Source: a virus
Length of the DNA stretch: 35,316 bases
Reading direction: 5' to 3' (one strand)
Virus record (IMG/VR): IMGVR_UViG_3300046782_000946
Location: 1-35,316 of that record
How positions within the stretch are numbered: position 1 is the stretch's first letter; every line of letters starts with the position of its first letter. The translations under genes were made by a program, and so were the position numbers. Under the pieces are notes generated by a model. It was not told the origin of the DNA and ran no database searches. It worked only from the letters and a program-made list of their open reading frames with translations. Of this stretch, positions 1-35,316 are shown in pieces.

Positions 1-1431
1 CCCGGTGGCCGCTCCGCCGGGGCTACCAGCGCCTCCAGCTGCGCCGCCCGCAGTTCCAGCCCCTCCGCCAGCACCTCCACCTCCACCTCCACCTCCACCT
101 CCACCTCCACCTCCACCTCCACCTCCAGGGCCAGTCCCCATCCCAGGGAGACCTCCCAGACCGCGCATCGCAACGTCACCCTCGGTATCAAGCGAGGCAA
201 GGAGATCGTTCAGCCGCTTCAGCTCCCCGGTGTTCTGCTTCAAAACGTCACGACTCTCTCGAGTCTTATCGGATACGTCGGGGTCACCCAAGAGGTGGGC
301 CGCTACACCCTCGCCCCCAGCCCCATCGCCGCCAGGCCCACTTGGTATCGACCCAAGCCCGGCATCCTCCGCCAGGCTTTTAGTGGAGGTCCCCAGGCCC
401 AAGGCATCCCTAAAAGATTTAGCCGCAAGGATACCGGGTCCCACTATGGGAATGGCTCCAATAGCGAGGTCCTTAGCTCCCTTTTCAATAGCCTCAGGAT
501 GCTTGCTCCACGCGTTATGGATCATGCGAGTCAGTTCAAGTATCGCCTGAAGTCCATGAACGATCAACCCATCGGGAGACAGCGCGGAGGTCTGGATGTC
601 CTCCATAAAGTGCGTCCACTCCTCGGATAGTTCGTTAACGACCTTGTGATACTCCTTCGTAGAGGCCGCCATTTTTTCTTGTCTTGCCTTCTCCGCATCA
701 CTGACTTCAGTATATTTAGCCAACAGGCTCAAGATCGGATCAGCTTGCCATGCCTTCATAAACTGATTAGCGAACTGGGTAGCCTCATCTATCCTGCCGC
801 CATTTTCTGCCAGCCTATTATTGAATATCTGGGTCCTCGCCGTCATCAGTTGGGTGAGCTGGGCCTCAGTACTACCGGCATTAATGACGCCCTGGATGAC
901 CGCTTCCATCTCCTTTGCGTGGCCCTTAGCCCTCGCAACTAGTTCGATATGTTGCTGGCTACCAACCAGCCCCATCTTATAGACACCCTCCTTGAACCTG
1001 GCGACGGCGGAGTCGGCCTCGTCAGACTTAACCCCAACGCGGGCGAGCTGCTCCTCGATATTCTTTAGGGAGGCTGGGTGCATCCCCAGCATCTTCGCCT
1101 TATTATTGAGGTCCTGGAGCTTATCGGAGAAGGCCTTCAGGCTGGAGAGGCCTGCAACGACGACGGTACCGACGGCAGCTATCGCAGCACCAACGAGACC
1201 AAGCCGGCCAACGAGACCGAGGAGGGCCTTCTCGCCACCCTCTGCGGCATGGCCTAGCTCCTTGATCATCCGAGTGACCTCGGTATGGCCTCTCTTGAAC
1301 TTCTCCGTATTGGCGGAGGTCTCCCCGCTGCCGAGGCTCTGAAACTCCTTTCGCAAGGCGGCCACTGACCCAGACGCATTGTCTGTCAGGGTAATGACGA
1401 GCCTTAGTTCTTCTGTCTCAGTGTCTGCCAT
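1..1431 (-). CDS. Second tape-measure-like protein, N-terminal part (runs off the left edge)
   Basis: An open frame of 477 codons from an ATG three bases after the stop of the preceding tape-measure gene to the window edge, so the 3' end is missing. It is clearly paralogous to that neighbour: both start with a short acidic segment, then a hydrophobic Gly/Ala stretch (about residues 75-100), an NKAK(M/V)xGM motif, a DPIL motif and an SALSxDGxIVHGL motif at matching positions, then a Gly-rich linker. It is therefore probably a virion protein of the tail lumen or tip that arose by tandem duplication. The visible end is almost pure Gly/Ala/Pro from a DNA hexamer repeat. Whether it carries peptidoglycan-cutting domains like its neighbour cannot be seen here. 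The call as a tape-measure relative rests on paralogy and position. Confidence 0.75.
   Translation of the reverse strand, partial: MADTETEELRLVITLTDNASGSVAALRKEFQSLGSGETSANTEKFKRGHTEVTRMIKELGHAAEGGEKALLGLVGRLGLVGAAIAAVGTVVVAGLSSLKAFSDKLQDLNNKAKMLGMHPASLKNIEEQLARVGVKSDEADSAVARFKEGVYKMGLVGSQQHIELVARAKGHAKEMEAVIQGVINAGSTEAQLTQLMTARTQIFNNRLAENGGRIDEATQFANQFMKAWQADPILSLLAKYTEVSDAEKARQEKMAASTKEYHKVVNELSEEWTHFMEDIQTSALSPDGLIVHGLQAILELTRMIHNAWSKHPEAIEKGAKDLAIGAIPIVGPGILAAKSFRDALGLGTSTKSLAEDAGLGSIPSGPGGDGAGGEGVAAHLLGDPDVSDKTRESRDVLKQNTGELKRLNDLLASLDTEGDVAMRGLGGLPGMGTGPGGGGGGGGGGGGGGGGGGAGGGAGTAGGAAGGAGSPGGAATG
74..127. repeat. Hexanucleotide microsatellite, nine CCTCCA units
   Basis: Nine perfect head-to-tail copies of CCTCCA on the plus strand. 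On the minus strand they are read as alternating GGT and GGA codons, giving an 18-residue glycine run in the second tape-measure-like protein. Because six is a multiple of three, slippage would change linker length without breaking the frame. A shorter, similar Gly-coding run lies in the paralogous gene at about 3160-3185. Confidence 0.9.
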
Positions 1432-1434
1432 CTT

Positions 1435-4400
1435 TTAACCTGGGGCCGCTGCAGCCGCTGCGAGGTCAGCCTTAGATGGACCGCTCGGTGTGGTGGTAGA
1501 CTTCGGAGCCCCACCACCTCCCGGCGGCATTGTTCGATTAGTCTCTGTACTCTTGAACCCTCCACTACCCTCTACCTTAACGGACGTATTGGCTGGGGCA
1601 TTGATGTTGGCAGTCAGCTTACCGCCCGCATCAACCTTTATGGTCCTCACGCTCTTGGGAGCAGCAGCGGCATCTACAGTTGCCCTATCCTCACCACCAG
1701 CGCTCGCTATTTGCGCTTGCTTCAGATGCTCTTCGCCATATAGAGTATCAATCGATACGTGGCCCGTATCCTTATGCCCCCAATTCTCACCACCACTTAT
1801 ACCCCAGCGCTTCTCAAAGCCGGCCATTAAATCACGATGGCTGTCTATCCACTTTCGTACATCTGGATCAACAACGTCCCGGCTGTGTTGCGCCCAATCA
1901 ACGGCAAGGGCATTGGGATGCTGCGATGGGTTACCCCGCATCCCCGGACCACCAAGCGACCTGACTGGCGCTCCAGCCGCAATCAAGTCATTAAAGAACC
2001 CCTTAAACTGCCCAGCGGCTTTCTTATTGACGGTCACCTTCTGACCGTTGGAGAGCGTCACCGTCTCAAGCTGAGACCCAGGTGCTATTCGCGCCCCAGT
2101 CGGAGCATTGAAGCGGCCGCCGTGTGAACCAGGGCCACCACTACCAGGATCGTCACCAGGAAGAACACCTCCCTCTTTTGGCCCAACGGGGGCACCAGCC
2201 TTAGACCCCCCGGGAGTTACTGATGCTGCCGCAGAGGCAGCGTGTACCGGTCCCTGCTTTCTATCATCGTTAGCCGCATCTCTCGCCTTCGACGGCACCA
2301 GCTCTTGGCCAGAACCTCGAGAAGTTATCGACGCCATCCCATTAGGACCCACGGTGAGCTGAAGTCCCTCAGGATGTTTTCTCCCCTCCTCTATGAGGTG
2401 CTGCTTAAACTTCGGCCACTCAGACGCCTTGATGGAGAAGCATCCAGCGGTGTAGAGCTTATCCAGATTATCGTTAAATGCACGATGGATCTGAACGCCT
2501 TCCCAGTCGTGAGACCCCTTATACGTTCCTCCTAATCCACCAAGAGTGGCTACAGAACCGATCCTATTGCCAACGGGTCCAAGCTGACCCTTACCGCCAT
2601 ATGGAGTTGCGACGTTAATATTATACGTCCCATATTCAATAGCCCCGGCGCCGCCTCCGCCACTGCCCCAGTGGTATGTTTGACCACCGAGAGTAACCCC
2701 GCCGTGCTCATAGTACTGGTGGCCCTTCTGGTCCGCAAGCGAATAGCCGCCCGGTCCAACACTGCGAGGAGCGGCACCACCACCTGGCGCGGCAGGAGAC
2801 TGAGGAGGAGCGGCCGAGGCATCGGGAGTAGGACGACGAACTGCCGGACCGCTAGGTGATCCTGGAAGTCCCCGCACACCTGTCGCACTACCCCCGCCTC
2901 CACCGCCACCATAGCCTGCCGTCGGCGGATAGGTCATCCCACTTTCAGGATCATAACCTCCACCGCGTGACGCCGCTGGACCGCTCTGAGTACCAGGGAG
3001 CCCTTGGACTCCCTCGGCGCCACGAACAGCCGGAGCCTCTGACGGTGAAGCTAAAGGCTCCGTTGGCTTTGACTCGGTGGTTGTAGGACTGCTCGGAGAG
3101 GTTGATTGAGTAGCACCCGGGCCGGTACCAGGCCCAACACTACTTCCGTTAGGACCTCCGCCTCCGCCTCCGCCTCCGCCTCCTCCAATACCCATTCCCC
3201 CACGACCGAGTAGTCTCCCAAGACCTTGACGACCCTCACCACCCTCATCGAGCAGCTTGAAATACTCGTTTAGCTTTTTAACTTGAGTAGTATTCTCGTT
3301 CAAATCCTTCAGGTAGTCGTCCTTGATATCGGCAACCGCTGCACGAGTCTCATTGCGTCGATCTTCAATATGCTCCGACGCAGGCTTACTGGCGAGCCAC
3401 TCATCAAAGTGTTTAAAGGCTCCTCCACCCGAGCGCTGGCCTTCGCCTTCGCCTCCGCCAGTAGCCGGAAGGTCGGCGAACCTCAGCGGGGCCGTGCCTG
3501 TATTCTTTGAGGGACCGGCCAGCCAGGGAGAGTGTCGGAGGTCTTCCTCACGAGTAGACCGCGGTACATCGGTAGGCTGCCCACCACCGGCAGGCTGCTT
3601 AGCACCGTCACCGTGAAGTTTATTGTATATCTGATTGGCTGCACTGAGTGGCGAGACTAGAAAAGACAGTACGGTCGTAAAATACTTTGCGGTTGGAGAG
3701 TCGAAGATACCATTCCAACCTGAGTGGATCTCCTTCAGTATGCTGTTCGCCAGCTCAAGGCCATGGACGATGACCCCGTCTGCGCTTAAAGCACTCGTCG
3801 AGAGGTCCTCGGTGAACTTCTCCCACTCCTTGCCGATCTCAAAAGTCGTATCTCTAAACTTCTCAGTCGCCTTCTGTTGGTCCTGAAATCGCTTAGACTT
3901 TTCCGCCATAAACTTATCAATGGCGCCGGTGACGCCCAGTATCGGATCAAGCTTCCAAAGTTGCATGAACCTGCTGGCGGCCTGGGCGGCCTTCTCGCGA
4001 GTACCTCCCTGCTGGTGCAGTACGTTATCATAAACGTTCTGACGCTGAGTAAGTATCTCATTCAATTGACCCGACTGGGTCGTCTGCGCCTCGACCTTCC
4101 TGATGGCGTCAAGCATGACCGGACCGTATGCCCCGGCGGCCTGAACCATCTCGGTTAATTTTCCAGTCTCTGGTCTGGCGAGCTCAGAGAGGGTCCGAAC
4201 CATACCTCCCAGGCTCTCCTCGACGACGCCAGCACCGACGCCGAGTTTCTCATACTGCTCCGAGATATGCTTGAGCTCGGCAGGATCCATACCGATGACT
4301 TTGGCCTTATTCGAAATCTCCTGGATCTTTGCAGCGAACTCACTGAGGCTACCAATACCAACGGCAATGGTAGCGGCAGTCCCCGCCATCGCGGCACCCG

Positions 4401-4635
4401 CGGCACCAAACTTACCTATGTACTTGGTCAGCCCCTCAAACCCTCTAGTGGACTCCTTCGCTAGCTCCTTGATCTCCTTTCCCAAGTCCTGATTGTGGGA
4501 CTGGAATTTATTCACAACTCCCTGGGCGCTTGCCCCGAGGGAGCTAAGCTCCTCGCGTAGCTTTGCCAACCCCGCAGACGCCTGGTCGTCGAGGGTGACT
4601 TGAAGCTGTAAGTGCTGCTGCTGTTCGGCGGGCAC
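1435..4635 (-). CDS. Tail tape measure protein with two peptidoglycan-hydrolase-like domains
   Basis: 1066 residues, starting at a GTG directly abutting the stop of the frameshifted chaperone product. The position after the chaperone is the classic place for the tape measure, which sets tail length and is ejected into the cell envelope. In order: coiled-coil N-terminus; hydrophobic segment about 75-97; helical region to about 350; Gly-rich linkers about 480-620. Residues 655-760 look like an L,D-transpeptidase (YkuD/DUF2778-like) fold, with His717 followed by an AGC motif at Cys732. Residues 840-970 look like an M15/VanY-type D,D-carboxypeptidase, with His906, Asp913 in HPNALAVDW and His959 in DTGHVSI. 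Both domains would help the tail cross peptidoglycan. The domain calls come from motifs only. Confidence 0.82.
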   Translation of the reverse strand: MPAEQQQHLQLQVTLDDQASAGLAKLREELSSLGASAQGVVNKFQSHNQDLGKEIKELAKESTRGFEGLTKYIGKFGAAGAAMAGTAATIAVGIGSLSEFAAKIQEISNKAKVIGMDPAELKHISEQYEKLGVGAGVVEESLGGMVRTLSELARPETGKLTEMVQAAGAYGPVMLDAIRKVEAQTTQSGQLNEILTQRQNVYDNVLHQQGGTREKAAQAASRFMQLWKLDPILGVTGAIDKFMAEKSKRFQDQQKATEKFRDTTFEIGKEWEKFTEDLSTSALSADGVIVHGLELANSILKEIHSGWNGIFDSPTAKYFTTVLSFLVSPLSAANQIYNKLHGDGAKQPAGGGQPTDVPRSTREEDLRHSPWLAGPSKNTGTAPLRFADLPATGGGEGEGQRSGGGAFKHFDEWLASKPASEHIEDRRNETRAAVADIKDDYLKDLNENTTQVKKLNEYFKLLDEGGEGRQGLGRLLGRGGMGIGGGGGGGGGGGPNGSSVGPGTGPGATQSTSPSSPTTTESKPTEPLASPSEAPAVRGAEGVQGLPGTQSGPAASRGGGYDPESGMTYPPTAGYGGGGGGGSATGVRGLPGSPSGPAVRRPTPDASAAPPQSPAAPGGGAAPRSVGPGGYSLADQKGHQYYEHGGVTLGGQTYHWGSGGGGAGAIEYGTYNINVATPYGGKGQLGPVGNRIGSVATLGGLGGTYKGSHDWEGVQIHRAFNDNLDKLYTAGCFSIKASEWPKFKQHLIEEGRKHPEGLQLTVGPNGMASITSRGSGQELVPSKARDAANDDRKQGPVHAASAAASVTPGGSKAGAPVGPKEGGVLPGDDPGSGGPGSHGGRFNAPTGARIAPGSQLETVTLSNGQKVTVNKKAAGQFKGFFNDLIAAGAPVRSLGGPGMRGNPSQHPNALAVDWAQHSRDVVDPDVRKWIDSHRDLMAGFEKRWGISGGENWGHKDTGHVSIDTLYGEEHLKQAQIASAGGEDRATVDAAAAPKSVRTIKVDAGGKLTANINAPANTSVKVEGSGGFKSTETNRTMPPGGGGAPKSTTTPSGPSKADLAAAAAAPG

Positions 4636-5288
4636 CTAGTCCTCGCGCTTGCGCTGGCGCTCCAGTTGGGCCGTCCTGCTCAAATGCAGGCGTACCTCGC
4701 TAATTGGCATATCAAGAAAGAGGCGAGGGTCGAGGTGGTAGTAGCTGGCTAACCGGTAGCAGTCGAGGATCATACCGTCGTCTACGGTAGGGTTCACCAG
4801 GCCCGAAGATCTGGTAAAAAAAATTTTCTCAGGCGATAGGCGCAGCTATTCCAGTCGCGAGTATCCATCATCTCGAGCAGTGGCGGGAGCACTCCACAGA
4901 GCGCACCCATGATGTAGGTCATCTTCCGCTCTTCGATGATGATCTCCCCGTCCCACAGCATCCTCGTCGGATTGCCGATACGGTTAATCTCCCCGGCCCG
5001 AGGCTCCCTGAAGGTAAGGCTGGTGATCTCCTCACCCTTGTCGTTCCTAATCGGCTTATAGAGGAGTTGAACAGTAATGGGCCAATCCTCCGCACTACTG
5101 GCGATATCCTTACGCAACTGATCAGCCTCACTCAGAGGGGCCTCGATAGGAGGAGGCTCTGCCTTGATCTGAGTAGGAAGGGGCTGCTGAGGTGGATTGG
5201 TCTGCGGCTCGATGACTGGCTGCGTGATGGGCTGAAAGCCCTCGCGCACCTTGGATCCGTTACCTGATATTCTGACTTGCTCACTCAC
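4636..5288 (-). CDS. Long tail assembly chaperone (-1 frameshift product)
   Basis: If about one ribosome in many slips back one base at the T TTT TTA site (4815-4821), translation continues 59 codons past the short product, giving about 217 residues and ending right at the tape-measure GTG. The -1 frame is open from the slip to its TAG. It encodes a helical tail with LASYYHLDPRLFLDMPISEV, very like the downstream half of Mu gp42-type and lambda-T-type chaperones, where a histidine/aromatic patch is followed by a short MP-x-x-E motif. Such short/long chaperone pairs coat the tape measure during tail assembly. The frame relation was worked out base by base; the frameshift itself is inferred from site, frame and family precedent. 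Confidence 0.8.
4794..5288 (-). CDS. Short tail assembly chaperone (Mu gp41 / PF10109-like)
   Basis: 164 residues. The first 55 residues are Pro/Gln-rich and probably disordered. The folded part (about 68-158) has the ITVQLLYKPI...ITSLTFREPRAGE pattern of the Mu gp41/tail assembly protein E family. It sits between the tail tube genes and the tape measure, as expected for the chaperone that binds the tape measure before tube polymerisation. The last six codons follow a run of eight T residues that forms the slippery site. The ATG is well placed, with an AAGGAGAAAG ribosome binding site just upstream (about 5290-5305). Confidence 0.82.
   Translation of the reverse strand: MSEQVRISGNGSKVREGFQPITQPVIEPQTNPPQQPLPTQIKAEPPPIEAPLSEADQLRKDIASSAEDWPITVQLLYKPIRNDKGEEITSLTFREPRAGEINRIGNPTRMLWDGEIIIEERKMTYIMGALCGVLPPLLEMMDTRDWNSCAYRLRKFFLPDLRAW
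4798..4823 (-). other. Programmed -1 frameshift signal: slippery T TTT TTA plus hairpin
   Basis: On the minus strand the zero-frame codons TTT TTT TTA give the heptamer T TTT TTA (4815-4821), a classical -1 slippery sequence. Directly after it, CCAGATC and GGCCTGG enclose a TTCG loop (4798-4814), forming a short stem with one mismatch, one wobble and a C(UUCG)G tetraloop. The stem starts immediately after the heptamer, closer than the usual 5-9 nt spacer, so its role is less certain than that of the slippery run. Confidence 0.78.
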
Positions 5289-5309
5289 GTTACTTTCTCC
5301 TTTTTCAAG

Positions 5310-5474
5310 TCACCAGTTCTTTATCGAGAAGTGAAGCACGACGATCAAGAGTGTAATGACGATCAGCCATCTCCACGTGAATGCGACAAACAGTATAGAG
5401 CCAGCCAGCAACACAATGATGGCGGCCCCGATCACCTCCAGTACATTCGCTATTTTCTCACCAACGTAGTTCAT
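5310..5474 (-). CDS. Small two-TM membrane protein (possible holin-like)
   Basis: 54 codons, with the ATG overlapping the stop of the second tail tube gene (ATGA), so it is translationally coupled. The product has two hydrophobic helices (about residues 11-31 and 37-49) split by a short WRW-containing turn, and a basic C-terminus, IKNW. It lies between tail tube and chaperone, an unusual place for a membrane protein. Holin or superinfection-exclusion functions are possible, but no family is recognised. The coding call rests on the clean start overlap, the hydrophobic pattern and the lack of any other gene in this gap. Confidence 0.6.
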   Translation of the reverse strand: MNYVGEKIANVLEVIGAAIIVLLAGSILFVAFTWRWLIVITLLIVVLHFSIKNW

Positions 5475-5872
5475 CCGCCAGCGGGTCCCTTACCAGTTGA
5501 CACACCCGCCAAGGAGAACTCCTGACAGGCAAGACCCTCCCACCTGACGTGAACCACGCCATCTCGAGTATTCTCCTCGAGAGCTGCCTTGCACATCGCC
5601 CCCGTGAGAGTGTACACCATCCCATTTGCCAGCTTGGCGACGACAGTGACGTTCACTTGGGTCTCAAGGTCCTCAAGCAACATCTCGGGGATCGCAGTGA
5701 GGTCGCCCTCTATAAAGGGGACGCGGGGAGTCTCGTGGTACCCGCAAACCCCTTCCTGCCCCGCCACCATCGTTCTCTCCACCGATGACGGACTGACGAC
5801 AAAGTTACCGCGAAGAGCCCACTGGACTTGATTGACTGTAAGGTAGGCGGTGCCTGCGAGTTTTCTAGCCAT
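5471..5872 (-). CDS. Tail tube protein, second copy (Mu gpM-like)
   Basis: 133 residues, of the phage tail tube family (PF10618-like, Mu gpM), whose hexameric rings stack inside the sheath. By eye it is roughly two-thirds identical to the upstream copy over about 120 residues. Shared blocks include ALRGNF.VSPS.VERTM.AGQ, PRVP.IEGDL and CKAALEENTRDG. It adds an 11-residue Gly-rich tail absent from the first copy. The gene starts six bases after the first copy ends. Keeping two complete copies suggests distinct roles, for example shaft versus end rings, rather than decay. Confidence 0.85.
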   Translation of the reverse strand: MARKLAGTAYLTVNQVQWALRGNFVVSPSSVERTMVAGQEGVCGYHETPRVPFIEGDLTAIPEMLLEDLETQVNVTVVAKLANGMVYTLTGAMCKAALEENTRDGVVHVRWEGLACQEFSLAGVSTGKGPAGG

Positions 5873-5878
5873 AGGTCC

Positions 5879-6247
5879 TCAGGCGATGCTGATCTCCTGG
5901 CAGGAGAGCCCTTCCCAGCGGACCCTGACCTGACCATCTCGAGTATTCTCCTCGAGAGCAGCCTTGCAGGTGCCACCCGTAAGGGTGTACTGCATCCCGT
6001 TGGCGAGCTGGGCGACGACGGTCACGTCAGTCTCACCCTCAAGGTCCTCGAGCAAAAGACCCGGCACGGCGGACAGGTCTCCCTCGATATACGGTACGCG
6101 GGGCAGCTCCTGGTAGCCGTGGACGCCGTCCTGCCCCGCAATCATTGTGCGCTCTACTGCACTCGGGCTGACGGTAAAGTTGCCGCGGAGGGCAAGCTGC
6201 GTGCCGTCCACGGTGAGGAACGCAGTACCTGCGAAGCGTTGCGCCAT
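5879..6247 (-). CDS. Tail tube protein, first copy (Mu gpM-like)
   Basis: 122 residues, a compact beta-rich protein that matches the Mu-type tail tube family in length and in the ALRGNFTVSPSAVERT start. It follows the sheath gene by one small gene, the usual sheath-tube order of contractile tails. The paralogous second copy follows directly. The start ATG has an AGGAGACGGCT-type ribosome binding site. No internal stops or frameshifts are seen. Confidence 0.87.
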   Translation of the reverse strand: MAQRFAGTAFLTVDGTQLALRGNFTVSPSAVERTMIAGQDGVHGYQELPRVPYIEGDLSAVPGLLLEDLEGETDVTVVAQLANGMQYTLTGGTCKAALEENTRDGQVRVRWEGLSCQEISIA

Positions 6248-6273
6248 AGCCGTCTCCTATTCTCTGGCGGGAT

Positions 6274-6660
6274 TTACTTGCGAACCTTTGTTCCAGAGGC
6301 AGCTAAGGCAGCCTCGGGGACATCGAGAGCGATGGCGAACTGGCGGCGCTCGCTCTGTTTGACGGGAGCGTCTCTGCTCCCGGACCTGATCTTCAGCCAG
6401 GCAAAGGCCTTGGTCCACTCACCACCGCCCTTGACGATAACGGCGGTCCCTGGGATACATGGAACCATTACCTCGTCGCCATCTTTATCGAACAGATCGT
6501 TATAGAGCTCACCGTTCGACGAGATCTGGAACGAGATATTGGCGTCGTCCCAGTACTCTGACATGGTGATACGGACGATCTCACCAGCAGTGAGGTCAAC
6601 CCCGTTGGACAGGCTCTCACCCTCCTGAATATCGGGACCTTCCACGATTACGAGCGGCAT
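6274..6660 (-). CDS. Unrecognised structural-module protein between sheath and tube
   Basis: 128 residues, acidic N-terminal half and basic C-terminus (SGTKVRK). I do not recognise a family. The pattern of short alternating hydrophobic stretches suggests a beta-sandwich. It has good codon usage, an AGGAGAAG ribosome binding site, and lies 41 nt after the sheath and 26 nt before the tail tube. Position suggests a tail or baseplate accessory, or another tube-like or decoration protein. Confidence 0.7.
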   Translation of the reverse strand: MPLVIVEGPDIQEGESLSNGVDLTAGEIVRITMSEYWDDANISFQISSNGELYNDLFDKDGDEVMVPCIPGTAVIVKGGGEWTKAFAWLKIRSGSRDAPVKQSERRQFAIALDVPEAALAASGTKVRK

Positions 6661-6701
6661 CCAAGTCTTCTCCTAATGAAGGCCGTCAGGCCTAGGGTTG
6701 A

Positions 6702-8300
6702 CTACTGCGGAGCACTACCAGAGGCCTGATAGGGCGGAGGGGCGCGGCCGATAATCTCAAGATCGATACCGCGGTCATACTGGAGGCGGAACTGAGCAAG
6801 CACCGCAAAGATACGGAGCTGGTTGATCAGGTCCGGCGGGTAGAGCACGTTGATCCGGTTAGGGTCGTTCGGGTCGCGCTCGACGATCAGGTTGGCCTTG
6901 AACGCCTTGAGGTTCTCGACCAAGCCATTCCACATATCGATCTGGTAGTCGCTAACCAGCTCGGCCTTGATGATGCCCGGCGTTACGATGGCCTGACCAG
7001 GACCAAACTTGGTCCCGTCGTCAGCCAGCTTATGGCGCGGGAATTTCGAGGTGATGACATGCTTCTGATTGCGCAGGAGCTTAGCGAGCGTCGCCAGGGT
7101 CGTCACCAGCTCGTAGGCATCGTCGGGAGCACCCCACAAGTTGAGCTGGTACGTAGTCTGCTCACGCAGGATCATCGGCTGGCGATCACTACCGGTCTCC
7201 TGGATTGCTAGTCCGTTGGAGGCCAGACTGTTGAGCTCTGGGAAGTCGAAGCGATCCTCCCTCGGACACCCCTTGATCTTATTCAGAGCAAGCGTTTGGA
7301 GGGGGCGCGCAGGGTCGTTGATCAGAGCCCGCTGGGCCTTTGCGGCATATGCTGCGGCCGCCTCGAACATCGGACTTACCGTCGTCTGCTCGAATGACAT
7401 AATCGACGTTATACCGCTATTGAGCGTATCTCCGAACAGGATCAGATCGGCATAGGTCCCGCGCTTGGCCGAGAAGACGTGACCAAACTGCTGGCGCTCC
7501 CAGCCCCAGCGACCTTGATCGGTGAAGCCATACTCCTGATCCCACTCGAATATACTATTAGTGTCGTTATAGGGCAGAGCCACATATTCGAAGGCATCCT
7601 TCTGGATGGCAGAGATCGCGTTGTCCATCACGGGGACGCCTACGCCACCGGAGAGGAGACCGCCAACAGGCAGTGTGATCCCGAGCCCCGGAGGAGTAAT
7701 CTCGCTCCCAAGCGAGCCGTAGTAGTTCATGGTGATGGTTATCTCATTACCGTTGACGCCCTTGAACGTGGCCGTCAGATCGACGTCGCTACCTCCTAAG
7801 GCGCTCACGGTGGCAGTGACCGGGAGGGCCGGGGTACCGTTCTCGGAGTATGAGTTGTTGATCTGATCGGCGATTGCCTGAGCGATGTCTGCGGTCGTAT
7901 CGGTCGACATGACGTTGACCGGGATGGGGGTCCCTGCGATATAGAGATGGATCGTACCGGCAGAGGTCGGTGCGTCCGCAATGGCGATGGTACCCGTCGC
8001 GGCCGTAGCCCCAACCGGCTCCGCCAGGGGGAGGCCCCACACCTCGTTGGCGAAGTTATTGTTATAGTACGCCTGGAACATGCGGCTCAGCTCGGAGCCC
8101 GCGCCGAAGTGCTGGTCCGCCTGCGACTGCGAGCCGATAGGGATCGGAACGTCCGGCGGTGCATCGCCGTCCGAGGTCATGATACCCACCATCAGCGCCT
8201 TGAGGTTGATCGTGGGCAGGCCCGCCATCGAGGGGTCCACTTCGACCCAGTATAAAGGTACCTTGATGTTAGCGGGAATGTTGGCAAACGAGATAGGCAT
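6702..8300 (-). CDS. Contractile tail sheath protein (Mu gpL-like)
   Basis: 532 residues, close to the usual length of Mu-type sheath proteins. Evidence includes the N-terminal IPANIKVPLYWVEVD segment, the inserted beta domain about 80-230 (Ala/Thr/Gly rich), and a C-terminal module with NQLRIFAVLAQFRLQYD typical of the sheath family. The sheath surrounds the tube and contracts to drive it through the host envelope. Its presence makes this a myovirus-type tail. The gene begins with ATG after an AAGGAGCAGG ribosome binding site. Confidence 0.9.
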   Translation of the reverse strand: MPISFANIPANIKVPLYWVEVDPSMAGLPTINLKALMVGIMTSDGDAPPDVPIPIGSQSQADQHFGAGSELSRMFQAYYNNNFANEVWGLPLAEPVGATAATGTIAIADAPTSAGTIHLYIAGTPIPVNVMSTDTTADIAQAIADQINNSYSENGTPALPVTATVSALGGSDVDLTATFKGVNGNEITITMNYYGSLGSEITPPGLGITLPVGGLLSGGVGVPVMDNAISAIQKDAFEYVALPYNDTNSIFEWDQEYGFTDQGRWGWERQQFGHVFSAKRGTYADLILFGDTLNSGITSIMSFEQTTVSPMFEAAAAYAAKAQRALINDPARPLQTLALNKIKGCPREDRFDFPELNSLASNGLAIQETGSDRQPMILREQTTYQLNLWGAPDDAYELVTTLATLAKLLRNQKHVITSKFPRHKLADDGTKFGPGQAIVTPGIIKAELVSDYQIDMWNGLVENLKAFKANLIVERDPNDPNRINVLYPPDLINQLRIFAVLAQFRLQYDRGIDLEIIGRAPPPYQASGSAPQ

Positions 8301-8344
8301 TTTCCTGCTCCTTCCGTGAGTGGATGACTAAGGGCCTAAACCCT

Positions 8345-8644
8345 TTAGCTCTCGTGAGTCCGCGCTCGGCGAGGCTCGGGCGGTTCAGGATGAGGCTTGG
8401 CCTCCTTCTTCTCCGCCAGCTTGACCGAGCCCTCCTTCAGCCTTCTCCGAGTGAAGGTATCGTCGGGCCACTCGATCGAGCCCTCACTGCGGAAGCCACC
8501 GGCCCTCGGATGCTTAAGCAGCCGACGCATGTCTGCGTCTCTCGGCTCCACCCGCACGCCAGGACGAGTCGCCATCTTCTTGACTCGCTCCAAATTGGCT
8601 CGAGCCTTCTGAGACTGCGTGAGCGTCGTCGTTACGGTTACCAT
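8345..8644 (-). CDS. Small DUF2635-like protein (Mu gp38 position)
   Basis: 99 residues, very basic. The segment PGVRVEPRDADMRRLL followed by WPDDTFTRRRLKEGSV resembles the DUF2635 pattern (a 'vrdP ... W.RRl.dGdv' layout) found in Mu-like phages between the tail terminator and the sheath, which is exactly where this gene sits. It abuts the upstream gene. The C-terminal 25 residues are Lys/Glu/Pro rich and likely disordered. The role in Mu is not well defined. Confidence 0.6.
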   Translation of the reverse strand: MVTVTTTLTQSQKARANLERVKKMATRPGVRVEPRDADMRRLLKHPRAGGFRSEGSIEWPDDTFTRRRLKEGSVKLAEKKEAKPHPEPPEPRRARTHES

Positions 8645-9262
8645 CTAACTCCTCCTCGCTTCTCTGAGCGTCTGAAGCATGTACTTAACTGTGACCGGCT
8701 GGATCTGCGTGGGGTCCGCATTGTTGAGCGAGACGGTCACGTCGATCTCGTCCAACGTATCCGTGATATCTGGGTACCACTCGCTACGGAAGAAGCAGTT
8801 CAACTCGTACTGGAGCTCAGCGAAAGGCGTCTCGTTATTGGCTCCTGGAGCCCCGAAGACTGGGCGGCGAGAGCCTCTCAGGATTGACTCGATACCAACA
8901 CCCTCCGGATTATTATTGACCAAGACATTCATCAGGTGGGGGTCGGTCCACAGCAGCCCCATAACCTTCCAGAAGGACATATCGATCATGCGCTCGACCT
9001 GAACAGGATCGATATTGGCCTGGATTATAGAAAAACCGATGCGACCCGTGTGATTGAACCTAACGCAGCCGGTATTGGCATCTCCGTCGGGGACCATCAC
9101 CTCGTCTACGATATAGACGCCAAGGTACGGTAGCAGACCCGGCTGTACCGGCAGCATCTTCGTCTTACGAAGGGTCCATCCAGAGAAGTATGCGTCAGCC
9201 GTAACTACACTATACATGGCGTCTCGGATATCATACAGAATACTCTGCTGCTCCGTAATCAT
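8645..9262 (-). CDS. Probable tail terminator/completion protein
   Basis: 205 residues, overlapping the end of the preceding gene by four bases (ATGA). The sequence has LPYLGVYIVDEVMVPDGD and an FRSEWYPDITDTLDEIDV segment. I associate that pattern with tail-completion proteins of alphaproteobacterial phages, but I cannot name a Pfam family. Its position between neck genes and sheath fits a protein that caps the tail tube and joins it to the head. The assignment is mainly by synteny. Confidence 0.55.
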   Translation of the reverse strand: MITEQQSILYDIRDAMYSVVTADAYFSGWTLRKTKMLPVQPGLLPYLGVYIVDEVMVPDGDANTGCVRFNHTGRIGFSIIQANIDPVQVERMIDMSFWKVMGLLWTDPHLMNVLVNNNPEGVGIESILRGSRRPVFGAPGANNETPFAELQYELNCFFRSEWYPDITDTLDEIDVTVSLNNADPTQIQPVTVKYMLQTLREARRS

Positions 9263-9606
9263 ACAATAGCCTTGAGCTGGAGGGTCAACTCTCCTCCGCC
9301 ATTATTCCAGGCGTTGGATATCTCGAAGTCTCCAAGGGCGGGCAGGCCCACGACCGGGTCTTCTGGAATATTGACAGTATCCCCCTGAACGGGGAGTACA
9401 GGAAACTCCGCAATTCTAATATCAAGGATGGTATCCTGGTCCGTAATGATGCTTCCGTCCTCCAGGACGACATTCAGGATGCGGCTGTCATAGATACCGC
9501 GACCCTGACCAGAGTACGAATTACCCAGAGCGGAGGTAAACGTAACCGTCCTCCCGAATACGTCCTGGGAGGGGAGGTAGACCAGGGTCGACATATTTAT
9601 CGCCAC
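9259..9606 (-). CDS. Probable head-tail joining (stopper) protein
   Basis: 115 residues if the GTG is used; an in-frame ATG four codons later (9594) is an equally plausible start. The GTG lies inside the stop of the upstream gene, so translational coupling is likely. The chain is beta-rich (YLPSQDVFGRTVTFT, LEDGSIITDQDTILDIRI, QGDTVNIPED), like HK97/SPP1-type stopper proteins. Synteny with portal-connector-neck genes supports this; the specific family is inferred. Confidence 0.55.
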   Translation of the reverse strand: MAINMSTLVYLPSQDVFGRTVTFTSALGNSYSGQGRGIYDSRILNVVLEDGSIITDQDTILDIRIAEFPVLPVQGDTVNIPEDPVVGLPALGDFEISNAWNNGGGELTLQLKAIV

Positions 9607-9965
9607 GACAGGTGCTCCTCCATCAGCTTCGCCATCCTCTCCACCAGCTTATCGAAGAGTATCGGTCTAAGGATCGGCCTGCTACTGCCAGACCCCTTGC
9701 GGATGGCGCCACTAGTTCTCGACTTAAACCTCGTCTTATGTATTCCCGTCTTACTCTTGAGGTGTGCGATCCTCGACGTAGGCCAGATGCTCGTCTCTGC
9801 CGTCTTGCCGTTCAGTTCTGTATTTGGATAGCGGCGCCTCATGTCCTTGGTCTGCCACTCAGTCAGCTCCTCCGCCATCTCGACTGGGAAGTTAACGAGC
9901 TCGCTCGTCATCTTCTCCACTCTGGCGAGCGCCTTGCCGGTATCCAGGTGGACTTGAAACGGCAC
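9597..9965 (-). CDS. Neck protein, HK97 gp10-like by position
   Basis: 122 residues, strongly basic in the middle (HLKSKTGIHKTRFKSRTSG) with helical ends. Proteins of this size and charge between connector and tail terminator are usually tail completion/neck proteins. I do not see a diagnostic motif. The ATG is followed by a clean frame, the gene sits 2 nt from the preceding connector gene, and it overlaps the next. Confidence 0.5.
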   Translation of the reverse strand: MPFQVHLDTGKALARVEKMTSELVNFPVEMAEELTEWQTKDMRRRYPNTELNGKTAETSIWPTSRIAHLKSKTGIHKTRFKSRTSGAIRKGSGSSRPILRPILFDKLVERMAKLMEEHLSWR

Positions 9966-9967
9966 CG

Positions 9968-10609
9968 TTAAACCTCCAGCCTGACATAGTGGGACAGGAG
10001 GTCTCCGGCGGCCGTGGATCCAAACGGCCCCTGACCCTTCTGCTGACCTTGAACTATATCGAAATACATCACACGGCTGTCCTTGTGGCTGATGCTGCGT
10101 ATGCCGCTGACGCCGAGCCTCTGCATGTATGCCTGGTTCTCCCTGATCGCCAGCGCAACCGCCTGCTTGAGGGCGGGGGGAGCCTCATCGGGCAGATTAT
10201 AGCCACCCGCATACGTCACCTTGATCGGCTCTGTATTCGTCCCCAGTAGCTCGATCTTGCCTGACTTCCACTCGATCTCATACTCAGACGAGTCAATCAC
10301 TCCTCCAGTGGGGCTCTCAACTATAATGGAGTAGGTGTCGTCAAGGGGATAGTGGCTGAGAAACAAGCGCTTCATTGCGTTGGTCTGATCATATTCAACG
10401 CAGCGCCATATCTCGTAAAGCTCCTCGTAGGCGAACGTCCTATTGCAGTACTCGGAGATCATATCGGAGTAGATGGTGATGTACTGGTTGTATAGCTCAT
10501 CCTGAATGGTATCAGATACAGGAATACCGAACATAAGCTTGAGCTCATCGAGTGTAATGAGGTCATAGTTCGTCGCAGGAGTAATGATATTGACGACCCG
10601 ATCCGCCAC
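9968..10609 (-). CDS. Head-tail connector protein (gp6-like)
   Basis: 213 residues. The N-terminus, LITLDELKLMFGI followed by a helix ending in ISEYCNRTF, is typical of gp6/gp15-type connectors that bind the portal. The middle has SGKIELLG...IKVTYAGGYNLPDEAPPALKQAVALAIRE, a hallmark of the family (YAGGY...P..lk.A...l...). It follows the collagen-like gene and opens the neck gene run. Confidence 0.78.
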   Translation of the reverse strand: MADRVVNIITPATNYDLITLDELKLMFGIPVSDTIQDELYNQYITIYSDMISEYCNRTFAYEELYEIWRCVEYDQTNAMKRLFLSHYPLDDTYSIIVESPTGGVIDSSEYEIEWKSGKIELLGTNTEPIKVTYAGGYNLPDEAPPALKQAVALAIRENQAYMQRLGVSGIRSISHKDSRVMYFDIVQGQQKGQGPFGSTAAGDLLSHYVRLEV

Positions 10610-10611
10610 AG

Positions 10612-11976
10612 TCAGCTCTCCTTATTATACTGCTCGAACAGGCCTCGCAATTCTATTGCCGGCCCGTCGCTGAAGGCATCCATGATCGGAGTAACCGTAT
10701 AGCCATCTCGATTGACCCGCCAAGCAGTGATGTGAGGCGCGCTCGCTCCGCGCTCTCCCCTCTCACCGGGGTCACCCTTTGGCCCCTGCCTTCCAGTCTT
10801 GCCGAGCGCAGACATAAGCTGCCAGTCATCTCCGGGGCAGGCCCCTGGGTTATCGACCCTCGAGATAAAGCTACAGCCATTAAAGGCAACGATGTCGAGA
10901 GCCATATAGGTCTCTCTCTCACTATACGTACCGCGGACAACTGGAGAGGAGGCGCTATGCCCTGCAGCCGCGATGAGGGCCCAGTCGTCGTGCGGAGGTT
11001 CACGGGCGGTATCTCTCCTGGCCTGGTAGCAAGAGCCCCGGTGGCTTACGACGTCTCCAGTATAATGGACGCCCCCTGAGACGTACCCCTTGACCTCCCT
11101 AAGCAGGCCCGGGGCGCCATCGCTACCGCGCTCTCCTGGCTCGCCCTTGATGCCTGGCTCGCCTGGCTCGCCCTTGATGCCTGGCTCGCCGCGCACTCCT
11201 GGCTCGCCCTGCAAGCCAAGTAGGCCTCGCTCTCCCTTCTCGCCTCGCTCTCCCTTCTCGCCGCTCTCGCCCTTCTCGCCTATAGCGCCAGGCTCGCCGC
11301 GCTCACCAACTATACCCGTTTCTCCTTTCTCTCCCCTTTCCCCTATAGGACCGGGCTCGCCCCTCTCACCGGCGATACCGGGCTCGCCCTTCTCGCCTAT
11401 AGCGCCTGGCTCACCCTTCTCGCCTGCAATGCCAGGCTCGCCAGGCTCGCCCCTCTCGCCTGCGATGCCGGGCTCGCCACGCTCTCCCCTCTCTCCAAGG
11501 TCTCCCTTCTCGCCGCAATCACCGCTCTCTCCGGTATCTCCACGCTCGCCCTTCTCTCCAGGGTCTCCCTTCTCGCCACGCTCACCGTTATCACCCTTCT
11601 CTCCTGGCTCCCCCTTCTCGCCGTGCTCACCGGGGAGGCCGCGCTCACCGTTCTCGCCGCGCTCACCTGGGACACCCTTCTCACCTTGCTCACCTTGCTC
11701 ACCTTGCTCACCTTGCTCACCTCGAGGGCCATCCTTCAACTCTGCAAGGCGAGAGTCGATCTGGCTCTTGAGCCCAATAACCTGAGCCTCGAGCCTAGCT
11801 ATGATCGTCGCCGCCTGAGCCTCCATCAGCATGTACTGTCGGTCCCACTTCTCCTGGGCCCGATCCAGTACTTCTGCCAGAGCCATTCGCCATGAGTCGA
11901 GCAGCATGTCTTCGCTGTCGTCCGACATTCTCTGTGAGGCGAAGGAGGGTTCTGACTTCCCGTTGGATGTCGTCAT
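10612..11976 (-). CDS. Collagen-like (Gly-X-Y) virion protein with carbohydrate-binding-like C-terminus
   Basis: 454 residues from an ATG (MTTSNGK) chosen for its AAGGGA ribosome binding site; the open frame extends 45 codons further up but that part is antisense-like, Arg/Pro-rich and overlaps the portal more deeply. Residues about 15-80 are helical (trimerising coiled coil). About 85-290 are near-perfect Gly-X-Y triplets rich in GEK, GER and GEP, as in stable bacterial collagens. Then come two similar modules with GDVVSHRGSCYQA and a spaced DDW (also LDIVAFNGCSFIS...DDW) resembling chitin-binding CBM5/12 domains, separated by a second short collagen stretch. It is likely a trimeric fibre displayed on the virion. 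It overlaps the portal 3' end by 182 nt in another frame. Confidence 0.78.
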   Translation of the reverse strand: MTTSNGKSEPSFASQRMSDDSEDMLLDSWRMALAEVLDRAQEKWDRQYMLMEAQAATIIARLEAQVIGLKSQIDSRLAELKDGPRGEQGEQGEQGEQGEKGVPGERGENGERGLPGEHGEKGEPGEKGDNGERGEKGDPGEKGERGDTGESGDCGEKGDLGERGERGEPGIAGERGEPGEPGIAGEKGEPGAIGEKGEPGIAGERGEPGPIGERGEKGETGIVGERGEPGAIGEKGESGEKGERGEKGERGLLGLQGEPGVRGEPGIKGEPGEPGIKGEPGERGSDGAPGLLREVKGYVSGGVHYTGDVVSHRGSCYQARRDTAREPPHDDWALIAAAGHSASSPVVRGTYSERETYMALDIVAFNGCSFISRVDNPGACPGDDWQLMSALGKTGRQGPKGDPGERGERGASAPHITAWRVNRDGYTVTPIMDAFSDGPAIELRGLFEQYNKES

Positions 11977-13345
11977 GGTCCATTCCCTTTTCGGGAGGTG
12001 GTGGCGGTTTATCCGTCGGTGGCGGTTTATCCGTCGGAGGGGTGTCACCGAGTCCACCGGCGGGAGGGGGAGCAGACGGAGAGGGAGACGACGGAATTGC
12101 CGCAACGGCACTCAGAGGAACGACCTGCTGCTGAACGCGAGGCTCGTCGCCAAACTTTACGTCGGGCAAGCCCTCTCTATTGCGTGCCTCATTGGGAGAG
12201 TAGATGCCGCCCTGAACTCCTCGAGCCAATGCATCGATGCGATCCTTCAAGGCAGAGCGGAGCAGTGCTTCAGTATCAAACTCTACATACTCGTCGGGCT
12301 GGCCCTTGAGCTGGAAGAGATTGCCAATGGCTTCCTCAACGTGGTTGAGGCAGAACCCAAGCCCGCTGGCGATCCAGCTCTGCATGAGCAGTTCTGCCGA
12401 GCTATACGAAGCTCCTCCTATTCCAAGGATCTGGAGAGGCACGCGGAAGGCTAGGGCAATCTGCTCGTTGGATAACTTAAGGATGTCAGCGGTCGCTGCG
12501 TCCTTGCCTCCTACGGCCCACGGCATCACCTTCAGGCCCGCAGTAAGGATCGGCGTACCGCCCTGGTTGAGACCCTTGACTTGCTCGTTCCACCTGTCCC
12601 GCAACTGCTGGACGTTATCCTTATCGAGGACGAGATCGGTACTCAGAACCGCAGAGGGTCTGGCCTCATTTGCATAGAATGAATTTTGCTGCCTGGCGAT
12701 TGCCTCAGCCATCGCGATGTTGGAGTAGGCCGCAACGATCGGGCTCTCTCCTACGAGAGGTCTCGGGTAGCGCCGCTGCTCGTGGAGCCTGATGTGGAGC
12801 ACGTCGCGATGGGGAACGGTGACCATCGGCTCGCCAAACATCCTGGCGACGACGTCGTTTCCTCCGAGCCAATAGAAGATGTCCCCCGTAGTCGCAAGGC
12901 GGGGGTGGGATATCTCGGGGTGCATGAGGTGAAGTTCGTCAACCTCATAGCGGTCGTTTCTCAAGGCAAGCGCATACGCGTTGCCGTTCATGTAGAGTGA
13001 CCTTACCAAGTTCAGTAGAAAGTCACTGATCGTCTGATACGAGTTAGGGTATCGCAAGATACGGGCGAGCGCTGAGTTCTTCACTCTGTCTCGCCCGCCC
13101 TTCTTGTTCAGTCGCCAGTGGTCTCCTGGGCACATCGCTACCGTCTGGGAATAGGCGGAGACGCAGGCCTCCACCATCGCCGAGCTCGTGGAGGCATACA
13201 GGGGGTTGTGCCCCTCCTGCCACCAATTTGTCGACGCTCCGTCGGGCAGCCACCCACCCGTAATTGGAAGGTAGTAGGGACCGGGGCGAACGGCGCCCTC
13301 GACCGCCTTCCAGATCGAGAGGATGGTCTTAGCGATGCCGGCCAT
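11795..13345 (-). CDS. Portal protein (HK97 family)
   Basis: 516 residues. Residues about 25-400 match the HK97 portal pattern: NPLYASTSSAMVEACVSAYSQTVA near the start, LNLVRSLYMNGNAYAL, a HIRLH...RPLVGESPI segment, and ISPNEAR-like IYSPNEARNREGLP near the C-terminal end of the core. The dodecameric portal forms the DNA gate of the capsid. After residue 420 comes a Pro-rich tail with a tandem PPTDK repeat, then about 65 residues that overlap the collagen-like gene in a different frame. That tail is unusual and may be poorly conserved. Confidence 0.88.
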   Translation of the reverse strand: MAGIAKTILSIWKAVEGAVRPGPYYLPITGGWLPDGASTNWWQEGHNPLYASTSSAMVEACVSAYSQTVAMCPGDHWRLNKKGGRDRVKNSALARILRYPNSYQTISDFLLNLVRSLYMNGNAYALALRNDRYEVDELHLMHPEISHPRLATTGDIFYWLGGNDVVARMFGEPMVTVPHRDVLHIRLHEQRRYPRPLVGESPIVAAYSNIAMAEAIARQQNSFYANEARPSAVLSTDLVLDKDNVQQLRDRWNEQVKGLNQGGTPILTAGLKVMPWAVGGKDAATADILKLSNEQIALAFRVPLQILGIGGASYSSAELLMQSWIASGLGFCLNHVEEAIGNLFQLKGQPDEYVEFDTEALLRSALKDRIDALARGVQGGIYSPNEARNREGLPDVKFGDEPRVQQQVVPLSAVAAIPSSPSPSAPPPAGGLGDTPPTDKPPPTDKPPPPPEKGMDHDDIQREVRTLLRLTENVGRQRRHAARLMANGSGRSTGSGPGEVGPTVHADGGSGGDDHS

Positions 13346-13360
13346 GGGCCTGACCTTTTT

Positions 13361-13663
13361 TTAGCTCTCGCCAGCCCTCGTTTGACGAGTCGGATAGGTG
13401 CTTCCCTTACTACCGTGCCGCTCTGCCTCCATCGACTTATTGTGCGGCTCGGCGTGCTGCGGCGTCTCTGGATCACTCCCGTCCGCCTCATGCTCGAGGA
13501 TGTGGCCGCCGGACGCAGTGATATCAAGCTCCTCCTGGGTCGGGGTCGGCTTGCCCTTGGTCTTCTGGGCGAACTCCGCCCTTGACCTATCGCTGATCTT
13601 CCTCTCCGCCTCGAGAGACTTCTTGGCGCTCTCTGTGGCGGGATTGTCTGCCGTCTTGGTCAT
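13361..13663 (-). CDS. Small hydrophilic protein between capsid and portal
   Basis: 100 residues, highly charged with no hydrophobic core (KSLEAERKISDRSRAEFAQKTKG, HNKSMEAERHGSKGS), so probably disordered. It has a perfect AGGAGG ribosome binding site six bases from its ATG and lies 15 nt upstream of the portal start. Capsid-module position suggests an assembly or minor virion role, but I do not recognise a family. Confidence 0.7.
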   Translation of the reverse strand: MTKTADNPATESAKKSLEAERKISDRSRAEFAQKTKGKPTPTQEELDITASGGHILEHEADGSDPETPQHAEPHNKSMEAERHGSKGSTYPTRQTRAGES

Positions 13664-13821
13664 CTAGACCTCCTTAGCGTGGGGGGGGGTTACCCCGTAG
13701 GGCCTGCCAGAGGCCCCGCTGGTGCGTTCTTGGCTGCCTGGGGCTATCCTAGGAGCCCCAGGCCAATGAGGCCCCTCTATGGCCTCCCTAGAGGCTTAGG
13801 AACTAAGTTCCCTAAGCCCCT
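13664..13821 (-). other. Structured intercistronic region downstream of the capsid gene
   Basis: A non-coding 158-nt gap in an otherwise tightly packed operon. Minus-strand RNA would fold a hairpin three bases after the capsid stop (arms 13793-13804 and 13806-13818, 12 bp with one bulge). A second has 10 perfect base pairs and an 8-nt loop (13736-13745 with 13754-13763). No T tract follows either, so they are unlikely to be simple terminators; RNA processing, mRNA stabilisation or partial attenuation after the highly expressed capsid gene is more likely. A nine-G run lies near 13681. Confidence 0.6.
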
Positions 13822-15258
13822 CTACCAGGTGACGTTCTGGACCCAGGCGACCGTGCCGGCGCGGCGCTGCAGCCAGTTGAGCGGCAGGACCATGCGAAGC
13901 GCAAGCGAGTCGGTCTGGAAGAGCGAGCGCTGGGGTGCAGCCACAGTGCTCGGAGAGGCGACGAGCTCGAGAGGGGTCGTATCCTCCATGTGGAGGGTCG
14001 CCTGGTCACTCATCTCCATCCTTGGCGCATCCCCGCCGACCACTACGAAGTCGGCAGCGTCGACCAGGATCATGGTCTTCGAGGGGACATTCGCAGAGTC
14101 GATATATGGGATGGTAGCGAGCGTGCCTGCCTTGATCTCATCGCGGAACGGGAAGATGCCCGTGTTCGCTGCGGAGAGCAGACCGGCCCGCAGCATATCC
14201 GTCTGGTTCACCAGCCAGACCGGAGAGCGTACGTTGCCATATGTCGCCGTGGAGATCGCGCCGATCACACCGACAAGGTCTCCCACCAGGGCGGGGATGC
14301 CGCCGCCAGAGGTCGCCGGGATGGCCGCCACGCCGTTGAGCAGACCTGCCGGGCGGATGACCGTAGCCGGGTTCGCATCGATCAACACGCTGTCGATCGC
14401 CACGGTAGTATCCACCTGGATGGAGTCACGCAGGATGCCCTCGATCGCTGGGATCGAGTGCTCATCCATCTCCTTCGTCCAAGTGGTGATCACGGCCATC
14501 TTCTTCGGAGTGAGCGTCTGCGAGGTGAACGCTCCCTGCCTGACCGGGATCGCCATGCCCTCTCCAACGAAGCTGCCCGCCAGGCTCGGAGTACGAGAGC
14601 GCGTCGGGATAACGATGCGCCCGGCACTACCGAAGCTGAGCGGAAGGCCCCGCGTAGCGAGACGAGTCATGATCGCGTTGGGCATCAGCAGAGGCATCAG
14701 GTCCGCATAGGTGGTGTGGGCCAGCTCTGCCGCCCAGCCAGTAACGGTGGTCATGGCCGGGGCGGAGGCCGCGCGGAGTACGATGTCCGACATGACCTTG
14801 GTGTCGTCGTCGCGATACTCCGGGAAGCGCTCGCCGATCTTGTTGCGGGTCTCCTCGACGGTGCGTCCCCAGCCCCTCGCGTGGAGAGCGATGGTGCCAG
14901 CTCGGACGAATAGGCCAAGGAGGTCGGGGGCCGTCCTTACTGTCCTTGGGCGTACTGCTGTGCCATTACCATTACCATTACCATTACCGCTTACCGACAC
15001 CAGAGAGCGCCGGGGAGGCAGCGTCGGCTGCGGGTCACTACCGTTACCTGCGGTCTTGACCAGGATCTTCTCACTATCGACCAGGCCCTCCCTGATCCGC
15101 TCGAGCTGGGCTATGTCCTGGTTGAACTTGCCCATGATCTCGAGATCGCTATTGCTCACGTTGGTATCGTCCATCTTTTCGAGATGGACTTGAAGGGCAT
15201 CCTTCTTGGCGATGATCTGCGTCTCCAGGTCCTGGATGCGCTGTGACAGGCCAGACAT
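13822..15258 (-). CDS. Major capsid protein alone, from an internal start (nested)
   Basis: An in-frame ATG at codon 268 of the fusion begins MSGLSQRIQDLE, which is exactly where a free-standing HK97 capsid precursor would start with its coiled-coil delta domain. A GAGGAG ribosome binding site ends eight bases before it (15267-15272). The product would be 478 residues. This would let the phage make many capsid subunits for few protease molecules, solving the stoichiometry problem of a fusion. The initiation itself is inferred. Confidence 0.6.
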   Translation of the reverse strand: MSGLSQRIQDLETQIIAKKDALQVHLEKMDDTNVSNSDLEIMGKFNQDIAQLERIREGLVDSEKILVKTAGNGSDPQPTLPPRRSLVSVSGNGNGNGNGTAVRPRTVRTAPDLLGLFVRAGTIALHARGWGRTVEETRNKIGERFPEYRDDDTKVMSDIVLRAASAPAMTTVTGWAAELAHTTYADLMPLLMPNAIMTRLATRGLPLSFGSAGRIVIPTRSRTPSLAGSFVGEGMAIPVRQGAFTSQTLTPKKMAVITTWTKEMDEHSIPAIEGILRDSIQVDTTVAIDSVLIDANPATVIRPAGLLNGVAAIPATSGGGIPALVGDLVGVIGAISTATYGNVRSPVWLVNQTDMLRAGLLSAANTGIFPFRDEIKAGTLATIPYIDSANVPSKTMILVDAADFVVVGGDAPRMEMSDQATLHMEDTTPLELVASPSTVAAPQRSLFQTDSLALRMVLPLNWLQRRAGTVAWVQNVTW

Positions 15259-16059
15259 TTGTCCAGCTCCTCTGTTGCTGTTACTTCTTCTGGCGTGCCC
15301 GCCGGTGAACCCTCGGTGTCGCACTCGTCCCTTATCGCCTTGCCCGGCAAAGACGAGGTCGATCACCTCTGGTGAAATCTTTAAGCTCTTGGCTATAGCC
15401 AGCGCGTTCGGATTTGCAGGTACGGCGACCACGCTGGTCTCGACTAACTCACTCTTGGTGTAGACATAGCCCCAGTCCGTTCCCTCCCTCTTTTTACTCT
15501 CAAGTGGGCGGAAGCCCACGGAGACTGCCTTGAGGATACCGGAGTCGATCAGTCGCCTGATCTCATCGATCCTGGGACTGGTCCCCTCCGCAGCCATCTC
15601 GAGGTGGCCGATCAGCTGCTTGTTCTCGACGCGGATGTTCAGCCACTTGCCGATCGGAAAGTCGGAGCGGTGACCAAACAGCGCAATCGGATTGCGCTTG
15701 AACGCCTTGAGGTCCCAGCCGTCCGACATGATCACGTCGTCCAGTCTGTCCGGTGTCTCGTCGGAGAGGACGAACTCCATCCCGCTGACGGTGGCGGAGT
15801 GGGTCTTATACTGGATGTCCTTGGCCGCAGCGTTCTCCCAGATCATCTGGCAGGCATCCTCGCTGCCAATCTCGTCGACGCAGTCGGACATGAACTCGTC
15901 CTCGTCGTCATACTCCTCGGGATCGGGCACCTCCTTGTGCCAGAGGTCCATGCAGATGGCGACAGCCTGCTCCCTTGAGCGCCCGGTTCTGACTATCTCC
16001 GGTATGCATCTGGCCGTGAAGTCGCTCTGGCTCTCACCCTTGTTGGGCTTGATCTGCAT
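13822..16059 (-). CDS. Prohead protease-major capsid protein fusion
   Basis: 745 residues from the ATG with a TAGGAGAG ribosome binding site; the frame opens 25 codons earlier but without support. Residues 85-225 are an S78-family (HK97-type) prohead protease: LFGHRSDFPIG with His130, LKAVSVGF with Ser180, and VVAVPANPNALA. A basic linker (about 240-266) leads to a coiled-coil delta/scaffold segment (268-335), a GNGNGNGNG linker from four ATTACC repeats, and the HK97-fold capsid (about 345-745) with AMTTVTGWAAELA near the front and RSLFQTDSLAL near the end. Protease and capsid are usually separate genes; fusions occur in some phages. The gene at 17801-18868 is a capsid paralog. Confidence 0.88.
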   Translation of the reverse strand: MQIKPNKGESQSDFTARCIPEIVRTGRSREQAVAICMDLWHKEVPDPEEYDDEDEFMSDCVDEIGSEDACQMIWENAAAKDIQYKTHSATVSGMEFVLSDETPDRLDDVIMSDGWDLKAFKRNPIALFGHRSDFPIGKWLNIRVENKQLIGHLEMAAEGTSPRIDEIRRLIDSGILKAVSVGFRPLESKKREGTDWGYVYTKSELVETSVVAVPANPNALAIAKSLKISPEVIDLVFAGQGDKGRVRHRGFTGGHARRSNSNRGAGQMSGLSQRIQDLETQIIAKKDALQVHLEKMDDTNVSNSDLEIMGKFNQDIAQLERIREGLVDSEKILVKTAGNGSDPQPTLPPRRSLVSVSGNGNGNGNGTAVRPRTVRTAPDLLGLFVRAGTIALHARGWGRTVEETRNKIGERFPEYRDDDTKVMSDIVLRAASAPAMTTVTGWAAELAHTTYADLMPLLMPNAIMTRLATRGLPLSFGSAGRIVIPTRSRTPSLAGSFVGEGMAIPVRQGAFTSQTLTPKKMAVITTWTKEMDEHSIPAIEGILRDSIQVDTTVAIDSVLIDANPATVIRPAGLLNGVAAIPATSGGGIPALVGDLVGVIGAISTATYGNVRSPVWLVNQTDMLRAGLLSAANTGIFPFRDEIKAGTLATIPYIDSANVPSKTMILVDAADFVVVGGDAPRMEMSDQATLHMEDTTPLELVASPSTVAAPQRSLFQTDSLALRMVLPLNWLQRRAGTVAWVQNVTW

Positions 16060-16069
16060 GGTGTCTCTC

Positions 16070-16615
16070 CTATGCTGATATTCGCATGAACGCCAGCCAC
16101 GAGTTGGGTATACTCTCGATCTTCCAACCCTCACCGATCAGACTATTGAGCGCCTGGGTGACCTCGACCGCGGGGTTGTTGTAGTCGTGCCAGCAGATCA
16201 TCCCTCCAGGCCGAACCAGTGCCCTGGCCAATCTGCTCTCGTGGAGGACGGCCTTCTCGCTGTGGTCTCCGTCGATGAATACTGCGTCGCACATCTCGAG
16301 GTCATACTGCTCAATCGTCAGCGAGGGCTGGAGCAGCAGATAGAACCTCGAGTCGTGCATGGCATAGCGCCCCGCGCGGTCTGGTACCTCGCTCCTCTGG
16401 CACTCCAGCGCCGTCTCATAGCCCGAAGGAACGTCGATGCCTATGTATCTCTCGATCGACCCTACATTCTCGAGGATGCGCGAGGCGGTGATCCCTAGAT
16501 TGCAGCCAAACTCAATCACCACCCTCGGGGACACACTGCCGATGAGATCGACCAAGAGCGAGGTCTCCCTCTGGTTGAGGTAGTGGCTGAACGGACCTCG
16601 AGGCAACAGGATCAT
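16070..16615 (-). CDS. Class I SAM-dependent methyltransferase
   Basis: 181 residues, Methyltransf_24-like. Motif I is VVIEFGCNLGITAS (about 32-45). The acidic motif AVFIDGDHSEKAV and the LVRPGGMICWHDY stretch match small sugar or O-methyltransferases of the cephalosporin-hydroxylase/macrocin-methyltransferase type. It overlaps the glycosyltransferase stop by four bases, so the two are coupled. The natural inference is methylation of a sugar or of the product of its partner. The substrate is not shown by the sequence. Confidence 0.8.
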   Translation of the reverse strand: MILLPRGPFSHYLNQRETSLLVDLIGSVSPRVVIEFGCNLGITASRILENVGSIERYIGIDVPSGYETALECQRSEVPDRAGRYAMHDSRFYLLLQPSLTIEQYDLEMCDAVFIDGDHSEKAVLHESRLARALVRPGGMICWHDYNNPAVEVTQALNSLIGEGWKIESIPNSWLAFMRISA

Positions 16616-17784
16616 AACGGACGCCGCTGGGCCATGGCGCTGCGCCAGTCTCCGGGGCTCTCCTGGCGAAGCAGCCTGACCCTGTCGTACCAGCGGGCCT
16701 GCCAGCGCCAGCTCGCCCAGTGGGAGAGCAGGCCATAGACGTTAGGGTGGCCGATCGCGCCGGCGAGGTGGAGTGCGGCAGTGTCGACGCTGATAATCTC
16801 GTCCATGGTCGACATCAGCTCGGCGCACTCTGCGAAGTCCTTGAAGGAGTGGTGGATGACCCCGCAGCACTCCGCCTCATCGGCGCCCTGGGCCTGAACG
16901 CTGTGGATCTCTCCGCCTCCGGAGATCATATCGACCAACTCGTGGAGGGCAATGGAGCGTGGGTAGTCACCCGGAGAGGGCTTACCGACGGACCACGCTA
17001 CTCCGATGCGATAGTCTCGGACGTAGGCCGAGGGGGGAAACTTGAGGTACGGAGCACCGGTCACGCTCTTTGGCGTCACCCCGAGCCGGCGAGGGAGGTG
17101 GAGCATTGGGCAGAAGAAGTCGGCGTCGACCTGCTCTATGTCTTCTGCGGTCTGGCAAAGCTCCTCCGCGGTCCTGCGAAGCTCCGGCGGTACGACGGCG
17201 ACGACCTCTTTATCGAGCTGGGGCGCATAGCGCAGGCACATGATGGTATCGCCAAGACCGTGGGCGTGGAGCAGCATCAACCGACGGTAGGGCTCTCCGC
17301 GCCACGGCCTGAGGCCCAGCGCTAATGCACGCTCGACCTGGGGACGCATGAACGGCTTTGACTGCTCGCACTGCCAGTACTCCTCAAAGCCCTTGTCCCA
17401 GTCGCCGCAGGCGAGCAGGATCATCGCGCGGTTGAACCTGGCCCGCAGCGTCGGGGCAGATCCATACGCGAGGTCGGCCGCCGCGAGGGCATCGTCGAGG
17501 AGGCCTCTCTGGTATGACTCGACGGCCATATTGAACCATTTAAGGTAGTCGCCGATGTAGATGTGGAGGTCGTTCGTCACCTCGCGCCGCCCGACGGCCT
17601 GCCCAGCGTGGGCGACAATAATGCTCTCTGGTACGGAGGCCTTGTGCCCATTTGTACTGCGTACCTCGAGCACCTCACCCCCGAGGGTCAGGCCGCGCCA
17701 GCCGTACTCAGTCTCCTCGTAGGCGATTACCGGATCCATCTTCGGGAGGTCGTCTTCGACAAAAGTGGCGAGCGGGTCTCTCAT
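16612..17784 (-). CDS. TPR-linked glycosyltransferase (GT9/GT41-like)
   Basis: 390 residues. Residues about 80-160 are TPR-like helices (NMAVESYQRGLLDDALAAAD, RARFNRAMILLACGDWDKGFEEY). The C-terminal half resembles heptosyltransferase-type GT-B enzymes found fused to TPRs: HGLGDTIMCLRYAP (175-188), a strand-turn IGVAWSVGKPSP, and a nucleotide-sugar-binding STMDEIISVDTAALHLAGAIG. Its strong AGAGGAGG ribosome binding site follows the capsid paralog by 16 nt. Location between two capsid genes suggests that a virion protein is the acceptor, though a host glycan is possible. Confidence 0.78.
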   Translation of the reverse strand: MRDPLATFVEDDLPKMDPVIAYEETEYGWRGLTLGGEVLEVRSTNGHKASVPESIIVAHAGQAVGRREVTNDLHIYIGDYLKWFNMAVESYQRGLLDDALAAADLAYGSAPTLRARFNRAMILLACGDWDKGFEEYWQCEQSKPFMRPQVERALALGLRPWRGEPYRRLMLLHAHGLGDTIMCLRYAPQLDKEVVAVVPPELRRTAEELCQTAEDIEQVDADFFCPMLHLPRRLGVTPKSVTGAPYLKFPPSAYVRDYRIGVAWSVGKPSPGDYPRSIALHELVDMISGGGEIHSVQAQGADEAECCGVIHHSFKDFAECAELMSTMDEIISVDTAALHLAGAIGHPNVYGLLSHWASWRWQARWYDRVRLLRQESPGDWRSAMAQRRPL

Positions 17785-17800
17785 GGCCTTACCTCCTCTC

Positions 17801-18868
17801 TTACTTCCACGCCGGGGTCAGCCAGGCCACGCCGCGAGGATCGCGAAGCGCCCACGATACCGGCCAGCGGACCTTTATCGCCAGCGTCTCGGTCTGGAAC
17901 AGGCTGCGCTCTGGCCCCGCGGCGCCCGGGAGGCCAGGAGCCGTATCGTCCATCACCAGGGCGGCCGCGCTGGCGACCTCGATCTCCGGGTCTGGGCTGA
18001 TCGCCGAGGCTACGGCCTGCGAGGCTATCGCTATGATGTCGCTCCCCACTGCGCCCGACATGATCGGCTCGATGACCGCATCGTCATCTCCAAGGAAGCG
18101 GGCGGACATTCCGATCACTCTGGCGGAGTTGCCCACCAGGACGTAGGGTCCCTTGCCGCCGACTGCGCTGACCGCACCAATCAGTGTTCCGAGGTCCTCG
18201 AAGTAGGCACCAAATGGATCCGTACTCGCGCTCGGAGTCAGGGCCGCTATGCCGTTGCGGATACCGGCAGGCCTGGCGGCCGTTGCAGGATTTATGTCGA
18301 AGAATGCGGCGTCGATTGCCAGGGCGGCCGAGCGGACCAGGACGTCGCCGATCAACTGCTCCGCGTTAGAACTCTCGACCATCTCTCTGGTGAGCACGCT
18401 GATCCCTGCGACCTTGTGCGGCAGGATCGACTGGGCAGTCGCGGCGAACTGCCTCACGGGGATGGGCTGCCCCTCCGCAACAAAGCTGGCGCCCCCGGCG
18501 GTGGCGACGAACGCTGGGACACCGATCGCCCCGTAGCCGTTCCAGGTCAAGACCAGGCCGCCGGTCATGACGTCTACTGCGGCACTGGCGGCACCGAGCG
18601 CCTCGACGGTGTCCTCCACCCACTTCTGGGCGAGCTCCGCGGCCCAGCCGGTAACGCTGGTCATTGCGGGAGAGGTGGCAGCCCTGGTCGAGATCAGCGT
18701 CGCCAGCGTCTTGTCACTGGGCCACAGGCTTGCGGCGATGTCGTCGACCCTCGCTCGCTTGAGCTGAGAGAGGACCCTCGCCGTCACCATGCGGCGGAAC
18801 AGGTTGCCCTCTGGGATATCGAGGGCTGGCTCTTGCTGCTGCTTGCGGAAGGGGAGCGGACTAGTCAT
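17801..18868 (-). CDS. Second HK97-fold capsid protein (paralog)
   Basis: 355 residues without a protease or scaffold domain. It shares with the major capsid protein the blocks SPAMTSVTGWAAELA, FVAEGQPIPVRQ, INPAT..RPAG..NG.AA and RSLFQTETLAI, in the same order, so the two are full-length homologs of the capsid domain. It lies next to the large terminase. It could be a minor capsid subunit, a penton or decoration variant, or the acceptor of the following glycosyltransferase. No decay is visible. Confidence 0.85.
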   Translation of the reverse strand: MTSPLPFRKQQQEPALDIPEGNLFRRMVTARVLSQLKRARVDDIAASLWPSDKTLATLISTRAATSPAMTSVTGWAAELAQKWVEDTVEALGAASAAVDVMTGGLVLTWNGYGAIGVPAFVATAGGASFVAEGQPIPVRQFAATAQSILPHKVAGISVLTREMVESSNAEQLIGDVLVRSAALAIDAAFFDINPATAARPAGIRNGIAALTPSASTDPFGAYFEDLGTLIGAVSAVGGKGPYVLVGNSARVIGMSARFLGDDDAVIEPIMSGAVGSDIIAIASQAVASAISPDPEIEVASAAALVMDDTAPGLPGAAGPERSLFQTETLAIKVRWPVSWALRDPRGVAWLTPAWK

Positions 18869-18880
18869 GGCTCTGGGTCC

Positions 18881-20482
18881 TCATGCGATCATGGTACTTA
18901 TGTCGAACTCCACCTGTCTCTCCTTGATTGCGCCCGCGGAGAGGGCCATCGCCATCGCCACGAGCGCGTCAATGCGGGAGCGGTACTTTGAGTTGCTCTT
19001 ATCGAACTTCCTGCCACCGGCCGGGTCCCTCTGCACGATTGCGTTGTTCGCGCACCAGGTCAGCACTGGGTGGAGGCCGTGCCTGAGCTTCCGCTGGACC
19101 ACCAGTCGCTCTACGACGTCGACGGCAGGGGTCATATCCTTGAAGCCCTGGCCGTGCTCTATCAGCGGCACGCGGCAGCCAATCTGATCGAGCTCGCGCT
19201 TCAGCTCGGCCATCCTCCAGCGGTCAAACGCGAGACCCATTATCTGGTTCTGGCCGTTGACCTCCGCAATCTTCCTTGCGATCGCCCTCGGGTCCGTTGC
19301 AACGCCGGAGGGGATGATCAGGTCCTGCCTGGCCCACACCTCGTACGGGACACCGTCCTCGTCGCCCTTCTCCTTCAGGTTGCCGGGGACCCACACCCAA
19401 GGCTTGACGTGCCACGTACCGGTATCGTCCTGGCGCACGATCACCAGTGCGGAGAGGTCTCTCGTGCTGCCGATATCGAGGCCGGCAAACACCTTCATGC
19501 CGGGCTCGATGATTGGGACATCTCCGCACGCCTTCCACGACATCGGCTCCATGAACCGAGCCTCTGCGGCCACCCGCTGGTTGAGGATCAGGTTGCGGAA
19601 GGCGTTCTCCTGGGTCGGCATCCGCTGGGCCTGGGAGGCCAGTCGCTTCACGTCTTCGAGACTGCGGAAGTCCCCCAGCGCGGGGTTGGCCATCTCCCAG
19701 GTGTCCCTGTCCCACGGGTCTGCGTCCTCTGGCGCAGAGAATAGCGTGAGATGGAAGCTCTTGTCGGATATCTCTCCCGAGTTGACCTTCTGGCCGTAGT
19801 CGATAAGGTGTGACAGCGGGGCATAGGAGTCGGCGGCCTGGGTCGAGATCACCAGCAGCAGGGGCTCCTTCCTCGCACCCATGGCGCTGTCCATGGCGTC
19901 ATACAGCTCCCGATTGGAGGCCTGACCAAGCTCGTCGTAGACGACGAACGAGGGGCTCAGACCCATCTTGGTCTTCGCCTCTGCGGTCAGGGTACAGTAC
20001 ACACTACCGTTATAGAGGTCCTGGATGTCCTTTACGAACTTCTGGGTATTGGTCCGCGCAGTGAGGTATGCGCTCTGCTGGATCATCGCCTCCATCTCGT
20101 GGAATATCTTGGAGGCCTGGAAGCGGTCGTTCGCGCAGGCGTAGACCTCGCCGCGGTTCTCTGCCTCAGGGCCGGAGAGGTGGCAGAGCGCGAGCCCCGC
20201 CGCGATCTGGGTCTTACCGTTCTTCCTCCCCATCGACAGGACCGCGGTCCTCACCGTGCGGAGGTCTGAGTTATTCGTGCGGTAGACCTGGCGAATGAAC
20301 TTCTTCTGCCAGGGGCGAAGGCTGAGCTTCTTGCCGACCTCGCTGCCGGAGGTAATGGTGAGGTCCTCGAGGAATGCCATGACCCTCTCGGCCCTGGTCA
20401 ACCCTGCGGCGTCCCACGGGTTATTCCGCTTTGGCGCCGAGCGCTTGCTCAGCGGCTTTGCACCTATACCTCGCAGGCCCAT
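18881..20482 (-). CDS. terL: Terminase large subunit
   Basis: 533 residues, HK97-type (Terminase_1). The ATPase has LSMGRKNGKTQIAAGLAL as Walker A (about 82-99) and FVVYDE as Walker B (Asp183, Glu184). The RNase H-like nuclease has FAGLDIGSTRDLSALVIV and a late acidic IDALVAMAMAL. It packages DNA into the prohead through the portal. The small terminase subunit is not obvious; it may be one of the unassigned genes at 20486-21732. The stop is 12 nt before the capsid paralog start. Confidence 0.93.
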   Translation of the reverse strand: MGLRGIGAKPLSKRSAPKRNNPWDAAGLTRAERVMAFLEDLTITSGSEVGKKLSLRPWQKKFIRQVYRTNNSDLRTVRTAVLSMGRKNGKTQIAAGLALCHLSGPEAENRGEVYACANDRFQASKIFHEMEAMIQQSAYLTARTNTQKFVKDIQDLYNGSVYCTLTAEAKTKMGLSPSFVVYDELGQASNRELYDAMDSAMGARKEPLLLVISTQAADSYAPLSHLIDYGQKVNSGEISDKSFHLTLFSAPEDADPWDRDTWEMANPALGDFRSLEDVKRLASQAQRMPTQENAFRNLILNQRVAAEARFMEPMSWKACGDVPIIEPGMKVFAGLDIGSTRDLSALVIVRQDDTGTWHVKPWVWVPGNLKEKGDEDGVPYEVWARQDLIIPSGVATDPRAIARKIAEVNGQNQIMGLAFDRWRMAELKRELDQIGCRVPLIEHGQGFKDMTPAVDVVERLVVQRKLRHGLHPVLTWCANNAIVQRDPAGGRKFDKSNSKYRSRIDALVAMAMALSAGAIKERQVEFDISTMIA

Positions 20483-20485
20483 TGC

Positions 20486-20938
20486 TTACTCACCGCCCTG
20501 CCGCTTCTCTCTCAAGACGGCGAGGCGCTCCATTAAGACCACAGGCAGGGCCATCTTGGACATGATGTCGATTAACTCATCCAGGTCGCCGGGGCTCCAG
20601 TCGAGCGAGGTGAAGTTATTCTCGGTCCAGTGGTGGTAGCCGTCGCATGAGAAGGTGGCGAAAGACTTTGCCCCGACCCTCCTGCCAGTGGAGCCGAGCA
20701 GAGCCAGGTGGCTGGAGGCCTCGATATTGATCTCTCCCGTCGGCTCAAAGTACACTGTCTTGGTACACGGGACTCCGAGCCCCTCTATAGTCGGTGAGTG
20801 ACCGAGTGAGTGAATAGTGCCCTGACCTGTGACGATAACTCGGTTAGAGTCGACCTCGCCCAGGGCCACGGTGGACCGGCAGGGGAGCGTCACCCATGGG
20901 GCGTCGCCGTGGGCGCAGTTCCAAGGAATGATCGGCAC
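20486..20938 (-). CDS. Unrecognised protein upstream of terL
   Basis: 150 residues. I start it at the GTG that follows AGAGGAGG; the frame is open for 75 codons upstream but without codon support. The N-terminal 90 residues are beta-rich (IPWNCAHGDAPWVTLPCRS, VIVTGQGTIHSLGHSPTIEG, KTVYFEPTGEINIEASSH). The C-terminus is a helix ending basic (ERLAVLREKRQGGE). It ends three bases before the TerL start region. Small terminase is the expected function here, but the N-terminal part lacks the usual helix-turn-helix, so I leave it unnamed. Confidence 0.7.
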   Translation of the reverse strand: MPIIPWNCAHGDAPWVTLPCRSTVALGEVDSNRVIVTGQGTIHSLGHSPTIEGLGVPCTKTVYFEPTGEINIEASSHLALLGSTGRRVGAKSFATFSCDGYHHWTENNFTSLDWSPGDLDELIDIMSKMALPVVLMERLAVLREKRQGGE

Positions 20939-21135
20939 GGGACCTCCTCTAGGTTTGGCCGGCGCCCGACCGGAAAGGTTAACGGTACGTCGCCGGCCTG
21001 CGAGCTGTTGTTTCCATGCTGCATTTGAGTCAATAGGGCCACCACCTGCTCGCTGGGCAACCCGTATTGACCTATCGTCAAACGGAGAGCTCGGGAGAGT
21101 AAACCAGGAGGAAAACCCTGCCCGAGCCTCCCCAC
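20890..21135 (-). CDS. Doubtful small open frame upstream of the 150-aa gene
   Basis: An 81-codon frame from a GTG. The middle (SRALRLTIGQYGLPSEQVVALLTQ, split by a helix break) reads like a real helical segment, but the last 25 residues overlap the next gene, and no strong ribosome binding site precedes any start. It fills an otherwise empty 234-nt gap. It could be a small DNA-binding or terminase-related protein, or chance. Confidence 0.28.
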   Translation of the reverse strand: MGRLGQGFPPGLLSRALRLTIGQYGLPSEQVVALLTQMQHGNNSSQAGDVPLTFPVGRRPNLEEVPCRSFLGTAPTATPHG

Positions 21136-21172
21136 CTATGCGGAAAGGGGGCCCCAACCGCACCGGCAGGGA

Positions 21173-21532
21173 TCATCTGCCCTTCTTAGAAGGGGTCGGC
21201 ACCGGGCCAGTTGGAATAGCGAATACGAACCATCCTGTCGTTGGGGTCCAGCCGTACTTGACTTCCCACCCCGGGGCGGCAGGGACGTCGGGCTTCGGAG
21301 GGGGATTGCCCCATCCCCACGGCGGCTCAGCGATCGGGACGGTAGGAAACTCTTCACCCGCACCGCCCCAAGTCCCCGGAGGAGGCTCTGACGGAGGCTG
21401 CTCCGGCCACTGCCCGGTACCGGGGTTCCATCCTGCGATCGGAAGGGTGGGACGAGGATCGCCCGGCCCCCAGATTACGAGGTCTCCCGGCACGGCGGCA
21501 ATCGGTGAGTCACTCTTTGCGTAGTAAGCCAT
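21173..21532 (-). CDS. Pro/Trp/Gly-rich small protein
   Basis: 119 residues with 25% or more proline and repeated P-P-x-x-W/G turns (GWNPGTGQWP, PPWGWGNPPPKP, YGWTPTTGWFVFA). No long helices are possible. An AAGGAG ribosome binding site sits eight bases before the ATG. The WxPxTGxW patches resemble short repeats of cell-wall or tail-fibre proteins, but no family is recognised. It belongs to the start of the late operon. Confidence 0.6.
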   Translation of the reverse strand: MAYYAKSDSPIAAVPGDLVIWGPGDPRPTLPIAGWNPGTGQWPEQPPSEPPPGTWGGAGEEFPTVPIAEPPWGWGNPPPKPDVPAAPGWEVKYGWTPTTGWFVFAIPTGPVPTPSKKGR

Positions 21533-21582
21533 TCCTATTCTCCTTGCGAGCCTTTATCGGTACCGCACCACTGTGGCTCAAG

Positions 21583-21732
21583 CTACGTGAGCGGGCCGTC
21601 ATGATGGAAAAGTCGTAGCGAAGGGATATCATCCACGATACCCTCCCTACCCTCTCCGGTAGCAGCGTCAGCCGCGGGGAAGCCTTCCTCCTCCGTTTCA
21701 TGTGCGGGGCTCTCACCCGCTGCAACGCCCAT
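21583..21732 (-). CDS. Possible small acidic protein
   Basis: 49 codons, with an acidic N-terminal half (GESPAHETEEEGFPAAD) and the end LRLFHHDGPLT. A stop codon lies just upstream, so the ATG is the only start. Only a weak GGGGC ribosome binding site is seen. Its codons are better than those of the alternative frame on this strand. It would be the first gene after the repeat-rich gap. Confidence 0.35.
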   Translation of the reverse strand: MGVAAGESPAHETEEEGFPAADAATGEGREGIVDDIPSLRLFHHDGPLT

Positions 21733-21813
21733 TGAGGCTGCAGCCCCGGTTCCTGCGTCTCTGCGGCCCTAAACCGCTACCGTACCCTATTGAACCAAAC
21801 TCGATAGGAAATC

Positions 21814-21837
21814 TTCGGTAGGATCAATCCTACCGAA
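21814..21837. repeat. Perfect inverted repeat, 11-bp arms
   Basis: TTCGGTAGGAT and its reverse complement are separated by CA. The near-absence of a loop favours a dimeric protein-binding site over an RNA hairpin. The arm ends in TAGGAT, the same core as the CTCGATAGGA copies around it, so one protein may bind all of them. Confidence 0.8.
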
Positions 21838-21987
21838 ATCAGGGGGTTAGAAAAATCTTCTACGAGTTTTTTGGCCGTAGAATGAGGAAAACGATCCTAT
21901 CGAGGCCGCACACTTAGCAGACTTTTCGTTCGAAATTCTCGTTATAAATCAATAACTTAGTTGAAAAAGATTTGTAGATTTTTTCGC

Positions 21988-22001
21988 GCCGCCGCGGCGG
22001 C
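21988..22001. repeat. 14-bp perfect GC palindrome in an AT-rich setting
   Basis: GCCGCCGCGGCGGC is its own reverse complement and is flanked by TTTTTCGC and CCAAAA. The sharp GC island inside an AT-rich tract is the kind of local structure seen at DNA-processing sites, but function is not shown. Confidence 0.6.
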
Positions 22002-22039
22002 CAAAATGCCGGAGTCAATTTTTTCGCTATCCCCCCCAC

Positions 22040-22076
22040 CCGTAGAAGGATATTCTGGACCGTAGAAGGATATTCT
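22040..22076. repeat. Tandem 17-bp direct repeat with 20-bp period
   Basis: CCGTAGAAGGATATTCT occurs twice, at 22040-22056 and 22060-22076, separated by three bases. A 20-bp period places both copies on nearly the same DNA face (about two turns). A truncated relative, GCCGTAGAAT, lies at 21874-21883. Likely protein-binding iterons. Confidence 0.8.
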
Positions 22077-22118
22077 CCGCCTGGCTACCCCGATAGGATT
22101 GATCCTAACGATCTAATT

Positions 22119-22142
22119 TCCTATCGAGATTACTCGATAGGA
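22119..22142. repeat. Inverted pair of CTCGATAGGA elements
   Basis: TCCTATCGAG and CTCGATAGGA form perfect 10-bp arms around ATTA. This is the most symmetric pair of the repeated element in the region and a good candidate for a dimer operator. It lies 50 nt downstream of the HNH gene end. Confidence 0.75.
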
Positions 22143-22173
22143 TTATCCCTAGCGATCCATCTTTCCCTATTCG

Positions 22174-22521
22174 TTATCCTTGTCCTCTATCTCGATAGAC
22201 AGGGTGGCGAGGGTCTATAGGCCATCCACTCTCGTCACAGTCAAGGCCGTAGCCGCGTATCTCCTCTATCCGCTTCCTTCTATCGTGACAGTCTGTGCAG
22301 AGAGACTGTAGAGAGCCTAGGACAAAGAGATTATAGCTTCCCCTGTGAGGCTCTACATGGTCGACTACTCTAGCGGCCACTACTAGACCCCTATCCTCGC
22401 ACATCCTGCATAGGGGCTCGATCCTAAGCTGGTATCTCCTGCGCCTCTTCCAGGCCTGAGTATCATACCAGGGCTTGACCTTCTTCCTATAGTCGGACCA
22501 CCACCTAGCGGCCTCACTCAT
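22174..22521 (-). CDS. HNH endonuclease (terminase-associated type)
   Basis: 115 residues with the treble-clef HNH layout: Cys38 and Cys41 (LCRMC), VVDHVEPHRG (His55, His59), then LQSLCTDCHDRRKR (Cys75, Cys78, His79). Small HNH proteins beside the terminase in HK97-like phages nick DNA together with the terminase during cos cleavage and packaging. The ATG overlaps the end of the upstream 53-codon gene. The repeat-rich region follows directly. Confidence 0.88.
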   Translation of the reverse strand: MSEAARWWSDYRKKVKPWYDTQAWKRRRRYQLRIEPLCRMCEDRGLVVAARVVDHVEPHRGSYNLFVLGSLQSLCTDCHDRRKRIEEIRGYGLDCDESGWPIDPRHPVYRDRGQG

Positions 22522-22675
22522 CCTTCACCTCATTGGTGGTCCAGCTGGAGAAGACGTCTCCAGGCTTAAGCTGAACCACACTTTTACCCTCGCGCAAGAC
22601 CTCTTTCATAGGCGCTCTAGGCAGCCTCTCCATCTTTGGTATGCGAAGAGTAGGGACCCTTATCGTTACATACAT
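22514..22675 (-). CDS. Small basic protein upstream of the HNH gene
   Basis: 53 codons: a beta-strand-like start (MYVTIRVPTLRIPKMERLP), then KSVVQLKPGDVFSSWTTNEV. The stop overlaps the HNH start by eight bases, which implies coupled translation. No family is recognised. The coding case rests on the coupling and the even codon use. Confidence 0.5.
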   Translation of the reverse strand: MYVTIRVPTLRIPKMERLPRAPMKEVLREGKSVVQLKPGDVFSSWTTNEVKDE

Positions 22676-22676
22676 C

Positions 22677-22749
22677 CTAGCAGTCCTTGCCCTTGCAGAT
22701 TGACGGTTGCCTCGGCGGGTAGGGCTGAAGCGGCTCTACTCGCGAGTCA
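22677..22749 (-). other. +1-frame tail of the 57-aa membrane protein (Pro-rich, Cys-containing)
   Basis: Past the CGC TGA stop of the membrane protein, the +1 frame stays open for 24 codons and ends PLQPYPPRQPSICKGKDC. The same tail, PLQPYPPRPPPICKPC, follows another two-TM microprotein at 34.8 kb, also in +1 frame and also after TTCGCTGAC. Most differences between the two copies in the shared PLQPYPPR part are synonymous in this frame, which says it is translated. Either a +1 frameshift at TGAC or a TTG restart upstream could express it. Confidence 0.5.
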
Positions 22750-22920
22750 GCGAAAGTTTGGTACGAGCCCAAATAGCGATAAGATACCTACGATGACCAA
22801 AATCACAACAATGATCATCAAGCCCTTGCCGAGGAAGCCCTCCTCTGGATTGACGTTCATCCAGAACTTCAGCATGAGTGCAATGAGAATGATGACTGCT
22901 GCGGCGACTAGAAAATACAT
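22747..22920 (-). CDS. Two-TM microprotein with a conserved +1-frame tail
   Basis: 57 residues. TM1 is about 2-19 (FLVAAAVIILIALMLKF), the loop is MNVNPEEGFLGKG, and TM2 is about 34-53 (LMIIVVILVIVGILSLFGLV). A GAGGAG ribosome binding site lies six bases before the ATG. The size and topology fit a class II holin or a small inner-membrane subunit. It lies between the NusG-like and HNH genes. A similar architecture is encoded at 34888-35064. Confidence 0.6.
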   Translation of the reverse strand: MYFLVAAAVIILIALMLKFWMNVNPEEGFLGKGLMIIVVILVIVGILSLFGLVPNFR

Positions 22921-23024
22921 GACGAACTCCTCGTGGTTCGCATACTCCGACTGGTCCCGGTCAGCGGAACGATCAGAATTAGAGCGAGACTTATGGGGCT
23001 TGTTATTGGTTCTTGTTACTGCCT

Positions 23025-23522
23025 CTAGGCAGCCGCCAAGTCTTGCTCGCTATACCACGACGAAGCCTCGCCACCAAATAGACTCGTAGAGACCTTGACT
23101 CGCTCGCCGCGGACCTCACCACACATACCGATGTGACCAGACAGGACGCCAGACAGAATTACGACTCTACCGCCAGTAGCGAGCTTGGGGATGACCCTTG
23201 GCGCCGGGATAAAGCCGCTAGACTCACTCGAGCGCAATTTCTCGACTATATCATCAAGGCGGTTGCTCGTAGCCTGACCGCCTGCCCCCATGACGACTCC
23301 GGTGATTCCCTCAACTCCTAATAACCGATAGAACTGGCGAGACCTGACGAACAGGTAGCAGGGATATAGCGGTCTCGCTATAGTCCTCCTGCGGTGAGTC
23401 CTCTTGTCAACTATCCTCTCCCTGAACCTGGGCCAGTAGCTCTCCAGCCCTCTGGAGCAGAGGCGCTCGCCTACTACCCTCTCGTGATTGGCTAATACCC
23501 TAGCGACGATCCACTCTGCCAT
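23025..23522 (-). CDS. NusG/RfaH-like transcription antiterminator
   Basis: 165 residues from the ATG after GAGGCGG; a GTG four codons earlier is the alternative. The NGN domain (about 1-95) has EWIVARVLANHERVVGERL and the diagnostic RPLYPCYLFVR. The C-terminal KOW domain has GGRVVILSGVLSGHIGMCGEV. NusG paralogs bind RNA polymerase and suppress pausing and termination on target operons. Being first in the minus-strand late operon of about 23 kb, it is well placed to make polymerase read through it. Tandem repeats lie in its leader. Confidence 0.85.
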   Translation of the reverse strand: MAEWIVARVLANHERVVGERLCSRGLESYWPRFRERIVDKRTHRRRTIARPLYPCYLFVRSRQFYRLLGVEGITGVVMGAGGQATSNRLDDIVEKLRSSESSGFIPAPRVIPKLATGGRVVILSGVLSGHIGMCGEVRGERVKVSTSLFGGEASSWYSEQDLAAA

Positions 23523-23534
23523 TCCGCCTCGCAC

Positions 23535-23570
23535 TTTTCGCTAGAAACCGGGGACATTTTCGCTAGAAAC
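23535..23570 (-). repeat. Tandem 14-bp repeat in the leader of the NusG-like gene
   Basis: GTTTCTAGCGAAAA (minus strand) occurs twice with a 22-bp period (23557-23570, 23535-23548) between the predicted promoter and the NusG-like start. It could be an operator or an RNA/non-template-strand loading site comparable in role to ops for RfaH, though it does not look like ops in sequence. Confidence 0.7.
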
Positions 23571-23796
23571 TGGGGGGATTTTACCCCCGGCGGGAACCCC
23601 TGTCCAACGGAGGTATTTCGTTCGTTCCTTCACTTTTCAGAATTTGACCCCATTTCCTTCCTGCACTAAAAGAACTATCTTCCCCCTTTCTTCTTTTTTT
23701 ATTATTATGTTTTTCCCCGCCAGGGTAAACTTACCAAAAAAATGAGACCTGAAAAGTGAGTAAAAACAATAATGACCATTACGAAAAGGTAAGATT
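23571..23796. other. AT-rich non-coding gap between primase and NusG-like genes
   Basis: No supported gene. It holds homopolymer runs (T runs at 23690-23720, A runs near 23735), a 10-bp inverted repeat with arms CACTTTTCAG (23631-23640) and CTGAAAAGTG (23749-23758) about 108 nt apart, and GGTAAGTTTACC-like symmetry. Low GC next to a primase-helicase makes it a reasonable replication-origin candidate, but no iteron array proves it. No clear primase terminator is seen. Confidence 0.45.
23578..23607 (-). promoter_or_regulatory. Candidate sigma70-type promoter for the NusG-like gene
   Basis: TTGGAC and TAAAAT are separated by 18 nt on the minus strand, followed by a leader of about 50 nt carrying the two 14-bp repeats and then the NusG-like start. 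Only a consensus-type match; strength is unknown. Confidence 0.42.
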
Positions 23797-26172
23797 TTAT
23801 AGGAAATTTAGTTCCATCGCTAGTTTGCAGAAGTCTATGATGCAGAGTTCCTGACTGTCCCAGCCGTGGTGGGTCAATTCGTTAGGGTCCCATAATGCTA
23901 CCTCTTTAGACGTAGTGATGACCCTGGCATTCAGGTACTTTTTGAAGCCAGGAGCCGGCTTAGAGAGGCGCTGTTTCCCGGTATAAAGCCCCTCCTGTTC
24001 TGCCACTCTCCTCACGGTCTTAGGGACCTCCCTAAACTTGCCCTGGTGGACCTCCGACGAGACGGCCCTAACCCCGTCTTGGTCAAACCATGCCAGGGGC
24101 ACCCCCTTATTAGCGGCCTTGACCACGCGCCGAACCTGCTCCGCATCAGTGCGGTCGGAGAAGTCCTCGCCGCTACCATTCTCAAAGGCAACGACCTTGA
24201 GCCAGCGCATCCTGCCGCGCAGGTACTCCTCTGCCGCCGTATCATTATCCTCGATCATGTCTGTCTTTGACGGCGTCCACGGAGCCTCTGCCCCCTTGGT
24301 CACGGGGCCATGGTCGCGGACGTAGACCTTGGCCCATAGCCTCAACTCTTGGGGGCCGTCCCTGTCCAAGAAGCGGTCGTTGAGCTGCTGCCAATACTCG
24401 AGTGACTGCTTGACCTCTCTGATTTGGGGAACCAGCCACCTCCTGTCTGTATTGTCCAGCTTGAGTGCCCGCATCGAGTTACTGCTGGCGATGATGTGGA
24501 CGTGGTTGTCGACATTATAGGGCGGAATAAATTTTTTGTTGACCATGACGGTCTCGTCGGTAATAATGTCCTTGAGCAGGTTGTATGCCTTCTGGCTGTG
24601 GCCCTGGTAAATTTCGTTACATATGACCAGCTGCTTCTCCGCCCAGCCATTGAAGCTGCCTATGATCGCACTCTCGCTCGCATAACTGACATTGGTATTG
24701 CCGAGGCAGCCCGCCACAAACTTAGCGAGCGTCGTCTTACCGACGCCCTGGACCTCGCTGACCAGGAGCAGTCCGTAGTTCATCTTCAGGCCGGGGCAGG
24801 CGATCAGGGTGGCGACCCACTGGGCGACGTACTCCCTCTCCCGCTCTATCGGCAGGAGCCTCGCAAGGAAGTCCTCCCACCAGTCATACACTCGCTCGCG
24901 CTCCAGCCTGCGGGCAATCTCCTCAGGGTAGTCGCGTATCGATGGAGGCTGATAGATATTGACGAATGCGCTCTCGCCAATCTCAAAGAGACCTGGAGAG
25001 CGGGACGGGTCGTACTTGATCCCAACTGCCTTACCGGTATAACTCGCCTTGAGCAGGCGGGACGTATCGTCGATGTGACTGAACGGCCTCACTATACTGT
25101 CAAAGACCTTTGCCCTATCGAACCGCTTGTGGCTCATGCGGGTGTGGCAGAACATCTCCGGGTCGGAGGTGTGGACCCACTCGTGCTCGAATGCCTTGGT
25201 CAGCCTGTGGCCGGGGCGGCCTCCCTCGCTCTTGCCCTTCTCTACCTTTACGGTCGCCCACGTTACCGGATCGGCGTAGGTCATCAGCCGCTTCTTGAAT
25301 GTGCCGCTCTTGCTGTACAGGGACTCGGGCAGCTTGTCCGCCATGTCCCAGCCCTCGCGAAATGCGCTGTGGTCATACTTGAGCGCATAGATTACGCCGC
25401 CCCACAGCATGGAGAAGGTCTTGACCGCCTCCTCGCCGTCGAAGTCGCGGTCGCACGAGTAGAACAGGTCTCCCTCGAGCTTCTCTCTGTGGAGCTCGCC
25501 GTAGTCGCAGCGGTGCGGGCTCATTGCTCCACCGAGCGCGCCCCAGTGCTCAAACTGGTCGAGCTCATCTGCCCACGGGTGGGCGAGCTTCTCGTCCCTG
25601 CGCTCCGGGTCGTTGAGCAGGCAGTCGATAAACCACGCGGTCTTGGCCCCCTCGTGGACCATGATCGAGGGCTTGTCCCTCCGCCTCGGTGGCTTCCAGA
25701 ACGGCAGCGCCCCGTCCGGCTCCATCCGCCGCCATATACAGTCACCTAATTTTGGCTTATAGAGCGTCCACGGCGTATAGGCCTTCTTCCCTTCCTTGGT
25801 CTGCCAGCGCTCCTGGCACATGATCACCTCTCGCCGTGTCGAGTCGAGCAGCGTGAAGAGCTGGCCGCGGATCTGGCCGGACGCGATCAAGTCATCGACC
25901 TGCGCCTTCCCCGCCCTGATGCTTCTAGGAAACTCGACCTTTAACAGCTCCTCCTTGATCGCCTTGGCCTCCTCCTCCGTCGGCGCGTACTGCCTGCCGG
26001 AGCACTCGATCTCCATCTCGCTATTGATCTTGATCAGGGTCTTCTCTACGTAGTAGTGGCTGCCGTGGTACTCCTTGACCATGAACCGCCTGAAGTTGAG
26101 CTGCTCCGCTCCTATCCTGTCGATATAGGCCTTGAGCGCAGGATACCTCGAGTAGTGAAATTCATACTCCAT
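23797..26172 (-). CDS. TOPRIM primase-SF3-type helicase
   Basis: 791 residues. The N-terminal half holds a TOPRIM-like domain: HEGAKTAW with Glu174 and YSCDRDFDGEEA with Asp241/Asp243/Asp245. The C-terminal half is a DUF5906/SF3-like ATPase: SEVQGVGKTTLAKF (Walker A, 475-481), LVICNEIY (Walker B, Glu520), HIIASSN (sensor, about 559-565) and an arginine finger in NTDRRWL. Such proteins prime and unwind phage DNA at the fork. A strong CAGGAGG ribosome binding site precedes the ATG. It is divergently oriented to the plus-strand early genes. Confidence 0.87.
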   Translation of the reverse strand: MEYEFHYSRYPALKAYIDRIGAEQLNFRRFMVKEYHGSHYYVEKTLIKINSEMEIECSGRQYAPTEEEAKAIKEELLKVEFPRSIRAGKAQVDDLIASGQIRGQLFTLLDSTRREVIMCQERWQTKEGKKAYTPWTLYKPKLGDCIWRRMEPDGALPFWKPPRRRDKPSIMVHEGAKTAWFIDCLLNDPERRDEKLAHPWADELDQFEHWGALGGAMSPHRCDYGELHREKLEGDLFYSCDRDFDGEEAVKTFSMLWGGVIYALKYDHSAFREGWDMADKLPESLYSKSGTFKKRLMTYADPVTWATVKVEKGKSEGGRPGHRLTKAFEHEWVHTSDPEMFCHTRMSHKRFDRAKVFDSIVRPFSHIDDTSRLLKASYTGKAVGIKYDPSRSPGLFEIGESAFVNIYQPPSIRDYPEEIARRLERERVYDWWEDFLARLLPIEREREYVAQWVATLIACPGLKMNYGLLLVSEVQGVGKTTLAKFVAGCLGNTNVSYASESAIIGSFNGWAEKQLVICNEIYQGHSQKAYNLLKDIITDETVMVNKKFIPPYNVDNHVHIIASSNSMRALKLDNTDRRWLVPQIREVKQSLEYWQQLNDRFLDRDGPQELRLWAKVYVRDHGPVTKGAEAPWTPSKTDMIEDNDTAAEEYLRGRMRWLKVVAFENGSGEDFSDRTDAEQVRRVVKAANKGVPLAWFDQDGVRAVSSEVHQGKFREVPKTVRRVAEQEGLYTGKQRLSKPAPGFKKYLNARVITTSKEVALWDPNELTHHGWDSQELCIIDFCKLAMELNFL

Positions 26173-26348
26173 AGCCAGACCTCCTGGTTATAGCGAAAGG
26201 AATTGTGTGCTGGCAAACTCCTCTGGTTTTTTCCGTATGTCCATACTTAAATCCCGCTTTAAGAAAAAACTTCCCAAGGCTACAAAACAGGAATATAGTG
26301 CTGTTTCGTAACACAAATTCTCTCCATTACCAGAAGGGAGCCAACCCA
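26173..26348. promoter_or_regulatory. Divergent intergenic control region
   Basis: 176 nt between divergent operons. It contains two short operator-like inverted repeats, GTATG-tc-CATAC (26235-26246) and CTTAAA-tcccgc-TTTAAG (about 26246-26263), and an AT-rich TATAGT box near 26293 for the plus strand. On the minus strand, TTGCCA and TATAAC are spaced 18 nt, but that would start transcription inside the primase ribosome binding site. Exact promoters are uncertain. Confidence 0.45.
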
Positions 26349-26876
26349 ATGGCAGAAGGGCCTCCACTCCTATTGAGGCAACTAGCGGCAGAGCTGAGGG
26401 AGAGGCGCCTAGCCCTCGAGGCTATCGAGGAGAGGGCCAAGCAGGAGCGGGCACGGATTAATACCATCACCAGGGAGGAGATGGTCGACGTCATGAATAC
26501 GATGGACCTCTCCCGCGTTGACCTCGCCGCAGAGGGCAACCTGCCGGCGATGAAGTTTGAGCTCGGCCACCACTATGGCGGCAGTGTCTCGAGGGAGTGG
26601 CCAAACGAGCGGCGAGAGGCCGCCTTCGCTGCCCTGCCCGACGAGCTGGTCAAGGTTACGGTGCGGGTGTACTTCGCCAAGGGAGAGTACGCCGAGGCGG
26701 AGCGCCTGTCGGAGGAGCTAGTCGAGACGGGCTATACCGTACAACTGGACAGGGAGGTACACCCATCCACGCTGAAGTCGTGGCTGAGAGAGCGGTTCGA
26801 GAGCGGTAGCGACCTTCCCGATCTCGAGACGATCGGTGCAACGATCTTCCAGGAAGTCAAGGTCAAAGAGCTTTGA
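26349..26876 (+). CDS. Unrecognised early protein with coiled-coil start
   Basis: 175 residues. The start is the ATG after AGAAGGGAG; an upstream extension of 48 codons is AT-rich and unlike protein. Residues 5-50 form a charged coiled coil (LLRQLAAELRERR, EERAKQERARINT). The rest is mixed alpha/beta (KVTVRVYFAKGEYAEAERLSEELVE). It is the first gene of the plus-strand early operon, 13 nt before the possible ssDNA-binding protein. Replication or recombination role likely by position; family unknown. Confidence 0.72.
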   Translation: MAEGPPLLLRQLAAELRERRLALEAIEERAKQERARINTITREEMVDVMNTMDLSRVDLAAEGNLPAMKFELGHHYGGSVSREWPNERREAAFAALPDELVKVTVRVYFAKGEYAEAERLSEELVETGYTVQLDREVHPSTLKSWLRERFESGSDLPDLETIGATIFQEVKVKEL

Positions 26877-26889
26877 AAAGGAGCAAGAC

Positions 26890-27654
26890 ATGGCAAAGAC
26901 GACGCTCGTAGACAGACACCAAGACCTCCCCGCCACCGACTATGCCGATAAGTACGCCGGAGAGGGGACCCACGTCGCGGCAGAGCACAGCGTCACTCCG
27001 CGCATCTCGATCCTCCAGGGCGCCACGCCCCAGGTCAAGAAGAACAACGTTGCCTACGTCGAGGGCGCTCAACCTGGCATGATCTTCCTCTCGTCCTACC
27101 ACGCCCCGCTGATCGACGGAGAGGAGGGCATCATCTTCCAGCCCTGTCTGCTCCAGACTCCGTGGGAGGTCCGCACTCCGCGCGAGTCGGGGGCGGCCAA
27201 CTTCGTCGGCATGTTCGCAACTCCCCAGCCCGACTGGACCGAGCGCCATGACCCAAAGGGCTTTACCTACTACACCACCAGGGATGGTAACATCGCCCAC
27301 CAGGTCCACATCCAGATTGGTCTGCTCCATATCGATGGTAACGTCCTCCCCTACGCGATCAAGTTCGCAGGTACGGGCATCTTCATCTCCAAGCAGTGGA
27401 ACAGCGTCATCTCGACCAGGAGGACCAATACCAACCTGGAGGCACCGAGGTTCGCCTTTACCTACCGCATGCGGGTCAAGAGCCAGGCCAATGCCGCAGG
27501 GGAGTGGGGCCAGTGGTCGATCTCCGCCCACGGCAGATCCAGCGAGGCAGAGATGGATGCTGGCCACGATCTCCGCGAGGCCTTCCTCAAGGGCGAGGCT
27601 AGGGTCGAGGACGAGCAGCCCGGGGAGGCGACCCAGAGTGGAGAGGTGATGTGA
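26890..27654 (+). CDS. Phage replication-module protein, possible ssDNA-binding protein
   Basis: 254 residues. The N-terminal pattern TPRISILQGATPQVKKNNVAYVEGAQPGMI, here read in two halves, plus IDGEEGIIFQPC and a later ISKQWNSVIS, is shared by a broad set of phage proteins near replication genes, often suspected to be ssDNA-binding (OB-fold). The last 25 residues are acidic (GEARVEDEQPGEAT), as in the C-terminal tails of phage SSBs, which bind partner proteins. A good AAGGAG site precedes the ATG. The SSB role is an inference. Confidence 0.6.
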   Translation: MAKTTLVDRHQDLPATDYADKYAGEGTHVAAEHSVTPRISILQGATPQVKKNNVAYVEGAQPGMIFLSSYHAPLIDGEEGIIFQPCLLQTPWEVRTPRESGAANFVGMFATPQPDWTERHDPKGFTYYTTRDGNIAHQVHIQIGLLHIDGNVLPYAIKFAGTGIFISKQWNSVISTRRTNTNLEAPRFAFTYRMRVKSQANAAGEWGQWSISAHGRSSEAEMDAGHDLREAFLKGEARVEDEQPGEATQSGEVM

Positions 27655-28577
27655 CCCAGATCGTCATCGGCGCAGGGATGGCCGGTCTGCTTGCGGCGAG
27701 GATGCTAGCGCCTCGCCGCAAGATCGTCGTACTAGAGCAGGCCCCTGCGCTGCCCCACAACCACAGCGCGGTCCTGCGCTTCGCCACCAACAGGGTGGCG
27801 GAGGTCCTAGGCATCCCGTTCAAGCGGGTCAATCTGATCAAGACGGTTCTGCCGTGGCGCAACTCTGTGGCCGACGCCCTGGCTTACTCGCACAAGGTGC
27901 TCGGCGTCTACCGTAGTGACCGCAGCGTACTCCTGCCGGAGCGGTGGACCTCGCAGGAGCGCTGGATCGCCCCGGAGAACCTCATCGAGCAGATGGCGGA
28001 GGGAGTGGAGATTAAGTATGGCTCCACCTACTCGTTCAAGCCGGGGCTCAACAAGGTCATCAGCACCATACCCATGCCCGCCCTGGCGCGGGCCATGGGC
28101 TTCCCCAGGGACCTGGGCTGGAGCTGGATCAACGGCACTAATATCGTAGGCCGCCTGCGGAAGACCGATGCCTACGTCTCCGTATATGTACCCAACCCCG
28201 AGCTGCCGTTCTACCGTGTCTCGATTACTGGAGACAAGATCGTCATCGAGTTTGCCTCCTCCGCCGCCTATACCGCAGAGGAGTCGCTCGCAGAGGCCAT
28301 GGCCCTCCTCGGTATCAACCAGGAGGTAGACGACTACTCGGTGGTCGACCAGGCCTACGGCAAGATTGCTCCTATCGACGAGGACGAGCGGAGGTCGTTC
28401 ATCCATTGGGCATCCACTGAGAAGAGAATAGCTTGGCAGCTTGGTCGCTTCGCCACGTGGAGACCTCGATTGTTGCTAGACGATCTGGTTCAGGATGTTC
28501 GTAAGATTGAGAGATGGATAACAATGCCTTCCTCAAAATACGAACAAGACCTCCATCTAATTAAGGACATAAAATGA
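27651..28577 (+). CDS. FAD-dependent oxidoreductase-like protein
   Basis: 308 residues from a GTG that overlaps the previous stop by four bases. The N-terminus is a Rossmann dinucleotide fold: QIVIGAGMAGLLAARML (G7xG9xxG12) with Glu29 ending strand 2. The end carries the conserved-looking LGRFATW segment of amine-oxidase/UDP-galactopyranose-mutase-type flavoproteins. A flavoenzyme in a phage early operon is unusual; roles in nucleotide or sugar modification are possible. The last 60 or so codons are markedly more AT-rich than the front, matching the next gene, which hints at replacement of the 3' end. Confidence 0.72.
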   Translation: MTQIVIGAGMAGLLAARMLAPRRKIVVLEQAPALPHNHSAVLRFATNRVAEVLGIPFKRVNLIKTVLPWRNSVADALAYSHKVLGVYRSDRSVLLPERWTSQERWIAPENLIEQMAEGVEIKYGSTYSFKPGLNKVISTIPMPALARAMGFPRDLGWSWINGTNIVGRLRKTDAYVSVYVPNPELPFYRVSITGDKIVIEFASSAAYTAEESLAEAMALLGINQEVDDYSVVDQAYGKIAPIDEDERRSFIHWASTEKRIAWQLGRFATWRPRLLLDDLVQDVRKIERWITMPSSKYEQDLHLIKDIK

Positions 28578-29017
28578 AAACCAAGGCGGATAGTGGAAGA
28601 GGCCATTTAGTCTACTATGACCTTGATCGAAGGGCTCTCCAGAATTTCTTCAATATGTTCTCGAGGGTCAAGAGAGGCCTGGCCTCACGCGTCCAGTGGC
28701 CTCAATCAAGAACTGGATACATCGCATTCTTAAGTGAGATCGGACCTAAGCCTGACAATGGTCAGAAGTGGACGGTTGGTCGAAAGAACCATCGCTGGGG
28801 GTATATTGCCGGAAATATTGAATGGCAGACGCTTCAAGATAACCTTCGTCAGACACCTTTCAGTGTGAAGCAAAGGGAATGGGCTAGAGCATTTGCTATT
28901 AAACGAAATAAGTCCAAGAAGTGGACTAAGCAAGAGCGAGAGGAGCATAGTGCCAGAATGAAGCGTTGGCATCGCGACTACGACCAACAACTTCACCACC
29001 AAAGGAGACTCCTATGA
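28574..29017 (+). CDS. HNH/NUMOD-type homing endonuclease-like protein
   Basis: 147 residues, four-base overlaps at both ends. The core IGPKPDNGQKWTVGRKN...WGYIAGNIEWQTLQDNLRQ is the known homing-HNH pattern ('GP.P....slDRi...GYxpeNcrWat...Q..N'), but the usual DR is replaced by GR and the final catalytic His is not evident, so activity is uncertain. The C-terminus SKKWTKQEREEHSARMK is a NUMOD-like DNA-binding helix. AT-rich and rare-codon-rich compared with its neighbours, a strong sign of recent transfer. Confidence 0.72.
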   Translation: MKTKADSGRGHLVYYDLDRRALQNFFNMFSRVKRGLASRVQWPQSRTGYIAFLSEIGPKPDNGQKWTVGRKNHRWGYIAGNIEWQTLQDNLRQTPFSVKQREWARAFAIKRNKSKKWTKQEREEHSARMKRWHRDYDQQLHHQRRLL

Positions 29018-29421
29018 CAACTACCGAACAGCACGTCTCTACCCTCTCGATCGAGAAACTGCTCGCCCTGGTGTTCTCTGGCAATACTGCGGCGCGCCAC
29101 GAGGTGACCCGCCGCCAAATCTCGTGCGGACAGCCCATTCCAAGCATCTGCGACTACCTGCTTAGCGCCCTGTTGGCGGCCAGGGAGGAGACCCAGGTCA
29201 GCCAAGACCCTGGAGACCGCGACCCTACCAGCACGTTCGCCTGTGAGTGCATTGCGGCGGGGTATCTCGGCCAGAACATGCGAGACCCGGAGAGGGCAGA
29301 GGCATACATCCGCATGGCCGCAGACAACCCCAACGTGGAGGCCGAGCTGCCCGAGTCGGGCCGCGCGTTCTGGAAGTCCGCGCGCTTCAACTACCGGCTG
29401 TGGAGGGTGATGAAGAAGTAG
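29014..29421 (+). CDS. Unrecognised helical early protein
   Basis: 135 residues, almost all helical (IEKLLALVFSGNTAARHEVTRRQ, DPERAEAYIRMAADNP). The DPERAEAYIRMAADNPNVEAELPESG part looks like a Sel1/TPR-type hairpin. AAAGGAG precedes the ATG, which overlaps the endonuclease stop, so it was probably coupled to the oxidoreductase before the endonuclease entered. Codon use returns to the GC-rich phage style. Function unknown. Confidence 0.7.
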   Translation: MTTTEQHVSTLSIEKLLALVFSGNTAARHEVTRRQISCGQPIPSICDYLLSALLAAREETQVSQDPGDRDPTSTFACECIAAGYLGQNMRDPERAEAYIRMAADNPNVEAELPESGRAFWKSARFNYRLWRVMKK

Positions 29422-29492
29422 TGCAGGCCTCCTGCCCGCCCCGTACGCTTCCCTAGGACGGCGATAGCGGGACGACCACCAGGAGGCAAGCA

Positions 29493-29540
29493 GGGAGCGA
29501 GGCCTACGACCACGGGTGGCGGTGAACAGGCCTCGCTCCC
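29493..29540 (+). repeat. 13-bp-arm hairpin in the 29.4-29.6 kb gap
   Basis: GGGAGCGAGGCCT (29493-29505) and its exact complement (29528-29540) enclose a 22-nt loop. It lies seven bases before the larger palindrome. With the short C/T tract after it, it could act as a weak terminator for the gene ending at 29421. Together the two stems would make a highly structured RNA leader. Confidence 0.75.
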
Positions 29541-29546
29541 ACCCCC

Positions 29547-29589
29547 CTTTCGTCAAACTGGGTTCTGCCAGAACCCAGTTTGACGAAAG
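29547..29589. repeat. Perfect palindrome, 21-bp arms with a one-base centre
   Basis: Both arms (29547-29567 and 29569-29589) are exact complements around a single C. It ends 15 nt before the GTG of the next gene; GAGGAG ribosome binding bases overlap its edge. The very small centre suggests either a protein dimer/tetramer site or a cruciform/long hairpin that could shut translation. The core is repeated exactly inside the 3' end of the following gene. Confidence 0.9.
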
Positions 29590-29879
29590 AGGAGAGAGAC
29601 GAACGTGACCCAGCTAGTCAAGTATGATGCAGCCAAGAAGGCATTGGCGGAGGCCAAGCGCGTCGACGAGGTCCTCAAGATCGAGGAGCTGGCCAAGCGC
29701 ATGGCCGCCTACGCCAGGCAGGCCAAGGATACCCAGATGATCCAGGACGCAACGGAGTTGCGCCAGCGGGCGGAGCGCAGGCTCGGCCAGATGATGGAGG
29801 AGGCGAAGCAGAAGGGAGAGCGAAGAGCAGATCGGAATAAGGGGAAAAACTGGGTTCTGCCAGAACCCAGTTTGACGAA
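29555..29879. repeat. 33-bp exact direct repeat flanking the 92-aa gene
   Basis: The 33 bases at 29555-29587 recur without mismatch at 29847-29879, 292 bp later. The second copy is the last coding part of the gene, including the codons for WVLPEPSLTK, and keeps 13-bp inverted arms. The first copy is non-coding. Flanking bases differ, so this is not a long duplication. Recombination between copies would delete the gene. Confidence 0.9.
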
Positions 29880-29883
29880 GTGA
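29605..29883 (+). CDS. Truncated coiled-coil protein (early phage family)
   Basis: 92 residues from a GTG. The layout LVKYDAAKKALAEAKRVDEV...ELAKRMAAYARQAKD...ATELRQRAERRLGQMMEEAKQ matches a family common in alphaproteobacteria and their phages. There the coiled coil is usually followed by a segment like PTLADxGIDKxLADRAR and a further 60-100 residues. Here the chain stops at PEPSLTK, exactly inside the repeated palindrome, so the C-terminal part appears lost. In the other frame, codons continue as SKGGSETRR, possibly a remnant. Family and truncation are from memory of the pattern. Confidence 0.7.
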   Translation: MTQLVKYDAAKKALAEAKRVDEVLKIEELAKRMAAYARQAKDTQMIQDATELRQRAERRLGQMMEEAKQKGERRADRNKGKNWVLPEPSLTK

Positions 29884-29917
29884 GTAAGGGTGGTAGTGAA
29901 ACCAGGAGAGTAAAGGG

Positions 29918-30688
29918 ATGAAAGTCGATCTCGTCTACTATACGGGAATGGGCATGCCTGACCCTGCAGCGTTCGCTGCAGGCCTGTTGGTCTGGGCCAA
30001 GCGTACCAGGATCGAGGTCTCCCCAGAGGGACTCGAGGCCGCCGTAAAGATTTCGGAGGAGGAGCGGCTCGCCGAGCTTAACTATATCGCTGCGACCATA
30101 CCCGCGAGCTGGGAGTTCGTAGATTTTGTCTTCGTACTCCAGGGCGTAACGAGGGCATTCACCCAGCAGATGACCAGGACGCGAAACCTGTCGTTCGCCC
30201 AGCAGACGCTCCAGGAGCTTAGGGTCGATGGCTTTGGCTACGACGTCGGCCCCACCGTCCGCAGACACCCGGAGGCAGAGGACGTCTACCACGATGCAAT
30301 GGACCAGATCAATGCCGCCTATACCAGTATGATCGAGCTGGGGGTGGAGATCCAGGATGCCCGCGGTGTCCTGCCGCTGAACATTTTGACTAACCTCGTC
30401 GTCAAGGGAAACCTACGGAGCCTCGCCGACATTCTCCGCAAGCGGGCCTCTCCCCGCAACCAGGGTGCCCGCCCCGGTTACGAGGGCGAGTGGGCCTGCG
30501 TCCACAGGGAGATGAAGCGCCTGATGGTCTCCGCCCTACCGTGGACGGACCTGTTCCTCAATAGGACCGAGGACCAGGTGGCGGCGGACATGTATAAGAT
30601 GCTCGAGAGTATCACCGACAAGACGCTACGGGTCAACTTGACCAAGGGCATCGACCAGCTCCTCACCAACGTGGGAGGCGAGCCGTGA
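29918..30688 (+). CDS. thyX: Flavin-dependent thymidylate synthase with variant signature
   Basis: 256 residues. ThyX makes dTMP from dUMP using FAD and methylene-tetrahydrofolate. Family features: VTRAFTQQMTRTRNLSFAQQTLQ (about 77-99) and ARGVLPLNILTNLVVKGNLRSL, the usual dUMP/FAD-binding second half. The signature RHR-x7-S is here R87-T88-R89-x7-T97: the His is Thr and the last Ser is Thr. That variation is noteworthy, as the motif binds dUMP and the flavin. It could be an altered synthase, for example making a modified pyrimidine. SD AAGGG lies before the ATG. Confidence 0.85.
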   Translation: MKVDLVYYTGMGMPDPAAFAAGLLVWAKRTRIEVSPEGLEAAVKISEEERLAELNYIAATIPASWEFVDFVFVLQGVTRAFTQQMTRTRNLSFAQQTLQELRVDGFGYDVGPTVRRHPEAEDVYHDAMDQINAAYTSMIELGVEIQDARGVLPLNILTNLVVKGNLRSLADILRKRASPRNQGARPGYEGEWACVHREMKRLMVSALPWTDLFLNRTEDQVAADMYKMLESITDKTLRVNLTKGIDQLLTNVGGEP

Positions 30689-30771
30689 GCGACGAGGGGA
30701 CCCGGCTTTGCCTTCCGCATCCTCAGTGAGATTAAGATTGTTAGGTGTAGCGACTTGAGAGTAGTGACAAA

Positions 30772-31191
30772 GTGACCTGGCTCTTGGGCATACGACCTGG
30801 GCATAGGGGCCTACCGCCCCTATACCCTACGGGCGGCAGGACCTCTGCGGCAGACCGGCTGCGGATCATGCTCGGTCTCACTGTGGAGGAGTTCGTCGCC
30901 ACCTTCCCCGTAAGGGCGAACGTATTCAACTCCCGCATGGGGTCGATGATTGCCCGCGTCGTTACGGGGAGGGCCTTCGTCCTTGGCCGCGAGGCGTGGG
31001 TGGGCCTGGGTCTGCCCGGCGACCATGAGTTCTGGGCCAGCGTGCGGAGGGGGCGGGCCACCTATACCCTCTTGCCCCACCCCTCTGGCCGCTGCCGCAT
31101 CTACAATATAGAGAAGAACCGAGCCCGCTTGCGGAGGATCATACGTAGAAGCAATAACCAGTACGCAAAGCTGGCCGCACCGCCAGCATAA
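30772..31191 (+). CDS. Uracil-DNA glycosylase superfamily-like protein
   Basis: 139 residues from a GTG with weak ribosome binding bases. WLLGIRPGHRGLPPLYP near the start looks like the motif A loop (G-x-x-PG) of the UDG superfamily. YTLLPHPSGRCRIYN near the end looks like the motif B 'HPS' loop. The length is shorter than most UDGs. Beside thyX it suggests handling of uracil or modified pyrimidines in phage DNA. No catalytic Asp is identified, so it could be a binder rather than an enzyme. Confidence 0.58.
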   Translation: MTWLLGIRPGHRGLPPLYPTGGRTSAADRLRIMLGLTVEEFVATFPVRANVFNSRMGSMIARVVTGRAFVLGREAWVGLGLPGDHEFWASVRRGRATYTLLPHPSGRCRIYNIEKNRARLRRIIRRSNNQYAKLAAPPA

Positions 31192-31204
31192 AGGATGACA
31201 AGCC

Positions 31205-31471
31205 ATGAGCACACAGCCATTTCGGTTGGCCCTCCGCGCAGAGGGCAAGGATTGGAACGCCTACCTCGCACGGCAGGGGACGATGGACGGAGCGGTCCTG
31301 ATGGCCTCCATCCGCAGGTCTCTGGCGGAGGACCCCGCGGTGAAGGAGGCATTCATCGAGACGATGAAGCTGGCGATGGGTGCGGCCGTAAGGGCCGTCG
31401 GGCTAGGCGACATCTCGTGGCCCGATCCCCCGCAGCAGGCCCCAGAGAGCGAGAGGTCCGGCAATGGGTGA
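31205..31471 (+). CDS. Small early protein, unknown
   Basis: 88 residues, helical (DGAVLMASIRRSLAED, KEAFIETMKLAMGAAVRAV) with a Pro/Glu-rich tail. The ATG follows AAGGATG. It lies 13 nt after the UDG-like gene. No family is recognised. Confidence 0.6.
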   Translation: MSTQPFRLALRAEGKDWNAYLARQGTMDGAVLMASIRRSLAEDPAVKEAFIETMKLAMGAAVRAVGLGDISWPDPPQQAPESERSGNG

Positions 31472-31528
31472 CCAAGAGAATATGATCTGGAGCTAGCGAC
31501 GATGCCGCCAACTCAGGACTGAGAGAGG

Positions 31529-31903
31529 ATGAGCCGCTTAGGCTATAGTAACGATATCGACTATTGGTCCCTCATCCGCTGGAGAGGAGCCGTTGCGAGT
31601 GCCGTCCGCGGCAGGCGCGGCCAGGCATTCCTACGCGAGATGCTGGCCTCCCTCGATGCCCTACCGGAGCACAGGCTGATCGCGCACGACGGTGAGGTCT
31701 GTGCACTCGGTGCGGTAGGCCGCGCACGTGGAATGCCGATGGCCGACATCGATCCCGAGGACCACGAGACAGTGGCTGCCAAGTTCGGCGTGGCGCACGC
31801 ACTTGCCTGTGAAGTCATGTGGATAAACGATGAGTTGAGTAATTCCCCCGAGAGGCGCTGGGCTACGGTGCGTGATTGGATCATAGAGAGGCTGGAGGAA
31901 TGA
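31529..31903 (+). CDS. Early protein, conserved-looking helical family
   Basis: 124 residues. I associate the layout YWSLIRWRGAVASAVRGRRGQAFLREML...LIAHDGEVCALGAVGRARGM...DWIIERLEE with a widely distributed phage protein of unknown function in alphaproteobacteria. A GAGAGG site precedes the ATG, and the stop overlaps the HAD gene start (ATGA). Function unknown. Confidence 0.72.
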   Translation: MSRLGYSNDIDYWSLIRWRGAVASAVRGRRGQAFLREMLASLDALPEHRLIAHDGEVCALGAVGRARGMPMADIDPEDHETVAAKFGVAHALACEVMWINDELSNSPERRWATVRDWIIERLEE

Positions 31904-32358
31904 CCAAGGATATCGTCATTGTCGACATCGACCACACCGTCGCAGACGCTGCGTGGCGAGACCCCCTGATCGGCAAGTGGAAGGAGTACCACGAGGCCTC
32001 CTCGAGGGACAAGCCAATCAAGTTCATGGCCGACTTGATACTCCGCCTCGTACCAAAGTACTACATCGCTGCGGTGACCGGCAGGGACGAGGCGTACCGC
32101 GCTCTCACCATAAGGTGGCTCATAGAGCATGACATACTAATCGACCACCTGGTCATGCGCCCCTATGGCGACTACCGCCCGTCCCCGGAGATGAAGTGCG
32201 CACTAGTCAAGGCATACTTCGATTTATCGAAGATAGCCTTCGTTCTAGAAGACCGCAGCGACTGCTGCGCAGCCTACTTCCAGCTGGGGCTGAGCGTTCT
32301 CCAAGTCAGCTACAACCACGGAGGAAAGACCAATGTCGAGGCAGCTCAAGCCAGTTGA
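31900..32358 (+). CDS. HAD-superfamily phosphatase (PNK 3'-phosphatase-like)
   Basis: 152 residues. IVIVDIDHTVAD gives the HAD nucleophile motif DxDxT (Asp9, Asp11, Thr13). AAVTGRDEAYRALTIRWL supplies motif II (the T-G-R stretch as in T4 polynucleotide kinase phosphatase), and VLEDRSDCCAAYFQLG gives the late acidic ED motif. Phage members remove 3' phosphates from nucleic acid ends or dephosphorylate nucleotides. There is no kinase domain. It starts inside the stop of the previous gene. Confidence 0.8.
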   Translation: MTKDIVIVDIDHTVADAAWRDPLIGKWKEYHEASSRDKPIKFMADLILRLVPKYYIAAVTGRDEAYRALTIRWLIEHDILIDHLVMRPYGDYRPSPEMKCALVKAYFDLSKIAFVLEDRSDCCAAYFQLGLSVLQVSYNHGGKTNVEAAQAS

Positions 32359-32647
32359 GACCGACGTCGGTAGGGCGCTAAAGTCCCTCGCCGACCTCCA
32401 CTCCGAGCGCGGAGACCTCTACAGGGACGACTACGTCCGCGTCGGTGCCAGCCTGGCCGCCCTGTTCTCCTCCGGTGTCACCCTGTCCTCCCCGGAGGAC
32501 TTCTGCCGCTTTGCCCTACTGGTCCACCTCCACGGCAAGCTGGGCCGCTACGCAGTCATGTTCGACCGAGGCGGCCACGACGACAGCCTCGACGACATGG
32601 CCGTCTACTCCCAGATCCTCCGCAAGGTCGATGGAGAGGCGCGATGA
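32333..32647 (+). CDS. DUF6378-like phage protein
   Basis: 104 residues, overlapping the previous gene by 26 nt; AGGAGG-like bases (GGAGGAAAG) precede the ATG. The helical segment FALLVHLHGKLGRYAVMF followed by GHDDSLDDMAVYSQIL is the DUF6378 pattern, which resembles MazG-type all-alpha nucleotide pyrophosphohydrolases. Nucleotide-pool clean-up is plausible; not shown. Confidence 0.65.
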   Translation: MSRQLKPVETDVGRALKSLADLHSERGDLYRDDYVRVGASLAALFSSGVTLSSPEDFCRFALLVHLHGKLGRYAVMFDRGGHDDSLDDMAVYSQILRKVDGEAR

Positions 32648-32937
32648 TAATGAAGCCAGTCTGCGCCCCGTGCCGTCGCTTCTTCCGCCCCAAGAGGAAC
32701 GGCTTTTACTTCATTGAAGGGATGCCCACCGTGAACGACGCCAAGCCGGGCAATGCGGAGCCGGAGAAGTGGAAGCCGTATAAGCTCTGGCAGGGAGACC
32801 TGTGGGAGTGCCCCGACTGCAACTCGACCATCGTAGTCGGTACTGGAATGAGACCGGTCGCCGTACAGCACCAGGAGGACTTCCCAGAAAAGCTCGTATC
32901 GTTCGGGGCAACCCAGCTCCAAGTCAATGACTGCTAG
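32644..32937 (+). CDS. Zinc-ribbon-like small protein
   Basis: 97 residues, four-base overlap with the previous gene. Two cysteine knuckles, CAPC (7-10) and CPDC (56-59), are 45 residues apart, typical of a zinc ribbon with a long insert. A second in-frame ATG two codons later could also start it. Likely nucleic-acid or protein binding; no family named. Confidence 0.68.
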   Translation: MIMKPVCAPCRRFFRPKRNGFYFIEGMPTVNDAKPGNAEPEKWKPYKLWQGDLWECPDCNSTIVVGTGMRPVAVQHQEDFPEKLVSFGATQLQVNDC

Positions 32938-32942
32938 CGGCT

Positions 32943-33158
32943 ATGGTCAGTGTTCCCCCAAGGTTCTGGCAGTCGCTCTCTCGCGAAGAGGTCTACGAGA
33001 TCATCGAGACAGGCTATCTCAACCAAGACCAGCGCCAGCGACTGTGGCGAATGATGGATCTGAACGGAGAGCCGCCAGACGAGCTCAAGCTGTTCATCAA
33101 TAGCGAAGACATGGACGCCTTCATAGCCAAGGTGATGCGAGAATATGGCAAAAAGTAA
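32943..33158 (+). CDS. Small acidic-helical early protein
   Basis: 71 residues: REEVYEIIETGYLNQDQRQRLWRMMD then PPDELKLFINSEDMDAFIAKVMRE. The ATG is five bases after the upstream stop. The last 14 bases overlap the next gene. No family is recognised. Confidence 0.6.
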   Translation: MVSVPPRFWQSLSREEVYEIIETGYLNQDQRQRLWRMMDLNGEPPDELKLFINSEDMDAFIAKVMREYGKK

Positions 33159-33360
33159 GAGCCCTCCCTATCGCCAACTGATCTCGGATGTAATGCCATG
33201 GATGACGAACAGCAACACCGACCTCGGCCTGGCCCGCAAGTACCACGTCAGCATCTCCGAGGTCAAGCGGCTGAGGATGTACGTCCGCAGCCTGGTCAGG
33301 TGGCAGATGAGCCAGGGGCCGTGGCCAGGCCACTTCGACCCACCGCGGAGGAAGAAGTGA
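33145..33360 (+). CDS. Small basic HTH-like protein
   Basis: 71 residues. NTDLGLARKYHVSISEVKRLRMYVRS has the spacing of a helix-turn-helix, and the chain is strongly basic with the tail PPRRKK. It is probably a DNA-binding regulator or accessory. It overlaps genes on both sides (14 and 4 nt). Confidence 0.62.
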   Translation: MAKSKSPPYRQLISDVMPWMTNSNTDLGLARKYHVSISEVKRLRMYVRSLVRWQMSQGPWPGHFDPPRRKK

Positions 33361-33563
33361 AGATCGTAGAAATTCATACACCAGAAGAAGTCGCTGCAGA
33401 GGCTCGGATCATTGCGGAGAGGTGGCCGCAAATCCCAGAGAACATGCGAGACTGCGAGGCATATAATAGGCTGACGACCAAGAAGCTGACCAAGAGTGAC
33501 CCAGACGAGTCGACGCAAATTCTAGCCGATTGGTATTCGTATTTACGCTTAAGACCAATCTGA
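33357..33563 (+). CDS. Small early protein, last gene of the GC-even phage block
   Basis: 68 residues from a GTG overlapping the previous stop (GTGA), with GGAGG seven bases upstream; a longer reading from further up is an alternate-frame artefact. The sequence EIHTPEEVAAEARIIAERWPQIP followed by ESTQILADWYSYL is helical. AT content rises toward the end. No family is known. Confidence 0.62.
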   Translation: MKIVEIHTPEEVAAEARIIAERWPQIPENMRDCEAYNRLTTKKLTKSDPDESTQILADWYSYLRLRPI

Positions 33564-33590
33564 GAACATGACCGTCACCGGAAGTAAAAG

Positions 33591-33656
33591 ATGCAGCGCG
33601 CCTATGCCGAGATCATTCGGTTAAGAAAGGGCGCGTCAAAGGACGGGAATCCATGA
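33591..33656 (+). CDS. Possible 21-aa leader-like ORF
   Basis: MQRAYAEIIRLRKGASKDG.. ends in TGA that overlaps the ATG of the next gene (ATGA), which favours translational coupling. GGAAG lies before the ATG. Too short to be sure; it sits at the junction where codon style changes. Confidence 0.3.
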   Translation: MQRAYAEIIRLRKGASKDGNP

Positions 33657-34057
33657 GCGAGCAATGGCTGCTGGTGAAGCGCGGGCTCTACTATCGCCCT
33701 AACGACTGCGGCTATACCGGCATCCGCGATTACGCGGGCCGCTACAGCGAAGAGGAAGCGCGGGCGCGCATGAGCCCCGGCATTGCCATGATCCGGCTGG
33801 ATAGCGCGCCAGAGTTCAGCGAGGCGTGCTTTGAGGACTTGGCGCGCAAGCATCTTGCCGATCAGCGAGACGCCCTGCGAGCGGCGGTTGCGCCGTTCCT
33901 GCGCTACTACGACGACATCCGATTCAACCTGCGCAAGCAGCCGCGCCCGACTGATGCGGCCATAGAGGAATGCGGTGAGCGCGTGGCCTGCGTGACTTGG
34001 GAAGAGTTCTACGCTCTGCGCAAAGCGTTCACGAATGGCCCGTCACCCCAAACATAG
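33653..34057 (+). CDS. Alphaproteobacterial accessory protein ('YYRP..GYTGI..AGRYSEEEA' family)
   Basis: 134 residues. The N-terminal 40 residues WLLVKRGLYYRPNDCGYTG then YAGRYSEEEARAR match a small family I associate with Bradyrhizobium/Rhodopseudomonas genomes and prophages. The back half carries APEFSEACFEDLARKHL and a helical end. The function is unknown. Its GC-rich codon style differs from the upstream genes, pointing to a different origin. Confidence 0.72.
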   Translation: MSEQWLLVKRGLYYRPNDCGYTGIRDYAGRYSEEEARARMSPGIAMIRLDSAPEFSEACFEDLARKHLADQRDALRAAVAPFLRYYDDIRFNLRKQPRPTDAAIEECGERVACVTWEEFYALRKAFTNGPSPQT

Positions 34058-34065
34058 GAGACCAC

Positions 34066-34290
34066 ATGCCTGAGATCGGAATCGACCTGGCCATGGACCG
34101 GAATATCTCCGAACTAATAACCGACCTTCGGCTCCGTTCGCAGCGCGGCCACGTGAGCACTTTGAGTGTCGGTGAGGCCAAATTGGTCTCAGATGCTCTC
34201 ACAGGCTTTCGCCAAGTGACGAAGCATTGGGACGAGTTCGGCCCCGAGCATGGTTTCGGCGAGACCATGGATCAATGGAGAGTCGAATAA
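34066..34290 (+). CDS. Small hypothetical protein
   Basis: 74 residues from the ATG after ATAGGAGACC; an in-frame upstream extension overlaps the previous gene and is rejected. Amphipathic helices (ISELITDLRLRSQRG, VGEAKLVSDALTGFRQVTKHWDEF). Lies eight bases after its neighbour. No family is known. Confidence 0.6.
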   Translation: MPEIGIDLAMDRNISELITDLRLRSQRGHVSTLSVGEAKLVSDALTGFRQVTKHWDEFGPEHGFGETMDQWRVE

Positions 34291-34291
34291 C

Positions 34292-34513
34292 ATGAACACA
34301 GAGACAGCCAACCATCCCCGGACCTGCACCTGTCACCCCGACGACAGGCCGGAGCCCTGCACCCATCAATACGCCACGCGCGATTGCTGGCGAGTAGCCG
34401 TGCTGTCCGAGACGCAAGCCCACATCGTTTCGCTGAAAAACCGAGATCGGCTTCCCGTCGAGCAAGCGCGCCTCGACTATCTGATGCGCGTCCGACGCTG
34501 CCTTGAAGTCTAA
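34292..34513 (+). CDS. Cys/His-rich small protein
   Basis: 73 residues. RTCTCHPDDRPEPCTHQYATRDCW supplies Cys12, Cys14, His15, Cys23, His25 and Cys32 in 21 residues, enough for a zinc site. The helical tail is NRDRLPVEQARLDYLMRVRRCLE. It starts one base after the previous gene. Possible DNA- or RNA-binding accessory; no family is named. Confidence 0.6.
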   Translation: MNTETANHPRTCTCHPDDRPEPCTHQYATRDCWRVAVLSETQAHIVSLKNRDRLPVEQARLDYLMRVRRCLEV

Positions 34514-34539
34514 CGTGTGAACATCAACGGAGGGATACC

Positions 34540-34659
34540 ATGGGCCGCCCGATGAAACGCCAGCCGAACGTAAAGCGCGAGCGCCCGGCCGCTGCGGTCG
34601 AGAAGCGCCGGCTCAAGACGATCAAGCGGCGTGCCGGCAAGCGCGCGAAGATGCACTAG
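34540..34659 (+). CDS. 39-aa highly basic protein
   Basis: About half of the residues are Arg or Lys (KRQPNVKRERPAAAVEKRR, LKTIKRRAGKRAKMH). A GGAGG ribosome binding site sits five bases before the ATG. Probably a nucleic-acid-binding peptide; it resembles no specific family. Last plus-strand gene before a terminator. Confidence 0.5.
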   Translation: MGRPMKRQPNVKRERPAAAVEKRRLKTIKRRAGKRAKMH

Positions 34660-34684
34660 GATTGCAGGTTCTAGAACATCAATC

Positions 34685-34727
34685 GCGGTGAGAGCCTTGG
34701 ACCGTCCCCGCTCACGGTTTTTATTTT
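34685..34727 (+). terminator. Probable intrinsic terminator
   Basis: CGGTGAGAG and CGCTCACGG pair over seven of nine positions around a 15-nt or so loop, followed by GTTTTTATTTT. It ends the plus-strand operon, and the minus-strand genes end just beyond. The stem is imperfect. Confidence 0.5.
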
Positions 34728-34793
34728 GGCTTGGTTCTCCGTAAGGCGCCGGGGCGCGCCGCGACCAGAATTGTTGCCGAGTGATGCTGGACC

Positions 34794-34890
34794 TCAGCAC
34801 GGTTTGCAGATCGGCGGCGGCCGCGGCGGGTAGGGCTGCAGCGGCTGCATCCGCTCATAGGACGGAGCGTCCGACCCCGTCTCCGCGTCA
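34794..34890 (-). other. +1-frame tail of the 58-aa membrane protein
   Basis: Past the CGC TGA stop, the +1 frame is open for 32 codons to a TGA and ends PLQPYPPRPPPICKPC. No ATG, GTG or TTG start exists upstream in this frame before the membrane protein's stop; the only ATG is 18 codons from the end. The strong match to the tail at 22.68-22.75 kb and mostly synonymous differences in the shared core argue for translation, most simply by +1 frameshift at TTCGCTGAC. Confidence 0.5.
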
Positions 34891-35064
34891 GCGAATGGGG
34901 CTCCCGAAATCGTGCCACCCGAGCAGGCCGATCAGGATGAACAACACGATCCATGAGCCGAACGTGCGATAGGGATTGGGCTCGGCTGTCCAGGGTCCGA
35001 CACCCCAAACGCCGAAAACCAGCACAATCACGTAGATCAGCCAGAACCAGATATTGGCACCCAT
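34888..35064 (-). CDS. Two-TM microprotein, second of its kind
   Basis: 58 residues. TM1 is about 5-23 (IWFWLIYVIVLVFGVWGVG), a Pro-rich loop PWTAEPNPYRTFG, then TM2 about 37-50 (SWIVLFILIGLLGW). GGGAG precedes the ATG. Topology and length match the 57-aa protein at 22.75-22.92 kb, and both end in a CGC TGAC stop with the conserved +1-frame tail. Likely holin- or envelope-related. Follows the partial coiled-coil gene by 11 nt. Confidence 0.62.
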   Translation of the reverse strand: MGANIWFWLIYVIVLVFGVWGVGPWTAEPNPYRTFGSWIVLFILIGLLGWHDFGSPIR

Positions 35065-35075
35065 GGTCGAGCTCC

Positions 35076-35316
35076 CTACTTCGACGGGTTGATGTGCAGT
35101 TCCTTGGTCATCACATCGATGATCCGCTCAAGCCGCGAGGTGTTGCGTTCGGTTTCTTTTTCGAGAACCGTCAGGCGATTGTTGATCTCCGCGAGATGCG
35201 GCGAGCCGCGCACCTCCAGCGTCACGACCCGCGTTTCCAGCCGCACCATGTAGGCGGTGACGCTCAAACCCGCCGCGCCGATCGCAATGGCCTGCGCCAC
35301 CAGAAAATAGACGAGG
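35076..35316 (-). CDS. Membrane-anchored coiled-coil protein, 3' part (runs off the right edge)
   Basis: The frame is open through the right edge, so the N-terminus lies outside. The visible part starts with a TM helix (LVYFLVAQAIAIGAAGLSVTAY), then a coiled coil (ETRVVTLEVRG, EINNRLTVLEKETERNTSRLERIIDVMTKEL). This one-TM plus coiled-coil plan resembles XhlA-type or i-spanin-like lysis proteins. It is followed by the 58-aa two-TM gene, so this may be a lysis pair. Confidence 0.62.
   Translation of the reverse strand, partial: LVYFLVAQAIAIGAAGLSVTAYMVRLETRVVTLEVRGSPHLAEINNRLTVLEKETERNTSRLERIIDVMTKELHINPSK

Follow-up and report, generated by a model that had tools for sequence, protein, structure and literature searches.

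Binding sites that lie inside the gene of their own reader are already known from a few replication initiators. In phage lambda, ori is a set of inverted repeats in gene O to which O dimers bind (PMC5043065), and in repABC plasmids, oriV lies within repC (PMC3155836). In the ParB and Noc proteins with their sites parS and NBS, the sequence of the palindromic site varies with a few residues in the DNA-binding domain (PMC7383237). The locus described here is found in the IMG/VR virus record IMGVR_UViG_3300046782_000946, of which positions 1 to 35,316 were analysed as one stretch of 35,316 nucleotides (the window). It carries a palindrome in two copies, one just before a gene for a 92-aa protein and the other within the last codons of that gene. 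From the homologues of this gene, we consider it likely that a family of helix-turn-helix (HTH) proteins has this palindrome as its DNA target, nested in the linker codons of the family's own gene; in the window phage, the gene would have been truncated and the site copied upstream. The features of the locus are listed below by their positions in the window.

29493-29540 (no strand): separate hairpin, GGGAGCGAGGCCT, a 22-nt loop and AGGCCTCGCTCCC, with 13-bp arms, directly upstream of the 43-bp palindrome.
29547-29589 (no strand): 43-bp palindrome CTTTCGTCAAACTGGGTTCTG-C-CAGAACCCAGTTTGACGAAAG, with 21-bp arms and a 1-nt centre.
29547-29589: the same palindrome, viewed as the upstream dyad copy with its arms extended to 21 bp; it separates the upstream hairpin from the ribosome-binding site.
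29589-29597 (+): likely Shine-Dalgarno stretch GAGGAGAGA, read from the sequence, at the end of the right arm.
29605-29883 (+): 92-aa ORF with a GTG start, encoding the N-terminal helical domain and linker, with its stop just before the position of the HTH in homologues.
29847-29879 (+): 33-mer AAACTGGGTTCTGCCAGAACCCAGTTTGACGAA, identical to 29555-29587, consisting of the dyad plus GACGAA on its right side.
29847-29873 (no strand): coding dyad, a 27-bp perfect palindrome (13+1+13) in the linker codons, with the core GGGTTC n5 GAACCC.

The original prediction had claimed a perfect palindrome with 21-bp arms 15 nt before a gene, and an exact 33-bp copy with 13-bp arms which forms the last codons of that gene. 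Both were confirmed, the former at 29547-29589, with 15 nt between the palindrome and the GTG start codon of the 92-aa ORF, and the latter at 29847-29879, where the 33-mer encodes the ending ..NWVLPEPSLTK-stop. The separate hairpin and the 43-bp palindrome share one intergenic region of 183 nt. When the 13-mer arm was searched with 2 mismatches allowed, only the four arms were matched, and a count of 4 was reached in no shuffle. In addition, an arm longer than 9 bp was observed in none of 3000 synonymous recodings of the 92-aa gene. The palindrome and its repeat are therefore not explained by chance. Two further near-perfect palindromes, TTCGGTAGGATCAATCCTACCGAA and TCCTATCGAGATTACTCGATAGGA, were noticed at positions 21814-21837 and 22119-22142, in a low-GC stretch of the window with few ORFs.

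The same locus was found in four other IMG/VR contigs (L003-L006), which are 99.6-99.9% identical to the window over their overlaps. Both dyad copies are complete in L005. The other three contigs, L003 (at its end), L004 (10660-10672) and L006 (11700-11735), terminate within the intergenic palindrome, with the final bases garbled in two of them, which looks like a failure of assembly or sequencing at a strong hairpin. An assembly artefact was ruled out as the source of the repeat, since two assemblies contain both copies and five contain the coding copy. A hairpin telomere (protelomerase) site was considered because three contigs end in the palindrome; it was set aside as the palindrome is read through in two contigs, has an odd centre and is better explained by the family dyad described below. 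Identity between the window and all four sister contigs was observed to stop at 34591, where the sister contigs continue with other sequence; the last 725 bases of the window (34591-35316) may represent a strain difference or a misjoin.

No third copy of the repeat was found in the window or in the sister contigs. A search for the 33-mer in other phages and hosts, as had been proposed, gave no convincing copy in 50,697 phage records, 72,556 plasmid records and 84,980 genomes, and a host or plasmid origin was set aside as nothing convincing appeared in the plasmid records or the prokaryote genomes. A core search of the 84,980 genomes returned one intergenic palindrome of Nodosilinea, in a genome without the wider pattern; with 18 fixed bases in 257 Gb, about 3.7 chance matches are expected by our own arithmetic. 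Since four sister contigs have the locus as well and the repeat occurs nowhere else that was searched, neither an assembly error of this record nor a dispersed element accounts for it. Loci neighbouring ThyX (L027 and L028) were also considered for comparison; they were dropped as their listed ORFs do not include P0001 and ThyX has no comparable palindrome beside it.

In a profile search, residues 6-81 of the 92-aa protein were found to match phrog_33995 (E=1.2e-10), a family without an assigned function, and the protein shows up to 60% identity to IMG/VR homologues. A longer homologue is encoded by two Synechococcus phages and many more were obtained from pattern scans of IMG/VR; cyanobacterial genomes gave one weak match in 292. 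The homologues are built from an N-terminal helical domain, a variable linker and a short HTH-like domain with the consensus PTLAxxGIDKxLSxRAQK, followed by an MT-A70 or Dam adenine methyltransferase or by a coiled coil. Most family members carry the methyltransferase domain, and in the members that do not (the coiled-coil type), a DNA helicase gene is often located directly next. The window ORF ends immediately behind the dyad, at the point where an HTH would be expected to start, and an HTH profile search of the window and its sister loci gave nothing convincing. The window gene appears to be a truncated member which has kept the site. Another homologue ORF, at 1501-1770 of L038, ends in the linker like the window gene but has no clear palindrome.

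The AlphaFold2 model of the L082 homologue (mean pLDDT of 84) consists of two long helices, a coil linker and an HTH-like pair of helices at residues 98-101 and 105-116. The first residue of the recognition helix (X1) is located at the start of the second HTH helix in this predicted model. No significant match to the modelled N-terminal domain or HTH was found among the solved structures of the PDB, and therefore no fold is named for them. Pfam reported no ParB domain in the ten members scanned. In L162 and L208, an HNH-nuclease-like sequence was noticed after the N-terminal domain in place of the HTH.

We examined the linker in 104 homologous loci, non-redundant at 80%, and scored a dyad where at least 9 of 11 pairs were complementary at distances 3-13 from the centre. 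An odd-centred dyad of about 27 bp was found in 76 of the 104, whereas the even-centred control gave 5. About 4 linker dyads would be expected from the flanking DNA, where 97 dyads were found elsewhere in 331 kb. A linker hairpin score of at least 9 was observed in 44 of the 104 homologues, compared with a mean of 3 and a maximum of 7 in synonymous-codon shuffles, and the hairpin frequency per 100-nt bin was 0.016 in flanking DNA as against 45/104 for the linker bin. A clear dyad is absent in 28 homologues, although most of these retain the HTH. The geometry is a single central base, flanked on either side by 2 unpaired positions and then by the complementary positions 3-13, with pairing at background level at distances 1-2 and from 15 outwards. 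The coding copy of the window (13+1+13) has the same geometry and the same linker position.

The linker palindromes occupy the same place in the homologues but differ in sequence between phages, and the dyad occurs in all three reading frames. As an example, in several classes the same core is found in two or three frames where it encodes different residues. Protein coding is therefore not the explanation for the dyad. When the class patterns were searched in 50 whole contigs, 38 linkers were matched and only two other places, so that there is as a rule about one site per contig. L048 has three sites, all within its linker. Successive related dyads were noticed both there (1735-1862) and in the linker of L037 (two, at 1755-1879), as would result from a duplication of the site inside the gene.

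The near-uniqueness of the site bears on whether the palindrome could be a selfish or mobile element (a Rickettsia palindromic element, REPIN or MITE) inserted in frame. Such elements in Rickettsia do insert in frame into coding genes (PMC10969869), and a palindrome read in frame in a tolerant linker, with an exact second copy in the window, would agree with this. However, the dyad is restricted to one gene family, one position and about one copy per contig, and little sequence is common between phages beyond the core that matches the HTH. The REPIN-like mobile palindrome of the original prediction is not borne out either, as only two copies were found, both at this gene, and none convincing elsewhere. 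We regard a mobile element as most improbable.

The dyad cores were found to sort into classes which follow the HTH. KDLSS helices occur with GGTCGT and YDLSS with CCTCGT, KKLSS mostly with GGTTCC, RKLSS often with TGTTCC, and KNLA or KHLA helices with GGGTT, GGGTC or GGGGTA. Tallies of residues against bases were made on 58 sites. Lysine at X1 was observed with GG in 44 of 44 cases and tyrosine with CC in 3 of 3, while of the 10 arginine cases, 5 had TG and the remainder had different outer bases (GG in 3). The DLS helix was found with TCGT in 11 of 11 cases. In the tyrosine members (L105, L136 and L141), the GG of the site is replaced by CC, and this holds across two reading frames; judging from their sequences, these members are a natural specificity switch. 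The window site, GG-GTTC, belongs by its sequence to the class apparently read by K..LA helices.

A coupling scan compared every alignable protein column with every half-site position. The columns of the recognition helix coupled best, where X1 was coupled to distances 7 and 8 (z of 11 and 15), X2 to distance 4 (z of 15) and X4 to distance 6 (z of 37); X8 was also top at position 6. Columns of the N-terminal domain had a median z of about 0-0.7 in the same scan. On a tree of the N-terminal domain, all 10 independent X1 contrasts changed the outer bases, and both sites were as coded in 10 of 15 X2-class contrasts. The closest X1 contrast was between L200 (K with GG) and L118 (R with TG), at an N-domain distance of 0.03. 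These independent contrasts indicate that relatedness does not explain the coupling of helix and bases, and a partial Mantel test agrees (site with HTH given N-domain, 0.24, p 0.001; site with N-domain given HTH, 0.07, p 0.08). Pairing is as strict in the outer arms (distances 9-13) as in the core, but no protein column couples to them; hence they are read by a part of the protein outside the alignment, or the pairing itself matters.

These paired and uncoupled outer arms would also suit an RNA hairpin in the transcript, possibly bound by the family's protein, which might act in stability, pausing, termination or translational control. The stem of 10-11 bp with a 5-7-nt loop is consistent with such a role, and the window leader folds well below its shuffles (z of -7). 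A hairpin would not require the strictly odd centres (76 vs 5 even) or the fixed core-to-core distance, however, and the core bases follow the HTH helix. Furthermore, G-U-type pairs are no commoner than A-C (8 vs 18), though RNA of the sense strand would tolerate G-U. The lack of a G-U excess together with the unexplained odd centre makes a role in RNA less likely. An intrinsic terminator was rejected, as there is no terminator-like call at either window copy and the right arms are followed by GACGAA without a T run. No Rfam family matched the window at the gathering threshold. We consider the RNA hairpin quite unlikely on the whole. The pairing in cis with the mRNA end that had been suggested is possible in that both window copies can pair, but it gains nothing from the family stems, which have no sense-strand preference for G-U.

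If the dyad is the DNA target of its own HTH family, as we prefer, the target would be placed in the linker codons, after the N-terminal helical domain and before the HTH, and a dimer would read two half-sites 11 bp apart. This distance between half-site centres, about one helical turn, would suit a dimer. X1 would read the outer two bases (7-8 from the centre), and the second and fourth residues of the helix would read the inner bases (3-6). The protein would most likely bind its own gene, and in the window phage also the DNA just upstream, and so limit its own transcription. Autoregulation is a default guess for the purpose of the binding, and the second copy in the window lies directly before the ribosome-binding site, where an operator could act. 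The operator bound by the gene product which had been proposed is thus consistent with the family, in which the dyad follows the family's own HTH helix and the site lies inside the gene of its putative reader at the sequence level. It does not hold for the 92-aa protein itself, which ends before the HTH. We infer that the window gene was cut short at the site and lost its HTH, and that the site was kept and also copied, with extended arms, before the ribosome-binding site. If the window copies still work, their reader would be supplied in trans. No reader of the K..LA class appeared in the window contig or in five sister contigs, all of which are incomplete, in a search that had no positive control.

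The missing HTH and the missing reader could also mean that the truncated gene and both window dyads are relics, without a present function, and that fold-back or template-switch copying gave rise to the upstream copy. Recent copying had also been part of the original prediction, and in agreement with it, a second copy just upstream of the gene was found only in this phage among the 104 loci. The longer arms would be expected from copying back across a hairpin. On the other hand, both dyads are still perfect and the upstream dyad is placed exactly before the ribosome-binding site. We find this reading of the window copies doubtful, though with appreciable weight.

The DNA target could also be an origin of replication or a site for partition that is recognised by the protein of the same gene, in the manner of lambda ori in gene O. 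The precedents of gene O (PMC5043065) and of oriV in repC (PMC3155836), the presence of about one site per contig and the DNA helicase gene that often directly follows the non-methyltransferase members would support this role. However, the site is a single dyad and not an iteron array, no A+T rise was seen near it, and most members carry a methyltransferase domain instead. An origin or partition site is rather unlikely in our judgement.

Tentatively, the family may be viewed as a widespread phage module in which a reader, in many cases joined to an adenine methyltransferase, would have essentially a single target in the genome, located in its own linker codons in any frame. The module might set the start of replication, partition or a methylation-linked control, with a code that can be read from sequence. 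Reader and target would then move and evolve as one unit. The nested site, the readable code and the frame independence of this family were not found described in the literature searched, which was limited to open-licence papers. A nested design of reader and site in a large unannotated phage family, many members of which are DNA methyltransferases, would provide a probable target for proteins without an assigned function. The diversity of the family is sufficient to derive a code from residue to base, and the predicted binding is directly testable. In addition, selection on a coding sequence at the DNA level can be separated here from selection at the protein level. The window phage would be a naturally occurring variant that has lost the reader and gained an upstream copy of the site.

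In comparison with known systems, the family resembles lambda O in that the putative sites lie inside the gene of the presumed binding protein and that a helicase gene follows the coiled-coil members. It differs from lambda O in having a single 27-bp dyad and not repeated sites, in the lack of a visible A+T-rich element and in its different protein, which in most members is fused to a methyltransferase. RepC is similar in that the origin is located within the coding sequence of the initiator (PMC3155836), but its oriV has no dyad and depends on a large A+T-rich region without iterons. As with ParB and Noc, the family site is a palindrome whose bases vary with a few residues of the predicted DNA-binding domain. 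In contrast to them, the ten family members scanned have no Pfam ParB domain, and the family site is nested in the gene of its putative reader. By profile, the window protein and its homologues are members of phrog_33995 and of the phage MT-A70/Dam methyltransferases with an N-terminal extension; these models give no function and no site and do not describe the linker dyad. Finally, the Rickettsia palindromic elements are also palindromic DNA that is read in frame as part of a protein. They are scattered over unrelated genes, whereas the dyad of this family is tied to one gene family and to one position.
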